Origin: Mycobacterium sp. PS03-16
GTDB lineage: Bacteria; Actinomycetota; Actinomycetes; Mycobacteriales; Mycobacteriaceae
Direction of reading: 5' to 3'
Length of the DNA stretch: 64,000 nucleotides
Assembly: GCF_004570325.1 (NCBI RefSeq)
Contig: NZ_SPQO01000007.1
Span: forward strand, 153,595-217,594
The position numbers were made by a program, and so were the translations under genes. This document shows, one piece after another, positions 1 through 64,000 of the stretch; positions within the stretch are counted from its first letter, which is position 1; every line of letters begins with the position of its first letter. The notes below the pieces were generated by a model. The model was given only the letters and a program-made list of their open reading frames with translations. It ran no database searches and had not been told where the DNA came from.

Positions 1-264
1 GCCCTCGGCGACCCGGATACCGGACACGGCGAGCGCATCGGCCAGTTGACCGTTGCCGAGCAGTTCGATCCCGGCTTCGGCGATCAGCGACGGCGCGGGC
101 AGCACGTCCTCCGGGATGAGCCGAAGCGCGCTGCCGAGTTGCCAGAGGCCGAGCAGCATCAGCGGCGAGACGAGCCTGATCAGCGTCCACGTGTGCTGCC
201 CTCGCCCGTTGTCGACCGGCGCGCCGAGCGGTGCCGGCGGTTTGGGAACGGCGGAGGTGGTCAC
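1..264 (-). CDS. SsuC-like ABC transporter permease, N-terminal part (cut by window edge)
   Basis: Only the first 88 codons lie in the window. The translation has a short polar N-terminus, a hydrophobic first membrane segment (around LVSPLMLLGLWQLGS) and then the motif VLPAPSLIAEAG, which is typical of inner-membrane permeases of the nitrate/sulfonate/taurine (SsuC/TauC) family. Such permeases pair with an ATPase and a periplasmic-type binding protein to import organosulfur or related anions; the substrate cannot be read from this fragment. The GTG start at 264 is favoured because an in-frame TAG lies four codons upstream. Confidence 0.7.
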   Translation of the reverse strand, partial: MTTSAVPKPPAPLGAPVDNGRGQHTWTLIRLVSPLMLLGLWQLGSALRLIPEDVLPAPSLIAEAGIELLGNGQLADALAVSGIRVAEG

Positions 265-344
265 AGTGCGGGAACGCTACGGACGCCCACGGCGGTGGTG
301 AAGAATTCGGCTCGCGATGACGGGAACGGTGCCCGACACCAGCG

Positions 345-376
345 GGCCCCGCCGGCGCGAAGGCGCCGGCGGGGCC
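345..376 (-). terminator. Perfect 14-bp stem-loop after the lipoprotein gene
   Basis: A perfect 14-bp G+C inverted repeat (345-358 with 363-376) surrounds a 4-base loop. It starts 16 bases past the stop of the lipoprotein gene read on the minus strand. There is no T-run, as is common for mycobacterial intrinsic terminators. It would also form from plus-strand transcripts. Confidence 0.7.
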
Positions 377-391
377 GTGGGTCAGGTTTGC

Positions 392-1117
392 CTAACCGGG
401 CGGCAGCCGGAAGTTGCCGTCGACGATGACCGCCTCCACGGGCTGGCCGTTGATGGTGGCCCCCCACTTGCCGTTGGGCCGCTCCTGCAGTTCACTCGCG
501 GGGCGCAGCAGCCGCCGGTTGCGCACCTCGGCGCGGAACTGCGCGTCCTTGAGCTGCTGGCGTTCGAACTCGCCGAATTCGTCGGCGTCGCCGCCGAATC
601 CACCGAACTGGACGCCGACCGCCGACCCGTTGGGCCGCACCACCCACGACTCGCGGACCCCGTCGAGGGCGGCGGTGTACATGCCGGCGGGGGCCGGCAC
701 CTCGGCGGCGGTGAACGTGTAGGTGACGCCGTCCATTGTCAGGTCTCCGCGCACCTCGTCACCGGCGAAGTTCGCCTTGAGGGTGTCGCGGAACTTCGAC
801 GTGACGTCGATCGCCCCGTCGGTCTGCGTGCCGAAGAACCAGGCTTCGTCGTCGGAGCCGTTGCACGCGTATGCGGCGATGTTCTGTCCCTCCACCGCGA
901 CGCCGATGGTCATGGTGCGGCCGTCCTTCTCCATGTCGGCGATGTACTTCGCCGACTGCGGGACCGGTGCGGGTTGCGCCGCGGTGGTGGTCGGCGCACC
1001 CGAGGCGGTGGCCGACGTGGTGGACTCGGTCGACGAGCCGCCGGAGCAGGCCGACAGCGTGCCGAAGGCGCAGAGCGCGCTGACGCCGACGAGCAGGGTG
1101 CGGGTGTGCTTTCTCAT
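392..1117 (-). CDS. Secreted lipoprotein of unknown function (241 aa)
   Basis: The protein begins with a basic stretch (MRKHTR) and a hydrophobic core, followed by the lipobox LSAC at residues 21-24, so it should be lipidated on that cysteine and anchored outside the membrane. A Ser/Thr/Ala-rich linker follows (about 25-50), then a domain of roughly 180 residues with no motif I can name. I recognise it only as a conserved mycobacterial-type lipoprotein. An upstream in-frame start at 1255 was rejected because it would bury the signal peptide. It appears monocistronic: a strong hairpin lies directly downstream and a 92-bp gap separates it from the next gene. Confidence 0.7.
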   Translation of the reverse strand: MRKHTRTLLVGVSALCAFGTLSACSGGSSTESTTSATASGAPTTTAAQPAPVPQSAKYIADMEKDGRTMTIGVAVEGQNIAAYACNGSDDEAWFFGTQTDGAIDVTSKFRDTLKANFAGDEVRGDLTMDGVTYTFTAAEVPAPAGMYTAALDGVRESWVVRPNGSAVGVQFGGFGGDADEFGEFERQQLKDAQFRAEVRNRRLLRPASELQERPNGKWGATINGQPVEAVIVDGNFRLPPG

Positions 1118-1209
1118 GTGACCAGCATGGATCGGGAGTGGCGGCGGCACATGAAGATTGCGTGGAGATTGCGTGGAGACGTGCCGCTGGAGTTGCGGCC
1201 CGGCTCCTT

Positions 1210-2457
1210 TTAGTCGCACAGGAAGGCGTCCACCTCGCCGCAGAACACCTGCCACGCCGGTTCGGTGGCGGTGAGCAGGTGGTTGTTGCTGTCCAGCGCG
1301 ACCAGTCGCGCGGCGGGGATCAGCGCCGCGAGCTCCTCACCGAAGCGCATCGGCACCCGGTGGTCGTCGCGGGAGTGCAGGACGAGGGTGGGACAGCGCA
1401 CCCGCTCGGCTTCGTCGCGCACATCGATGCGGCCGAACTCGGTCAGGAAGCGCACCGCGTTCTCCGGTGAGGTGGTGCGCCGCTGCAGCTGGTCGAATGC
1501 GGCCCAGTCGGCGCGGGTGCCGTCGGGCAGGAACTGGGCGGCGAACACCTGCCGGAACGCCGGGTCGTCGCGCCCCCACCCCACCCGGGCGAGCTCGAGA
1601 TCCAGTGCTGCAGCGCGCTTTTCGTCGTCACCGACGGCCCGGACCGCGCGGCCCCGCGCGTAGGCGCCGCACAGCACCAGCCGGCTCACCCGGTCGGGAT
1701 GGCGCGCGGCGTAGGCCACCGCCACCGCCCCGCCCTGCGACACCCCCAGCAGCGGGAACCGCTCCAGGCCCAGCGCCTCCACCACCGATTCGAGATCGGC
1801 CACCCAGGCGTCGAAAGTGACGTCGGAGACCTCCCAGTCGGACAGGCCGCAGCCGCGTTCGTCGTAGCGGATGAACGTGTGGCGGCGGCACAGGTCGCGC
1901 ACCCAGTGCCGCCACACCGGGCTCTCGATGTCGTATCCGAGGTGGGTCATCCAGTTCGCGGCCCGCACCAGCGGGGGTCCGGCGCCGCACACCGAATAGG
2001 CCAGCCGCACACCGTCGGCGGCCCGGCAGAACGCGATGTGCTGGCTCGGTGGCGCGGGTTCGGGCTCGGGCGCGGGGACCGGTGGGGCGTCGTCGGCCAG
2101 CGTGCCGACGAACTGGTAGCCGCGGCCGCGCACGGTGCGGATGTAGCGCTGGGACTCGCCGTCGTCGCCGAGCGCACGGCGGACGGCCTTGATCCGGCTG
2201 GTCAGCGCGGCCTCACCGACGAAGCGCCCGCCCCACACGGTGTCGAACAGTTCTTCCTTGCTGACAAACCGGTCGTGATGGGTCACCAGCTGGGTGAGCA
2301 CGTCGAACACCTGTGGTTCGACCTTGATGATGGCCGCGCCACAACGCAATTCGTAGCGCTGCGTGTCGAGGACGAAGTCGTCGAACCGCCATACGCCCCG
2401 GCGCGCCACGCCGGTGGCCGGGTTCGATTCGGGTGGCGACACGGACAAGGGCGGCAT
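1210..2457 (-). CDS. Winged-helix DNA-binding domain fused to alpha/beta hydrolase
   Basis: Residues about 20-120 form an OmpR/PhoB-type winged helix (Trans_reg_C), seen in the segment FVSKEELFDTVWGG and in the wing-end motif YIRTVRGRGYQFVG. A proline-rich linker (about 125-138) leads to an alpha/beta-hydrolase domain with the nucleophile elbow GVSQGG (Ser240), a late acidic residue in LHSRDDHRVP and a histidine in SNNHLL near the C-terminus. All three catalytic positions seem present, so it may be an active esterase-like enzyme or a ligand sensor driving the DNA-binding part. Target genes and ligand are unknown. The start may be slightly downstream, since the first 20 residues look disordered. 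Confidence 0.75.
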   Translation of the reverse strand: MPPLSVSPPESNPATGVARRGVWRFDDFVLDTQRYELRCGAAIIKVEPQVFDVLTQLVTHHDRFVSKEELFDTVWGGRFVGEAALTSRIKAVRRALGDDGESQRYIRTVRGRGYQFVGTLADDAPPVPAPEPEPAPPSQHIAFCRAADGVRLAYSVCGAGPPLVRAANWMTHLGYDIESPVWRHWVRDLCRRHTFIRYDERGCGLSDWEVSDVTFDAWVADLESVVEALGLERFPLLGVSQGGAVAVAYAARHPDRVSRLVLCGAYARGRAVRAVGDDEKRAAALDLELARVGWGRDDPAFRQVFAAQFLPDGTRADWAAFDQLQRRTTSPENAVRFLTEFGRIDVRDEAERVRCPTLVLHSRDDHRVPMRFGEELAALIPAARLVALDSNNHLLTATEPAWQVFCGEVDAFLCD

Positions 2458-2528
2458 CCCTCTCGGCGGACGGTCGCCTCATGGTAAGGCCTCACGGCCT
2501 CGCTCACAGCGTGTCCGCAGCCGCTGCC

Positions 2529-4181
2529 TCAGCCCGTGGTGAGCAGGTGATTCTCGGTGACGGCCTTCATCGCCAGCGTGCGGTAGCCGTAGTCCTCGAA
2601 CAACACCGTGATGCGGTCGGTGTCCCCGCCGATCACCACGCCGCTCCCCCACTGCTTGTGGGACACCGCGGTGTTCACCGGGATGGCCGGCGGCTCACCG
2701 CTGGACTGCACTTCAGCTTCCGTGCCGTCCTGCGCGGCGTCGTGCACGGCGCGGCAGCGGTCGCAGTTACCGCACGGGCCGTCCAGCGGTTGGCCGAAAT
2801 AGCTCAGCAGGAACTGCCGACGGCAGTCCCTGGATTCGGCGTATCCGCGCATCATCTCGACCCGGCTGCGGTCGATGCGCTCGCGCATCTCCACCACCTC
2901 GACCGCCCCGTCGACGGCGTCGGCGGTCGCGCGGCCCGACGACACGAAACCCTTCTTGGTCGAGGTGACGGCGTCGGCCTGTTCGAGCAGGTTGATCGCA
3001 TTGGTCAGCTTGCGCCCGCGGGTGTCGAGTTCGCCCTGCAACTCCTTGAGGCGCTTCGGCGTCTCGGTGTCCAGCGCCTTGTAGACCGTCTCGATCAGCT
3101 CGGGATCGGGGCGGTGCGTGGTGAAGAAGCGGGCCAAGCCGAGGTCCTCGGCACGGTAGAACAGCAGCGCGAGCGCATCCTCACCGTCGCGGCCGGCCCG
3201 TCCGATCTGCTGGTAGTACGAGTCGAGCGAATCGGGCACCGAGGCGTGGGCGACGAAGCGGACGTTGGGTTTGTCGATGCCCATCCCGAACGCCGACGTC
3301 GCCGCCACCACGTCGTAGTCGTCGTTGCGGAACCCTTCGTGCACGGTTTCACGGTCCGCGGCACTCAGCCCGGCGTGGTAGACCGCCGCGCGGATGCCGC
3401 GCTCCCCGAGCGCCTCGGCGTAGCGTTCGGCGTCCTTGCGGGTCGCGGTGTACAGCAGTCCGGGCCGGGGCAGCTCGGCCACGGTGTCCACCACCGCAGC
3501 GCGTTTGTCACCGTCGCGCAGGTATTGGCGGGCTTCGAGCGTCAGGTTGGGCCGGTCGAAATCGCCGACCACCATCAGCGGGTCGCGCAGCCGCAACCGT
3601 TCGGCGATCTCCCGGCGCACCACCACCGACGCCGTCGCGGTCAGCGCGACCACCGGCGCCGAGCTGTCGAGCCGCGCGAAGGCATCCGCCAGCCGCAGGT
3701 AGTCGGGCCGGAAGTCGTGCCCCCACGCCGATACGCAGTGCGCTTCGTCGACCACGATCAGCGACACCGTCAGCTCGGCCAGCCGGGCCACCACGTCGTC
3801 GTTGGCGAGCTGCTCGGGCGAGACGAACAGGTAGTCGGCCTCGTGACTGCGCACCGCCTCCCAGTTGTCCTCGGTCTCGGTGGACCGCTGCTGGGAGTGG
3901 ATCGCGACGGCGTCGGGCGCCCGGGTGTCGGCGAGGCCGGCGATCTGATCCTGCTGCAGCGCGATCAGCGGAGAGACCACCAGCGTCGCTCCGTCGAGCA
4001 GGACGTCGGGCACCTGATAGATCGCCGATTTCCCGGAACCGGTCGGCAGCACCGTTAGGACGTCGCGTCCGGACATGATCGCCTGCATCGCCTCGAGCTG
4101 TTCAGGGTGCAGTTCGTCCCAGCCGAACACCCGGCGGGCGGTGCGGCACAGTTCGTCCGCGACCCCATCTTGTCTGACCAC
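2529..4181 (-). CDS. recQ: ATP-dependent DNA helicase RecQ-like
   Basis: A superfamily 2, 3'-to-5' DNA helicase acting in recombination and repair. Visible parts are Walker A (TGSGKS, about 48-52), the DEAH box in VVDEAHCVSAWGHDFRP (about 143), helicase-C motifs including FGMGIDKPNVR and QIGRAGRDG, and a zinc-binding segment ending CGNCDRC (about 450). At about 550 residues it is shorter than E. coli RecQ, and I see no HRDC domain. Instead the last 45 residues carry KQWGSGVVIGGDTDRITVLF, resembling a DUF3553-type beta domain. A 34-bp gap separates it from the small zinc protein upstream on the same strand, so the two may be cotranscribed. Confidence 0.9.
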   Translation of the reverse strand: MVRQDGVADELCRTARRVFGWDELHPEQLEAMQAIMSGRDVLTVLPTGSGKSAIYQVPDVLLDGATLVVSPLIALQQDQIAGLADTRAPDAVAIHSQQRSTETEDNWEAVRSHEADYLFVSPEQLANDDVVARLAELTVSLIVVDEAHCVSAWGHDFRPDYLRLADAFARLDSSAPVVALTATASVVVRREIAERLRLRDPLMVVGDFDRPNLTLEARQYLRDGDKRAAVVDTVAELPRPGLLYTATRKDAERYAEALGERGIRAAVYHAGLSAADRETVHEGFRNDDYDVVAATSAFGMGIDKPNVRFVAHASVPDSLDSYYQQIGRAGRDGEDALALLFYRAEDLGLARFFTTHRPDPELIETVYKALDTETPKRLKELQGELDTRGRKLTNAINLLEQADAVTSTKKGFVSSGRATADAVDGAVEVVEMRERIDRSRVEMMRGYAESRDCRRQFLLSYFGQPLDGPCGNCDRCRAVHDAAQDGTEAEVQSSGEPPAIPVNTAVSHKQWGSGVVIGGDTDRITVLFEDYGYRTLAMKAVTENHLLTTG

Positions 4182-4215
4182 CGCGTCCAGTTACCCGGGC
4201 CGCGGGCCGGAAAAC

Positions 4216-4557
4216 CTACCGCCAGCCGTCGGCGGCCTTGGCCGCGCGCAGCAGCGCATCGCACAGCGCGCGCAGTTCCTCGGCGCCGGCGCCCTCCTCG
4301 ACCGCCGTCGCGACGTCCTCGGCGGCGCAGCGCACCTCGAACACCCGGTCGGAGAGCTGGGTGGCCTCCTCGGCGGTCAGCACCACCGCATCCGGGGACA
4401 ACGACGTGCCCTTGACCATCGCCCGCTGTTCGTAGGCGCGTTGCCGGCAGGATTGCCTGCAGTACTGGCGGCGGCGGCCCATCCCCGCGTCGTCGACCTC
4501 GCGTCCGCACCAGCGGCACGGCTGGGCCTTGGCGCGTCGTCTGCTGGCGGTCTCCAC
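4216..4557 (-). CDS. Small cysteine-rich putative zinc-finger protein (Rv2049c position)
   Basis: A 113-residue basic protein. Its N-terminus has CRWC near residue 14 and YCRQSC near residue 32, a plausible four-cysteine zinc site, followed by RQRAYEQR. The C-terminal 60 residues are acidic and probably helical. It lies divergently beside rbpA, where M. tuberculosis carries Rv2049c; equivalence is inferred from position only. Possible roles are nucleic-acid binding or partnership with RecQ, whose gene follows on the same strand. Function is unknown. Confidence 0.65.
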   Translation of the reverse strand: METASRRRAKAQPCRWCGREVDDAGMGRRRQYCRQSCRQRAYEQRAMVKGTSLSPDAVVLTAEEATQLSDRVFEVRCAAEDVATAVEEGAGAEELRALCDALLRAAKAADGWR

Positions 4558-4613
4558 GGACTTCGACTGTAGACGGCCGCACCGACGGAGCCCGGTATCA
4601 TGAAGGGTCGAGT

Positions 4614-4643
4614 CGGGAACTGTCGCGGGCCTTGCCGCGTTGA
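4614..4643 (+). promoter_or_regulatory. ECF sigma factor (SigE/SigH-type) promoter of rbpA
   Basis: The sequence CGGGAACT (4614-4621) followed after 16 bases by CGTTGA (4638-4643) matches the mycobacterial SigE-type pattern (-35 GGAAC, -10 CGTT). The -10 lies about 38 bases before the rbpA start codon. This would put rbpA under envelope- or oxidative-stress control. SigE and SigH patterns overlap, so the exact sigma factor is inferred. Confidence 0.65.
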
Positions 4644-4681
4644 TAAATCCGGCAAGTTTCGCTGATTGAGGAGTGATGACG

Positions 4682-5020
4682 ATGGCTGATCGCGTCCTGA
4701 GAGGCAGTCGCCTCGGAGCCGTGAGCTACGAGACCGACCGCAACCACGACCTGGCCCCCCGTCAGGTCGCTCGCTACCGCACCGACAACGGTGAGGAATT
4801 CGACGTCCCGTTCGCCGACGACGCCGAGATCCCCGGCACCTGGCTGTGCCGCAACGGGATGGAAGGCACCCTGATCGAGGGCGACGTGCCGGAGCCCAAG
4901 AAGGTCAAGCCGCCGCGCACCCATTGGGACATGCTGCTGGAGCGTCGCTCGGTCGACGAGCTCGAGGAGCTGCTCAAGGAGCGTTTGGACCTGATCAAGG
5001 CCAAGCGCCGCGGCAACTGA
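4682..5020 (+). CDS. rbpA: RNA polymerase-binding protein RbpA
   Basis: An actinobacterial transcription factor that binds RNA polymerase holoenzyme with group 1 and certain group 2 sigma factors and stabilises the open complex. The 112 residues are almost collinear with M. tuberculosis Rv2050: MADRVLRGSRLGAVSYETD at the N-terminus, a central zinc-ribbon-like core domain, a basic linker (PEPKKVKPPR) and the C-terminal sigma-interacting helix (HWDMLLERRS...LEELLKERLDL). ATG 4682 is chosen over GTG 4673 and ATG 4676 because the strong Shine-Dalgarno GAGGAG (4668-4673) is correctly spaced 8 bases before it and the product then begins like the known protein. It converges on ppm1 with a 6-bp gap. 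Confidence 0.97.
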   Translation: MADRVLRGSRLGAVSYETDRNHDLAPRQVARYRTDNGEEFDVPFADDAEIPGTWLCRNGMEGTLIEGDVPEPKKVKPPRTHWDMLLERRSVDELEELLKERLDLIKAKRRGN

Positions 5021-5026
5021 CCGGGC

Positions 5027-5797
5027 TCAGCGCCGGTATTCGAGTCCGCGGGCGCGGTCGAAGCGCCCGCGGATTCCCCATTCCGCGACCTTGACCATGG
5101 CCTCGCGGATGTTCGACCCACTCATCTTCGACTGACCGAGCTCCCGTTCGCTGAACGTGATCGGCACCTCGACGACGGTGAACCCGTTGTTGATGGTCCG
5201 CCAGGTGAGGTCGATCTGGAAGCAGTAGCCCTTCGAATCGACCGCCGACAGGTCGATCTTCTCCAGCACGTCGCGCCGGTAGGCCCGGTAGCCGGCGGTG
5301 ATGTCGTGGATCCCCACCCCCAGCAGCACCCGCGCGTACGTGTTGGCCGTCTTGGACAGCGCATAGCGCCGCCGCGGCCAGTTGCGGATGGCGCCGCCGG
5401 AGACATAGCGCGACCCGATCGCGAGATCCGCGCCCGCATCGATCGCGTCGAGCAGCCGGTGGAGCTGTTCGGGCGCGTGGCTGCCGTCGGCGTCCATCTC
5501 GACCAGCACCGAGTAGCCGCGGCCCAGTCCCCACGCGAATCCGGCGAGATAGGCAGCACCCAGCCCGTCCTTGGTGGTGCGGTGCATGACGTGCACCCGG
5601 TCCGGATCGGCCAGCGCGAACTCGTCGGCCAGCGCGCCGGTGCCGTCGGGGCTGCCGTCGTCGACGATCAACAGGTGCACGCCGGGGCACGCGTCGTTGA
5701 CGCGGCGCACGATCAGCGGCAGGTTCTCCCGCTCGTTGTAGGTGGGGATGATGACCAGCGTGCGCCCACTGGGCGCATCTGCCGCACGGTCGGTCAT
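5027..5797 (-). CDS. ppm1: Polyprenol-monophosphomannose synthase (Ppm1 catalytic domain)
   Basis: A GT2-family glycosyltransferase that transfers mannose from GDP-mannose to polyprenyl phosphate, making the mannosyl donor for lipoarabinomannan, PIMs and protein mannosylation. Visible features: the N-terminal [13 protein letters not shown], the aspartates in VDDGSPDGT and the DxD-type motif in [13 protein letters not shown], plus C-terminal [11 protein letters not shown] and [12 protein letters not shown]. The product is about 256 residues without membrane segments. It overlaps the upstream lnt gene by 4 bp (ATGA), so the two are translationally coupled. In M. tuberculosis both activities sit in one polypeptide (Rv2051c); here they are separate, as in M. 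smegmatis. Confidence 0.93.
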
Positions 5798-7500
5798 ATC
5801 GCTCCTTCGTCGTTGCGGCCCCCACCGGACGGTTTCATCGCCGTATCGGTGGTGCTGCGCCGCCGCCGCAGTCTCGCGGGCACGAAATTCCCATTGTGCA
5901 GTATGGCGACGGTCACGGCGCCGACCCCGACGAGGATGAGGACGGCCTGCAGGGCCGGAGCCCACCGGGTGGCGAATCCGATATCGGACTTCAACCGAAT
6001 CTGGGTGTCGAGGTAGGCGGGTTCGAAGAACCCGGTGCGGGCCAGTTCGCGGCCGTCGGGTGCGATCACCGCGCTGATGCCGGTGGTCGCCGGGACCACC
6101 ACGTAGCGACCGTGTTCGACCGCGCGCAGCTTGCCGAACGCCAGTTGTTGTTCGCTCATCGCCTCGGTGAACGTGGCGTTGTTGGTCGGCACCGTGAGCA
6201 CCTGGGCGCCGGCCAGGACCGATTCGCGGGCGGCCCGGTCGAAGATGACCTCCCAGCAGGTCGTGACGCCCACCGGGACGCCGGCCGCGCGGACGACGCC
6301 GGTGCCGTCGCCGGGGATGAAGTAGCCGGCCCGGTCCGCGTACGGGGACAGCTTGCTGAAGAAGCCGCGCCACGGCAGGTACTCGCCGAACGGCTGCACG
6401 ATCTGTTTGTCGTGGCGGTCGGCGGGACCGCTGTCGGGGTTCCACACCAGCACCGTGTTGGTCGACACCGGGTTGTCGCGACTGTAGTCGGGCGCGCGCA
6501 CCACGGTGCCGACCAGGATCGGCGCGTCGATGGCGTCGGCGGCCGCGGAGATCTGCGCCGCAGCGTCGGGATTGGCCAGCGGGTCGATGTCGGAGGCGTT
6601 CTCCGGCCACACCACGAACATCGGTTGCGGGGCGCGCCCCGCACGGACGTCGGCGGCCAGCCGCAGCGTCTCGGTGACGTGGTTGTCGAGCACCGCACGG
6701 CGCTGGGCGTTGAACTCCAGGCCCAGCCGCGGCACGTTGCCCTGTACCGCGGCCACCGTGACCGGCTGATCGTCGGACGCGCCCATCGCCGAGTGACGGA
6801 CCTGCGGCCAGACCACCGCGGTGCCGAGCAGCACGACGGCCAACCCCACCCCGGGCAACACCACGGCGGGCGGTGCGGGCGCGGTGTGACCATGGCGCCA
6901 CCACCGCACGATTTCGGCCACCAGAGCGGTGAGGCAGAAACCGGCCAGCGTCACCGCGAACGACAGCAGCGGTGCCCCGCCCACATGGGCGAGCGCGAGC
7001 ATCGGGCTGTCGGTCTGGCTGAACGCGACCACCCCCCAGGGGAATCCGCCGAACGGAATCGTCGACTTCAGCCACTCCTGGGCGGCCCACAGCCCGGCGA
7101 ACCACAGCGGCCAGCCCGGCAGCCCGCGGACGGTGACCGCGGCGAGGCCGAACAGGCCCGGGAACAGTGCCTGTACCGCGGCCAGCGCCAGCCAGGGCAC
7201 CGGTCCCACCAGCCCGCTGATCCACGGCAGCAGCGGGATGTAGAAGGCCAGCCCGAACAGGAAGCCGTAGCCGAACCCACCGGCTCGGGTGGTGGACGGG
7301 CGGGTCAGCACCCATGCCAGCAGGCCGACGGCGACGAACGCGCAGTACCACCAGTCGAACGGGGGGAAGCTGACACACAGCGCCAGCCCGGCCGCGATCG
7401 CGACCGTGAGCGGGACGACCCGGTCGGCGACCGCCCGGGGGAAGCGCCGGGCCCGGGCCGCCAAGACGTCGGTCCGGCTGCGGTCAGGGGCGTCAACCAT
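5794..7500 (-). CDS. lnt: Apolipoprotein N-acyltransferase Lnt
   Basis: An integral membrane enzyme that adds the third acyl chain to lipoproteins. The N-terminal half has about six hydrophobic segments (starting [20 protein letters not shown]); the C-terminal half is a nitrilase-fold domain with the catalytic Glu in [13 protein letters not shown], the Lys region in [13 protein letters not shown] and the Cys in [11 protein letters not shown]. The length of about 568 residues suits the family. ATG 7500 overlaps the amidohydrolase stop by 8 bp; a GTG at 7512 would add four residues. Its product may interact with and recruit Ppm1 at the membrane, as the fused M. tuberculosis protein suggests. 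Confidence 0.92.
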
Positions 7501-9085
7501 GGACGACGACACCCCGGTGCACGGTCTGCCGGCACCGCGGCAGCGCGTCGTCGGGCTCCAGGCGCGGCAGCGCGGGGACGCGTGAGCGCGGATCGGTCGA
7601 CCACCGCTGGACGGAGTCGGCCGGGGCGCTGAGGTCGAAGTGCTCGGCGTCCCACACGGCGTACGACGCGGGCGCGCCCGGGACCAGCGTGCCGGTCACA
7701 CCGTCGCGCACCCCCCCGGCCCGCCAGGCGCCGCGGGTGGCCGCCGCGAACGCCGCGCGCGGGGAGATGGCGCTGCCCGGGGTGCGGTGCCGCGTCGCCG
7801 CGCGCACGCTCGACCACGGGTCCATGCCGGTGACCGGGGTGTCGGAGCCGAGCGCGAGGGGCACGCCTCGGGATGCTAACAGCGCGAACGGGTTCAGCCC
7901 GGCGGCGCGGTCCGCCCCGAGGCGCTGGGCGTACATGCCGTCCCGGCCGCCCCACAGCGCGTCGAAGTGCGGTTGCACGCTGGCGATCACGCCCAGCGCG
8001 CCGAGCTGCGCGGCCTGATCGGGGGTGATCATCTCGACGTGTTCGAGCCGGTGTCCGCAGCGGGCCACCGCGGGGGCGCCGAGGTGGTCGGCGACGCGGG
8101 TGAGCGCCGCCACCACGGCGCCGACGGCCGCGTCCCCGATGACGTGGAACCCCGCGGTGATGCCGGCCTCGGTACAGGCCCGCAGGTGCGCGGTGATCGC
8201 GTCGACGTCGAGGAAGGTGTTGCCGCAGGTGTGCGGCGCGTCTGCGTACGGTTCGCGCAGCCAGGCGGTGCGGGACCCCAGCGCGCCGTCGACGAACAGG
8301 TCCCCGGCCAGTCCGCGGGCGCCGGTGCGGGCGATCAGGTCGCGGGCCTGCCCGGCGTCGGTGACCGCCTCACCCCAGTACCCGACGATCTCCACACCGT
8401 GGTCGAGTCGGCCGATCTCCAGCCAGTCGTCGAGGCCGCCGATCTGCGGGCCTGCGCATTCGTGCACGGCCGCGATGCCGTATGCCGCGGCGGCGTCGAG
8501 GGCGGCGCGGCGGGCCAGCGCGCGCTGATCGGCGGTGAGCTGCGCGCGGGCGGCGTCGCGCACCAGGTGGTGGGCGCCCGCGGTCAGCGGGCGTTCGGGG
8601 TGGTACCCGTCGGCGCCGGCGAGACCGGCCACCGAGCGGCGCAGGGCACTCGACGCCGCCGCGGAGTGCACGTCGACGCGGGCCAGGTAGACCGCCCGCT
8701 GCCCCACCGCGGCGTCGAGGTCGGCGGTGGTGGGCACCGCCGGTTCCGGCCAACCGGACTCGTCCCAGCCGTGCCCCCAGATCACGCCCTCGGGATGGGC
8801 GCGGGCGTAGCTGCCGAGCAGCTCGAGGCAGTCGCGCAGCGAGGTGGCGTCGCGCAGGTCCAGCCCGACCAGCGCCAGCCCCGTCGCGGTGAGGTGAACG
8901 TGACTGTCGACGAACGCGGGCGCCACGAAACCTCCGTCGAGGTCGACGATGCGGGCGTCCGGGAACTGCGCGCGTCCGACATCGTCGCTGCCCAGCCAGG
9001 CGACGGTGCCGTCGCGCACGGCCATCGCCGTGGCGTCGGGGTGGGCCGGGCTGTGCACCCGTCCGTTGAGCAGCAGAGTGGTCAC
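7493..9085 (-). CDS. YtcJ-like metal-dependent amidohydrolase
   Basis: A 530-residue member of the amidohydrolase 3 (YtcJ) family. It has an N-terminal beta-sandwich start ([13 protein letters not shown]), the metal-binding SHVH motif at about 60-63, a later [10 protein letters not shown] histidine, [10 protein letters not shown], and the conserved C-terminal [14 protein letters not shown] aspartate. The substrate is unknown; relatives hydrolyse cyclic amides or N-acyl compounds. It starts the lnt-ppm1 transcription unit and overlaps lnt. It follows fxsA by 21 bp, so all four genes (fxsA to ppm1) may be one operon. Confidence 0.87.
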
Positions 9086-9106
9086 GGACCCGACAGCGTA
9101 ACCGGG

Positions 9107-9607
9107 TCAGTCGGCCCGGCGTTCCACCGCGTTGGGTGCGGGCGGGGCGCCGGCGTCGTCGGCGACATCGACGACCTCACCGTCGATGTAGGTGCCGCGG
9201 TAGGCGCCGCGCGGCTGCATGGCCGAGGCGCCGGCCACGAACAGCGGCGCACCGCGACCCACGCGACGCGCGGCGAGCGCGGTCACGACGGGTCGGGCGG
9301 CGGCCCGGGTGGGCGGCAGCAGCAGCAGCGCCCCGAGCACCGAACTGGCCAGGCCCGGGACGACGACGAGCACGGTGCCCAGCGCGACCAGCGCGCTGTC
9401 GGTGACCGCACCCTGCGCGGTGGTGGCCGTCAGCCCGGTCCGCAGCCGGTGCAGCTGGCGTTTGAGCTGTGCGCCGGCGAGCGCGAGGCCGAGCACGAAC
9501 ACCGAGACGGCGAGCAGCAGCGTCCACCCCAGCCCGATGGTGGAGACGAGCGCCACGACGACCGCCATCTCGATGACGGCGTAGAGCAGGAACAGCCGCA
9601 TTGCCAT
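9107..9607 (-). CDS. fxsA: FxsA family membrane protein
   Basis: A 166-residue small membrane protein. The N-terminus (MAMRLFLLYAVIEMAVVVAL) plus two further hydrophobic stretches (TLLLAVSVFVLGLALAG and ALGTVLVVVPGLASSVLGAL) give the FxsA layout, followed by PPTRAAARPVV and a polar C-terminal tail. E. coli FxsA affects phage F exclusion; the mycobacterial role (Rv2053c) is not defined. The start at 9607 puts the first membrane helix at the N-terminus; upstream in-frame codons would run into the divergent dienelactone hydrolase gene. Confidence 0.85.
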   Translation of the reverse strand: MAMRLFLLYAVIEMAVVVALVSTIGLGWTLLLAVSVFVLGLALAGAQLKRQLHRLRTGLTATTAQGAVTDSALVALGTVLVVVPGLASSVLGALLLLPPTRAAARPVVTALAARRVGRGAPLFVAGASAMQPRGAYRGTYIDGEVVDVADDAGAPPAPNAVERRAD

Positions 9608-9656
9608 GACCGTCGAACGTACCGCGCCGCCGGGAGGTTCCGTAGATTCGGCAATC

Positions 9657-10367
9657 GTGACGCACACCGTGGAGACCGTTCGCGTACAGACCGCCGACGG
9701 GCCGATCGACGCCTGGCTGGGTGTGCCCGCCGGCGACGGTCCGTGGCCGGGTGTGGTGGTGGTGCACGATGCGATCGGCTACGGGCCCGACATCGCGGCG
9801 ACCGCGGCGCGCGTCGCGGCGGCGGGTTACCTGACCATCACCCCGAACCTGTTCTCCCGCGGCGGCCGCATCCGCTGCGTGAAGCGGGTGTTCAGTGAGG
9901 CCGTGCGCGGGCAGGGCCGGGCTTTCGACGACGTGCTGGCCGCCCGCGACCACTTGCGGGAGATGCCGCAGTGCACGGGGGCGATCGCGATCGCCGGTTT
10001 CTGCATGGGGGGGCAGTTCGCGCTGTTGCTCGGCCCCGGCAATTTCGGGGCGGCGGCGCCGTTCTACGGCACTCCCCTGCCCAAGAGTGTCACCGACACG
10101 CTCGACCCGTCGTGCCCGGTGGTGGCGAGTTTCGGCCGCCGGGATCCGATGGGGGTCGGCGCCCCCGCCACGCTGCGCGCGGCCGTCGCCGCCAAGGGCG
10201 TGGCCGCGGACATCAAGGTGTATCCGCGCGCCGGGCACAGCTTCGCCAATCAGCTTCCCGCCCAGGGATTTGCGCGCATCATCGGCTTCAACTACGACGC
10301 GGAGGCCACCGACGACGCGTGGCGGCGGGTGTTCGCGTTCTTCGCCGAACACCTGCCGACGTCGTGA
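9657..10367 (+). CDS. Dienelactone hydrolase family protein (Rv2054-like)
   Basis: A 236-residue alpha/beta hydrolase with the dienelactone-hydrolase signature: the catalytic cysteine in the elbow GFCMGG, the aspartate in FGRRDPMG and the histidine in RAGHSF. The N-terminal oxyanion region VVVVHDAIGYGPDI is also typical. It would cleave a lactone or ester in the cytoplasm; the substrate is unknown. GTG 9657 is preferred because earlier in-frame starts overlap the fxsA promoter and start. It corresponds to M. tuberculosis Rv2054, next to fxsA in both genomes. It converges on the PPOX pair, with 3 bp between stop codons. Confidence 0.85.
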   Translation: MTHTVETVRVQTADGPIDAWLGVPAGDGPWPGVVVVHDAIGYGPDIAATAARVAAAGYLTITPNLFSRGGRIRCVKRVFSEAVRGQGRAFDDVLAARDHLREMPQCTGAIAIAGFCMGGQFALLLGPGNFGAAAPFYGTPLPKSVTDTLDPSCPVVASFGRRDPMGVGAPATLRAAVAAKGVAADIKVYPRAGHSFANQLPAQGFARIIGFNYDAEATDDAWRRVFAFFAEHLPTS

Positions 10368-10370
10368 CGG

Positions 10371-10763
10371 TCAGGCCGTCGCGGGGGTGATCTCCAAGCC
10401 GATGTGGACCTTGTCGATGCCGCCGCGGATGAGGCTGTGCGGGACGAACCACCAGGCGTGCCACCAGTACCGGCGCACCACGGCGTCATAAACGGCGCGG
10501 GTCTCGTCCTTCGGCAGCACCCGGGCCTGCGCATCGACGGGTCCGCCTTTCGGCTTGCCCAGCGCGGTGCAGCGCTGGATGGTCACCCGCGGGGTGTTGC
10601 GGATCCGCTTGACCTTCCAGGATCCGTCGTCGGTGATGACGACCAGCCGGTGACCGTCGCGGGCGGCCCAGATCGCGGTGGGCTTGGGTTTGCCGTCCTT
10701 GGTGAACGTGGTCAGCAGGAGGTACTTGGCGTCGGCGACATCGTCGAAGCGGTCGGCCATCAT
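10371..10763 (-). CDS. PPOX-fold (F420/FMN-dependent oxidoreductase-like) protein, copy 1
   Basis: A 130-residue split-barrel protein of the pyridoxamine-phosphate-oxidase-like class. The core YLLLTTFTKDGKPKPTAIWA and KVKRIRNTPRVTI is the usual PPOX/F420-dependent oxidoreductase pattern. The C-terminal part (YWWHAWWFVPHSLIRGGI) differs from its neighbour and is tryptophan-rich. It overlaps the upstream paralogue by 4 bp (ATGA), so they are translationally coupled and may form a heterodimer or related dimers. Cofactor and substrate cannot be read from sequence. Confidence 0.8.
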   Translation of the reverse strand: MMADRFDDVADAKYLLLTTFTKDGKPKPTAIWAARDGHRLVVITDDGSWKVKRIRNTPRVTIQRCTALGKPKGGPVDAQARVLPKDETRAVYDAVVRRYWWHAWWFVPHSLIRGGIDKVHIGLEITPATA

Positions 10764-11100
10764 GCGGCCTTGAGTTCCAGGCCGACATTGTTCTTCATGC
10801 CGCCGCGCAGTTTCGAGAAGAAGTTGAACGTCTTGCCGACGACGCCGTAGCGCGCGGCGATCGCGTCGTACACCTCGGCGGTGCGCGATTTGTCGAGGAT
10901 GGTGGCGACCGCCTCGGCGGGTTCGCTCTGCGGGGCGCCGCGCCGGTCGCATTTGGCGATGGTCACCCGCGGGGTGTTGCGGATCCGCTTGACCTTCCAG
11001 GACTTCTCCTGCGTGATGACCAGTAGACCGTCGCCTGCGGGGGCGGCCCACACGGCGGTGGGCTTGGGCCTACCGTCCTTGGTGAACGTGGTCAGCAGGA
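10578..11100. repeat. Direct repeats marking a tandem PPOX gene duplication
   Basis: A 45-base stretch at 10578-10622 recurs identically at 10958-11002, and a 28-base stretch at 10693-10720 recurs at 11073-11100. Both are offset by exactly 380 bases, so the two adjacent genes are collinear copies that have diverged between these blocks. Both blocks encode conserved core segments of the fold. Confidence 0.85.
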
Positions 11101-11140
11101 CGTACTCCGAACCGGCGATCTCAGCAAAAGTGGGGGCCAT
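10760..11140 (-). CDS. PPOX-fold (F420/FMN-dependent oxidoreductase-like) protein, copy 2
   Basis: A 126-residue paralogue of the gene that follows. It carries YVLLTTFTKDGRPKPTAVWA and KVKRIRNTPRVTIAKC, and a C-terminus (YGVVGKTFNFFSKLRGG) that matches the first copy in position but not in detail. It is the first gene of a two-gene unit. Likely a cytoplasmic flavin- or F420-binding oxidoreductase. The duplicated DNA is described in the repeat entry. Confidence 0.8.
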   Translation of the reverse strand: MAPTFAEIAGSEYVLLTTFTKDGRPKPTAVWAAPAGDGLLVITQEKSWKVKRIRNTPRVTIAKCDRRGAPQSEPAEAVATILDKSRTAEVYDAIAARYGVVGKTFNFFSKLRGGMKNNVGLELKAA

Positions 11141-11152
11141 GGGTTAAACCTA

Positions 11153-11180
11153 GCCGCCGGCCGCCCCCACGACCGGCGGC
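11153..11180 (-). terminator. Stem-loop after the 34-codon open frame
   Basis: A perfect 8-bp stem (11153-11160 with 11173-11180) and 12-base loop lie 15 bases beyond the stop of the short minus-strand frame 11195-11299 and before the PPOX pair. It could end the short transcript; there is no T-run. Confidence 0.45.
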
Positions 11181-11194
11181 CAGGCACCCCTCGA

Positions 11195-11299
11195 TCAGGA
11201 GTGGCCGCCCCAGCGGTCGTACCAGGACTGCGAGTAGGGCAGTCCCAGCATGGACACCAGCACGGCCAACGCCGCGACCATGGCGAGCAATGCGAACAC
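11195..11299 (-). CDS. Possible 34-aa small membrane protein
   Basis: A GTG start at 11299 is preceded by GGGAG with 6 bases of spacing, and opens a 34-codon frame. Residues 1-18 are hydrophobic (FALLAMVAALAVLVSMLG), followed by a polar, aromatic tail (YSQSWYDRWGGHS). That is the look of a single-span membrane miniprotein. A hairpin follows the stop. Support is the ribosome site, amino-acid pattern and terminator only; I know no named homologue. Confidence 0.45.
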   Translation of the reverse strand: MFALLAMVAALAVLVSMLGLPYSQSWYDRWGGHS

Positions 11300-11418
11300 G
11301 GTGTGCTCCCTTCACGTTTCTCTCACCGGTACCGGTGGTACCGGCTTCACAGGGAACGTACGACGCGCAGAAGACGCATGGGGCATTCTGTGTGGCACGG
11401 ATCACTAGGCGCCTCGAC

Positions 11419-11436
11419 GTGACGGATGTCACAGCG
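11419..11436. promoter_or_regulatory. Overlapping CRP-like and MtrA-like motifs
   Basis: GTGACGGATGTCACA (11419-11433) is an inverted repeat close to the mycobacterial CRP pattern GTGNNANNNNNCACA, missing one conserved A. Its right arm continues as GTCACAGCG (11428-11436), the nine-base unit reported for MtrA boxes. It lies about 120-137 bases upstream of the 34-codon frame and just past the end of the betaine-importer operon. Binding is untested. Confidence 0.35.
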
Positions 11437-11441
11437 ACGCG

Positions 11442-11461
11442 CGAAAGGCCCGATCAGGGAC
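11442..11461 (-). terminator. Short hairpin with T-rich end after the betaine importer operon
   Basis: Immediately after the stop of the binding-protein gene (11462), the minus strand reads GGTCCCTGATCGGGCCTTTC, a 5-bp G+C stem with one bulged base followed by TTT. It is short and weak. Confidence 0.35.
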
Positions 11462-12448
11462 CTACGCGGCGGTGATGAAGCCTCGGGCCACCATCCAGTC
11501 GCGGGCGACGATGCTGGGATCGCGGCCCTCCACGTCGACCTGCTTGTTCAGTTCCATGATCACCTCGTTGGTGAGCGCAGCGGTCACGGGCGCGGTCACC
11601 TCCTCGATCTCGGGGTGGGCGGCGAAGAAATCGCGCTTCATGGTGACCGAGGGGTTGTAGTGGGCGAAGAACTGCTTGTCGTCTTCGAGCACGATCAGGT
11701 CGAGCGCCGAGATCCGGCCGTCGGTGGTGAACACCTCGCCGAAGTCGCACTGCCGCGCATCGGCGGTGGCCTGGTAGATGATGCCGACCTGCAGGATCGG
11801 CGTCTGCGCCCGCCCCGGGTCGAAACCGTAGGCGGCTGCCATGCCCGGGAAGCCGTCCTGGCGGGCCCGGAACTCGGTGTCCACGCACGTCTTCGCCGCG
11901 GCCGGGTTCGTCTGCACCAACTCGGCGTACTGCGACAGCGTGCGCACCCCGGTGCGGTCCACCACGGCGCGGCTGGCGGCCAGGCCGTAGGTGTCGTCCA
12001 TCGGCGCCGGCTCGAGCCACACCATGTCGTTGCGCTCGAGATCCTCGTCGCGCACGGCTTCGTACTGGGCGCGACTGTCGGGGATCGGCTTCTCGTGGCC
12101 GAGGTAGTTGATCCACGCGTTGCCGGTGAATTCGTAGGCCACGTCGACCTGACCCGACAGCTGCGCCTCGCGCGTACTGCGCGACCCCACGATGCCGGTG
12201 AGGTCACGGACGTCCGCGCCTGCGGCGGCGAGGGTGAATTCCAGGATGTAGCCGAGGATGACCTGCTCGGTGTACTCCTTGGAGCCCACCGTGATCGGCA
12301 CGCCCTCCAGCCCCTCGGTCGGCGTGACCGAGCCCGGCCCGACCTTGAGCGGCACGGTGCTGCCCGAGCCGAGCCCACATCCGGTGGCGGTGAGCAGTGC
12401 GGTCAGCACGATCGCGCTCAGGTTCCGAATCGTGCTGCGGCTTTTCAT
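11462..12448 (-). CDS. Glycine betaine/choline-type substrate-binding lipoprotein (OpuCC/ProX-like)
   Basis: A 328-residue extracytoplasmic binding protein. The signal peptide ends with the lipobox TATGC at about residues 20-24. The mature part has the OpuAC-type features ITVGSKEYTEQVILGY, VDVAYEFTGNAWINYLGHE and FTTDGRISALDLIVLEDD. Family members capture glycine betaine, choline, carnitine or related osmolytes and hand them to the permeases. ATG 12448 is chosen because it gives a canonical signal peptide and a 4-bp ATGA overlap with the upstream permease gene. It is the last gene of a four-gene importer operon. Specificity (betaine versus choline) is not decidable here. Confidence 0.9.
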   Translation of the reverse strand: MKSRSTIRNLSAIVLTALLTATGCGLGSGSTVPLKVGPGSVTPTEGLEGVPITVGSKEYTEQVILGYILEFTLAAAGADVRDLTGIVGSRSTREAQLSGQVDVAYEFTGNAWINYLGHEKPIPDSRAQYEAVRDEDLERNDMVWLEPAPMDDTYGLAASRAVVDRTGVRTLSQYAELVQTNPAAAKTCVDTEFRARQDGFPGMAAAYGFDPGRAQTPILQVGIIYQATADARQCDFGEVFTTDGRISALDLIVLEDDKQFFAHYNPSVTMKRDFFAAHPEIEEVTAPVTAALTNEVIMELNKQVDVEGRDPSIVARDWMVARGFITAA

Positions 12449-13224
12449 CGCAAGCCCTTCGGGTTGAGGAAGTGCTCGGCCAGTCCGCCCATCCAGTCGA
12501 CCAGCAGGGCCAGGCACACCGCCAGCACGCTGCCCAGGATCAGGGTGACGTCGTCCTGCAGCTTGTAACCGGTGTCGATCAGGATGCCCAACCCCCCGGC
12601 GTTGACCAGGAACGACAGTGTGGCGGTGCCGACGGCCAGCACCAGCGAGGTGCGCAGGCCGGCCAGGATGTAGGGCACCGCCAGCGGCAGCTCGACGCGC
12701 ATCAGCAGCCCGGCCCGCGACATGCCCTGTCCCAGACCGGCGTCGATCATCGACCGGTCGACCTGGTCGAGCCCGAGGATCGTGCTGGCCAGCACCGGCA
12801 GCAGCGAGTACAGCGCGATCGGCAGCACCCCGATCCAGAAGCCGGTGCGCGCGGTGATCAGGAACAGCAGCACCAGCAGACCGATGGCCGGTGCGGCCTG
12901 GCCGACGTTGGCCACGCCGATGAACAACGGCCGCAACGCTTTCGCGCCGGGCCGGGTGACCAGCACGCCGAGCGGCACCCCGACGACCAACACGATTCCG
13001 GTCACCGCGGCAGTGATCAGCAGATGCTCCCAGATCAGCGTCGCCACGTTGGCGACGTTGATGTTCTCCTGCTGCGTGGCGGTCAGGTCGCGGTCGAACG
13101 CCCAGTACAGCACCGCCGCGGCCACCACGAGCGTCAGCGCGGGCTGGATCAGCAGGCGCAGCCGTTCTGCAGAGACGGCGCCGGCTCCTGCGGCCTTCCC
13201 GGGCCGCTCGGCGACGGTACTCAC
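12445..13224 (-). CDS. Betaine-type ABC importer permease (OpuCB/ProW-like) 1
   Basis: A 259-residue inner-membrane permease with about six hydrophobic segments and the family motif NVGQAAPAIGLLVLL and later GLGQGMSRAGLLMRVELPLA, the ATPase-contact EAA loop. Its N-terminus is long and alanine-rich (MSTVAERPGKAAGAGA). It overlaps the ATPase gene upstream and the binding-protein gene downstream by 4 bp each. It should pair with the second permease of the operon as a heterodimeric channel. Confidence 0.9.
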   Translation of the reverse strand: MSTVAERPGKAAGAGAVSAERLRLLIQPALTLVVAAAVLYWAFDRDLTATQQENINVANVATLIWEHLLITAAVTGIVLVVGVPLGVLVTRPGAKALRPLFIGVANVGQAAPAIGLLVLLFLITARTGFWIGVLPIALYSLLPVLASTILGLDQVDRSMIDAGLGQGMSRAGLLMRVELPLAVPYILAGLRTSLVLAVGTATLSFLVNAGGLGILIDTGYKLQDDVTLILGSVLAVCLALLVDWMGGLAEHFLNPKGLR

Positions 13225-14396
13225 GCGCTCGACGTCTCCGCCTCGGCGCGCAGCCGGGTGATCGTGTCGATCAGCGTGTCGAGGGTGACGACGCCGACGT
13301 ACCGGCCGCCCGGCCCGCTGACCACCGCCGAGGCGTGCTGCTCGGCGAGGATCGCCTCCAGCGCATCCTCCAGGGTCGAATGCGTGCTCACCGTGTCGAG
13401 GTCCTCGGCGGCGTCGGCCAGTGTGGCGGCGTGGCGCAGCCGCGACTCACGCACCCACTTGATCGGGCGTTCGCGCCGGTCCAGCACCACGGCCCAGTCG
13501 AATTCGCTGCCCGACAACGCGTTCCGTACCTGGTCGAGGGAATCGTCGATGCGCACCGCCAGATGCGGCCGCAGGTCGACGTCCTTGATCCGCATCAGCC
13601 CGAGCTGGCGCAGCGAGGCGCCGGACCCGACGAAGCCGGCCACCGTGTCGTCGGCCGGGCTGGCCAGGATGTTCTGCGGAGTGTCGTACTGCAGGAGTTT
13701 GGACCGCGGGCCGAGCACGGCGATGCGGTCGCCCAGTTTGACCGCCTCGCCGAAGTCGTGGGTGACGAAGACGATGGTCTTGCGCAGGTCGTTCTGCAGG
13801 TTGAGCAGTTCGTCCTGCAGCGAGCTGCGGGTGATCGGGTCGACGGCGCCGAACGGCTCGTCCATCAGCAGCACCGGTGGGTCCGCGGCCAGGGCGCGGG
13901 CCACCCCGACGCGTTGCTGCTGGCCACCGGAGAGCTGACGCGGGTAGCGGTCGGCGTACTGGCCGGGGTCGAGGCCGACGAGGTCGAGCAGTTCGTCGAC
14001 CCGCGCGTCGATGCGCTTGCGGTCCCAGCGCAACAGCCCGGGTACCAGGCCGACGTTCTGCCGGATCGTCATGTGCGGGAACAGGCCGGCCTGCTGGATG
14101 GAGTAGCCGATCTTGCGGCGCAGTTCGGTCGGCTTGATCGACAGCGCATCCTGGTCGCCGATACGGATGCTGCCCGACGTCGGCTCGGAGAGCCGGTTGA
14201 TCATCCGCATCATCGTCGTCTTGCCGCATCCCGACGGGCCGACGAACACCACGATCTCCCCGGCCGGGATGTCCAGTGAGGCGTCGTCGACGGCGGGTTC
14301 GGTGGCGCCGGGATAGATCTTCGACACGTGGTCGAGCTCGATGCGCACCCCCGAGGGCGTCCCCGCCGTGGTGTCCGCTGCCGTCGTCGTGGTCAT
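13221..14396 (-). CDS. Betaine-type ABC importer ATPase (OpuCA/ProV-like)
   Basis: A 391-residue ATP-binding subunit. It shows Walker A (GPSGCGKTT), the Q-loop (YSIQQAGLFPHMTI), the signature LSGGQQQRVGVARAL, Walker B (VLLMDEPFGAVDP) and the switch His in VFVTHDFGEA. After about residue 265 there are two CBS domains (for example DEIKW-like stretch RPIKWVRES and SAVVSGPGGRYVGVVTLDTL), as in OpuA/OpuC ATPases, where they sense ionic strength or nucleotides. The start 14396 makes a 4-bp overlap with the upstream permease gene. Confidence 0.93.
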   Translation of the reverse strand: MTTTTAADTTAGTPSGVRIELDHVSKIYPGATEPAVDDASLDIPAGEIVVFVGPSGCGKTTMMRMINRLSEPTSGSIRIGDQDALSIKPTELRRKIGYSIQQAGLFPHMTIRQNVGLVPGLLRWDRKRIDARVDELLDLVGLDPGQYADRYPRQLSGGQQQRVGVARALAADPPVLLMDEPFGAVDPITRSSLQDELLNLQNDLRKTIVFVTHDFGEAVKLGDRIAVLGPRSKLLQYDTPQNILASPADDTVAGFVGSGASLRQLGLMRIKDVDLRPHLAVRIDDSLDQVRNALSGSEFDWAVVLDRRERPIKWVRESRLRHAATLADAAEDLDTVSTHSTLEDALEAILAEQHASAVVSGPGGRYVGVVTLDTLIDTITRLRAEAETSSA

Positions 14397-15040
14397 CGGA
14401 TGCCTTTCGATGTGGTGAGCCGCCCGATCAACACGAGCACGGCGTCGAGCGCCAGCGCAAGGATCACGATGAGCAGCGTCCCGGTCACGGCCATGGGCAC
14501 GGCGGTCGGGCTGCCGACCCGGGCCAGTCCGGCGAAGATCAGGTTGCCCAGGCCCGGACCCTTGACGTAGGCGGCGATGGCCAGCACGCCCATCGCCATC
14601 TGGGTGCTGATCCGCATGGCGGACAGGATCGACGGCCACACCAGCCGCAGTTCGATGCGGCCGAGGGTGGCCATCCGACCCATACCGATGCCGCGGGCGG
14701 CGTCGGTGAGCGCGGGGTCAACGGCGTTGAGCCCCACGACGGTGTTGCGGATGATCGGCAGTAGCGAGTACAGCACCAGCGCCGCGACGGACGGGATGAC
14801 GCCCAGCCCGAACAGCGGGATCAGGAGGCCGAGCAGGGCGAACGCCGGCACCGTGAGGATCACGCTGGAACCCGCGGTGGCGAGGTTGGCCGCGGCCGCG
14901 CTGCGATAGGTCAGCACGCCGATGGCCACGCCGATCACGGTGGCGATCAGCACACTCTGCACCACCGCGCTGACGTGCTGGTACGAGTCGAACATCAACT
15001 GATCCCGGTGGGTGCTGAGGTAGTCCCACAGCTCCTGCAC
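14393..15040 (-). CDS. Betaine-type ABC importer permease (OpuCD/ProZ-like) 2
   Basis: A 215-residue permease and the first gene of the importer operon. Membrane segments include VVQSVLIATVIGVAIGVLTY and SVILTVPAFALLGLLIPLFG; the EAA-like loop is DAARGIGMGRMATLGRIELR. The GTG start at 15040 is chosen because GGAGG lies 5 bases before it; longer readings into the divergent dioxygenase gene are not plausible. All junctions in this operon are 4-bp overlaps, so the four subunits are likely made in step. Confidence 0.9.
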   Translation of the reverse strand: MQELWDYLSTHRDQLMFDSYQHVSAVVQSVLIATVIGVAIGVLTYRSAAAANLATAGSSVILTVPAFALLGLLIPLFGLGVIPSVAALVLYSLLPIIRNTVVGLNAVDPALTDAARGIGMGRMATLGRIELRLVWPSILSAMRISTQMAMGVLAIAAYVKGPGLGNLIFAGLARVGSPTAVPMAVTGTLLIVILALALDAVLVLIGRLTTSKGIR

Positions 15041-15188
15041 GACCACCTCCGTGAGACTTCGTCGACCGCTGCCGCATTTGCCGGTACCCGAACAGCAGGA
15101 AAACGAAACGGCGACGGGCCCGCGCCGGTTGCGATCGCGGTGAGTACAACGGTCGCGCGGCAGCGCCGTAGCGCCGACGCTGGCCTGC

Positions 15189-16103
15189 ATGTCTGTACAT
15201 GTGGTGAAGCTCGGCGCGCACATCGGCGCCCGGATCGACGGGGTGCGGCTCGGCGGCGGATTGGACGCCGGCACCGTCACTGCGATCAATGCGGCGTTGC
15301 TCGCGCACAAGGTGATCTTCTTTCGTGACCAGCACCACCTCGACGACGACGGACAGCTCGCCTTCGCGCGGTTGCTCGGCACGCCGACGACCGCACACCC
15401 GACGGTCACCTCGCGCGGACACCGCATCCTGCCGATTGACTCCCGCTACGACAAGGCCAACAGCTGGCACACCGACGTGACGTTCGTCGACCGCATCCCG
15501 AAGGCGTCCGTGCTGCGCGCGGTCACGCTGCCCGAGTACGGCGGGACCACGACGTGGGCGTCGACGGAGGTGGCCTACGACCGACTGCCGCCGCCGCTGC
15601 GGGCGCTGGTCGAGAATCTCTGGGCGGTGCACACCAATCAGTTCGACTACGCCGCCGACTACGACGGCCGACGCGAGGCGCTGGCCGCCACCGAACGCGA
15701 GTACCGCGAGGAGTTCGTCTCCGAGTACTACGAGACCGAACATCCGGTGGTGCGCGTTCACCCCGAGACCGGCCGCAAGGTGCTGTTGCTCGGTCACTTC
15801 GTCAAGCAGTTCGTCGGCCTGGGCGCCGCGGAATCCGCCACGCTGCTGGCTCTCCTGCAGAATCGGGTGACGAAGCTGGAGAACACCGTTCGCTGGACAT
15901 GGGCGCCCGGCGACATCGCCATCTGGGACAACCGCGCCACCCAGCATTACGCGGTGGCCGACTACGACGACCAGTACCGGCGGTTGAGCCGGGTCACGCT
16001 GGCCGGCGACATCCCCGTCGACGTGTTCGGTCAGTCCAGCCGGGTGATCGCGGGCGACGCGTCCGGCTACTCGGAGGTGACGCCGATCGCGCTCGCGAGC
16101 TGA
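15189..16103 (+). CDS. TauD-family Fe(II)/2-oxoglutarate dioxygenase (Rv3406-like)
   Basis: A 304-residue alpha-ketoglutarate-dependent dioxygenase. The iron facial triad is visible as HTD (about 95-97, in [11 protein letters not shown]) and the distal His in TQHYAVADY (about 255), with the 2-oxoglutarate-binding Arg in YRRLSRVTL. The family hydroxylates taurine, alkyl sulfates or related compounds so that sulfite/sulfate is released. Resemblance to M. tuberculosis Rv3406 (alkyl sulfate dioxygenase) is by motif recall. It is divergent from the betaine importer across a 148-bp shared promoter region, and the SsuC-like permease at the left edge is another possible sulfur-scavenging partner. Confidence 0.88.
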
Positions 16104-16112
16104 GCTGCCTCG

Positions 16113-16544
16113 TCAGGACTGGCCGGATTCCGCCGACATGTGACGCGCGATCGTGTCGTCCACCATGCCGCGCAACGCCGGGATCTCCTCGAGGAGGCGC
16201 TCGAAGTCGTCGCGCGCGAGCCGCAACATCTCCGCCGGACCCGTCGTCGTCACCGTGGCCGAACGCAACTTCCCGCGGCGCAGCGCATTCTCGCCGATCA
16301 ACTCACCCGGTGGCAGGACGGCGATGCGGTCGCGACCCAGATACACCCCGGCTTCGCCGCTCAACAGGATGAACACCGCATCCGACGGCGTCTGCTCGTG
16401 GATCATCGGCCACGGCCCCGACATCGAGGTGCGATGAGCTACTCGGACGAGGCGCATGAGGTCGTCGTCGGAGAAGTCTGCGAAGGCGGGGAATTCCCGC
16501 AGGCGTGCAACGTCCTCGCGATGTTCCTTGTCGCGGGCTTTCAT
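16113..16544 (-). CDS. Cyclic nucleotide-binding domain protein
   Basis: A 143-residue single-domain protein. LREFPAFADFSDDDLMRLV begins a cNMP-binding beta-roll; the phosphate-cassette region is PPGELIGENALRRGKLRSATV. It has no DNA-binding or enzymatic domain, so it may be a stand-alone ligand sensor or partner. The Arg and Glu of the cassette are present, so nucleotide binding is plausible. ATG 16544 is chosen because AGGAG lies 6 bases upstream; in-frame starts further up are not preceded by a ribosome site. It converges on the dioxygenase gene with a 9-bp gap. Confidence 0.8.
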   Translation of the reverse strand: MKARDKEHREDVARLREFPAFADFSDDDLMRLVRVAHRTSMSGPWPMIHEQTPSDAVFILLSGEAGVYLGRDRIAVLPPGELIGENALRRGKLRSATVTTTGPAEMLRLARDDFERLLEEIPALRGMVDDTIARHMSAESGQS

Positions 16545-16715
16545 GACGGGCTCCTGTTCCGCGGGGTGAAACCGTGACATGGCGAAGCGTAGTAAACGGC
16601 GGGCCTCTGCAGTATCGAACGGGCACGGCGCCTCCCGCGTGCTGACGCGATCAAACACATCTCACGCGTCGTGCCCGCTCCCGGTCCCACGGCGCTGCGA
16701 TCCCCGGTCGATACG

Positions 16716-17846
16716 ATGGCTGCAGTGACGACTCGATCCCGCGACCAGGACGCATGCCCGGGTGCCCTCTCTGTGCACCGGGCCGCCGACGGTGCGCTGG
16801 CGCGCATCCGGTTGCCCGGCGGCATGCTGTCCGGAGCCCAGCTGACCGCGCTGGCACACACCGCGGCCGAGTACGGCACGGCCGAGCTGGAGTTGACCTC
16901 GCGCGGCAACGTTCAGATCCGCGGGGTGTCCGACACCGCGGCGGTGGCCGCCGCGGTCGCCGACGCCGGGCTGCTGCCGTCGCCCACCCACGAGAAGGTG
17001 CGCAACATCGTCGCCTCCCCGCTGTCCGGGCGCAGCGGCGGACTCGGCGACGTCCGCCCGCTGGTGACCGCTCTCGACGCCGCACTGCAGTCGGCGCCGG
17101 AGCTGGCGGCCCTGTCGGGGCGGTTCTGGTTCGGATTCGACGACGGGCGCGGTGACGTGTCCGGCCTGGGCACCGACGCCGGCGTGCACCTGCTCGACGA
17201 CGCGCGGGCGGCGCTGCTGCTGTCCGGGCGCGACACCGGCGTGCGGGTCGACGTCGCGGACGCCGTGTCGACGCTGCTCGCGGTCGCGGCCCGCTTCACC
17301 GAGATTCGTGGCACCGCGTGGCGGGTCGACGAACTCGACGAGCCCGGGGTTCTGCTGGCGGGCCTGAGGCCCACCGCGGCGCCGGGGGCAACCTGGGCAC
17401 CGGTCACCCGGCCGCCGGTCGGCTGGATTCCGCAGGACGACGGCCGGATCACGCTGGGCGCCGCGGTTCCGCTGGGCGTGCTGCCTGCGCGCACCGCGGA
17501 GTTCGTCGGCGCGATCGAGGCGCCGGTGGTCGTGACGCCGTGGCGGTCGCTGCTGGTCGGCGACCTCGACGAAGGCGTCGCGGACGTCGCGTTGCGTGTG
17601 CTGGCGCCGATGGGCCTGGTGTTCGACGAGAACTCGCCGTGGCTGGACGTCAGCGCCTGCACCGGCACCCCGGGCTGTGACAAGTCGGCCGCCGACGTGC
17701 GCGCCGACGCCGCCGCTGCGGTGCACCACCCCGCCGAGGGGCATCGCCACTTCGTCGGGTGCGAACGCGGCTGTGGCAGCCCGCCGGTCGGCGAGGTGCT
17801 GGTGGCCGGGCCCGACGGCTACCGCGTGCGCCCGCCGTCGCCCTGA
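16716..17846 (+). CDS. cobG: Precorrin-3B synthase CobG
   Basis: An Fe-S/nitrite-sulfite-reductase-like enzyme that uses O2 to convert precorrin-3A to precorrin-3B in aerobic cobalamin synthesis. The N-terminal DACPGALSVHRAADGALARI and LELTSRGNVQIRG are the family's ferredoxin-like half-domain; the C-terminal cluster cysteines are CTGTPGC and CERGCG. The product is about 376 residues. ATG 16716 and GTG 16725 are both possible starts. In M. tuberculosis cobG heads a cobGHIJKLM cluster; here the next gene is an unrelated kinase-like gene, so cobG is isolated in this window. A 171-bp divergent gap precedes it and shows no cobalamin riboswitch that I can recognise. Confidence 0.9.
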   Translation: MAAVTTRSRDQDACPGALSVHRAADGALARIRLPGGMLSGAQLTALAHTAAEYGTAELELTSRGNVQIRGVSDTAAVAAAVADAGLLPSPTHEKVRNIVASPLSGRSGGLGDVRPLVTALDAALQSAPELAALSGRFWFGFDDGRGDVSGLGTDAGVHLLDDARAALLLSGRDTGVRVDVADAVSTLLAVAARFTEIRGTAWRVDELDEPGVLLAGLRPTAAPGATWAPVTRPPVGWIPQDDGRITLGAAVPLGVLPARTAEFVGAIEAPVVVTPWRSLLVGDLDEGVADVALRVLAPMGLVFDENSPWLDVSACTGTPGCDKSAADVRADAAAAVHHPAEGHRHFVGCERGCGSPPVGEVLVAGPDGYRVRPPSP

Positions 17847-17867
17847 GCCCAGGGCCTGCGTTAACCG

Positions 17868-17925
17868 CGAGCAGACACGAACTCGCATGAATGGCGCCTC
17901 GATCATGCGACTCTGCGTCTGCTCG
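17868..17925. repeat. Intergenic palindromic repeat, family A copy 1
   Basis: Two 23-base arms (17868-17890 and 17903-17925) pair at 19 of 23 positions around a 12-base loop. The outer ends are CGAGCAGAC and GTCTGCTCG. The same ends appear in the element at 20371-20434. It lies between cobG and the next same-strand gene and could terminate transcription of cobG. Confidence 0.7.
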
Positions 17926-18001
17926 GCACCGGGCGCACCGCCGCCGACTAGACACTTGCGGTGATAGTGTCCGGCGTCACAGCGTGACGAAAGGCGGTGC
18001 C

Positions 18002-19090
18002 GTGCAGGCTCTGATTCCCGGTCGCCCCGCCGAGGTGACCCCGCAGTGGCTCAGTACCGTCCTCAGCATCGATGGCGCGCCGGTCGGGGTCGCCGCGGTC
18101 GACGTGACGCCGGTCGGCACCGGACAGACCGGTGCGACGTACCGGTTGTCGGTCACCTACACCGACGCACACCCCGACCTGCCGGCCACCTTCGTCGTCA
18201 AGCTGCCGTCACAGGACGAGACCGTCCGCGAGCGGGTGGCCCTGGGCTACCGGTCGGAGCACGCGTTCTACACCGCGATGGCCGACCGGGTCGCGGTGCC
18301 GATGCCGCACTGCTACCACTGCGACGCCGCCTCCGACGGCGCGGACTTCGTCCTCCTGCTGGCCGACATGAGCCCCGCCGTGCAGGGTGACCAGCTGGCC
18401 GGCTGCCGCGAGGCCGAGGCCCGGCTCGCGGTCGAGGCGCTGGCCGGGCTGCACGGGCCGACGTGGTGCGACCCCGACCTGGACGGGATGCCGGGCATCG
18501 TGATGCCCCGCCCGGATGCCGACGGCGCCAAGGGTTTCGGCGACATCGCGGTGATGGCCGCCGGGATCACCGCCGACAAGCTCGGCGAGCGGATGTCCAT
18601 GCAGGACCGCGACACGCTGTCGGAGGCGATGAGCCGGGTGACGCCCTGGTTGTTGGCCGCCGGTGACCGGTTCGCGTTGCTGCACGGCGACTTCCGGCTG
18701 GACAACCTGCTGTTCGACCCGGAGCGCACGCGCGTGGCGGTGGTGGACTGGCAGACCCTCGGGGTGGGACTGCCCGCCCGGGACCTGGCGTACTTCACCG
18801 CGACCAGCCTGCTGCCCGACGAGCGGTCCACGCTGGAGCGCGACCTCGTCGACCGCTATCACGCGGCGCTGGCCGGCCATGGCGTCACCGGTTACGACGC
18901 CGAGGACTGCTGGCGCGACTACCGGCTCGGCGTTGTGCAGGCGCCGCTGATCACCGCCCTGGGCTTCGCATTCGCGTCGTCGACCGAGCGCGGTGACGAG
19001 ATGGCGCTGACGATGCTCGAGCGCGGCTGCCGCGCGGTCCGCGAACTCGGCGCGCTGGAGCTGATCGACGAGCTCGGCCGCCGAAACTGA
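18002..19090 (+). CDS. Kinase-like phosphotransferase (APH/ecdysteroid-kinase type)
   Basis: A 362-residue protein with the protein-kinase-like fold of aminoglycoside/choline/ecdysteroid phosphotransferases. The N-lobe shows GTGQTGATYRLSVTY and a putative ATP-site lysine in FVVKLPSQDE; the catalytic loop is LLHGDFRLDNLLFD (about 225) and the metal-binding Asp is in VAVVDWQTLG. The substrate is unknown; actinobacterial relatives often sit in lipid or sterol gene clusters. GTG 18002 gives a start directly at the conserved domain; GTG 17985 is an alternative. Its stop codon lies inside a palindromic repeat arm. Confidence 0.82.
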   Translation: MQALIPGRPAEVTPQWLSTVLSIDGAPVGVAAVDVTPVGTGQTGATYRLSVTYTDAHPDLPATFVVKLPSQDETVRERVALGYRSEHAFYTAMADRVAVPMPHCYHCDAASDGADFVLLLADMSPAVQGDQLAGCREAEARLAVEALAGLHGPTWCDPDLDGMPGIVMPRPDADGAKGFGDIAVMAAGITADKLGERMSMQDRDTLSEAMSRVTPWLLAAGDRFALLHGDFRLDNLLFDPERTRVAVVDWQTLGVGLPARDLAYFTATSLLPDERSTLERDLVDRYHAALAGHGVTGYDAEDCWRDYRLGVVQAPLITALGFAFASSTERGDEMALTMLERGCRAVRELGALELIDELGRRN

Positions 19091-19138
19091 ACCCTCGCAG
19101 CTGTTTCGCCCGGTCTCGCCTGCAGGACTTCAGTCTCG
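19082..19138. repeat. Intergenic palindromic repeat, family B copy 1, containing a stop codon
   Basis: Arms 19082-19100 and 19120-19138 pair at 14 of 19 positions. The left arm carries the final two sense codons and the TGA stop (19088-19090) of the kinase-like gene. The same arm sequence (CGAGACTGAA type) occurs at 51171-51227. It sits between convergent genes, where it could act as a bidirectional terminator. Confidence 0.6.
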
Positions 19139-19150
19139 CCGCGCAGCCGG

Positions 19151-19900
19151 TCAGCGCGGCATCCGCCGCCACACCGGTCGGGGCAGCATCCGCATCACGG
19201 CGACCAGTCCGGCCAGCGACCGCGGCACCCACACCGTGCTCCGCCGCCTGGCCAGCGCGCGGACGGTCGCGTCGGCGACCTGCGCCGGGGTGCTCGACAG
19301 AGGCGCCGGGTCCATCCCCTGGGTCATCCGGCCGATGACGAAACCGGGTCGCACCAGCAGCAGATGGACCCCGGTGCCGTGCAGCGCGTCAGCCAGGCCG
19401 CCGGCGAACCCGTCCAGGCCCGCCTTGGCGGAGCCGTAGACGTAGTTGGCGCGGCGCACGCGGGCACCGGCGACCGAGGAGAACACCACCAGCGACCCCG
19501 AGCCCGCCTCCCGCATGACGGTGGCGAGCACGGTCAGCAGGCTGACCTGCGCGACGTAGTCGGTGTGCACGATCGCGGCCGCGTGCGCGGGGTCGCGTTC
19601 GGCGCGGGCCTGATCGCCCAGGATTCCGAACGCCAGCACCGCGGTGCCGATCAGGCCGTGTTCGGCGACGAGGCGCTCGACCAGCGGGACGTGCCCGGTG
19701 AGGTCGTCGGCGTCGAACTCGACGGTGTGCACCGCGGTCGCCCCGGCCCCCGTCACCGCGGCGACCTGCGCGTCGAGCCGGTCGGCCCCGCGCGCGGCGA
19801 GCACCACCGTCGCGCCGGGCGCCAGGCGGACCGCCACCTCGACCCCGATCTCGCTGCGGCCGCCGAACACCACGACCAGACCCGCACCCGTGTCTTTCAC
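19151..19900 (-). CDS. Short-chain dehydrogenase/reductase (Rv2073c-like)
   Basis: A 249-residue Rossmann-fold SDR. The cofactor site is an atypical GGRSEIG in [15 protein letters not shown] instead of TGxxxGxG; the catalytic Ser lies in [13 protein letters not shown] and the Tyr/Lys pair in YGSAK. The layout and length match M. tuberculosis Rv2073c, a neighbour of Rv2074 in both genomes, and resemble the DprE2-type reductases of cell-wall arabinan synthesis. The substrate is not known. GTG 19900 is preferred: longer readings would run through the divergent Rv2074-like gene. It is divergent from that gene with a 34-bp gap. Confidence 0.85.
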
Positions 19901-19934
19901 GGCAGCGATTATGTCCTGCGCTAGCGTGGGGTCG

Positions 19935-20360
19935 ATGGCTGGATCCGGCGGCAGGGCGACCACGAAACTCACCAGTGACGCGTTGGCGTTTCTCACCGAA
20001 CGTCACCTGGCGATGCTGACCACCCTGCGCTCGGACAACTCACCCCATGTGGTGGCGGTCGGGTTCACCTTCGACCCGAAGACCCACATCGCGCGGGTCA
20101 TCACCACCGGCGGCTCGCAGAAGGCGGTCAACGCCGATCAGCGCGGCGTGGCGGTGCTCAGCCAGGTCGACGGCGCACGGTGGTTGTCGCTGGAGGGCAA
20201 GTCGACGGTGAACTCCGACCCGGACGCGGTGCGCGACGCCGAGCTGCGCTACGCCCAGCGCTACCGCACCCCCCGGGTCAACCCGGAACGCGTGGTGATC
20301 GAGGTGCGGGTGGAGCGGGTGCTGGGTTCGTCGCAGCTGCTCGACCGCTCCAACGGCTGA
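19935..20360 (+). CDS. F420-dependent biliverdin reductase-like protein (Rv2074-like)
   Basis: A 141-residue PPOX-fold protein nearly collinear with M. tuberculosis Rv2074, for example in [38 protein letters not shown] and YAQRYRTPR. Rv2074 has been described as an F420H2-dependent biliverdin reductase, giving this protein a likely role in bilin reduction or redox defence. It is a cytoplasmic split-barrel dimer by family. It is followed by a palindromic repeat before the convergent pepE gene. Confidence 0.9.
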
Positions 20361-20370
20361 ACATCTTCGG

Positions 20371-20434
20371 CGCGAGCAGACGCAATAGTGCCCGAAATGG
20401 GGCCACAGAGTGCACTTTTATGTCTGCTCGGCGC
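20371..20434. repeat. Intergenic palindromic repeat, family A copy 2
   Basis: Left arm 20371-20391 and right arm 20412-20434 pair along CGAGCAGAC...GTGC (16 of 19 positions) with a loop of about 20 bases. The outer ends are the same as in the copy at 17868-17925. It lies between two convergent genes, filling almost the entire 80-bp gap, which suits a shared terminator. Confidence 0.75.
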
Positions 20435-20440
20435 AGAGAG

Positions 20441-21583
20441 TTAGACCGTCGCGGCCGGGCCGGCGGGCACCACGGTCAAGTCGTGTGGCTGCCGGTTCAC
20501 CGATTCCGCGCCGTCGGCGGTGACGATCACGATGTCCTCGATCCGCGCGCCCCACTCACCGGCGAAGTAGATCCCCGGTTCGACGCTGAACGCCATCCCC
20601 TCCTCGAGCGGCAGGTCGTTGCCGGCGACGATGTAGGGCTCCTCGTGCACCGACAGTCCGATCCCATGGCCGGTGCGGTGCACGAACGCCTCGGCCAGCC
20701 CCTCGGCGGCCAGCACATCGCGGGCAGCGGCGTCCACCTCCTGCGCGGTCGCCCCCGGTCGCACGGCCTCGACCGCGGCCTGCTGCGCGCGCTGTAGCAC
20801 CGCGTAGCGCCGCGCCACCTCGGGGTCGGGCTCCCCGAGGCTGTAGGTGCGGGTGCAGTCGGAGTTGTAGCCGGGCTCGTACGGCCCGCCGATGTCGACG
20901 ACAACGATGTCGCCCGCCCGCAGCTCTCGGTCCGAGCACTCGTGATGCGGGTCGGCGCCGTGCGGGCCGGAGCCGACGATGATGAACGCCACCTCCGAAT
21001 GCCCTTCGTCCACAATGGCTTTCGCGATGTCGGCGGCGACGTCGGCCTCGGTGCGGCCGGCCACCAGGAAGTCCGGCACCCGAGCGTGCACCCGGTCGAT
21101 CGCGGCGCCGGCCTTGCGCAGCGCGTCGATCTCGGCGGGATCCTTGATCATCCGGAGTCGGCGCAGGACCTCGGTGGCCAGCACCGGCATCTCGCCGAGC
21201 AGCCCGGCCAGCGGCAGCAGGTGCAGCGCGGGCATCGAGTCCGTGACCGCGATGCGGGCGGGTCCCCCGCCGAGCACCTCGGCGACGATCGCGTACGGAT
21301 CGTCACCGTCGACCCAATCTCGCACGCGCACAGGCAGTTCCGGGATCGCCGAATGACCGAGCGTGGCCAGCTCCAGCTTGGGCAGCACCACGGTCGGCTC
21401 GCCGTCGGCGGGCAGCACCAGCGCGGTGAGCCGTTCGAAGGTCTGCGCCGCAGATCCGGTCAGGTAGCGCAAGTCGTAGCCGGGGGTGATGACCAGCCCG
21501 GCCAGCCCGGCCTCCCCCGCCGCGGTGGCGGCGGCCCGCAGTCGGCTGGCGTACACGTCGGTGCTGAAACGGCTACCGGTCAT
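20441..21583 (-). CDS. pepE: M24-family Xaa-Pro dipeptidase PepE
   Basis: A 380-residue metallopeptidase of the creatinase/prolidase (pita-bread) fold. The five metal ligands can be placed in DIGGPYEPGYNSDCTRTY (two Asp), GHGIGLSVHEEP (His), FSVEPGIY (Glu) and IEDIVIVT (Glu). It should cleave X-Pro dipeptides in the cytoplasm. It corresponds to M. tuberculosis Rv2089c. It is divergent from the exonuclease gene with a 39-bp gap. Confidence 0.92.
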   Translation of the reverse strand: MTGSRFSTDVYASRLRAAATAAGEAGLAGLVITPGYDLRYLTGSAAQTFERLTALVLPADGEPTVVLPKLELATLGHSAIPELPVRVRDWVDGDDPYAIVAEVLGGGPARIAVTDSMPALHLLPLAGLLGEMPVLATEVLRRLRMIKDPAEIDALRKAGAAIDRVHARVPDFLVAGRTEADVAADIAKAIVDEGHSEVAFIIVGSGPHGADPHHECSDRELRAGDIVVVDIGGPYEPGYNSDCTRTYSLGEPDPEVARRYAVLQRAQQAAVEAVRPGATAQEVDAAARDVLAAEGLAEAFVHRTGHGIGLSVHEEPYIVAGNDLPLEEGMAFSVEPGIYFAGEWGARIEDIVIVTADGAESVNRQPHDLTVVPAGPAATV

Positions 21584-21622
21584 GGCCCAAGGCTACTGGC
21601 GCGGCCGGTAGCTTGAACCACC

Positions 21623-22573
21623 ATGGCCGCTCCCCTGATGCTCCTCGACGGAGCCAGCATGTGGTTCCGTTCCTACTTCGCGTTGCCGTCGTCGATCACC
21701 GCGCCGGACGGCCGGCCCGTCAACGCGGTCCGGGGGTTCCTCGACACGGTGGCGATGCTGATCGCCCGGGAACGGCCGTCGCGGCTGGTGGTGTGCCGCG
21801 ACGACGACTGGCGGCCGCAGTGGCGCGTCGACCGCATCCCGTCCTATAAGGCGCACCGGGTCGCCGAACCGCAACCGGCGGGCACCGACGTCGAGGTGGT
21901 ACCCGATGAGCTGACCCCGCAGGTCGACATGATCATGGCGATGCTCGACGCGTTCGGCATCCCCCACGCCGGCGCCCCCGGGTACGAGGCCGACGACGTG
22001 CTCGGCACGCTGGCCGCCGCCGAGCGGCGCGACCGGGTCATCGTGGTCAGCGGGGACCGCGACATGCTGCAGGTCGTCCGCGACGAACCGGTCGAGGTGC
22101 GGGTGCTCTACCTGGGCCGCGGCATGTCCAAGGCGACGTTGTTCGGGCCGAAGGAGGTGGCCGAGCAGTACGCCGTGCCCGAGGACCGCGCCGGCGCCGC
22201 CTACGCCGAGCTGGCGCTGATGCGCGGGGACCCGTCCGACGGGCTGCCCGGGGTGGCGGGCGTCGGCGAGAAGACCGCCGCGACGCTGCTCGCGCAGTAC
22301 GGGTCGCTCGAGGCGATCGTCGCGGCCGCCCACGACCCGGCGTCGAAGATGTCCAAGGCGTACCGCAAGAAGCTGCTGGCCGCGACCGACTACATCGAGG
22401 CCGCCGAGCCGGTGGTGCGGGTGGCCACCGACGCACCCGTGACCATGTCGACGAAGACCGACGAGCTGCCGCTGGCCGCGGCCCACCCGCGCAAGGTCGC
22501 CCAGTTGGCGGGCGACCTCGGCGTCACGTCATCGGTCGGGCGCCTGCAGAAGGCGCTCGACGACCTCGACTAG
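21623..22573 (+). CDS. 5'-3' exonuclease (Rv2090-like)
   Basis: A 316-residue FEN/PolI-type 5'-nuclease without a polymerase domain. It shows LLLDG-type N-terminus ([16 protein letters not shown]), the acidic metal site in [11 protein letters not shown] and VSGDRDMLQ, and the helix-hairpin-helix in [20 protein letters not shown]. It would remove RNA primers or flaps in replication and repair. It is equivalent to M. tuberculosis Rv2090. Its TAG stop overlaps the stop of the convergent gene in the palindrome CTAG (22570-22573). Confidence 0.92.
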
Positions 22574-23388
22574 CGGGGCCGGCCGACCTCGTAAGTGCCG
22601 TCGTCGTCCTGGAACGTCACGGTGACCTCGCGCTTGGTGCCGTCGATGCTGACCTCGCAGTCGAACGTCGCACCCTTGCGCACCTCGGGGCTCTCGCCGT
22701 TGTTGCACGTCACGTCCTGGACGTTCTTGGCGCCGTAGCCGTTGGACTCGTCGGTGAGGATCTGCTGCACGCCGGTCTGGGCGGCGTCGACGTCGAGTTT
22801 GGTGGTGACGAAGAAGCCCGGCTTCCAGAAACCCAGGATGCCGACCACGAGCAGCAGGACGACCACCAGCGCGCCCACGACGCCACCGATGACCTTCAGC
22901 GAGCGCTTCGAGTGGTCCTGCGCGCCGGGCTGACCGTAGCCGTACTGGCCGGGCTGGCCGTACTGAGGCTGCTGACCGAACTGGCCGGTCTGCCCGTACT
23001 GCGGCTGACCGTACTGCGCGGTCTGCCCGTACTGGGGCTGCTCGCCGTATTGCGGCTGACCGTACTGAGGCTGCTGGCCGTACTGCGGCTGGCCGGGCTG
23101 CCCGTACTGCGGCTGCTGCCCGTACTGCTGCTCGGTGGTGGGGTACGGCTGGTAGGCCGGCTGCTGATGCGTCGGCTGCTGGTACTGCGGATACTGCTGC
23201 GGCGTGTACGCCGGCGGCTGCTGTTGCTGCCACGCCGGGGTCTCGCCGGTCGGCGGCTGGTCGCCCCCGCCGGTGCCGGGCGACTGCCACTGGGTGTTCG
23301 ACGGGTCGCCGGCCGGCTGATCCTTGGCCGCGTCCGGCTGCTGACCGGCCCACGGCTGCGAGGGATCAGAACCTTGCGGTCCGCTCAT
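22570..23388 (-). CDS. Pro/Gln/Tyr-rich membrane protein with DUF4333 domain (Rv2091c-like)
   Basis: A 272-residue single-pass protein. Residues 1-155 are disordered and rich in Gln, Pro, Tyr and Gly, with tandem PQYGQ units at about 87-154; a basic anchor and one membrane helix follow ([20 protein letters not shown], about 167-186); the external C-terminus is a DUF4333 domain with two cysteines ([17 protein letters not shown]) that may form a disulfide. It is positioned as M. tuberculosis Rv2091c. The role is unknown; the low-complexity cytoplasmic tail could scaffold or condense partners. Confidence 0.85.
22927..23130 (-). repeat. Tandem in-gene repeats encoding PQYGQ units
   Basis: This segment codes for about a dozen near-repeats of YGQ-PQ type. 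DNA units of about 12-15 bases (for example CCGTACTGCGGCTG on the plus strand) recur with small changes. Copy number is likely to vary between strains by slippage. Confidence 0.75.
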
Positions 23389-23427
23389 CGTGTCTCCTTG
23401 GTCGTCGGTCCGTTCGCTGGCAACACA

Positions 23428-26184
23428 CTACCCCGCATCAACTGCCACGACGCCGCGTCGAATGTCGTTGATCGCGCGTTTCGCAACACCGCGCAGGGCG
23501 GGGTTCGGGGCGGCGTTGCGGACCTGGTCGAGCAGGTCGAGCACCTGGCGGCACCAGCGCACGAAATCGCCTGCGGACAGCGGGGACCCGCTCCCCGTGA
23601 CGTCGCTGGCGGCCAGCGCGGTGGTGAGGTCGCCGGTGGTCGCCCAGCGGTAGACGGCGGTGACGAACCCCTCGTCGGGTTCGCGGCCGGGGGCGATGCG
23701 GTGGCGGTTCTCGTCGGCGCGTAATTCGGCCGACAGCCGGCGGGTCTGGTTGAGCGCGCGGCGCACCTTCCCGGTCGGCGCCTCCGAACCCGCTGGCGCG
23801 CCCGGCGTGTCGCCGCGCGACTCGTAGAGCACCGACGACAGGACCGCCGCCAACTCGGCCGGTTCCAACCCCTCCCAGATCCGCCCGCGCAGACATTCGG
23901 CCACCAGAAGGTCGCTCTCGCTGTAGATCCGGGCCAGCAGCCGGCCGTCGTCGGTCACCTCGGGGTCGTCGCCGGTGGTGTCGATGAAGCCGCGTTCGCC
24001 GAGCAGCACCACGATGCGGTCGAAGGTGCGGGCCAGCGAATTGGTCGCGGCCGCCACCTTCTGCCGGATCTGGGCGTTGTCGCGTTCGATGCGCAAATAT
24101 CGCTCGGCCAGGCGGGCGTGGTCCTCGCGGTCGGGCAGCTGGTGGGCGGGGTGGCGGCGCATCTTCTCGCGCAGCGCCGTCAGCTCCGGGTCGAAATCCT
24201 GCTCGGCGGGGGCGCCGCCGCGGCGGGGGCGACCCGACGGCGGGACGATGCCTTCGGCGGCCGACCGCAGCGCCGAGGCCAGGTCGCGGCGCACACGCGG
24301 GTTGCGGTGTTCGATGCGTTTGGGCAGCGCCATGGTGCCGACGCGCGGAGTCGCGGCGGGATAGTCGGCCGACGAGATGCGACCGGCCCAGCGGTGTTCG
24401 GTCAGCACCAGCGGGCGTGGGTCGTCGCTGTCGCGGGCGGATTCGAGGACGACGGCCAGCCCGCCGCGCCGCCCGTGGGTGATGGTGATGATGTCGCCGC
24501 GGCGCAGGGCGCTCAGCGCGTCGTTGGCGGCGACCCGGCGCTGCAACCGCGACGCGCGCGACTGGGCGCGTTCGCGTTCGGCGATCTTGGCGCGCAGCCG
24601 CACGTAGTCGAGGATCGGCGCCTCGGGGCCGCCGAGTTCGGCGGCGATCTCATCGAGCACGCGTTCACCGCGTTCCACCCCGCGGCGCAACCCGACCACC
24701 GACCGGTCGGCCTGGTACTGCGCGAACGACTGCTCGAGCAGTTGGCGCGCCTGCGCGGGACCCATCTGCTGCACCAGGTTGATGGTCATGTTGTAGGACG
24801 GCGCGAACGAGCTGCGCAGCGGGAATGTGCGGGTGGACGCCAACCCGGCGACCTCGGCGGGTTCGACCTCGGTGCCCCACAGCACCACCGCGTGACCTTC
24901 GACGTCGATGCCGCGGCGGCCGGCCCGCCCGGTCAGCTGGGTGTACTCCCCCGGCGTGAGCGGCATGTGCTGCTCGCCGTTGAACTTCACCAAGCGTTCG
25001 AGGACGACGGTGCGGGCGGGCATGTTGATGCCCAGCGCCAGGGTCTCGGTGGCGAAGACGGCCTTGACCAGCCCGGCGGTGAACAGCTCCTCGACGGTGT
25101 GCCGAAACACCGGAAGCATGCCCGCGTGGTGGGCGGCCAGGCCGCGCAGCAACCCTTCGCGCCACTCGTGGTAGTCGAGCACGATCAGGTCGTCCTCGGC
25201 GAGGTCGGCGCAGCGCCGGTCGACCACCTCGGCGATGCGTTTGCGTTCCTCCTCGGAGGTCAGCCGCAGCGGGGAGCGCAGGCACTGTTTGACCGCGGCG
25301 TCGCAGCCGGCGCGGGAGAACACGAACGTGATCGCCGGCAGCAGTCCTTCGCGGTCCAGCGCGGCGATGACATCGGGCCGGGCCGGTGGGCGGTACATGG
25401 TGGGGCGGCCGCGGTGGCCGCCGCGACCCTTGCCGCGAGGCTGCCAGTCGGCCATCCGGTCGGCTTCCCGGCGGTGGGCGATGTGGCGCAGCAGTTCGGG
25501 GTCGACGATCAGTTCGCGGCCGCTGCGGTCGGCGTTGTGCGCGCGGTAGTCGAACAGGTCGAACAGCCGCTTGCCGACCAGCACGTGCTGCCACAGCGGC
25601 ACCGGACGGTGCTCGTCGACCACCACGGTGGTGTCGCCGCGCACGGTCTGGATCCAGCCGCCGAACTCCTCTGCGTTGCTGACCGTCGCCGACAGGCTGA
25701 CCAGCCGCACCTCGTCGGGCAGGTGCAGGATCACCTCTTCCCACACCGCGCCACGCATCCGGTCGGCCAGGAAGTGCACCTCGTCCATCACGACGTACGA
25801 CAATCCCTGCAGCGCAGGCGAGTTGGCATACAGCATGTTGCGCAGCACTTCGGTGGTCATCACGACGATGTCGGCGTCACCGTTGATGGACTGGTCGCCG
25901 GTGAGCAGGCCGATCTTCTCGGCGCCGTAGCGGCGCACCAGATCGCTGTGCTTCTGATTGCTCAGCGCCTTGATCGGGGTGGTGTAGAAGCACTTGCCGC
26001 CGGCGGCCAGCGCGAGGTGGACGGCGAACTCGCCGACGACGGTCTTGCCGGCGCCGGTCGGCGCGCACACCAGCACGCCGTGGCCGGATTCGAGTGCCTG
26101 ACAGGCGCGGATCTGGAACGGGTCGAGCGTGAAGGGCAGCGCGGCGGTGAAGGCGGCGAGCTGGGTGTCAGGTGGATTCGTCAT
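23428..26184 (-). CDS. helY: Ski2-like ATP-dependent helicase HelY
   Basis: A 918-residue superfamily 2 helicase. It carries Walker A ([13 protein letters not shown], about 42-48), DEVH in [15 protein letters not shown], the SAT motif in [13 protein letters not shown], and the helicase-C motif [10 protein letters not shown]. The C-terminal 350 residues match the DSHCT region of Ski2/Mtr4 helicases. It is likely an RNA helicase of RNA processing or decay. It corresponds to M. tuberculosis Rv2092c and overlaps the tatC stop region by 17 bp, in the operon tatA-tatC-helY. Confidence 0.93.
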
Positions 26185-27118
26185 GGACGTTGACGCGCGA
26201 CGGGGTCGGCACGGCGCTGGGGGCCTCGATCGGTTCGGCGGTGCCGATCGGAGCGGCCTCGTCGTCGGGCACGGCGACGGCCGCTTCGCGCTTGGCCTTG
26301 CGCTTGTCGTGGATGCGGCCGACCTGGATGGCGATCTCGAGCAGGATGGTCAGCGCGCAGGCCAGCGCCAGCATCGAGAACGGGTCCGAGCCGGGCGTGA
26401 ACAGGGCGGCGAACACGAACATCGCGAAGATCAGCCCGCGCCGCCACGCCTTGAGCTTCTCGTAGGGCAGCATCCCGATGAAGTTGAGCATGACGATCAG
26501 CAGCGGGAACTCGAAGCTGAACCCGAACACCAGCAGCAGGTTGATCAGGAAGCCGAAGTACTGGTCGCCGGACAGGGCGGTGACCTGGACGTCGCTGCCG
26601 ACGGTGAGCAGGAAGCTCAACGCGGTCGACAGCACCACGTAGGCCAGCACCGCACCGGCGATGAACAGGATCGAGCCGATGGCGACGAACACCGCGGCGA
26701 ACCGGCGTTCGTTCTTGTACAGGCCGGGGGTGATGAACGCCCACAGCTGATAGAGCCACACCGGGCAGGCCAGCACGATGCCCGCCATCAGCGAGACCTT
26801 CAGGCGCAGCATGAACTGGTCGAATGGCGCGGTCGCGAGCAGTCGGCACTCGCCGTCGGGGGTGATGTCGGCGCGGGCGGACGCCGGCAGCGCACAGTAC
26901 GGGCCGCGCAGCCAGTCACCGAGGCTCGGAAAGCCGAAGACGCCGTGGCTGTACCACCAGAAACCGAAGATGGTCGTGAGCACCACCGCGGCGGCGGCCA
27001 CCAGGAGCCGGTTGCGCAGTTCATGCAGGTGTTCGACCAACGACATGGTGCCGTCGGGGTTCACCTGGGCGCGACGCTGCCGCGGGTTGAGCCGCTTGAT
27101 GATTCCGGGGATTTGCAC
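26168..27118 (-). CDS. tatC: Sec-independent protein translocase TatC
   Basis: A 316-residue membrane protein and the signal-peptide receptor of the twin-arginine translocase, which exports folded proteins. It has six hydrophobic segments and the cytoplasmic N-terminal motif [14 protein letters not shown], plus the conserved [10 protein letters not shown] and the proline-rich loop. A long charged C-terminal tail (KRKAKREAA...) extends beyond the E. coli protein. It is followed by helY with a short overlap and preceded by tatA (70-bp gap). Confidence 0.96.
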
Positions 27119-27188
27119 GTGTATTGCCTAGAGGCCGCCGGCGAGTGCGGCCTGACGACGCGGCGTCACGCCGCGCGGGACGGAGTGG

Positions 27189-27440
27189 TCAGGCCGACCG
27201 CTTGTCCGACGTCTTGTCGGCAGTGGTGGCCGGATCGGCGACGTCGACTCGCTCGGAGGCGATCGGCGTGGCCGGCGGGGTGTCGGACTTGCCCTCCGCC
27301 TGCATCTCCTTGATCTCGGACTTGAAGATCCGCATCGACTTGCCCAGCGAGCGCGCCGCATCCGGCAGTTTCTTGGCGCCGAACAGCAGCACGAACACCG
27401 CGATGACGATTACCCAATGCCAGGGTTGCAGACCGCCCAT
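27189..27440 (-). CDS. tatA: Sec-independent protein translocase TatA
   Basis: An 83-residue pore-forming Tat subunit: a single N-terminal membrane helix ([20 protein letters not shown]) followed by an amphipathic helix ([18 protein letters not shown]) and a disordered acidic tail. ATG 27440 is chosen over GTG 27446 because GGAGG lies 5 bases upstream. It is transcribed before tatC, directly after pafC (28-bp gap), so it may be read from the paf promoter. Confidence 0.95.
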
Positions 27441-27468
27441 GTGCACCTCCTCGAAGTCGCCGCCGAGT

Positions 27469-28446
27469 CTACCCGCCGGTGCCGCTCCGGGCGTAGGCGA
27501 GCAGGGCCGCGGCGGCGGATTCGCGGACCTTGTCGGCGAGCGCCTGCGGTTCGAGCACCCGCACCGCCGAACCGAAGCCGAGGACGAAGCGGGCCATCCA
27601 GGCGTCGGAGGCGTAGGTCATGGCCGCTTCGCAGGCGCCGTCGGGCAGTTCGCGCACCACGCGCAGGGGGTAATAGTCGAACATCCAGGACGCCGACGGG
27701 TCGATCAGCAGGGTCGCCGACGGCAGAGCCGGGTCGGCGTCGAACAGCGAGGTGTCCGGACCCGCCTCGACCGCCGGCGGCGGGGGTGCCGCGGGTTCGT
27801 CGAGCACGCGGGCGTCGACGATGCGGTCGAAGCGGAACAGGCGCACGCCTTCGGCCGAACGACACCACGCCTCGAGGTAGCTGTGGTCGGCGACCAGCAC
27901 GACCCGGATGGGGTCGACCGTCCGGCTGGTCAGCACGTCGTGGGAGGCCGAGTAGTACTCGATGGTCAAGGCGCGGGCGTTGCGCACGGCCGTGCGCACG
28001 GCCGCGGCGGCCTCGCTCTCGACCGGGGCGGGTTCCTCGACGGCGGTGACGGCGTCGCTGATGTCGTGGCCGGCGGCGCCGGCGGCCTGCTCGATCTTGG
28101 CGATGGCGCTGCGGGCGGCCTCGGGGTCGACCATGCCGGGCACGTCGACCAGGGCCCGCAGCGCGACCAGGACGCCGGTGGCCTCGGGCGAGGTGAGGCG
28201 CAGCGGATGGTCGATGCCCGCGGAGAACGTGACCTCGATGGTGTCGCCGGAGAATTCGAAGTCGATGAGGTCGCCGGGGCCGTAGCCGGGCAGGCCGCAC
28301 ATCCACAGCTGGTCGAGGTCGGTCCGGAGCTGGTCGACGCTGACGCCGAGGTCGGAGGCCGCCTCGGTGTAGGTGATCCGCGGGTTGGCCTGGAAGTACG
28401 GAACCATGTTGAGCAGCCGGACCAGGCGGGTGGAGACGGCGCTCAT
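27469..28446 (-). CDS. pafC: WYL-domain transcriptional regulator PafC
   Basis: A 325-residue partner of PafB. The N-terminal winged helix is in [20 protein letters not shown] and a WYL-type domain follows (about 135-215), with a C-terminal WCX-like extension. The PafBC heterodimer is the main LexA-independent activator of the mycobacterial DNA-damage response. The start overlaps pafB by 4 bp (ATGA). Confidence 0.93.
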
Positions 28447-29429
28447 GCGGTCACCTCCGCCTGCGCGGTGAGGCGGGCGATGACGTCGTCGCGCAGCGAC
28501 TCGGGCTCCAGCGCGATGGCGTCGGCGCCGTAGCTGGCGACCTCGCGGGCCAGCCGGTCGAACATGCCGATTTCTACGGTGACGACGTCGCCGGCGCGGC
28601 CGCCGAGGGTCATGGGGCCTTCGACGACGGCCTGGCGGCGCAGCGCGGTGGCGCGGCCCTCGGCGACCCAGACGCGGGCCTGGGTACCGGTGGGCCATTC
28701 GGCGACGGCGCGGTGCACCAGGTCTTTGAGGTCGACGTCCTCGGGTTTGCGGACGGCGCCCGGGGGGCCGATGACAGTGACGTCGTCGGCGATGCGGGAC
28801 AGCCGGAATGTGCGGGGCGCGGCGCGGTCGCGGTCGTGGCCGACGAGGTACCAGCGGCCGCGGTGGGTGACGACGCCCCACGGTTCGACGGTGCGGGTCT
28901 TGTAGGGGTCGGTGCGGGATTGGCGGTGGCCGAACTGGACGGCCTGGCCGGCGTCGATGGCGTCGAGCAGGGTGCGCAGCGTCGCCTCGGAGCCGCGGAC
29001 GCCGGGCAGGGTCGCCGTGGAGATGGCGACGCTGTCACCGGCGTCGACGTCGACGCCGGCGGCGCGGAGTTTGAGCAGGGCACCCTGCGTGGCGGTGATG
29101 AGTTCGGGCGACTCCCACAGCTGGGTGGCGACAGCGACGGCGGCGGCCTCGTCGGCGGTGAGCTCGACGGCGGGCAGCGCGTAGGCGTCGCGGTTGATGC
29201 GGTAGCCCTCGGTGGGGTCGAACTGGGAGACGCGGCCGGTTTCCAGCGGGATGCCGAGGTCGCGCAGTTCGTTCTTGTCGCGCTCGAACATGCGGGAGAA
29301 GGCCTCGTCGCTGGGACTGTCGGCGTAGCCGGCGACGACCTGGCGGATGCGGTCGGCGGTGATGAAGGTGCGCGTCGACAGCAGTGCGATGACCAGGTTC
29401 ATCAGCCGTTCGACTTTGGAGGTGGCCAC
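28443..29429 (-). CDS. pafB: WYL-domain transcriptional regulator PafB
   Basis: A 328-residue protein: N-terminal helix-turn-helix (MATSKVERLMNLVIALLST, then a RIRQVV winged segment), WYL domain (about 140-210, GHRQSRTDPYKTRTVEPWGV and GRWYLVGHDRDR), and C-terminal WCX domain. With PafC it senses damage, likely through single-stranded DNA, and activates repair genes. It normally follows pafA in the same operon; here 8.2 kb of other genes separate them, so pafBC must have its own promoter in 29430-29649 or beyond. Confidence 0.94.
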   Translation of the reverse strand: MATSKVERLMNLVIALLSTRTFITADRIRQVVAGYADSPSDEAFSRMFERDKNELRDLGIPLETGRVSQFDPTEGYRINRDAYALPAVELTADEAAAVAVATQLWESPELITATQGALLKLRAAGVDVDAGDSVAISTATLPGVRGSEATLRTLLDAIDAGQAVQFGHRQSRTDPYKTRTVEPWGVVTHRGRWYLVGHDRDRAAPRTFRLSRIADDVTVIGPPGAVRKPEDVDLKDLVHRAVAEWPTGTQARVWVAEGRATALRRQAVVEGPMTLGGRAGDVVTVEIGMFDRLAREVASYGADAIALEPESLRDDVIARLTAQAEVTA

Positions 29430-29649
29430 TCCTACGAGCTTAAGGCGTCGGAGGTGTGGGGCGACGCTTCTGTGGGTGCGGCGTGGTCTTCGAAGTTCAG
29501 CCAGCGAGCCGGGAGTCCCGCCGTCGGGCCGCTATCAAGGTCAGTGCGACGCGTTCGACATTGCCGGTTGCCATAGTCCCCGGTCGGGTCGGATTCGTGA
29601 CACCGACGTCATCGGGTCTGGGAGATACTGAGCAAATGGGGTTGCGGGG

Positions 29650-31959
29650 GTGGGTGGCGCGGCAGTGAGTGCAGTCGGCGGCTTCTATGCGAACTGGAAC
29701 AACGCGCGGCAGACATTCGGCCAGGGCAGCCCGCAGTCGGGCGCGGACTTCGACAACAGTTCGCAGCTCACCGGGCTCGGCACCGGGCTGTCGTCGGCGG
29801 CGCCGGGCTCGAAGTGGTCCGGGGCGGCCGCGTCGAATTACGACAAGGCCAACACCGACCACCAAGCCGTCTTCACCCAGCTCGCCCAGCTCGACCAGAA
29901 GATCGCCCAGCAGGTCGACAACTCCGCTCAGGTGGTGGCGACCGGCCGGCAGAATCTCAACAGCGTCAAGCGATGGGTGACCGACGCAGTCAACAGCCTC
30001 CCGCCCGGCAAGCAGCGGCACCAGATGGAGCTGCAGATCGCCAAAGCCGGACTTGGGCGGCTCACCGAAGTTGTCGAGCAGACCAACAAGCAGTCCAACA
30101 CCATCGGTCAGAACATCGGCGCCATCACCTCGGAATACGACTCGCTCAAGGAGACCATCCGATTCGCCGGCGACATCAAGGAGGACAAAGGCGACGGCGA
30201 AGCAGAAGCGCTGGGCAACGAAGACGAGAAGAAAGAAGAAGGGGAGTTCCAAGAGCGCGCTAAGCAGGATGTTCAAGACGCCTTATCTGGCGATGCGCAG
30301 GCCGCTGGTCGTGTTGACGCGGTGCTCGACTCCATTTGGCCGGGTCAGCCGCTGAGCCCCGAGCAGGGCTCGTACCTCAGTCAGATGCAGGCCCAGCAAC
30401 ACGGCATGAGCGTGGATCGCCTCCGCGAAGTCGAGCAACGACTGGGCGACCACAAGGACATCATCGGCGACTCGTGGCAGTTGGTGAGCGACCCGGACGT
30501 CACCTTCCCCAAGACTGAGACGGAGGTAGGCGCCCTAGACGACCCCAGCGTGCCGGTTAAGGGCGGATTTGACCAGCTACCGAAAGATGTTCGTGACACC
30601 TTAGAAGCGCCCGGCTCGGCTGGCGCGCCAAGGCTTGAGCAGATCGCAGCGATCGTGAAAGACGGCGACGACCGCTTCCAAACAAGCACCGAGATTGATC
30701 GCGGGTTGCTGCGAAAAACCGCGGACATCATGGAGTCTCCCGGCTGGCAACAGAGCGCTGAGGAGGCCACCCTCCCTGACGACCGGCGCCCTCAGGTGCT
30801 CGACCCACTGGTGTCGAATGTCTTCGACGCGGTGGCACCAGACCACCAAGCTATTCACAGTGCGATTGCTGGCGGAAGCTCGGGTATTGAAGGCGTTGAT
30901 CCCGACGAATTCATGGAAGGCATCACTCACCGCGCATGGATAGACAACGGGGAGGCGGCGGGGAACCTGTTCGAGTGGACTGCGAGCACTACTGGCCCCG
31001 ACGGACAGATCGCCGCGGAGACAGCGCAAAAGTATGCGACCTACCTCGCGAATCACGGTCCGGAGCTTCTTAATCTCCCCGGCAACCAGCAGATCGGTGA
31101 ACTCAATCCTGAGCTCGTGAAGTCGTTCGCAACAGGCTTGCAACCGTACCAACTCGCCATGGTCGGGGAAGGCGTCGAGCCTCACGGCTTCCAGCCACTC
31201 GAAGATCTCGGCAGCGATATGCAAGTGACCAAGCAGCTTTTCTCCGTGATCGATTCGAATGAGGACGCCGCAAGAGAGTTCAATAAGGCGGCCTACAGCC
31301 ACGTCCTCGGTCTGCAGCACTCCTTCGGAGATCTCGCCGCGGAGAACCCCGACCTGCGCACGACCGACAGTCGATTGGACGACCTCAGTAGTTCGGCCCG
31401 ATTGTTGGGCGCGATCAACGGCGGCCAACACCTCGAATTAGCGTCGAGCATTCAAAACGGTCGTATGAACGCGGAACAGGCCTTCTCAGCGGCAGAAGCC
31501 TCGTACAACTGGAAGAAAGAGATAATCGATCAGGTGGCGTCTTACGCACCCGGCGGAGACTTGATCACCGGCCAGGCGGACAACATCCTTCTGGGACCCC
31601 CGCCCGAGAGGACGGACTTCAAGATTGATCCTCAAGCCGGTTACGTAACCGATATCGGCCTGAGCGCCACGCAACAGGACGCGCAGCACAGCGCCACGAA
31701 CGTGCAGTACGAGGTAGCAAGCCGATTCGCTGATCCGAATTCCGGCTACATCGACCCGCGGTTCTTCGACGAGAGAACGGGCGCGCTGAAGCCCCCTAAC
31801 ACGATCAGCCCCGCTGACTGGAGCGCCTATGACACACAACTCGCCAACTATCTGGCGACCACCCATCCGGAGTTGAACGCATCAGTCACCAACTATCGCA
31901 CCACATATCTGATGCTTCATGGGCTCCCTTCGATCCCTCAGATTCAACCGGGCGGATAA
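29650..31959 (+). CDS. Large WXG-bearing ESX-associated protein with C-terminal helical repeat region (TPR_23-like)
   Basis: A 769-residue protein, glycine-rich only at its very N-terminus. Residues 1-180 resemble type VII secretion substrates: a WSG turn at about 56-58 (GSKWSGAAASNYDKA) between long helices, then a coiled-coil-like stretch (about 75-175). Residues 175-205 are very acidic and lysine-rich (KEDKGDGEAEALGNEDEKKEE). Residues about 210-760 are mostly helical and end in a 320-residue region that matches the downstream lipoprotein. Newer databases call similar mycobacterial proteins TPR-repeat-region proteins; that assignment is from memory. No signal peptide or catalytic motif is visible. 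GTG 29665 is an alternative start. The lipoprotein gene follows after 4 bp. Confidence 0.75.
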   Translation: MGGAAVSAVGGFYANWNNARQTFGQGSPQSGADFDNSSQLTGLGTGLSSAAPGSKWSGAAASNYDKANTDHQAVFTQLAQLDQKIAQQVDNSAQVVATGRQNLNSVKRWVTDAVNSLPPGKQRHQMELQIAKAGLGRLTEVVEQTNKQSNTIGQNIGAITSEYDSLKETIRFAGDIKEDKGDGEAEALGNEDEKKEEGEFQERAKQDVQDALSGDAQAAGRVDAVLDSIWPGQPLSPEQGSYLSQMQAQQHGMSVDRLREVEQRLGDHKDIIGDSWQLVSDPDVTFPKTETEVGALDDPSVPVKGGFDQLPKDVRDTLEAPGSAGAPRLEQIAAIVKDGDDRFQTSTEIDRGLLRKTADIMESPGWQQSAEEATLPDDRRPQVLDPLVSNVFDAVAPDHQAIHSAIAGGSSGIEGVDPDEFMEGITHRAWIDNGEAAGNLFEWTASTTGPDGQIAAETAQKYATYLANHGPELLNLPGNQQIGELNPELVKSFATGLQPYQLAMVGEGVEPHGFQPLEDLGSDMQVTKQLFSVIDSNEDAAREFNKAAYSHVLGLQHSFGDLAAENPDLRTTDSRLDDLSSSARLLGAINGGQHLELASSIQNGRMNAEQAFSAAEASYNWKKEIIDQVASYAPGGDLITGQADNILLGPPPERTDFKIDPQAGYVTDIGLSATQQDAQHSATNVQYEVASRFADPNSGYIDPRFFDERTGALKPPNTISPADWSAYDTQLANYLATTHPELNASVTNYRTTYLMLHGLPSIPQIQPGG

Positions 31960-31963
31960 GCAG

Positions 31964-32905
31964 ATGAGCCGGTCATCGATAATCCGGGGCGCTCGGATCC
32001 TGCTCGCCTTTATGGCGTCGCTAATCCTCGTTACTTCCTGCGCACCTGAGCTGCCGGCGCTACCGGCGGGGGACGACCCAGCGGCGGTGGCGGAAGTCGT
32101 TACCGGAGAAGACGGCGCCTCGTTCCTCGAGCGGACTTGCAGCTACGAATGGCCTGAGGACGGCGCTGAACCAGCAGGTCTGTTCACGTGGATTCGTCCC
32201 GCCGTCGACGGTGCGGATCAGCCTTCCGCGCAAGCGGCCGGAAAGATCGCACATTCGGTGGCTGAGTTCTTCGCGGAGCATCCGGATGCAACGCGTGACT
32301 GCGAAGGTCGCAACCCGGCTCTGTTCGAGTCGCTCGCTGCTGCACTCATTTCCTACCAAGGAGCCATGGTCGGAGATCCCGCGGGCACAACGGGTTTCGC
32401 ACCGCTGGATGCGCCCGACAGTGACATGCCGCGAACCGCCTCATTGTTCTCGACGATGAACTCGGCAGGTCCGGCAGGCCAAGGCTTCGTCGCCGAAGCA
32501 CGGCAGCGCGTTGACCGTTACGAAGAAGCCTTCGCAGATCAGGCCGCAGCCGACCCCGCAGCTCCCATCACCGGCTCCGTGCGCGGCGAAACGAAATTCG
32601 CCGGCCGCCTGCTGGGATTGATCGCTCGAGTAGAGCAAGACGGTGAGGGCGGCCGTGTCTCGCTATCAGGCCCGAAGAGTCAGCTGGAATACGCGGTCGT
32701 GTCCCGGATGGTCCGCGGCAGTGATCCTCGGATCAGCGCCCAGTTCTTCGATCCACAAGGAACGCTGATCTCGCCCGGACGCGTCGACAACGCGCAGTCG
32801 AGTCTGTATGCAGCCCAACTCTCCAATTTCCTGTCGGCTTATCCAGCCGTCAGTGCAGCGATCGCCGACTTCAATGACAATTATCAACGAATCGCTAATG
32901 CGTGA
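31964..32905 (+). CDS. Lipoprotein homologous to the C-terminus of the preceding large protein
   Basis: A 313-residue lipoprotein: basic start, hydrophobic core ARILLAFMASLILV and lipobox LVTSC with Cys26. Two blocks align with the 769-residue protein. Lipoprotein 117-180 matches its residues 486-549 (shared pattern NPxL..YQxAMVG..GFxPL..SDM..LFS), and 236-308 matches 680-755 (shared FFD..G.L..P and YxxQLxNFL/NYL). The stretch of the large protein from about 595 to 680 has no counterpart. It would be displayed outside the membrane. ATG 31964 is used because it gives a proper signal peptide and near-contiguous coupling with the upstream stop. A partner, decoy or immunity role is only inference. 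Confidence 0.8.
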   Translation: MSRSSIIRGARILLAFMASLILVTSCAPELPALPAGDDPAAVAEVVTGEDGASFLERTCSYEWPEDGAEPAGLFTWIRPAVDGADQPSAQAAGKIAHSVAEFFAEHPDATRDCEGRNPALFESLAAALISYQGAMVGDPAGTTGFAPLDAPDSDMPRTASLFSTMNSAGPAGQGFVAEARQRVDRYEEAFADQAAADPAAPITGSVRGETKFAGRLLGLIARVEQDGEGGRVSLSGPKSQLEYAVVSRMVRGSDPRISAQFFDPQGTLISPGRVDNAQSSLYAAQLSNFLSAYPAVSAAIADFNDNYQRIANA

Positions 32906-33072
32906 ACCGCTGCAATTGACCGTCACACCAGTGCGCGACACATTGCGTCTGCAGGATGGCCATACAGACTCGGGACCTTCCTACGAGCGCTGATCCTCCC
33001 GCTTGGCTCCTTCAAGCAGACAGACGGACGCCCGCTTGCCTAGGTGGACGGCCGGACACGCTGCGTTAGAGG

Positions 33073-35388
33073 CTAGTGCTTTACCGCAATAGCGTCGCCG
33101 CACATGACGCTGACGTGCTGCCAGTAGACCCAGTCGGCGATAGCGGCGCGCTGTAGTTCCGCGTCGGTCGCCGTCTGCGCCCGGTGCACCGCCAGCACTT
33201 GGGCGTGGTCAGCGAAAATAACCATGGCCGCGAGATGCGCGCCGCCCCGATCAGGTGCCGTACTCATCATCGGCTTCATCACGTCGAACCACAGCGACAT
33301 CGACTTGTCTTCAGGAGCATTGGCATCGACCGGCGCAGGCGGAAGCAGATCACCAAGCGATGCGTCGCTGACCGAGTTCAGCTGTTTCACCGCGTTCGGG
33401 GCGACGATCTCAAGCCTCGAGCGGCCGGCGATGTCACCCTTCTCCGGAATGTCGTCGGGCTGCAGGATGACCCGCGCAGCGCCCGGGTCGAACCCGTCGA
33501 ACTGGTCGGCGGTCGCCACCACCGCACGCAGCGCCGTGTCGTGATGCTGTGCCCAGCCATGTAAGGCCAGCATCGGGAACGTCGCCCACTTCGCCCGCTC
33601 CTCCAGGGGAATCGACTCATCAGCGCTGACCATCTTCACCTGCTCGGGCAGCTTCACCCCGTCCGGGATGTAGCCAATGCCGTAGCTGTTCGCGACAAGG
33701 AGCGTCCCCTCCTTCGTCACGCCGGTCAGCCAGAAGAACCCGAAATCTATCGAGCGATACGCGTTCAACGCGGCACCGATCCGGCGAGCAACCTGCACCG
33801 GATCACCGCTGGACTGACGTCGCATCGAACCGGCAATGGCATCCCGTTCCGCCCGCGCGGCCGATACCGGCACCGGCGCGGGTGCACCGGCAACAGACGC
33901 GGCGTTCGGTGCGGCAGGCGCCACGGGCGGTGGCATCGCCGAAGCCGGCGCGACCGGTGCGGCCGGTGACGGCGTCGGAGGCGGCCCCAATGGCATGCCC
34001 GGCGGCATGGCCGGAGCACCACCTGACATGGGAGGACCGGCGGGAGTTGCCGACGGCGGTGTCGACGGCGGCGTGACCGGTGTGCTCGCTGCACTGGTAC
34101 TCACTGGAGCGGATGCCGTTGTGGCTGCCGTGTCGACCGGCGGAGGGGCGACGGGCGCCGGCACCGCCGCAGCGGCCGGCTGAATCGCTGGCCCGATGTT
34201 CGAAAGTGCCTCGGCGGTAGCTTGAATGGGCGGCGGTGTGCCATAGCCGCTTGAAGGGCCGCCTGCGGCGCTGGCCTGCGATGGGTCGAAACCAGTATCC
34301 ACGGCCGAGCCGTCGCCTCCAGAGGCTGGACTGTCACCGAACAACCCGTCCAACGAGCTCCCCCCAGATGAGGCACCCCCTCCGGAGCTGAGGCCTCCTG
34401 CTGAGATCCCTGCACTGCCCATGGTGGGAGCGCTCGTGGAGCCGCTTGCTAGCGGCGACGTAGGCGCACTCGGGGCGTTACCTGCGGTTGTCGACGGCAC
34501 ACTGGGCACAGTCGGTGCTTGCGGCCGTGGAGCGCCGCCGCCTCCGCCGGTCGGGGCAGGGTAAGCCGGACCTGCGACCGGCGCTCCAACTTGCTGCACA
34601 TCGGTCGGTTTCGGCACAAAACTCGGCGGAGGAGGCGCTACCTCTGGTACGGGGGCCGGCACAGGGGCTTCCGGTGGGGCGATATCCATCGGCTTATGCG
34701 AAGCGGGTGTAGCCGTTGGCGCTTGGACCGGCGATGGGCCCGAGGTCGGCGACGACACTTTTGTCATGTCCAGCGGCTTGGCAGTGAACGTTGCCAGCGG
34801 ATTGCCGTCACCGGGGGCGTCGCCATTGTTCTCCGAGCTTTTGATTTCCGTCTCATCAAAGGGCACCTTTGGCGAAGTCGGTTTCCCGCCGAAGCGCTCA
34901 GCAAGGCCATTTACGGCGTTGAGATTCTCGAGGTATCTGCCATTTACAAACGATCTGACAGCGGCTGTCGCGTCGAGGTTCTTGGCGGCCGCCTCGCTTT
35001 CGAGCCGAGATATCTGATCTTGAGCTGCCTGTACATTCTCGGCAATGCCATCTTTGAGCGACGAGATTCCGTTCGCAGCATCTGCGCACCAAGTGACCGC
35101 ATCTCGGAGTCGCTGATCATATGACCGCATCGATTGGGCATGCTCGTTAACTTCAGCAGCGGCTTTGATCGAAGCATTCCCGTTCCATACGAAGGGGCCA
35201 TTAAAGATCGCGGCGCTATGGTTCGCGAATGTATCCCGGGCGCCTTCCAAGCTTGATCGGATCTGCTCCAAGGTGTTGGCGCGCTCGGTGAAGACGCTTT
35301 CGTCAACCTCCGGCCAGGCACCGGAACCTGTCATCTCACCCGCGTACGGCCCTATGGGCTTCGGCTTGCCTGCGCCTCCGCCTATCAC
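33073..35388 (-). CDS. EspK-like ESX-1-associated protein
   Basis: A 771-residue protein in three parts. Residues 1-150 form a helical WXG-like domain: the entry PIGPYAGEMTGSGAWPEVDE and FVWNGNASIKAA (WNG turn at 68-70) match the start of M. tuberculosis EspK (Rv3879c). Residues about 180-506 are a Pro/Ala/Ser/Gly-rich linker. Residues 507-771 are a folded domain strongly like the EspK C-terminus (VSAARAERDA, FGFFWLTGVTKEG, LLVANSYGIGYIPDG, PDDIPEKGDIAGRSRLE, LWFDVMKPM). EspK is linked to the ESX-1 substrate EspB and its export. The GTG start overlaps the upstream membrane-protein stop by 4 bp (GTGA). Confidence 0.85.
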   Translation of the reverse strand: MIGGGAGKPKPIGPYAGEMTGSGAWPEVDESVFTERANTLEQIRSSLEGARDTFANHSAAIFNGPFVWNGNASIKAAAEVNEHAQSMRSYDQRLRDAVTWCADAANGISSLKDGIAENVQAAQDQISRLESEAAAKNLDATAAVRSFVNGRYLENLNAVNGLAERFGGKPTSPKVPFDETEIKSSENNGDAPGDGNPLATFTAKPLDMTKVSSPTSGPSPVQAPTATPASHKPMDIAPPEAPVPAPVPEVAPPPPSFVPKPTDVQQVGAPVAGPAYPAPTGGGGGAPRPQAPTVPSVPSTTAGNAPSAPTSPLASGSTSAPTMGSAGISAGGLSSGGGASSGGSSLDGLFGDSPASGGDGSAVDTGFDPSQASAAGGPSSGYGTPPPIQATAEALSNIGPAIQPAAAAVPAPVAPPPVDTAATTASAPVSTSAASTPVTPPSTPPSATPAGPPMSGGAPAMPPGMPLGPPPTPSPAAPVAPASAMPPPVAPAAPNAASVAGAPAPVPVSAARAERDAIAGSMRRQSSGDPVQVARRIGAALNAYRSIDFGFFWLTGVTKEGTLLVANSYGIGYIPDGVKLPEQVKMVSADESIPLEERAKWATFPMLALHGWAQHHDTALRAVVATADQFDGFDPGAARVILQPDDIPEKGDIAGRSRLEIVAPNAVKQLNSVSDASLGDLLPPAPVDANAPEDKSMSLWFDVMKPMMSTAPDRGGAHLAAMVIFADHAQVLAVHRAQTATDAELQRAAIADWVYWQHVSVMCGDAIAVKH

Positions 35389-36593
35389 TCAGACGCCTGA
35401 CACGCGGAGAGTAAGAAATTCACAAGGTAGGTGGCCGCCGAAGAAACGAAATTGTCGGCGCTGGAGTAGTTGGGAAGTCCTGCAGCGTACGCTGCGCGAT
35501 AACGGGATGCTAGATAGGCCATATCTTCAAATGTTGCGTTCCCACTTCTTCCCCCCAACTCTTGCAGCCTTTGGGCACTTGCCCGCATCACGGGTACAGT
35601 GTCTTCAATCGTTTTGCGCTGCTCCGGAGACCATTGCGCGGCCGAGAGGTTTGAGTCGATCGCTTGCCACCCTACGACCTTCGACGAGAAAGCCTCAGCC
35701 TCGACTTCCCACGCAGCGCAAACTCCGATAGGAGACTCAAGGAAAATCTCGCGGTCAGCAGCTTCACTAGGAGGCCGTGCGACTTCGGTAGGCGTCGGAG
35801 ACGGCTCGACTAACGGGGCCAGCGCTTCCGCGGAATTAAAATCAATTGCGGAACAGATCATAGCCAGAGCCGAGGAAAGACTATCTACTACTACAGCGAG
35901 TTTTCCGTCGGTCGGTACGTAATCGGGGAGACGCGTTGTGAAGTCCTCGGCGTAGGCGATAAATTGTTCGTAGAGCTCGCGCATCACTCGATGCGGTGTC
36001 GCCTTCGTCAGGTTGACCGCTGCATCCGCAGCCGTCGCCATCGATTCGCCAACAACTTCGTACATCTGCCGCTGTTCGACATTCCAACCAGCCGCCGGCA
36101 CTGAATCGTCTCGTTCCGCCCAACCTGCCGCGGCTGCCGAATCGCTGTATGACCGGCTGATCCGTCCCCACGCATCACACGTCGGATCTTCCGTAATGAT
36201 GTTGACCGGCCCCGTGTCATCCGCGCTTGCGTACTCCGACGCCTGATCGTCGCCCGGCCCCGCCGGCGAATTGCCATCCGGATCCGGCCGCGTCACCAAG
36301 ACAGTGATGGTCACCGCCAGCGCGACGGCCAGCAACACCACCAGCCCGCCGAGGATCCACTTGCCCTTACCGCCCTTGCCCGGCGGCGGGCCGGACGGCG
36401 GACCACCCCACTGCGGTTGCTGCGGCGGCGGCCCCCACGGCGGCGGACCCCCGAACTGCCCACTGGCATCACCCGCCGGCGGCTGCCCACCCCACGACGG
36501 CTGCGCTCCCCACTGCGGCTGCCCACCATGCGGTGGCTGACCGCCATACGGAGGCTGTCCGCCGTACGGGTTGGGAGGGGGAGGCATCGTCAT
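35385..36593 (-). CDS. Pro/Gly-rich single-pass membrane protein with duplicated two-cysteine domain
   Basis: A 402-residue protein I do not recognise. Residues 1-75 are a disordered Pro/Gly/Gln-rich tail (PYGGQPPYGGQP units), 79-100 a membrane helix (WILGGLVVLLAVALAVTITV), and the rest should lie outside. The outside part contains two similar units, about 139-250 and 292-399. Each starts CxAW, has W.xEQR in its second helix, LPxY before its last helix, and ends with a second cysteine (Cys139/Cys247 and Cys292/Cys398), so each may be closed by a disulfide. A Pro/Thr linker (about 260-280) joins them. A ribosome site (AAAGG, 7 bases) supports ATG 36593. It is the middle gene of the EspC-like/EspK-like operon. 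Confidence 0.75.
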   Translation of the reverse strand: MTMPPPPNPYGGQPPYGGQPPHGGQPQWGAQPSWGGQPPAGDASGQFGGPPPWGPPPQQPQWGGPPSGPPPGKGGKGKWILGGLVVLLAVALAVTITVLVTRPDPDGNSPAGPGDDQASEYASADDTGPVNIITEDPTCDAWGRISRSYSDSAAAAGWAERDDSVPAAGWNVEQRQMYEVVGESMATAADAAVNLTKATPHRVMRELYEQFIAYAEDFTTRLPDYVPTDGKLAVVVDSLSSALAMICSAIDFNSAEALAPLVEPSPTPTEVARPPSEAADREIFLESPIGVCAAWEVEAEAFSSKVVGWQAIDSNLSAAQWSPEQRKTIEDTVPVMRASAQRLQELGGRSGNATFEDMAYLASRYRAAYAAGLPNYSSADNFVSSAATYLVNFLLSACQASE

Positions 36594-36624
36594 AAGCGCA
36601 CCTTTGCGTCAGGAACAGTCACTG

Positions 36625-37458
36625 TCACAACAGAATCGACGGGTCGGCCTCTGCGGGTCGCGTCGGCGCCGGCTTCGGCGGAACGGGCACAGCTTCGGGC
36701 GCCTGCTCCACCGGCGGTGTCTCCGGCGCGGCATGTCGCGGCACATACTCGGGTGCTCGCTCGCCGCCGCCATCCCCGGCCGCGGCGCCCTCCGGCGCCC
36801 GCTCCGGCTCCGGCCGTTCGGACCGCTCGTCAGGACGCTCGCGGTCCTCGAGCTCCTCGCGCCGATCCTTGTCGTCCTTGCCGCCCATCTCGCTCCGCTG
36901 ACCCGTCATCTGCCCGATCTGCTGCATTCCGCCCTGGAGACCCTGCATCATCTGCTGCGGAATCGACGCCGCCATCCCGGCGAGCTGCATCGGGATCTGC
37001 GCGGCCTGCTGCGCCATCTGGAGCGGCATGCCCAACATCTGACCCATCTGGCCCATGGCATCCGCACCACCCGCCGCCGGCGCCGCACCGCCGCCCGCCC
37101 CGGCAGCTCCCTCGGCACCGGACGCGCCACCGGAAACCCCGGCACCGGGCGCTCCCGCCCCGTCCAGCTCGTCGAGCGCCTTGCGGATCCGGTCGGCGAT
37201 CTCCTGATCGGTCTGCTCGTACATCCCGGCGGCCCTGATGATGTTCTCCGCCGTCGCCAGCGCTTCGGCCTTGGTCTTGGGCATGCCCTCGATCAGGGGC
37301 TGCTCGATCTCGTTGGTCCGCGCATTGAGTGCCAGCGACAACGCATCGGTGCCCGACGTCACCAGAGGCTGCAGCGGCTCGGGAATCGCCCGCGCGCCCT
37401 CGGCCAGACCATTGCCCCCGTTAGCCAGCTCGCCGGTGTTCACCCTCAGCTCGGTCAT
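36625..37458 (-). CDS. EspC-family type VII secretion protein with Pro/Glu-rich tail
   Basis: A 277-residue protein. Residues 1-98 match the EspC/DUF2580 helical hairpin (MTELRVNTGELANGGNGLAE...), ending with the type VII export motif Y80-x-x-x-D84 in MYEQTDQE. Next come a Gly/Ala stretch, a Met/Gln-rich helix (about 145-205, MGQMGQMLGMPLQMAQQ) and a charged Pro/Glu/Arg tail. EspC-like proteins usually pair with a partner for ESX-1 export. It heads the three-gene leftward operon (31-bp gap to the next gene). ATG 37458 gives a start at the conserved family N-terminus; upstream frame to 37566 looks non-coding. Confidence 0.8.
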   Translation of the reverse strand: MTELRVNTGELANGGNGLAEGARAIPEPLQPLVTSGTDALSLALNARTNEIEQPLIEGMPKTKAEALATAENIIRAAGMYEQTDQEIADRIRKALDELDGAGAPGAGVSGGASGAEGAAGAGGGAAPAAGGADAMGQMGQMLGMPLQMAQQAAQIPMQLAGMAASIPQQMMQGLQGGMQQIGQMTGQRSEMGGKDDKDRREELEDRERPDERSERPEPERAPEGAAAGDGGGERAPEYVPRHAAPETPPVEQAPEAVPVPPKPAPTRPAEADPSILL

Positions 37459-37646
37459 CGACGCCCCCCCATCACCAAGCGCGCGAAGCCTCATCTCCGG
37501 AACACCCAGCAAGTGTGCCGCAGACAAGATCGAACCCCCACCCGCTTCAAGACACGTATCGGCCAACCGTCAACGAATACTCCAGCAAATGCTACCTGAG
37601 CACGGTCCACCCACACTGCACCAAATGTGCAGCCGATCCGGAAGGG

Positions 37647-39005
37647 CTACATGCTGGCGATGAGCCGCTTGACCCGCTCGTCGACCGACCGGAACGGGTC
37701 CTTGCACAGCACCGTGCGCTGCGCCTGATCGTTGAGCTTGAGGTGCACCCAGTCGACCGTGAAGTCGCGCCCGGCCTCCTGGGCGGCGCTGATGAACTCC
37801 CCGCGCAGCTTGGCCCGGGTGGTCTGCGGCGGCGTGTTGACCGCGGCCTCGATCTCCTCGTCGGTGGTGATCCGCGCGGCGAGGCCCTTGCGCTGCAGCA
37901 GGTCGAACACCCCGCGGCCACGCTTGATGTCGTGGTACGCCAGGTCGAGCTGGCTGATCTTCGGGTCGGACAGCTCCATGTCGTAGCGGTCCTGGTAGCG
38001 CTGGAAGAGCTTGCGCTTGATCACCCAGTCGATCTCGGTGTCGACCTTCGCGAAGTCTTGCGATTCCACCGCGTCGAGCTGGCGGCCCCACAGGTCCACC
38101 ACCTGCTCGATCTGCGAGTTCGGCTCCCGCGTCTGCAGGTAGTCGACGGCGCGCGAGTAGTACTCGCGCTGGATGTCGAGCGCGCTGGCCTGCCGGCCGC
38201 CGGCCAGCCGCACCGGACGCCGCCCGGTCAGGTCGTGGCTGACCTCGCGGATCGCGCGGATCGGGTTGTCCAACGAGAAGTCGCGGAACGGCACCCCGGC
38301 CTCGATCATCTCCAGCACCAGCGACGCCGTGCCCACCTTGAGCATCGTGGTGGCCTCGCACATGTTGGAGTCGCCGACGATGACGTGCAGGCGGCGGTAC
38401 TTCTCGGCGTCGGCGTGCGGTTCGTCGCGGGTGTTGATGATCGGGCGCGATCGCGTGGTCGCCGAGGACACGCCCTCCCAGATGTGTTCGGCGCGTTGGC
38501 TCAGGCAGAACGTCGCCGCTTTTGGCGTCTGCAGCACCTTGCCCGCGCCGCAGATCAGCTGGCGGGTGACCAGGAACGGCAGCAGGACGTCGGAGATCCG
38601 GGAGAACTCCCCCGCCCGCACGATCAGGTAGTTCTCGTGGCAGCCGTACGAGTTGCCCGCCGAGTCGGTGTTGTTCTTGAACAGGTAGATGTCGCCGCCG
38701 ATGCCCTCGTCGGCGAGCCGCTGCTCGGCATCGATCAGCAGGTCTTCCAGGACCCGCTCACCGGCCCGGTCGTGGGTGACCAACTGGATCAGGTTGTCGC
38801 ATTCGGCGGTGGCGTACTCGGGGTGCGAACCGACGTCGAGATACAGCCGCGCGCCGTTGCGCAGGAAGACGTTCGAACTGCGGCCCCACGACACCACGCG
38901 CCGGAACAGATAGCGGGCAACCTCGTCCGGACTGAGCCGGCGATGACCATGGAACGTGCAGGTCACGCCGAATTCGGTCTCGATGCCCATGATTCGTCGC
39001 TGCAC
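37647..39005 (-). CDS. pafA: Pup-protein ligase PafA
   Basis: The enzyme that attaches prokaryotic ubiquitin-like protein (Pup) to lysines of substrates for proteasomal degradation. The 452-residue product is collinear with M. tuberculosis Rv2097c: the start [18 protein letters not shown], the ATP/Mg region [44 protein letters not shown] and C-terminal [12 protein letters not shown]. The carboxylate-amine ligase-like active site appears intact. GTG 39005 is used since it gives the exact known length; 39077 is an in-frame alternative. It no longer adjoins pafB. A terminator for the IclR gene sits about 70 bases upstream of this start. Confidence 0.96.
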
Positions 39006-39072
39006 GTCATCGAGCTTACGGGTTCGTCGCGGCGTACGGCGCGCAACGGGTGCGCCGGGCGTTGCGCCCATT

Positions 39073-39094
39073 GACACCGCGACGGGGCGGTGTC
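39073..39094 (-). terminator. Stem-loop ending the choline operon
   Basis: A perfect 8-bp stem GACACCGC/GCGGTGTC (39073-39080 with 39087-39094) and a 6-base loop lie 3 bases after the stop of the IclR gene on the minus strand. It probably ends the eight-gene choline operon and separates it from pafA. Confidence 0.65.
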
Positions 39095-39097
39095 ACG

Positions 39098-39886
39098 TCA
39101 GGCCGTATCGGGCTCGATCCATCCCAGCCGGCGACTGATCGCGTCGGCGGCGGCCGTGACACGCTTGGCCACGTCGCCGAACTTCTCTTCGCCCATGCGG
39201 TACGACGGGCCCGACACGCTCAGCGCCGCCACCACCTGTGAGCCCGCATCGCGCACCGGCGCGGCGACCGCGTTGAGCCCGACTTCCAGCTCCTCGGTGA
39301 CGCTGGCCCAGCCGCGGTCCCGTACCGCCGCCAGTTCGGCCACCAGATCGTCGAGCGTGCCGATGGTGGCTGGGGTGAAGGACTGCAGCGGATCGCTCAG
39401 GCGGGTGCGCACCTCCGCGACGTCCAGGCCGGCCAGCAGCACTTTCCCGCTGGAAGTCGCGTGCGCCGGGCAGCTCTGGCCGACCCAGGTCCGCAGCGTG
39501 ATCTCCCCCGGTCCGATCGCCTCGACGATGTTGACGATGCGGTTTTCGTCGAGGATCGCCACGTTGGCCGTCTCGCCGAGGTCCTCGGCGAGGTCGTCGC
39601 AGACGTCCTGGCTCAGCCGGCCGAGGTCAAGGTGCCCGCTGCTGGCGCGCGCCAGCCGAGCGATCGCGAATCCGAGCCGGTATTTGCCGCGCCCCGACAC
39701 CTGTTCGACGTAGCCGCGGGACTCCAGCACCGCGATCAGCCGGGAGGCGGTCGATTTGTGCACGTCGAGCGCCGCGGCGATCTCCGTGACGCCGGCCTGC
39801 CCCGTCTGGGCCAGGATCTCCAGCACGACCAGTGCGCGGTCGACGGACTGCACCGCGGCGGCCGGCCTGTCATCTCCCTGTGGCAT
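39098..39886 (-). CDS. IclR-family transcriptional regulator
   Basis: A 262-residue regulator: N-terminal winged helix (VQSVDRALVVLEILAQ, VTEIAAALDVHKSTASRLIAVLESRGYVEQ) followed by the IclR effector domain (about 90-255), with CPAHATSSGKVLLAGL as the ligand-site signature. It is the last gene of the choline/betaine operon (10-bp gap after the DUF294 gene), so it probably controls this operon from within. A candidate operator lies 51051-51086. Activator or repressor action cannot be told. Confidence 0.88.
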   Translation of the reverse strand: MPQGDDRPAAAVQSVDRALVVLEILAQTGQAGVTEIAAALDVHKSTASRLIAVLESRGYVEQVSGRGKYRLGFAIARLARASSGHLDLGRLSQDVCDDLAEDLGETANVAILDENRIVNIVEAIGPGEITLRTWVGQSCPAHATSSGKVLLAGLDVAEVRTRLSDPLQSFTPATIGTLDDLVAELAAVRDRGWASVTEELEVGLNAVAAPVRDAGSQVVAALSVSGPSYRMGEEKFGDVAKRVTAAADAISRRLGWIEPDTA

Positions 39887-39896
39887 CGGCGTCAGC

Positions 39897-41717
39897 CTAA
39901 ACGGGTGGGATCCCGGATTGGCGCACCCGCCGCTGCACAGCCGCGATCTCGCGCAGGCCGTCGTTGAGCAGGCTGCGGTGCAGCGGTGAGAGCTCCGACA
40001 TCGTGATCACGTCGTTCGGGGTGTGGCCGGCGGTGAGTTGGTCGACCTGGTGGGTCATCCGCAGGCGCTGCAGCATGCGGAACACGTCGCACAGCGTGGT
40101 CGCGTCCTGCTCGCTGATCGCCCGCGCCTGCGCGGCCGCCGCCAGCCGGGCGGGCGTCGTCGCCGTCGTCAGCCCGGCGGCCAGCCCGCCCCAGCGGGCC
40201 AGGTTCACGATCGGCGATATCGCGTGGTTTTTGAGGTCGAAGGTACCGCCGCGGCGGGCCAGCACATCGCGCAGCGACCGGGTCCGCACCCGCCCGGACA
40301 GCGCGTCGAGAAGCTGCAGGCGCAGCGCGTCGGGATGCCGCTCACCGATGCGGCGGTAGGCGGCGGGCACGGTGTGCAGCGCGGCGTCGCCCCACACCAC
40401 CCGGCCGTCGATCAGCAGCGACGACAGGATGAGCCCGCGGTCGCGCAGCGGATCGTCCAGCCAACCCTGCGCCGCGGCCGACCAGTCGGCGGCCGACCGG
40501 GAGAACGCCGGCGTGCTGGCGACCGCCCCGTTGCGGTCCGACGGCAGCCCGCACCCGTCGAGGATGGCGTGCACACGCCGGGCGATGTCGCGCAGCACCG
40601 CTGCACCCGAGTCGCTTTCGTGATGCCAGCTCAGCGCGCTGTCGACGTCGGACGACGGCATCGCCTCGCGGCGCGCCACACTGCCCAGCGTGAGCCAGGC
40701 GAATTCGTCGGCCGGGGCGCTGCCGGATTCGGCCAGCGCCACCTCGAGGGCGCGGCGCACCAGGCTGTCGACGATGACCGACAGGATCGCGCTGGTGGCC
40801 GACGCCTTGGTGCCGTTCCCGAACAGTTCGGCGGCGATGCCCTGCACCCGCTGCCCGACGCGCTGCAGGGCGCGCGCGTCCGCGGCGGCGCCGATCGCGC
40901 GGCGCAGCGTGAAGCTCTGACGCGCCGACGCGGCCAGCAGGTCGGCGTCCTCGAGCACGCCGACGACGATGCCGCGCCCGGTCAGCACCGGCATGTGCCG
41001 CACCCCGCGCTCGAGCATCTCCATCAGCACGGTCTCGGCGGTCAGGTCGGCGGTGACGGTGCGGGCCGGGGCGCTCATCACCCGGCCGATCTCGATGTCG
41101 ACCGGCAGACCTTCGGCCACGACGCGGGCCCGCAGATCCCAGTCGGTGAAGATGCCCAGCGCCCCGTCAGGGCGGCGGATCAGCGCGTAGGACACCCGGC
41201 GTTCGGTCATCCGGACGACGGCGTCGCGCACCGTGGTCTGCGCGTCGACGATCAGGACGTCGCCGTGGACCAGCTCGCCGACGGGTTGACCGTCGGTGGT
41301 GGCCGCCAGCGTCGGCCGGTCGGCGGTGGTCGCCTGCCATGCTGACGACGCGAGGAACGCCAGTCCGGCGGGGCTGGCCAGCTGGGTGCGCACCAGCGCA
41401 GCCGGCAGCCGGAGCAGCGTGCTGGCGACCCCGGCGCGCGCCTCGAACGGCATCCCTCCGCCGATGAGCAGCGGCGTGTACCCGAAGATCCCGCCCGCGT
41501 TGACGGTGTCGATGACGGATCCGTCGGCGGACGCGTGCAGCGTCACCTGCCCGGTGACCACCATCCACACGTCATCCGGCACGCGGTGCGTGTAGTCCGC
41601 GACGACCGCACCGGGCCCGAACTCCTCGACCGTCGCCGCCTCCGCCAACCGGTCGAGGTCGTCGCCGGCCATCGACTGGAACGGCGTGTGCTCGGCCAGG
41701 AAGGCCCGGACGGCCAC
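39897..41717 (-). CDS. cNMP-binding/CBS/DUF294 nucleotidyltransferase-like signalling protein
   Basis: A 606-residue multi-domain protein. In order: a cyclic-nucleotide-binding beta-roll (about 15-115), two CBS motifs (about 150-265; MTERRVSYALIRRPDG and RGVRHMPVLTGRGIVVGVLEDADLL), a DUF294 nucleotidyltransferase fold with GS-type and Asp signature (LTLGSVARREAMPSSDVDSAL, about 345-365) and a C-terminal helical DUF294-C region. The layout resembles GlnD-like uridylyltransferases without the HD/ACT parts. It may sense nucleotides and modify a partner. It lies 6 bp after the GMC oxidoreductase gene and starts at a GTG. Confidence 0.85.
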   Translation of the reverse strand: MAVRAFLAEHTPFQSMAGDDLDRLAEAATVEEFGPGAVVADYTHRVPDDVWMVVTGQVTLHASADGSVIDTVNAGGIFGYTPLLIGGGMPFEARAGVASTLLRLPAALVRTQLASPAGLAFLASSAWQATTADRPTLAATTDGQPVGELVHGDVLIVDAQTTVRDAVVRMTERRVSYALIRRPDGALGIFTDWDLRARVVAEGLPVDIEIGRVMSAPARTVTADLTAETVLMEMLERGVRHMPVLTGRGIVVGVLEDADLLAASARQSFTLRRAIGAAADARALQRVGQRVQGIAAELFGNGTKASATSAILSVIVDSLVRRALEVALAESGSAPADEFAWLTLGSVARREAMPSSDVDSALSWHHESDSGAAVLRDIARRVHAILDGCGLPSDRNGAVASTPAFSRSAADWSAAAQGWLDDPLRDRGLILSSLLIDGRVVWGDAALHTVPAAYRRIGERHPDALRLQLLDALSGRVRTRSLRDVLARRGGTFDLKNHAISPIVNLARWGGLAAGLTTATTPARLAAAAQARAISEQDATTLCDVFRMLQRLRMTHQVDQLTAGHTPNDVITMSELSPLHRSLLNDGLREIAAVQRRVRQSGIPPV

Positions 41718-41723
41718 GCGTGA

Positions 41724-43247
41724 TCAGACTCCCCGGATCAGGTCGGCGCATTTCTCGGCCATCGTCATGACCGTGATGTTCGGGTTCACCGCAGGCAGTT
41801 TCGGCATCGCCGACGCGTCGACCACCCGCAGTCCCGTCACTCCCTTGACCCGGAGCTGCGGGTCGAGTACGGCCATCGGATCGTCGGCCGCGCCCATCCG
41901 CGCGGTGGCCGCCGGGTGGTAGACGGTGTTGTGGCACTGGTGGATGTAGTCGAGCAGTTCGTCGTCGGTGGTGGCGTCGGGGCCGGGGGCGAGTTCGCGT
42001 GCCACCCAGTCGGCCAGCGGCGCCTGCTCGGCGATCCGGCGGGCCAGCCGCACCCCGGCGAGCATGATCCGCTCGTCGTAGCCGTCGGGGTCGGTGAAGT
42101 AGCGGGGGTCGACGCGGGCGCGGTCGCGGAAGTCGCGGGTGCGCAACCGCACGGTGCCGCGGCTGTGGCCCTGGGTGACGTTGGGCGTGAGGCAGAATCC
42201 GTTGTCGGTGGTCGGGTAGCCGCGCCGTAGCGTGTTCATGTCGAAGGGAACGCTGCCGTAGTGCATCATCAGGTCGGGTTGTGCGGCACCGTCATCCAGG
42301 GTGGTGAACAGCCCGATCTCCCACCACTGGGTCGACGTCGAGACCATCGGCCGCGACGCCTCCCAGAACACCAGGCCTTCGACGTGGTCATCGAGGTTCG
42401 CGCCGACTCCCGGCGAGTCGACGCGCACCGCGATGCCCATCTCCCGTAGGTGCGCGGTCGGCCCGATCCCCGACAGCATCAACAGCTTCGGGGTGTCGAT
42501 CGCGCCCGCGCACACGATCACCTCGCGGCGGGCGGATACGGCGTCGTAGCCGGTGAGGTCGGGCCGCTGATAGCGCACCCCGGTGGCCTGCAACGCCTCG
42601 TCGAACAGGATCTCGGCGATCCAGCAGTCGGTGCGCACCTCGAGGTTTCGCCGGGTGCCCAGTATCGGGTGCAGGAACGCGTGCGACGTCGAGTTCCGCA
42701 GGCCGTCCTCGCCGGCGTTGATCTGGAACCAGCCCGCCCCGTTGCGGACCGTCTCGCCGCGGTTGAACGCGACGGTGGGGATGCCGACCGCCGCGGCCGC
42801 CTCGAGAACCGCAGTCCCGCAGGGATCTTCGGGCGGGACGTCGCGCAGGAGCACCGTTTTGGTCAACCGGTCGGTCAGCGGCAGGATCTCGGCGGCGCCC
42901 CAGCCGGCGGCGCCCATGGTGACCCACTCGTCGAGCGCCTCGGCCGGCGGATGGAACGCGATGCAGGAGTTGTGCGACGAACATCCGCCGAGGACACGGG
43001 CCCGCGCGTGCCGCATGAACGAGTTCCCGCGCTCCTGCGGTTCGATCGGGTAGTCCCAGTCGTATCCCGAGTCGAGCAGGTGCATCCACCGGTCGAGCAC
43101 CAGGATGTTGTCGTCGCCCACATCCGTAGGCCCGGCCTCGATGAGGCAGACGGTGACGCCGGGGTTCTCCGACAACCGGGCGGCGAGCACGCATCCGGCG
43201 GTCCCACCCCCGGCGATGACGTAATCGAACGTGCCCGTGTCAGCCAT
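41724..43247 (-). CDS. GMC-family oxidoreductase, probable choline dehydrogenase
   Basis: A 507-residue flavoenzyme. The FAD motif is DYVIAGGGTAGCVLAARLSE (about 8-27), with the GMC signatures ARVLGGCSSHNSCIAFH and CAGAIDTPKLLMLSGIGP, and the active-site His region NTVYHPAATARMG. Context makes choline oxidation to betaine aldehyde the likely reaction: the betaine aldehyde dehydrogenase is two genes upstream. Other alcohols remain possible. It overlaps the permease gene by 8 bp. Confidence 0.88.
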   Translation of the reverse strand: MADTGTFDYVIAGGGTAGCVLAARLSENPGVTVCLIEAGPTDVGDDNILVLDRWMHLLDSGYDWDYPIEPQERGNSFMRHARARVLGGCSSHNSCIAFHPPAEALDEWVTMGAAGWGAAEILPLTDRLTKTVLLRDVPPEDPCGTAVLEAAAAVGIPTVAFNRGETVRNGAGWFQINAGEDGLRNSTSHAFLHPILGTRRNLEVRTDCWIAEILFDEALQATGVRYQRPDLTGYDAVSARREVIVCAGAIDTPKLLMLSGIGPTAHLREMGIAVRVDSPGVGANLDDHVEGLVFWEASRPMVSTSTQWWEIGLFTTLDDGAAQPDLMMHYGSVPFDMNTLRRGYPTTDNGFCLTPNVTQGHSRGTVRLRTRDFRDRARVDPRYFTDPDGYDERIMLAGVRLARRIAEQAPLADWVARELAPGPDATTDDELLDYIHQCHNTVYHPAATARMGAADDPMAVLDPQLRVKGVTGLRVVDASAMPKLPAVNPNITVMTMAEKCADLIRGV

Positions 43248-44775
43248 CGAGGCGAGCCTCGGTTTTCGTTGTCGCGGCGTGGGACTCGAGGCAGCCGATG
43301 TGGTGGCGGCCCTTGACGGCGTACCAGATCAGTCCGGCGCCGAGGATGACGCCGATGTAGACGAATGCGCCCCAGGTGTTGTACCAGGGTTCGCCGTAGA
43401 CCGCGGCGCGCGGCCACGCCAGGTTGAGCGCCATCCCGATGCCCCACACCACCGCGACGATGTTCACCGGCAGCCCCCAGCGGCCCATGGTGAAGTAGCC
43501 GCCCTCCTTCAGATCTTTCGGCGGCCACTGGCCCTGCAGGCGCTTCTTGAGCAGCGGCCCGGTGACCATCAGGTAGGCCAGGTAGATCATGATGATCGCG
43601 ATCGAGGTGAGCACGGTGAAGATCTGGGTGTTGGCGATGTTGAGCACCAGGATGATCACCGCGATGATGCCGATGGTCACCGCGGGCACGATCGGGGTCT
43701 GGGTCTTCGGGTGCACCGTGGCGAGCTTCTCGCCGAACGGCAGCGCGTTGTCGCGGGCCATCGCGAACGTCAGCCGGATCGCGGCGGTGTGCACCGCCAG
43801 GCAGCACACGGTGACGGCGACGACGATGCAGGCGAGGAAGATCTTGCCCAGCGGCCCCCACATGACCTGTTCGACGATGTACTGCAGTCCGCCGGAGCTC
43901 TCACCGAGTTGCGGGTCCTGCAGATTCGGGGCGGCCATCACCGCGAACACCAGGATGGCGCCGCCGATCACGAACGAGGCGAGGATGGCTCGGGCGATGG
44001 CCTTGGGTGCGGTGCGCCGCGGTTCGACGGTCTCCTCCCCCAGCGAGCTCGCGGTGTCGAAGCCGTACATCACGTATCCGGACGCCAGCGAGGCGATGAG
44101 GAACGCCCCGAGGAAGCCCATGGACTCTTCGGCCCCGTATCCGTTGCTGGAGAAGAACACCTCGGGGGTGTTCTGGATGTTGATGGCGAGCAGGAACGCG
44201 ATGAGCACAGCGGCGATCAGTTCGATGAACACCCCGCTGCTGTTGATCATCGCCATCAGCCGCACGCCGAGCGCGTTGACCAGCGTGGTGAACGCGATGA
44301 GCACCGTGCCGAGCAGTACCGCGTTGGCGGCGTAGTCGTATTCGCCGCTGCCGTCGCCGATGATCTGGAACCCGCTCCACAGCCGCGGCAGGTTCAGCTG
44401 GTAGGCCAGCGCCACCGCGGAGATCGTGACGATCGACGCGGTGAGCATCAGCCAGCCCGACGTCCAGCCGACCAGCCGGCTGGCCAGTTTCTTGCTCCAG
44501 TTGTAGACCGATCCCGCGACCGGGTACTTGGCGGCGAGCTCCATGAAGCACAGCGCCACGGCCATCTGACCGACGAACACGATCGGCCATGACCACAGGT
44601 AGGCCGGTCCCGCGGTGCCGTAGCCGAAGTAGAACAGCTGGAAGGTGCCGGTCAGGATCGAGATGTAGCTGACTCCTGCGGCGAAGCTGGCGAACTTGCC
44701 GATGCTGCGGTCGAGCGATTCCCGGTAGCCGAAATCGTCCAGACCGCTGTCGGCGTGCGGTTCCTTGATGACCAT
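43240..44775 (-). CDS. APC-superfamily amino acid/amine permease
   Basis: A 511-residue transporter with about twelve membrane segments. The APC start FGYRESLDRSIGKFASFAAG lacks a signal peptide, and the unwound-helix motif and ELAAKYPVAGSVYNWSKKL mark the amino-acid/choline-type (APC 2.A.3) family. Being inside the choline operon, it probably imports choline or a betaine-like amine; this is inference. ATG 44775 is preferred (GAGAGGA upstream); a longer reading to 44916 has a poor N-terminus. Translation is coupled to the downstream dehydrogenase by an 8-bp overlap. Confidence 0.87.
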   Translation of the reverse strand: MVIKEPHADSGLDDFGYRESLDRSIGKFASFAAGVSYISILTGTFQLFYFGYGTAGPAYLWSWPIVFVGQMAVALCFMELAAKYPVAGSVYNWSKKLASRLVGWTSGWLMLTASIVTISAVALAYQLNLPRLWSGFQIIGDGSGEYDYAANAVLLGTVLIAFTTLVNALGVRLMAMINSSGVFIELIAAVLIAFLLAINIQNTPEVFFSSNGYGAEESMGFLGAFLIASLASGYVMYGFDTASSLGEETVEPRRTAPKAIARAILASFVIGGAILVFAVMAAPNLQDPQLGESSGGLQYIVEQVMWGPLGKIFLACIVVAVTVCCLAVHTAAIRLTFAMARDNALPFGEKLATVHPKTQTPIVPAVTIGIIAVIILVLNIANTQIFTVLTSIAIIMIYLAYLMVTGPLLKKRLQGQWPPKDLKEGGYFTMGRWGLPVNIVAVVWGIGMALNLAWPRAAVYGEPWYNTWGAFVYIGVILGAGLIWYAVKGRHHIGCLESHAATTKTEARLDG

Positions 44776-44794
44776 CTGTGTGTCCTCTCGGGGT

Positions 44795-46285
44795 TCAGCC
44801 CTTGAACCAGCCGGCGGCCTGCGGTGCGGTGTTGTGCCAGATGTGTTTGATCTCTTGGTATTCGGCGAGCCCGGTGGGTCCGAGTTCGCGTCCGTTACCC
44901 GACTTGCCGTAGCCACCCCACTCCGCCGCCGCGGTGTAGTAGCCGAAGTCGTTGAGCCATACGGTGCCGTGCCGCAATGCCCGCACCACCCGTTCGCCCC
45001 GCGCGGGGTCGGAGGTCCGCACCCCGGCCGCGAGACCGTATTCCGTGTCGTTGCCGAGCGCGACCGCCTCGGCCTCGTCGGTGAACCGCTCCACCGTCAG
45101 GATCGGGCCGAAGGTCTCCTCGGTGACGATCCGCATCGACCGGTCACACCGGTCGAAGATCGTGGGCAGGTAGTAGCTGCCGGTCGCCAGCGCCGGGTCG
45201 TCCGGCCGGGCCCCACCGCACACGAGCGTGGCGCCCTCCGAGAGGCCGAGCGCCACATAGCGCTCGACTTTCTCGCGGTGCTGTTCGGAGACCAGCGGCC
45301 CGGTCTCGCTCGCCGGGTCCATGCCGTCCCCGACGCGGATCTTGCCCGCCCGCGCGGCCAGCGCGGCGACGAAGTCGTCGCCGATCGACTCCTCGACGAT
45401 CAGCCTGGTGCCCGCCGAACACACCTGCCCCGAGTGCAGGAAGACACCGGTGAGCACGTGGTCGACGGCGGTGTCGAACGCTTCCCCGTCGCCGATATCG
45501 GCGAACACCAGGTGGGGGTTCTTCCCGCCGAGTTCCAGCGCCACCTTGGTGACGTGCTTGGCCGCCGTCTCGGCGATGGTGCGTCCGGTGGCCACACCGC
45601 CGGTGAACGAGATGAAGTCGACCTCGGAGGTGTCGGTGAGCGCGGACCCGAGCGTGGCGCCGCTGCCCTGCACCAGGTTCACCACGCCCGCCGGAACACC
45701 GGCCTCCTCGATCAGGCGGGTGAACGCGATCGTGGTCAGCGGTGTGACCTCGCTGGGTTTGAGCACCATCGTGCAGCCGGCGGCCAGGGCCGGTGCCACC
45801 TTCCAGGACATCTGCAACAGGGGGTAGTTCCACGGCGCGATCAGCACACAGACGCCGATCGGTTCACGGACCACGCGGCTGACGATGGCGGGATCGCCGA
45901 CGTCGACGAGTCTGTCGGACTGCACGGCCACCAGCCGCGCGTAGTAGCGGAACACCGAGGTGACGTCGTCGATGTCGATGCGGCTCTCGGTCAGGGTCTT
46001 ACCGGTGTCCCGGGTCTCGAGCAGGGCAAGCCGTTCTTTGTCGCGGATCAGCAGGTCGGCGACGCGGTCGAGCAGCGCGGCACGGTCGGCGACCGGTGTG
46101 GCGGGCCAGGCGCCGTCGTCGAACGCGGCGCGGGCGGCGGCGACGGCGGCGCGGGCATCGTCGGGTGTCGCCTCGTCGACGGTGGCGGCGACGCTGCCGT
46201 CGGCGGGGTTGACGATGTCGCGGGTGCCGCGGTCGGACGCATGCCGCCATGACCCCCCGATGTAGAGGTCCGGTTCACCGTCCAT
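44795..46285 (-). CDS. betB: Betaine-aldehyde dehydrogenase-type ALDH
   Basis: A 496-residue NAD(P)-dependent aldehyde dehydrogenase. The conserved segments are IAPWNYPLLQMSWKVAPALA, the catalytic Glu in KVALELGGKNPHLVF and the catalytic Cys in HSGQVCSAGTRLIVEE, with the C-terminal FGYYTAAAEWGGYGKSGNGRE. It would oxidise betaine aldehyde to glycine betaine in the cytoplasm. It lies 4 bp after the Rieske oxygenase gene. Sequence alone cannot exclude other aldehydes, but the operon supports this one. Confidence 0.88.
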   Translation of the reverse strand: MDGEPDLYIGGSWRHASDRGTRDIVNPADGSVAATVDEATPDDARAAVAAARAAFDDGAWPATPVADRAALLDRVADLLIRDKERLALLETRDTGKTLTESRIDIDDVTSVFRYYARLVAVQSDRLVDVGDPAIVSRVVREPIGVCVLIAPWNYPLLQMSWKVAPALAAGCTMVLKPSEVTPLTTIAFTRLIEEAGVPAGVVNLVQGSGATLGSALTDTSEVDFISFTGGVATGRTIAETAAKHVTKVALELGGKNPHLVFADIGDGEAFDTAVDHVLTGVFLHSGQVCSAGTRLIVEESIGDDFVAALAARAGKIRVGDGMDPASETGPLVSEQHREKVERYVALGLSEGATLVCGGARPDDPALATGSYYLPTIFDRCDRSMRIVTEETFGPILTVERFTDEAEAVALGNDTEYGLAAGVRTSDPARGERVVRALRHGTVWLNDFGYYTAAAEWGGYGKSGNGRELGPTGLAEYQEIKHIWHNTAPQAAGWFKG

Positions 46286-46289
46286 GGGT

Positions 46290-47447
46290 CTAACCCCTTG
46301 CGCAGCCGTCCGACGTGCCGAGACGGGACACTACCCACTGATGGAACTCCGCGAGGTGATGTTCGGCAGGGACGAGAACACCGCCGTGCTGATACGCGCG
46401 CGAGGACATGGCCGGTTGCGTGCGTTCGCACGCCGCGAAGTCCTGCTGGTTGACCCGGTGGAACAGCTCCACCGAGTGCGATACGTCGTGCCCGGCGGCC
46501 ACCACGTCCGGCGCGTAGAGCCAGTCGCATTCGACGACCGTGCGGTCGGGCGCCAGCGGATACATGCGGTGGAAGATGATGTGGTCGGGTACCAGGTTGA
46601 CGAACACCGACGGCCGCACCGTGATCGCGAAGTAGCGCCGGTCCTGGTCGGCCATCAGCCCGGGCAGCCTGCCGAACCCGTCCGTCCCGTCGACGGTGAA
46701 ACCCGCGACGTCCGCGGCGAATTCGGCGCCGTGACCGACGTAGGACTGGGCGGCCATCCCGCGCGCGAACTCCGGCAGCACGTCGACGAGTTCGGGATGG
46801 ATCGACGCACAGTGGTAACACTCCATGAAGTTCTCGACGATGAGCTTCCAGTTCGCCGCTACGTCGTAGACCACGCGCCGGCCCAGCTGCAGCCCGTCGA
46901 TTCCGTACCGGTCGACCGCCCCGTCGTCGCCGAGCCGCAGCGTCACCTCGCCGACGACGGTCTCCTCGAACGACGGCGGCAGGTCGGCCAGGCACACCCA
47001 CGCGTAGCCGAGCCACTCGGTGAGCGCGACCGGCACCAGCCCGTACCGGTACCGGTCGATCGCTACCCCGTCGTCGTCGGTGAGCGCCGCGATGTTGGGC
47101 GCGGCCACCAGCTTTCCGTCCAGCGCGTAGGTCCACGCGTGGTATGGGCAGCGCAGCGTCCGGCGCACCTGTCCCTCGGATTCGGTGCACAGTTGGGCGC
47201 CGCGGTGGCGGCACACGTTGAGGAACGCCCGCAGCATGCCGTCGCGGCCGCGGACCACGAGCACGCTCTCGCGGCCGATCTGGACCTTCTTGAACTGGCC
47301 CGCCAGCGCGAGGTCTGCGGACCGCGCCGCGCAGATCCACGAGTTCTCGAAGATCTTCTCCTGCTCGGCGGCGAACACCGCCTCGCTGGTGTAGTAGTCG
47401 CCGCCGAGCGTGGCCAGCAGTGTGGGCGGGTGTTGGGTGGCGGTCAT
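46290..47447 (-). CDS. Rieske non-heme iron oxygenase, probable glycine betaine monooxygenase (GbcA-like)
   Basis: A 385-residue oxygenase large subunit. The Rieske [2Fe-2S] ligands are in CRHRGAQLC and [12 protein letters not shown] (C-x-H...C-x2-H); the mononuclear iron site is in [15 protein letters not shown] with the later Asp in the catalytic domain. With a reductase it would demethylate glycine betaine to dimethylglycine, or oxidise choline. No ferredoxin/reductase gene lies in the operon, so the electron donor must be elsewhere. It overlaps the sarcosine oxidase gene by 4 bp (ATGA). Confidence 0.88.
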
Positions 47448-48589
47448 GCGGTCACCAGCCGTCGCGGGTCGAACAGGTCGATGGGATGGCGGGTGGCGCC
47501 GTCGATCGCCAGGTCCGCCAGAATTTCGCCCACCACGGGCACGAATTTGAACCCGTGACCCGAGAAGCCGCACGCCACCGTGACATTGGCGGCGGCGGGG
47601 TGGCGGGCGATGACGAAGTGTTGATCCGGGGTGTTGGAGTACATGCACGTCGCGGAGTGCACGCAGGGCCCGTCGAGCGCCGGGATCAGGTGCGCCACCT
47701 CGGCGCGCATCTCGGCGATCTCGCGGTCGTGCACGACGCGGTCGATGGTGTCGGGGGTGCAGACGGTGCCCTTACGGAAGAACGCGACCTTGACACCGCC
47801 GGCCGGCCCGTCGATGGCCGGAAACCCGTAGATTTGTTCGCCGTCCGCGTTCTCCGAGATGAAGATCGGGTGGTCCTCGAAGGGGCCGGTGCCGCCGACG
47901 GGGTCGAGCCAGTACAGCACCTGCCGTTCGACGGTGATCGGGATGCCGAACTCGGAGAGCAGTTCGGGCGCCCACGCCCCGGGGCAGATCACCAGCTGTC
48001 CGGCGGTGTGGGTGCCGCCGGTGGTCGTGACCGCGACGCCTTCGGCGGTCTCCTGCCATCCGGTCACCGTTTCACCGAACACCAGCGTGGCGCCGGCGCG
48101 TTCGGCGAGGTCGAGGTGCGCCTGCACGGTCAGTTCGGGGCGGGCGAAGCCGGCCTTGGCCTCGTAGAGCGCGATGTCCCCGGGGCGCGGCGTGAAATTC
48201 GGATACCGGGCGTGGATCTCCGCTGCGTCGAGCACCTCATGCGGGAGGTCCCACTCACGGCTGGCCCGCAGGCTGCCCGCCACGGTGAGGCAGTCCGGCG
48301 GCCCGATGAACAGTCCGCCGGTCATCCGGTAGACCTCGCGGGCGGCGTCGGCGGCCAGCTGGTCCCACAGTTCGTAGGCGCGCAGCAGCAGCGGCACGTA
48401 GGCCGGGTCCTCGAAATACGACTGGCGGATGATGCGGGATCCGCCGTGGCTGGAGCCCTTGTCGTGGGCCGGGGTGAAACGGTCCAGTCCGAGGACGCGT
48501 TGACCGCGCGCGGCGAGGTGGTAGGCCGCGGCGCTGCCCATTCCCCCCAGGCCGATGACGATGACGTCCGCATGTGTCGGGTGCACCAT
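47444..48589 (-). CDS. Monomeric sarcosine oxidase-type flavoenzyme
   Basis: A 381-residue FAD oxidase. The dinucleotide site is [20 protein letters not shown]; the segment [14 protein letters not shown] is the family active-site stretch; the covalent-flavin cysteine falls at residue 315 ([14 protein letters not shown]), the same number as in Bacillus monomeric sarcosine oxidase. It would convert sarcosine to glycine, formaldehyde and H2O2. N-methyltryptophan oxidase is a close relative and an alternative. Its gene is 2 bp from the dimethylglycine enzyme gene. Confidence 0.9.
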
Positions 48590-48591
48590 GG

Positions 48592-51018
48592 CTATCTCCG
48601 GATCCGCAGCATGTCGGGGTCCACGACCGGTTCGGGGTGGATGACGGCCCGGTGGCGGGTGCCCCGGTAGTCGACGGTCACCGATTCACCAGTGGCGGCG
48701 TCGGCAGGCAGCCACGCGTAGGCGATGGTGCGCCCGACCGTGGCCGAGAAGCCGGCGCTGGTGACGTACCCGGCGCACCGGTCGTCCCGGAAGACCGGCT
48801 CCTTGCCCAGCACCACCGCACTCGGGTCCTCGAACACGATGCTGCGCAGCAGGTTTGCCGGTTCGGACGCCCGCTCGAGCGCCGCGCGGCCGACGAAGTC
48901 ACCCTTGTCCATCCGCACCGCGAAGTCGAGGCCGGCCGCGGCGGGCAGGTGTTCGGGCGTCATGTCGGTGCCCCAGCTGCGATAGCCCTTCTCGATGCGC
49001 AAGCTGTTGAACGCGATCCGGCCGGCGGGAACGATGCCGTGCGCGCGGCCGGCTTCGCACAGCAGGTCCCACAGCGCTGCGCCGTAGTCGGCGCTGGTGT
49101 AGATCTCCCAGCCGAGCTCGCCGACGTAGGACACCCGCATCATGGTGACCGGGATGGCGCCCAGATAGGTGCGCAGACAACGGAAGTAGCGAAACGCGCC
49201 GTGCGACAGGTCGTCCGGGCACAGCGGTTGGGCGACGTCGCGGGCCAGCGGGCCCCACAGGCCCACACAGCAGGTCGCGCCGGTGATGTCCCGCAGCATC
49301 ACGTCGTCCGGCCGGTGCCGCTCGAGCCAGTCGAGGTCGCGCGGGGAGTTCGCACCGACCTGGAACGTGCTCTCCCCCAGCCGGGCGACGGTCAGATCGC
49401 TGCGGATCCCGCCGGCCTCGTCGAGCATCAGGGTGTAAGTCACCGACCCGACGCTCTTGTCGACATTGTTGGTGGTCATCCGTTGCAGGAACGCCGCGGC
49501 GCCGGGCCCGGACACCTCGTAGCGGGTCAGCGGGGTCATGTCGTACATCGCGACGCGGTCCCGGGTCGCCCGGGCCTCGGCGACCGAGATCGGTGACCAG
49601 AACCGCGCCGACCAGTCGTCGCGGTCGGGGACCTGCAGTCCGGTCAGCAGGTCGGCGTTGGCGTCGAACCACGCCGGGCGCTCCCAGCCGCCGCCCTCGT
49701 AGAAGTACGCGCCGAGCTCGCGGTGGCGGGCATGGAACGGGCTGGTGCGCAGCCCGCGCAGCTTCTCACGGAACTGGTACGGGTGCACGATGTCGTACAC
49801 CTCGATGAAGGCCTGCGAACTGGTCTGCATGACGAATTCCGGGCTGCGCGCGACGTCCTCGAACCGGTAGAGGTCGCATTCGCTGACGTCCACCGTCGGG
49901 GTGCCGTCGAGGATCCACTCCGCCGTCGCTCGGGCCACGCCCGCCGAGTGCGTCACCCAGACCGCCTCGGCCACCCAGAAACCCGCCAGCTCCCGGTGCT
50001 CCCCCATGATCGAGAAGCCGTCCGGGGTGAACGAGAAGATCCCGTTGAACGCCTCCTCGACCTTCGCGTCGCCGAGCGCGGGCAGCAGTCCGACCGCGGC
50101 GTCCCACGCGGGCGCGAAGTCCTCGTCGGTGAACGGCAGCATCGACGGCATGGCTTCGTCGGCGGTGTCGGCCATCAGCGTGGACAGGTCCACCGGCATC
50201 GGGCGGTGGCTGTAGGAGCCGATGCCCACGCGGTCGACGTGCTCGCGGAAGTACAGGTCGGCGTCCTGGTGGCGCAGGATCGGCAACCCCGCCTCCGCCG
50301 GCTCGGTGTTGCGGCAGGCCAGCGGCGCCACCTGGCCGGTCTTCGCGTACTGATGGGCCATCGGCACCAGCGGCACCACCAGCCCGACCTGCTTGGCCAG
50401 CTGCGCGCCCCAGAACCCGGCCGCGCAGACCACGACGTCGGCGTCGATGACGCCGGTGGACGTCCGCACGCCCGTGACCCGGCCGTGGTGGTCGAGGACG
50501 CCGAGCACCTCGGTGTGCGGCAGGAACGTCGCGCCGCGCGCCATCGCCCGCCTGCCCTGCGCTTCGGCGGCGCGCACGGCCTTGGCCAAACCGTCTGCAG
50601 GCGTGTGGAATCCGCCGAGGATCCGGTCCTGGTCCAGCAGCGGGTGCAGGGAGGCGCATTCGCCGGGCGTGAGCAGCCGTCCCTCGATGCCCCAGGCCTG
50701 CGCCCAGCCGGCCTTGCGGTGTAGATCGGCCCAGCGCTGCGGCGTGGTGGCGACCTCGAGGCCGCCGACCTGGTTGAAGGCCCACCCGTCGGGGTGCTCG
50801 AGCGCGCAGAACTTCTCAACGGTGTACCGCGCGAACGCCGTCATGGTCTTCGACGGGTTGGTCTGGAAGACCAGGCCGGGCGCGTGCGACGTGGAGCCGC
50901 CGGTGACGAACAGCGGCCCACGGTCGACCACGGTGACGTCGGTGGCCCCGCGCGCGGTCAACTCGTCGGCCAGCGATGTCCCGACGATCCCGGCACCGAT
51001 GATCACGATTCTCGGCAT
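48592..51018 (-). CDS. Dimethylglycine dehydrogenase/oxidase-type FAD and GcvT-domain enzyme
   Basis: An 808-residue two-domain enzyme. The first half is a DAO-type FAD oxidoreductase ([19 protein letters not shown] at the N-terminus, probable flavin-linking His in [13 protein letters not shown]); from about residue 430 it is a folate-binding GcvT/aminomethyltransferase domain ([30 protein letters not shown]). Such enzymes oxidise dimethylglycine to sarcosine and pass the methylene group to tetrahydrofolate. It is the first gene of the eight-gene operon. ATG 51018 starts the protein right at the FAD motif; an upstream reading to 51066 is less likely. Confidence 0.92.
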
Positions 51019-51050
51019 GAATGAACCGGCTTCCACTGAGGGAAGATGCT

Positions 51051-51086
51051 GTTGCATATTACGCAACGCGCTCTTCTATACGCAAC
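51051..51086. promoter_or_regulatory. Candidate IclR-type operator upstream of the choline operon
   Basis: GTTGCATATTACGCAAC (51051-51067) is a 17-base inverted repeat with 5-base perfect arms GTTGC/GCAAC and near-symmetric centre. A further half-site ACGCAAC lies at 51080-51086, 19 bases on. The palindrome begins 33 bases upstream of the first gene. Its size and symmetry suit an IclR-family regulator such as the one encoded at the end of the operon; binding is inferred. Confidence 0.5.
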
Positions 51087-51170
51087 AGCGATTGTTCACC
51101 CGGCCAGCGCGGAGCGCAAGGTGAACACGCTGGGAGATCGCTGGGAACCGACGCGTGCCGGGGCGCGCCC

Positions 51171-51227
51171 CGAGACTGAACCTATGCAGCGGAAGTGCGG
51201 GTAGACCCCTGCGTAGCTTCAGTCTCG
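51171..51227. repeat. Intergenic palindromic repeat, family B copy 2
   Basis: Arms 51171-51189 and 51209-51227 pair at 17 of 19 positions around a 19-base loop. The outer sequence CGAGACTGAA is shared with the element at 19082-19138. It lies in the 273-bp gap between the choline operon start and the hemH stop, and could end hemH transcription. Apart from this and the operator, the gap shows nothing else I can name. Confidence 0.7.
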
Positions 51228-51291
51228 CGCCCAGGCGGGGGGAACTCGCGGCAGCTGGCGGGCGCCGCCACACGCGGGCGGACCAGCGGGC

Positions 51292-52329
51292 TCAGCTGGT
51301 GATGATCGCCGTACACCGCGGCGAGTCGGCGCACACCGTGCCGTTGACGGTGTGCCCGCAGCCCGGCGCCGGGTCCGCCCCCGCGACCCGGGTCGGCGGG
51401 CGGTTCTGCCGCAGCTCGTCGACCAGGTCCAGCGCCAGGCGGGCGAACCTGCGGTCGGCATTCGGCGTGGTCGCGCGTGCCATCAGGATGCCGAGTTCGG
51501 CGGCCTGCTCGCGCACCTCGTTGTCGAGGTCCCACACCACCTCGATGTGGTCGGACACGAAGCCGATCGGGCAGATGATCACTGCCCGCACGCCCTGTTC
51601 GGCCAGCGCGGTCATGTGGTCACCGATGTCGGGTTCCAGCCACGGGATGCGCGGCGGCCCCGACCGCGACTGCCACACCTGGTCGAATTCGTCGACGCCC
51701 GCGGCGGCGGCCACCAGCCGGGCGGCGTAGTGCACCTGGCGGCTGTATAGGCGGGGTCCGTGCCGGTCGTCGGCGGCGGTGGGAATCGAGTGCGCGGTGA
51801 ACACCAGCCGCGCGTCGTCACGCAGCTCGGCCGGAAGCTCTTGCCGCGCAGCGTGGATCGACTCCGCGAACATCTCGATGAACAGGGGGTGGTCGAAATA
51901 GTGCCGGAGCTTGAGCAGTTCGGGCGCGTCGTCGCCGACGGCCGCGCGGCCCCGGGCGATGTCCTCGTTGTACTGCGTGCAGCTCGAGTAGCCACCCCAC
52001 GCCGAGGTGGCGAACACCGCCGCGCGCCGCACACCGGCGTCGCGCATCGCGGTGACCGTGTCCTCGACGTACGGCTCCCAGTTGCGGTTGCCGAAGTACA
52101 CCGGCAGATCCTCGCCGCGCTCGGCGAGTTCGGCTTCGATCTGCTCGATCAGCGCCCGGTTGATCCCGTTGATCGGCGAGACCCCACCGAAGTGCAGATA
52201 GTGCTCGGCGACGCTGGCCAGCCGCTCGCGCGGGATCCCGCGTCCGCGGGTCACGTTCTCCAGGAACGGCATCACCTGCTCGGGGCCCTCGGGGCCACCG
52301 AACGACAGCACGAGCAGCGCGTCAAACAA
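51292..52329 (-). CDS. hemH: Ferrochelatase (coproporphyrin-type, with C-terminal cysteines)
   Basis: A 345-residue cytoplasmic enzyme that inserts Fe2+ into the porphyrin in haem synthesis; in actinobacteria the substrate is coproporphyrin III. The start [17 protein letters not shown] and the active-site His in LVFTAHSIP (His180) are clear. Cysteines in the C-terminal tail (324, 333, 339; [10 protein letters not shown] and SPRC) suggest the [2Fe-2S] cluster known in actinobacterial ferrochelatases. It corresponds to M. tuberculosis Rv1485 and follows inhA with a 12-bp gap. Confidence 0.95.
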
Positions 52330-52341
52330 CGGGGCACTCCA

Positions 52342-53151
52342 CTAGAGCAGCTGGGTGCTGGCGCCGCCGTCGGCGTAGATGATGGTGCCGGTGGTGGCGG
52401 GCAGCCAGTCCGACAACAGGGCGCACACCGTCTTGGCGACCGGGGTGGGATCCTTCATGTTCCAGCCCAGCGGGGCGCGCTGGTCCCAACCCTCCTCGAG
52501 CAGCTGCATCTGGGCGCCGGCCTCGTCGCCGAGGGCGCCGCCGACGATCGCGCTCATCGCCAGTGTCCGGATCGGCCCGGCGGCAACGAGATTCGACCGC
52601 ACACCGACCTTGCCGGCCTCACGGGCGACGAACCGGTTCACCGACTCGAGCGCACTCTTGGCGACGGTCATCCAGTTGTAGGCCGGCATCGCGCGGGTGG
52701 GGTCGAAGTCCATGCCGACGATGCCACCGCCCGGGTTCATGATCGGCAGCACGGCCTTGGCCAGCGAGGCGTACGAGTACGCCGAGATGTGGATGCCCTT
52801 GGCGACGTCCTCGTACGGGGCGTCGAAGAACGGGTTGATGCCCATACCGGTCTGCGGCATGAAGCCGATCGAGTGCACCACACCGTCGAGCTTGTTGCCT
52901 TCGCCGATCACCTCGGTGATGCGGTCGGCCAGGGTGTCGAGATGCTCGTCGTTCTGAACGTCGAGTTCGAGCAGCGGCGGCTTCGACGGGAGCCGGTCGA
53001 GGATCCGCTCGATCAGCCGCATCCGGTTGAAGCCGGTGCACACCACCTCGGCGCCCGCCTCCTGGGCGACCTTGGCGATGTAGAACGCGATCGACGAGTC
53101 GGTGATGATCCCCGTGACGAGGATCCGCTTACCTTCGAGAAAGCCTGCCAT
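52342..53151 (-). CDS. inhA: Enoyl-ACP reductase InhA
   Basis: The NADH-dependent FAS-II enoyl reductase for mycolic acids and the target of isoniazid and ethionamide. All 269 residues align with the M. tuberculosis protein. The NAD site begins [14 protein letters not shown]; Tyr158 and Lys165 are in [14 protein letters not shown]. Residues at known resistance positions are wild type by direct count: Ile16, Ile21, Ile47, Ser94, Ile95 and Ile194. It lies 19 bp after fabG1, with a purine-rich ribosome site (AAGGAAGGTAAGGA) before its start. Confidence 0.98.
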
Positions 53152-53170
53152 GTGAAAGTCCTTACCTTCC

Positions 53171-53965
<795 letters not shown>

Positions 53966-53982
53966 TTAAGAAATCGCCTTAG

Positions 53983-54990
53983 CTAACCGGGCAGCCGGCG
54001 GTTGATCAGCATCGCGGCGAGCGCCGAGAGTGCCAACACCAGCGCGCCGAGCCGCAGCCAGCCCACGCTGGCGTCACCCTTGATGGTCTCGTAGCCGATC
54101 TGCTGCTGCAGATTCGAGTACACCTCGCGCAGCTGCTCGAGGCTGGACGCGGTGAACGCCTCGCCACCGGAGAGGTCGGCGATCTTCTTGAGCATCTCGT
54201 CGTCCACCGGAACCGGTTGGCGCTGATCGTTGATCTCGACGTAGCCGTACGGGGTGCCGAACGAGATCGTCGAGATCGGCACACCCTGATCCTTGGCCGT
54301 GCGGGCCGCGGTGAACGCACCCTTGGGGTTGTCGGGGTTCGACGGCACGGTCTCCTTACCGTCGGAGAACAGCACGATGCGCGCCGGAGGCGGTTCGTCA
54401 CCGCCGCCGATCACCGCGCCGACCGTGGCGACGGCCTGCAGCGCGGTGAAGATGCCTTCACCGGTCGCGGTGCGGTCGGCCAGCTGCAGCTTGTCGATCG
54501 CGTTCTTGGTGGCCTCGCGGTTGGTGGTCGGCGACACCAGCACGGTCGCGGTGCCGGCGTAGGCGATCAGCCCGAGGTTGATGCCCGGGGTCAGCTCGTC
54601 GGCGAACTGCTTGGACGCCTCCTGCGCGGCGGCCAGCCGGCTCGGCGACACGTCGGTGGCCCGCATGGACTGCGACACGTCGATCACCAGCATCACCACC
54701 GCGCGGTTGCGCGGGATCCGCACGTCGCGGGTCGGACCCGCCATCGCGACAGTCAGCAGCAGTAACGCGGCGACCAACAGGATGGCCGGCAGGTGCCGCC
54801 ACCGCTTGGGCCGGTTCGGGGCGACGCTCTCCAGCAGCTCCATGTTGGCGAAGCGCAGCATCCGCCGCTGCCGGGCCAGCGCCACGATGACGTAGAGGCC
54901 GACCAGTCCGAGCACGACGAGAAGGAACAGGAAGAACCACGGGTGTTCGAAACCCGACAGCGAGATCGGGCCGAGCAACGGCAAAGTCAT
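53983..54990 (-). CDS. VWA-domain membrane protein (Rv1481-like)
   Basis: A 335-residue membrane protein. Two N-terminal membrane segments flank a basic loop ([21 protein letters not shown] and [19 protein letters not shown]), then a von Willebrand A domain with a MIDAS site ([12 protein letters not shown], about 104-115) and a C-terminal helix. This is the BatA/BatB-type arrangement, often served by MoxR ATPases as chaperones. It matches M. tuberculosis Rv1481. It is followed by fabG1 without the Rv1482c gene found there. Confidence 0.9.
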
Positions 54991-55057
54991 GTGTTACTTG
55001 TCATTTCGTCGATCGATGTGTCGTGTCATCGGCGCCAGTTGCTCTTCGCGCAAGCGC

Positions 55058-56005
55058 TCATCGGCCGGCCAGGGCGCCGCGCCGCCGCTGGGCCACGAAC
55101 CGCACCACGTCGGCGATCCAGTCCCGGTCGGTGCGCAACGTCAGCAGCGGGGCGTCGCAGCGCCGCAGCGTGCGGGCGACCTCGGCGCGGTGTTCGGCGG
55201 CCGCCCGCTCGAAGTCCTCCCGCAGCTGGTGGTCGATGGTGAACTCGCGCGTGACCCCGGTCTCGGCGTCCTGCAGCACGACGTCACCGACGTCGGGCAG
55301 CTCGATGTCGCGCGGGTCGAGCACCTCGACGCCGAGCACCTCGTGGCGTCCGGAGATGGCGCGCAGTGGCCGCATCCAATTGATCGGGCCGAGGAAGTCA
55401 CTGATCACCACGGCCATCCCACGGCGGCGTTCGGGGCGACGCAGCGCGTCGATGGCGGCGGCCAGATCGCCGCGCACGCCCGGTGGCGCCTTGGGCATGG
55501 TCGCGATCGTGCGCAGCATCTCCTGCTCGTGCATGCGGCCCGACAGGGCGGGCACCCGCCGCACCGTGTCGCCGTTGGCGATGATCGCCCCGATGCGGTT
55601 ACCGCCCCCGCTGTTGAGGAACGTGATGGCCGCGGCCGCGGCCACGGCGAGGTCGCGCTTCTCGCTGCCGGTGGTCCCGAAGTCGAGGCTGGCCGACATG
55701 TCGACCACCAGCCAGGTCTCCAGCTCGCGGTCGGCGATCATCTCCCGCACGTGCGGGATGGTGGTGCGCGCGGTGACCGACCAGTCCATACGGCGCACGT
55801 CGTCGCCGGGTTCGTACATCCGCGACTCCCCCGGTTCGGAGCCGGGGCCGGGCAGCAGCCCGAGATGGTCGCCGTGCAGAACGCCGTCGAGTTTGCGCCG
55901 GACGGTCAGTTCCAGTTTGCGTAGCGCCGCCGACAGCGCGGGGTCGCGGATCTCCCCGCGCTGCAGCGACGGCAGGTCGACCGTGCGGCGTGCGGGCTCG
56001 GTCAC
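55058..56005 (-). CDS. DUF58 protein of the MoxR cluster (Rv1480-like)
   Basis: A 315-residue cytoplasmic protein. The DUF58 signature EPGDDVRRMDWSVTARTTIP is followed by a VWA-like fold (TWLVVDMSASLDFGTTGSEK). Such proteins act with MoxR ATPases and VWA proteins in assembly or folding of envelope complexes. GTG 56005 makes a 4-bp overlap (GTGA) with moxR1; a longer reading is unlikely. It is equivalent to M. tuberculosis Rv1480. A 67-bp gap precedes the VWA gene downstream. Confidence 0.9.
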   Translation of the reverse strand: MTEPARRTVDLPSLQRGEIRDPALSAALRKLELTVRRKLDGVLHGDHLGLLPGPGSEPGESRMYEPGDDVRRMDWSVTARTTIPHVREMIADRELETWLVVDMSASLDFGTTGSEKRDLAVAAAAAITFLNSGGGNRIGAIIANGDTVRRVPALSGRMHEQEMLRTIATMPKAPPGVRGDLAAAIDALRRPERRRGMAVVISDFLGPINWMRPLRAISGRHEVLGVEVLDPRDIELPDVGDVVLQDAETGVTREFTIDHQLREDFERAAAEHRAEVARTLRRCDAPLLTLRTDRDWIADVVRFVAQRRRGALAGR

Positions 56006-57159
56006 CGACCGCCCGCCACGCCCGCCCCGGCCGGGACTGCGGGCTGACCCGAAGGCCCTTGCTGCGGAATGGCATTCACCTGGGGCAGCGCCACGGTCTG
56101 CATGATGCGCCCGATCACGGTCTCGGCCGAGACCTCGTCGGCCAGCGCGTCGTAGGTGAGCACCAGGCGGTGGCGCAGCACGTCCGGGATGACCTCGACG
56201 ACGTCCTGGGGAATCACGTAATCGCGGCCGCGCACCAGCGCCAGTGCGCGGGCGGCGGCGATGATGCCCAGCGACGCGCGCGGGGAGGCGCCGTAGGCGA
56301 TCCACGACTTCGCGTCGGGCATCCCGAACTTCTCCGGCTCGCGGGTCGCGGTGACGATCCGCACGACGTAGTCGACGAGCGCGTGGTGGACGAACGTGTT
56401 GGCCGCGACATCCTGCAGCCGCAGCAGGTCGCCGGGGGCGAGGATCTGCTTGGGCTCGGGCGCCTTGACGCCCATGCGGTAGATGATCTCCCGCTCTTCC
56501 TCGGGCGACGGGTAGTCGATGTTGAGCTTGAACAGGAAGCGGTCGCGCTGGGCTTCGGGCAGCGCGTACACGCCCTCCTGCTCGATCGGGTTCTGGGTCG
56601 CCATCACCAGGAACGGTTGCGGCAGCGGGAACGTCTTGCCACCGATGGAGATCTTGCGTTCGGCCATGACCTCCAGCAGCGCCGACTGCACCTTGGCCGG
56701 GGCGCGGTTGATCTCGTCGGCGAGCAGGAAGTTGACCACGACCGGGCCGAGTTCGATGTCGAACTCCTCCTTACCCTGCCGGAAGATGCGGGTACCGATG
56801 ATGTCGGTGGGCACCAGGTCGGGGGTGAACTGGATGCGGGCGAACGTGCCGCCGACCACCTTGGCGAACGTCTCGACCGCCAGCGTCTTCGCGACACCGG
56901 GCACACCTTCGAGCAGCACGTGGCCCTTGGCCAGCAGGCCGACCAGCATCCGCTCCACCAGGCGGTCCTGGCCGACGATGATGCGCTTGACCTCGAAGAT
57001 GGCGCGTTCGAGAGTGTTGACCTCACCCTGCAGCCCGCCGTTGTGGTGCGCGGGCGGCTGGCCCTGCGGAGCGGCGTGCGAACCGGCGGGGTACCCCTGC
57101 GCGGGATTCGAGCCGGAAAAGCCTCCGGCGCCCTGCGGCGGCCCACTCGGTGACGTCAT
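56002..57159 (-). CDS. moxR1: MoxR-type AAA+ ATPase
   Basis: A 385-residue AAA+ ATPase. After a Pro/Gly-rich N-terminal 45 residues come Walker A (LLEGVPGVAKT), Walker B (FLLADEINRAP), sensor-1 (MATQNPIEQEG) and sensor-2 (PRASLGIIAAAR). MoxR ATPases act as chaperones for neighbouring VWA proteins. ATG 57159 follows GGGAGGA at a 6-base spacing. It is the first gene of the moxR-DUF58-VWA unit. The 155-bp gap upstream to ripB holds a small 6-bp hairpin at 57237-57252 and nothing else clear. Confidence 0.94.
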   Translation of the reverse strand: MTSPSGPPQGAGGFSGSNPAQGYPAGSHAAPQGQPPAHHNGGLQGEVNTLERAIFEVKRIIVGQDRLVERMLVGLLAKGHVLLEGVPGVAKTLAVETFAKVVGGTFARIQFTPDLVPTDIIGTRIFRQGKEEFDIELGPVVVNFLLADEINRAPAKVQSALLEVMAERKISIGGKTFPLPQPFLVMATQNPIEQEGVYALPEAQRDRFLFKLNIDYPSPEEEREIIYRMGVKAPEPKQILAPGDLLRLQDVAANTFVHHALVDYVVRIVTATREPEKFGMPDAKSWIAYGASPRASLGIIAAARALALVRGRDYVIPQDVVEVIPDVLRHRLVLTYDALADEVSAETVIGRIMQTVALPQVNAIPQQGPSGQPAVPAGAGVAGGR

Positions 57160-57314
57160 CGAGATTCCTCCCACTGTTGCTTCCAGTCGAGCCGCTCTCC
57201 GGGCCCGTGCCGCAGGCCGTTCCCGCGTCAGCGCTCGGGCGCACCGGCGCCCGCCTCAACTATTCCAGGCACTTCCGGATCCGTCGACGCTGCCCGGGTG
57301 GCCTCAGCGTGCGC

Positions 57315-58040
57315 TCAGGATTCGATGATGCGGGCCGCGTAGGGCTGCAGACCCGAGGTGCGGACCGGGCTGACCGTCACTTTGCCCGCACTGCCCGACG
57401 ACTCGATCATCTGCCCGTTGCCGAGGTACATCGCGACGTGCTGGCTGCCGCCGGGTCCCCAGAACAGGAGGTCGCCACGTTTGGCCTGGGCGACGGGCAC
57501 CTTGCGCCCGGTGTCGTACTGGTCCCCGGAGTACTTCGGGATCAGGACCCCGACACCGGCGTAGGAGAACTGGGTGAACCCCGAGCAGTCGTAACCGACG
57601 GTGTTGGCGCCCGAGTCGATGCCGCGGCTGGGCCCGCTGGGTTTGCCGCCGCCCCACGAGTACGGGGTGCCCATCTGCGACGCGCCGCGGCGGATGACGT
57701 ATTCGATGGCCTGCGGACCGCGCACCCGGCCGGGTGCCACACCCGCCGCCGGGGCGGCGCCGCCCAGCCCCATGCTGGACAGGAACTTGCGACCGAGGTC
57801 CATGGTGACCTGGGTGGCCTGCGCGGTGGCGGCCAGCGACGCATTCGCGATCGCCAGCGGGTCGCCGGGCGCGCCCGCGCTGATCAGCTTCGGCAGCGTC
57901 GGATCCCACTGCCCGTCCTCGGGCGCGGCCGCCGCGGTGTGAGTGGCGCCCACCAGCATCGCGCCCGCGGCGGCGACCGCGAGGATCGCCATACCGCAGC
58001 GGGACACCAACGCGCGCAACGCTTTCAACAAAGTCACCAT
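57315..58040 (-). CDS. ripB: NlpC/P60 peptidoglycan endopeptidase RipB
   Basis: A 241-residue secreted hydrolase that cleaves within the peptide stem (D-Glu to m-DAP) and works with RipA at septation. A signal peptide (residues about 1-40, MAILAVAAAGAMLVGATHTAAA) precedes a short spacer and the NlpC/P60 domain. The triad is Cys152 (YDCSGFTQF), His201 (SQHVAMYLG) and Glu213, the same numbering as M. tuberculosis RipB. Its start overlaps the ripA stop by 7 bp. Confidence 0.95.
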   Translation of the reverse strand: MVTLLKALRALVSRCGMAILAVAAAGAMLVGATHTAAAAPEDGQWDPTLPKLISAGAPGDPLAIANASLAATAQATQVTMDLGRKFLSSMGLGGAAPAAGVAPGRVRGPQAIEYVIRRGASQMGTPYSWGGGKPSGPSRGIDSGANTVGYDCSGFTQFSYAGVGVLIPKYSGDQYDTGRKVPVAQAKRGDLLFWGPGGSQHVAMYLGNGQMIESSGSAGKVTVSPVRTSGLQPYAARIIES

Positions 58041-59470
58041 TCGATCAATCGAGTCGCGTACGGGGTCATGCCGCTGGTGCGCACCGGCGAGACCTTGACG
58101 TGGCTGCCGGTGTACGGGGCCTCGAGCATCTGGCCGTCGCCGAGGTAGATCGCGACGTGCTGGCTGGCGTTGGGTCCCCAGAACAGCAGGTCGCCGCGGC
58201 GCATCTGGGAGTTGGGGACCTTGCGGCCCGCGTTGTACTGCGAGCCCGAGTAGTGGTCGAGTTTGATGCCGACGCCGGCGAAGGCGTAGAGCACCAACCC
58301 GGAGCAGTCGAACCCGACCGTGCCGGCGCCTGAGTCGATGCCGCGGCTCGGGCCGGCCGCGTTGCCGCCACCCCAGGAGTAGGGCACGCCCATCTGCGAC
58401 ATCGCGCGGCGGATGACGTACTCGGTGGCCTGCCGGCCGTAGACCCGCGGGATCGCGCCATTGTTGGTGTAGCCGGACGGGGTGGGCAGCAGGCCCAGCT
58501 TCTGCAGGAAGTTGCGCCCCATCTGCTGGGTCACCTGCGCCGAGGTGGCGGTGATGCCCAGGACGGCGTTGATGATCGCGATCGGGTCCCCGCTGACGAA
58601 CGCGCTCGGGATGGCCGGGAGCGTCGGATCCCACGCGGTGTTCCAGTTCTGGGTGGCCGGCGCGGTGGCCCCGGGCGTGCGGTCCCAGTTGCCCGACGGC
58701 GCCACGGCCTGCGGTGCCGCCGCCCGGGCGGGAGCCGGTCCGGGCGCGGGTGCGGTCGCCCGGGTGGTCGACGCCTTCTGGACCTCGGCCAGCCGGGTCT
58801 GCGCCGCGGTGCGTTCGGCGGTGAGCCGGTTGAGTTCGGCCTGCTGACCGCCGAAGTTGCGCTGCGCCTCGGTGAGCGCGGCGACCGCGGCCTGCTGGCT
58901 GGCCTGGGCGTCTGCCGCCGCCCGGTCGGCCTTCTGCTTGGCCAGCCGGGCCGCGGACTCCTTGTTGACCTGTTCGGTGCGGGCGCGCTGCAGGTTCTCC
59001 ATCACCCGCGCCGAGGTCATCGACAGCGTCTGCGCGGTCGAGGCGGTGTGCAGGATGTCCGCCGGGTCACCGGCGGCGAGGTACGACGACGACGGTCCGT
59101 TGACATAGGTCGCGGCGGCGAACGTGTCGAACCGCTGCTGCGCCGACTCGATCGCGATGGTGGCGTCCTCGATACCGCGCCGGCTGGCTTCCAGCTCGCG
59201 CTGTGCGGTGGCCGCGGCGTCCCGGGCATTTTGCACGTCGAGGATGGCTTTGTTGACGCCTTCCTGGGTGCTCTGCACCGCGGCGCCGAGTTCCTGCAGC
59301 TTCTGGTCGGCGTTGGCGACGGCGGCGACGAGCGTCGCCACGTCGTCGGGGTCGGCGGCCGCCGTACCGCCGCCCCACAGGACCGTGCCCATCAGCATTC
59401 CGACGGTCAGCGGCAGCGCGCAGGCCCGGCCGTACATCCGGGAGGCGGCGGCGCGAGTGGAGCGCTTCAT
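58034..59470 (-). CDS. ripA: NlpC/P60 peptidoglycan endopeptidase RipA
   Basis: A 478-residue septal hydrolase. It has a signal peptide ending near GGGTAAADPDD (about 40), a long coiled coil (about 45-240, LQELGAAVQSTQEGVNKAILD...), a Pro/Ala linker and a C-terminal NlpC/P60 domain. The triad Cys389, His438 and Glu450 is each offset by six from M. tuberculosis RipA (383/432/444). The N-terminal part is a self-inhibiting lid in known structures. ATG 59470 is used because longer readings put a charged stretch before the signal peptide. GTCACA motifs lie upstream. Confidence 0.95.
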   Translation of the reverse strand: MKRSTRAAASRMYGRACALPLTVGMLMGTVLWGGGTAAADPDDVATLVAAVANADQKLQELGAAVQSTQEGVNKAILDVQNARDAAATAQRELEASRRGIEDATIAIESAQQRFDTFAAATYVNGPSSSYLAAGDPADILHTASTAQTLSMTSARVMENLQRARTEQVNKESAARLAKQKADRAAADAQASQQAAVAALTEAQRNFGGQQAELNRLTAERTAAQTRLAEVQKASTTRATAPAPGPAPARAAAPQAVAPSGNWDRTPGATAPATQNWNTAWDPTLPAIPSAFVSGDPIAIINAVLGITATSAQVTQQMGRNFLQKLGLLPTPSGYTNNGAIPRVYGRQATEYVIRRAMSQMGVPYSWGGGNAAGPSRGIDSGAGTVGFDCSGLVLYAFAGVGIKLDHYSGSQYNAGRKVPNSQMRRGDLLFWGPNASQHVAIYLGDGQMLEAPYTGSHVKVSPVRTSGMTPYATRLIEW

Positions 59471-59537
59471 TCGACTCAGGTCTCCTCGGGTCGACGCGAA
59501 CGTGCCGGCACATTCGTCGGCGCACCCATGCTCAGAA

Positions 59538-59634
59538 GTCACAGCAGACACAACGACAACATTGGGTACCGACAGCACCGTACGTCACATTCGACGCTGA
59601 AGAAACTTTAGTCACAAATTACAACAATGTAATT
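59538..59634. promoter_or_regulatory. ripA upstream region with three GTCACA motifs and a palindrome
   Basis: GTCACA occurs at 59538-59543 (continuing GCA), 59584-59589 and 59611-59616 on the plus strand, 70-145 bases upstream of ripA. ripA has been reported as an MtrA target, and GTCACAgcg is the reported MtrA unit. Next to the last copy is an A+T-rich inverted repeat AATTACA-ACAA-TGTAATT (59617-59634). The remainder of the 222-bp gap up to 59692 shows nothing clear. Confidence 0.45.
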
Positions 59635-59692
59635 GCCAGACTTGTTATCGAAAGGTGATTATCGAATTTGCCGACCGCGGCCGGCGGGCGGA

Positions 59693-60274
59693 TCAGCCCT
59701 GGTCAGTCCCCGTAGTGGCCGGCTCCCCCTGCACCGAGCGTTTGCCTCGGATCTGTAACCACCGCGTTGCCGCAACCGCGGCGGCGACGGCCAGAACCAC
59801 CACAATTGTCAGGCCCGTCCAGGGGAAATCAGGGGTGTTGAGCTGGCTCACGAAATTCTCCGACGACTGCACCGGATCGCCGGTCTTGGCCAGGTCCTGC
59901 CCGGCCTCCAGGGTGACGCGGTCGAACTGCGTGCTGTACGCGCCGGCGAATGACGGGCTCATCGCGAGCACGGTCGACCCCGGGTAGGCCTGACCCACCT
60001 CGGTGGCGATGTCGCGCAGCGGGGTGTCCAGCGGCGGATTGGTCGGGATGACGACGATCTTGAGATCGATACCGTCGGCGCGCGCCTCGGAGACCACCTG
60101 GCGCAGCGCGGCCTGATCGGCGGCCGGCGCACTCACCCCGTCGTCGCGAACGTCGGCGACGACCTCGCTCATGCAGGTGTCCACCGGCGTGGTCGCCGGA
60201 TCCCGTCCGACCAGCCCGCATACGTCCGTCGGAATGTACCCGGGCAGGAAGGGCAGGACATGCGGAGCGCTCAC
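59693..60274 (-). CDS. Single-pass membrane protein (Rv1476-like)
   Basis: A 193-residue protein. After APHVLPFLPGYIPTDVCGLVG comes an extracytoplasmic-looking domain with two cysteines (VDTCMSEVVADV), then a C-terminal membrane helix (WTGLTIVVVLAVAAAVAA) and a basic end (IRGKRSVQGEP). Position between ripA and acn matches M. tuberculosis Rv1476. Function is unknown. GTG 60274 is used because an upstream frame to 60478 would cross the acn promoter and operator. Confidence 0.8.
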   Translation of the reverse strand: MSAPHVLPFLPGYIPTDVCGLVGRDPATTPVDTCMSEVVADVRDDGVSAPAADQAALRQVVSEARADGIDLKIVVIPTNPPLDTPLRDIATEVGQAYPGSTVLAMSPSFAGAYSTQFDRVTLEAGQDLAKTGDPVQSSENFVSQLNTPDFPWTGLTIVVVLAVAAAVAATRWLQIRGKRSVQGEPATTGTDQG

Positions 60275-60371
60275 GAGCAGACGGTACCGCGACGGCGGGT
60301 ACCCGGGTGGCAGGGCCCGCGGACGGCGACCAGACTGGTACCCGGCCGTGACTCCGCCCTGGAGTGAAATG

Positions 60372-60387
60372 CAGGACAAGCGTACTG
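60372..60387 (+). promoter_or_regulatory. AcnR operator upstream of acn
   Basis: CAGGACAAGCGTACTG fits the Corynebacterium AcnR motif CAGNACnnnCGTACTG at every defined position. It lies 60 bases before the acn start, and a TetR-type acnR-like gene follows acn, so acn autoregulated repression is likely. The motif is recalled from published work on C. glutamicum. Confidence 0.75.
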
Positions 60388-60435
60388 TTAGAGTCAGGAG
60401 CGCCGCCGACACAGCCCGTCGACGGCGAGAACTAG

Positions 60436-63261
<2,826 letters not shown>

Positions 63262-63293
63262 GGGTCCGGCGAGCGCGGCGCGAGGAGGCACGA

Positions 63294-63872
63294 ATGCCCC
63301 GGGTCACCGATGACCATCTGGCGGCCCGGCGGCGGCAGATTCTCGACGGCGCGCGTCGGTGCTTCGCGGAGTACGGATACAACGAGGCGACCGTGCGACG
63401 GCTCGAACAGACGATCGGGCTGTCGCGCGGCGCCATCTTCCACCACTTCCGCGACAAGGACACGTTGTTCTTCGAGTTGGCGCGCGAGGACGCCGAGCGG
63501 ATGGCCGATGTGGCCTCGCGCGAAGGACTGATTCAGGTGATGCGTGACCTGCTGGCGGCACCGGAGCAGTTCGACTGGCTGGCCACCCGGCTGGAGATCG
63601 CCCGCAAATTGCGCAACGACCCGGCGTTCAGCCGGGGCTGGGCCGAGCGCTCCGCGGAGTTGTCCGCGGCCACCACGGCACGGCTACGGCGTCAGAAGCA
63701 GGCGGGCAGGCTGCGCGACGACGTCCCCAGCGACGTCCTGCAGACCTACCTCGACCTGGTTCTGGACGGCCTGGTGGCACGGCTGGCCTCCGGGGACGAC
63801 CCGAAGAAGCTCAGCGCGGTACTCGACCTGGTCGAGGCGTCGGTGCGCCAGCAGGGTTCCGGCACCGGCTAG
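63294..63872 (+). CDS. acnR: TetR-family regulator AcnR
   Basis: A 192-residue repressor. The DNA-binding part is QILDGARRCFAEYGYNEAT with the recognition helix in QTIGLSRGAIFHHFRDKDTL; the helical effector domain follows. In corynebacteria AcnR represses acn and senses citrate/Mg2+. It lies 32 bp after acn in the same direction and has GAGGAGG upstream, so the repressor and its target are cotranscribed. It matches M. tuberculosis Rv1474c. Confidence 0.93.
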   Translation: MPRVTDDHLAARRRQILDGARRCFAEYGYNEATVRRLEQTIGLSRGAIFHHFRDKDTLFFELAREDAERMADVASREGLIQVMRDLLAAPEQFDWLATRLEIARKLRNDPAFSRGWAERSAELSAATTARLRRQKQAGRLRDDVPSDVLQTYLDLVLDGLVARLASGDDPKKLSAVLDLVEASVRQQGSGTG

Positions 63873-63916
63873 ATGTACTCGGCAGGGACGTTGTTGACGG
63901 TTTGGCTGTGAGAGGG

Positions 63917-63972
63917 GAGGACCTCCGGGCTTAGTGGAGATGTCTGACGTCTTCACACACACGGAGGTCCTC
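63917..63972 (+). promoter_or_regulatory. Leader RNA stem-loop masking the transposase ribosome site
   Basis: Perfect 11-base arms 63917-63927 and 63962-63972 enclose a second stem of 10 base pairs including two G-U pairs (63934-63943 with 63947-63956). The right outer arm contains the Shine-Dalgarno GGAGG (63963-63967). Transcripts entering from acnR would fold and hide this site. Confidence 0.6.
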
Positions 63973-64000
63973 GTGTCCCACGCTAATGCTCGGCTGACCG
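63973..64000 (+). CDS. IS481-family transposase, first codons only
   Basis: The GTG at 63973 lies 5 bases after GGAGG and opens the frame V-S-H-A-N-A-R-L-T, the usual beginning of IS481-type transposases (SHANARLT). Only nine codons are present, so the family call rests on this short match and its leader. Confidence 0.65.

What the first reader, a model, noticed from the sequence alone, without database searches (positions are those of the whole stretch)
29430..37646. Type VII secretion-associated island splits the pafABC locus
pafA and pafB are neighbours in the mycobacteria I know, and pafABC acts as one unit. Here 8.2 kb with five ESX-1-like genes in two convergent arms lies between them. 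No ESX core genes are present. This couples, at least in location, a secretion-client cassette with the proteasome/DNA-damage locus, and I know of no description of it.
Basis: partly seen in the sequence, partly recalled or inferred. Interest (0 to 1): 0.9.

Follow-up and report, generated by a model that had tools for sequence, protein, structure and literature searches.

The report
ESX-1 helper genes inside pafABC
In this mycobacterium, five genes of kinds linked to the ESX-1 secretion machine sit between the Pup-ligase gene pafA and the DNA-damage regulator genes pafBC; they were likely copied there in separate steps from other places in mycobacterial genomes and probably still serve ESX-1, while pafBC is predicted to run from a promoter of its own.

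Summary
Confirmed: 29430-37646 separates pafB from pafA and holds five ESX-1-related genes in two convergent arms, with no ESX core gene. The arrangement is not ancestral, and arm 1 is no assembly join. pafA and pafB lie under 300 bp apart in 59 of 82 loci compared; seven carry arm 1 (espJ-TM-espK), one of them a one-contig genome (inferred M. doricum). In M. setense and G021 this module sits inside ESX-1 between eccD1 and espL; here and in three other genomes with arm 1 that slot is closed. Its last gene matches the solved EspK domain (E 1e-84) and keeps reported EspB-contact residues. Arm 2 (EspA-like plus lipoprotein) came separately: it carries the 3' end of a gene that precedes EspA at another locus of this genome (75% over 174 bp), and in relative G002 an EspA of another branch entered the same gap in the other orientation. 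The gap is a recurrent landing site (16 of 82 hold other inserts), probably because pafB has a promoter-like -10 box of its own (92 of 99 distinct upstreams). The link to proteasome and DNA damage is positional; no sign of shared regulation was found. New variant of a known kind: ESX-1 accessory genes living away from ESX-1.

The parts
27469..28446 (-). pafC (C-terminal part of ORF 27469-28881)
   Evidence: HTH_PafC, WYL, WCX in Pfam
28443..29429 (-). pafB
   Evidence: WYL and WCX in Pfam; 70-92% identical relatives in the 80 named loci kept
29437..29442 (-). TAAGCT, predicted -10 box of a leaderless pafBC promoter, 7 bases before the pafB GTG
   Evidence: TANNNT starting at -16..-11 in 92 of 99 distinct pafB upstreams, 7 of 7 with cassette; 0-2 of 99 in five control windows
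29530..29664 (+). carried-over segment: relic of 25 codons at the 3' end of a ~602-aa gene (29531-29605) plus the EspA upstream region of 'site D'
   Evidence: 75.3% over 174 bp (window 29530-29700) to own contig C78 (L188), E 3e-31; protein-level relic 64% over 25 aa, 30.8-31.2 bits for the two best of five queries, against a best of 23.9 in 50 base shuffles
29665..31959 (+). EspA/EspE-family protein with TPR_23 (ORF 29650-31959; database gene aa), WxG motif
   Evidence: PF18879 80.3 bits, PF23275 168 bits; 126 proteins at E<=0.001, own included; WSG
31919..32905 (+). lipoprotein (likely start 31964, lipobox ending VTSC, read by eye) resembling EspA's TPR_23 region
   Evidence: PF23275 20.6 bits, below its cut-off; 31% to EspA residues 413-589; 37-42% to the gene after EspA at site D in L188, L191, L192
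33073..35388 (-). EspK: WxG-like N-terminal domain, Pro-rich linker, C-terminal EspK domain
   Evidence: 8ako_B EspK E 1e-84 over 528-768; PF25547 23.1 bits, below cut-off; WNG, F701/K705/S709
35385..36593 (-). Pro-rich, single-TM protein, helical in its modelled part (PF27060 precomputed for its relatives); overlaps the espK start by 4 bases. The database gene call is shorter (318 aa); most listed relatives are 360-400 aa
   Evidence: 748 proteins at E<=0.001, best 120 listed; AlphaFold2 pLDDT 79.9, pTM 0.72; no PDB fold match at E<=0.001
36625..37458 (-). EspJ-like (277 aa), N-terminal part EspC/PE-like with YEQTD
   Evidence: position before TM-espK in all seven cassette genomes; YxxxD; 35% over 69 aa to the ESX-1-located EspJ of G043; PF10824 only 13.8 bits, below cut-off
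37583..37596 (-). GGTAGCATTTGCTG, promoter-like block of the espJ-TM-espK module
   Evidence: with up to 1 mismatch: 12 hits (9 distinct places) in 2.68 Mb of held loci, all before an espJ; 40-51 bp behind pafA in seven of seven
37647..39077 (-). pafA (Pup ligase)
   Evidence: TIGR03686 792.6 bits

Best explanation
Two separate ESX-1-accessory modules, espJ-TM-espK and an EspA-like gene with a lipoprotein gene, lie in the pafA-pafB gap, where they likely arrived in separate copy-and-insert events, and they would work in trans for the ESX-1 machine encoded elsewhere in the genome. Shown by sequence: the modules, their presence or absence in relatives, the closed eccD1-espL slot in the own ESX-1 fragment, the carried-over gene end beside EspA, and the conserved boxes before espJ and before pafB. 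Inferred: the espJ-TM-espK module was copied out of an ESX-1 locus (its place in M. setense and G021) and the ESX-1 copy was later lost. EspK is predicted to bind EspB and hold it ready for ESX-1; the pair is reported to interact in M. tuberculosis, M. marinum and M. smegmatis. EspJ (YxxxD) and EspA (WxG) would be exported partners. Also inferred: the gap tolerates inserts because pafBC has its own leaderless promoter, so an insert upstream of that box leaves pafBC expression possible while ending or weakening read-through from pafA.
For: Identity: EspK domain E 1e-84 to 8ako_B with the F/K/S contact positions kept (contact positions from passages of PMC9811218); EspA/EspE 80.3 and TPR_23 168 bits. 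Native place: M. setense L100 and G021 L187 carry espJ-TM-espK between eccD1 and espL. Slot closed: 20 bp between the eccD1 and espL ORFs in own L085 and 44 bp in G010 L184, about 5 bp between the matches in G004 L111, about 0.3 kb in G001 L109; also closed in G036 L149, whose module is at site C. Only one convincing EspK in the own genome. Copying: G021 has both an ESX-1 copy and a second copy of the paf type. Next to the paf-type clade stands a group that holds the ESX-1-located copies of G027, G035 and G043 (91/92, midpoint root, rows with missing parts). Separate arrival of arm 2: L003, L009, L010, G010 and G022 have arm 1 without EspA in the gap; own and G002 EspA fall in different starred clades, opposite orientations, and their lipoproteins do not match; relic of the site-D gene end before EspA. 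Portable unit: block before espJ at paf, site B, site C and ESX-1 places. Tolerant site: pafB -10-like box 92 of 99, 16 of 82 gaps with other inserts.
Against: The paf-type espJ-TM-espK forms a clade with a site-C and a G021 copy (100/100) apart from the ESX-1-located M. setense/G021 type, so direct relocation of the present ESX-1 copy is not shown; an old paralogue fits nearly as well. Seven pafAB copies as one clade are rejected (AU p 0.0016, group seen before testing), and species and module trees do not settle one insertion against two. G002 and G022 lack espL/espB beside eccD1 and in G003 no ESX-1 eccD was found, so EspK may have another client there. The window's EspJ matches ESX-1 EspJ of M. 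setense and G021 only at chance level (E 0.03; none at E 1e-4), though that of G043 at 1e-9. No expression or secretion data.
Confidence: 0.66

Rival explanations
1. espJ-TM-espK of the paf type is an old paralogue or horizontally gained copy that never came from the ESX-1 locus of this lineage; the native ESX-1 copy was lost independently.
For: Deep split between the paf-type clade and the ESX-1-located type of M. setense/G021; G021 holds both types; module GC is below the rest of the locus in seven of nine compared (all but L100 and L187); an IS110-type transposase stands next to the site-B module in G019.
Against: Within the group of the window the module tree follows the paf gene tree (G036, then the five cassette genomes), which speaks for vertical descent after entry; no integrase or tRNA seen in the interval; ESX-1-located copies of G027, G035 and G043 stand next to the paf-type clade.
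Confidence: 0.35
2. Ancestral arrangement: pafA and pafB were separated by these genes in the mycobacterial ancestor and most lineages lost them.
For: Two distant paf clades share the module at the same place, with the espJ block 40-51 bp behind pafA in seven of seven.
Against: 59 of 82 gaps under 300 bp across the tree; cassette in 4 of the 79 named loci with both genes and 2 of 30 further relatives; the cassette is confined to two clades.
Confidence: 0.05
3. Assembly join.
For: The EspA arm at this place and orientation was seen in one genome only.
Against: pafA-espJ-TM-espK-pafB is present in six other genomes, one of them a single contig; the window has no N and lies on one 217,594-base contig.
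Confidence: 0.03
4. Functional coupling: the ESX-1 module was recruited into pafABC so that the EspK/EspJ supply follows Pup-ligase or DNA-damage expression.
For: espJ-TM-espK is co-directional with pafA and pafB in all seven genomes; in M. smegmatis pafABC is co-transcribed (PMC5656591 passages).
Against: Conserved promoter-like block before espJ that also occurs at other sites; no recalled PafBC-type motif in the interval with up to 2 mismatches; other, unrelated inserts use the same gap; in the window EspA runs against pafBC.
Confidence: 0.1

Closest known systems
ESX-1 locus arm eccD1-espJ-espK-espL-espB
   Same: espJ and espK type genes; EspK domain homologous to the solved EspB chaperone domain; same TM gene between them in M. 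setense and G021
   Different: Lies between pafA and pafB; own ESX-1 fragment has eccD1 facing espL with 20 bp between
espACD locus (ESX-1 substrates encoded away from ESX-1; recalled)
   Same: EspA-family gene outside the ESX-1 locus
   Different: No EspC or EspD neighbour; a lipoprotein gene follows; the segment matches a 'site D' where EspA follows a ~602-aa gene (five loci)
ESX-6, partial duplication of ESX-1 in M. marinum (start of abstract in a search listing, PMC13354803)
   Same: ESX-1 genes present at a second chromosomal place
   Different: Here only accessory genes, and the original slot is empty
pafABC operon of mycobacteria (PMC5656591, passages)
   Same: gene order pafA, pafB, pafC, tatA, tatC on one strand (tatA by eye)
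   Different: 8.2 kb inserted between pafA and pafB, against the statement there that all mycobacterial species have the three in one operon

Membership tests
EspK | C-terminal EspK domain | tested here: met
   8ako_B E 1e-84, residues 528-768
EspK | WxG in the N-terminal domain | tested here: met
   WNG at 68; PF25547 only 23.1 bits, below cut-off
EspK | EspB-contact residues F659, K663, S667 (M. tuberculosis numbering; three of the 14 reported EspK contacts) | tested here: met
   F701, K705, S709; the other contacts were not compared
EspK | gene beside espL/espB in ESX-1 | tested here: not met
   lies at pafA-pafB; eccD1 faces espL directly
EspK | binds EspB and keeps it monomeric | not testable with these tools
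   reported for M. tuberculosis in PMC9811218 (abstract, passages)
EspJ | YxxxD/E motif and EspC/PE-like N-terminal fold | tested here: inconclusive
   YEQTD at 80; PF10824 13.8 bits, below cut-off
EspJ | sequence match to ESX-1-located EspJ | tested here: inconclusive
   of four ESX-1-located EspJ compared: 35% over 69 aa to G043 (E 1e-9), chance level to M. setense and G021 (E 0.03), none to G027; 41% to the site-B EspJ
EspA/EspE family | PF18879 and PF23275 above cut-off | tested here: met
   80.3 and 168 bits, cut-offs 27 and 27
espACD locus | EspC and EspD neighbours (recalled) | tested here: not met
   neighbours are a lipoprotein gene and espK
complete ESX (type VII) locus | EccB-E and MycP core genes | tested here: not met
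   none in the interval; EccD copies on C70, C48 and C64
pafABC operon | pafA directly followed by pafB | tested here: not met
   gap of 8221 between the matches in the window

The most novel reading that the evidence does not exclude
In these species the EspB chaperone EspK has been taken over by the Pup-ligase operon: espJ-TM-espK is read through from pafA, so that ESX-1 (EspB) export rises and falls with the pupylation locus, and the pafA-pafB gap is a landing site that ESX-1 client modules have entered at least twice independently.
Probability: 0.12. Interest if true: 0.85.

Novelty: new variant of a known kind. Interest (0 to 1): 0.55.

Why it matters
A paper on pafBC says that all mycobacterial species have pafA, pafB and pafC in one operon; here that fails in two clades, and the likely reason it can fail is testable (a promoter-like box directly before pafB in most of the loci compared). 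It also shows ESX-1 accessory genes as portable units with their own upstream block, able to be lost from the ESX-1 locus while the machine stays, which bears on how ESX-1 substrates and chaperones are assorted between species. A scan that looks only at ESX-1 loci would wrongly report espJ and espK as missing from these species.

Tried and rejected
Ancestral arrangement and assembly join: rejected for arm 1. One-island import: rejected because the arms have different trees and distributions and arm 2 carries a scar of its own source. A single move of the whole five-gene block out of an ESX-1 locus like that of G021 (same convergent order, L187) was my first reading; the EspA tree, the site-D scar and the unlike lipoproteins spoke against it. 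DNA-damage control by PafBC: a recalled RecA-NDp-like pattern gave 4 matches in the window with 2 mismatches (1.84 expected), none between 29 and 38 kb. Simple sigma-70 and terminator scans gave nothing above shuffles (0 promoter-like sites against 1.2, 1 terminator-like against 4.9). tRNA or known RNA: no tRNA in the window or near the breakpoints in 14 loci scanned, no Rfam match in 28.0-39.5 kb; the tRNA-Cys that a published table lists after EccD in M. doricum appears here as an antisense hit that lies at the start of eccD1 (L184 9409-9506). Fold of the TM protein: no PDB match at E<=0.001. phmmer of EspA and EspJ against solved structures: nothing useful. The second structure prediction was not used. 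In the notebook I first wrote 21 bp for the eccD1-espL gap and 11 methyltransferase-type inserts; the recounts are 20 bp and 10.
Full report
WHAT IS THERE. The interval 29430-37646 begins directly before pafB and ends directly before the pafA stop. Pfam and NCBIfam name the flanks (PafC HTH/WYL, WYL/WCX, TIGR03686 PafA at 792.6 bits). Inside, on the plus strand, are an EspA/EspE-family protein with TPR_23 (80.3 and 168 bits) and a lipoprotein-like gene that resembles its TPR_23 part. On the minus strand, in the direction pafA to pafB, are an EspJ-like gene, a Pro-rich one-TM gene and an EspK-like gene whose start overlaps the TM gene by 4 bases. The EspK call rests on a phmmer match to the solved EspK domain (8ako_B, E 1e-84, residues 528-768). 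Three residues reported as EspB contacts (F659, K663, S667 in M. tuberculosis; passages of PMC9811218) are F701, K705 and S709 here; the other contacts were not compared. EspJ carries YEQTD; EspK and EspA carry WxG; these are the motif classes listed for such substrates in a passage of PMC6107294. No ESX core gene lies in the interval. EccD copies lie on contigs C70, C48 and C64, which by their neighbours, read by eye, look like ESX-1, ESX-3 and ESX-4.

IS IT USUAL. A scan for PafB relatives gave 80 named loci, the best of 280 found; 79 hold both genes. With the window, G010 and G022 added there are 82 rows: 59 with gaps of 12-255 bp, 16 with other inserts (gaps of 381-2661 bp), and 7 with the espJ-TM-espK module. 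Of the 80 named loci four carry the module: L003, L004, L009 and L010. G010 and G022 were added because they carry it. A second set comes from 32 same-genus relatives asked (31 with a match, one of them weak): 30 pafB loci were given, with the module in 2 (G010 and G022 again), pafA within 1.11 kb in 27, and neither within 1.5 kb in 1. Ten of the 16 other inserts are a methyltransferase-type gene on the opposite strand (Pfam run on one). So the gap is usually closed, but it is a recurrent landing site.

WHERE THE FIRST ARM COMES FROM. In M. setense (L100) and in G021 (L187) the three genes stand in the ESX-1 locus between eccD1 and espL. In the window's genome the ESX-1 fragment (C70, 3.3 kb) has the eccD1 and espL ORFs facing each other with 20 bp between. 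The same closed slot is seen in G010 (44 bp), G004 (about 5 bp between matches) and, with about 0.3 kb, G001, all of which carry the module at pafA-pafB. The only convincing EspK of the own genome is the one in the window. In G002 and G022 eccD1 is followed by other genes and espL/espB are not beside it; G022 has a second ESX-1-like locus with an EspK of another branch. In G003 no ESX-1 eccD was found. G005 and G019 have the module at another shared place ('site B'), G036 at a third ('site C') with a closed ESX-1 slot. EspK was found in 23 of 61 relatives including the window's genome, and in none of the 24 outside the genus (loci were given for 30 of the matches).

TREES. In the tree of the three proteins together the seven pafA-pafB modules, the site-C copy and a second copy in G021 form one clade (100/100), apart from the ESX-1-located type of M. 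setense and G021; next to it (91/92, midpoint root) stands a group with the ESX-1-located copies of G027, G035 and G043 (18 rows, some with parts missing). Forcing the seven into one clade is rejected (AU p 0.0016; the group was seen before the test). In the paf gene trees the cassette genomes fall in two clades, five with the window and two with M. moriokaense GAS496. One old insertion with moves and losses, two insertions, or transfer between the clades all remain possible. Copying followed by loss of the ESX-1 copy fits best, because G021 keeps both types.

THE SECOND ARM. Five of the seven module genomes (L003, L009, L010, G010, G022) have no EspA gene in the gap. G002 has one, in the opposite orientation and from a different starred clade of the EspA tree (a quick tree with long branches flagged); its lipoprotein does not match the window's but matches that of the G021 ESX-1 pair (46% over 239 aa). 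The window's genome has another EspA-lipoprotein pair on C78 ('site D', also found in G001, G003, G008 and G022). The 174 bp around the start of EspA in the window match the own site D at 75%, E 3e-31, and include 25 codons at the 3' end of the gene that precedes EspA there (30.8-31.2 bits for the best two of five queries, 24.3-26.6 for the others, against a best of 23.9 in 50 base shuffles). That is a carried-over piece of the source. In the protein tree the window's EspA is not next to the own site-D copy but in the same 30-row clade, so the source was a site-D-type locus, in this lineage or another. In G022 the gap also holds a decayed piece resembling the DUF885 lipoprotein gene that is intact in G002 (the resemblance was read by eye).

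WHY THE GAP TOLERATES INSERTS. Before the pafB start a TANNNT box (TAAGCT or TAAGGT in 59 of 99) stands at a nearly fixed distance in 92 of 99 distinct upstreams, among them all seven with the module; five control windows upstream have it in 0-2 of 99. The seven without it have pafA ending just before pafB: 12-21 bp in the four with a gap from the 82-row set, 11-15 bp in the other three. Five of 111 loci were not counted because the start pattern was not found. This predicts a leaderless pafBC promoter; the box is sequence, the promoter is inference. In M. smegmatis co-transcription of pafABC was shown by RT-PCR (PMC5656591), so read-through exists there as well. In the window the EspA arm runs against pafBC, so read-through would have to cross it. 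Before espJ a block GGTARCATTTGCTG stands 40-51 bp behind the pafA stop in seven of seven (L182 has two extra T) and recurs, exactly or with changes, before espJ at sites B and C and in the ESX-1 of G021; it was not seen before espJ in L100, L113, L120, L125 or L183. Twelve pattern hits in 2.68 Mb (9 distinct places, overlapping loci counted) all lie before an espJ. The module thus seems to bring its own promoter.

WHAT IT DOES. EspK is described as the chaperone that holds EspB monomeric (PMC9811218, abstract and passages). With espB still beside espL in four of the cassette genomes (the window's, at the contig edge, and G001, G004, G010), the simplest reading is that EspK, EspJ, the TM protein and EspA act in trans for ESX-1. 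The TM protein has a confident helical model for its part behind the TM segment (overall pLDDT 79.9, pTM 0.72) without a solved relative. No sign of regulation by DNA damage was found (recalled motif). In this genome Mpa-, Dop-, Pup- and PrcA-like ORFs lie together on another contig (largely by eye).

LITERATURE. Seven searches of the held library listed no title or abstract start that describes ESX genes between pafA and pafB. PMC5656591 and PMC8223512 (passages) state that pafA and pafBC share an operon in mycobacteria. A table in PMC11206017 (passages) lists the M. doricum ESX-1 with EccD followed by a tRNA-Cys and a DNA-binding protein and no EspJ/EspK, which agrees with L184. PMC4791881 and PMC6107294 were seen in passages only.

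VERDICT. Real, not ancestral, and composite; arm 1 is not an artefact, and arm 2 awaits a second genome or long reads. A new variant of a known kind: ESX-1 accessory genes living away from ESX-1. The unusual points are that the home slot is empty and that the landing site is the pafABC operon.

Noticed in passing
26 loci among L005-L075, directly upstream of pafA: 26 of 74 loci with at least 3 kb upstream of pafA carry a divergent Abhydrolase_8-type gene (532 aa in L181, there paired with a 92-aa DUF7162 gene) within 4 kb of pafA; it is absent in the window, L179 and L180.
   Followed up: partly
pafA-pafB gap in L019, L021, L023-L029, L035, L043, L047, L079: The gap holds a methyltransferase-type gene in ten loci, and other genes (a lipoprotein in L019, genes that look AbiEi-like by eye in L029 and L079) elsewhere.
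   Followed up: partly
L194 (G022 contig C7): A second ESX-1-like locus with its own eccD, EspK, EspL-like and EspB-like genes; its EccD is 58% identical to the window genome's eccD1.
   Followed up: no
L187 (G021 ESX-1): Between eccD1 and espL stand espJ-TM-espK and, convergent, lipoprotein and EspA: the same layout as in the window at a different place, although the EspA and lipoprotein genes are of different types. Repeated pairing of the two modules may point to a functional partnership.
   Followed up: partly
G000 contig C52, L090 5009-12798: Mpa-, Dop-, Pup- and PrcA-like ORFs lie together on a contig other than that of pafA (apart from the Dop-type match, read by eye).
   Followed up: partly
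L193 8459-9988 (own contig C63): An EspA/EspE-type N-terminus fused to an Abhydrolase_8 domain.
   Followed up: no
L003 8903-9727: A DUF222/HNH piece stands between espK and pafB in Mycobacterium sp. IS-1496.
   Followed up: no
L195 10634-11896: An IS110-type transposase directly behind espK at site B in G019.
   Followed up: no
L068 7349-9900: 2.7 kb of other genes separate pafA and pafB in M. rhizamassiliense.
   Followed up: no
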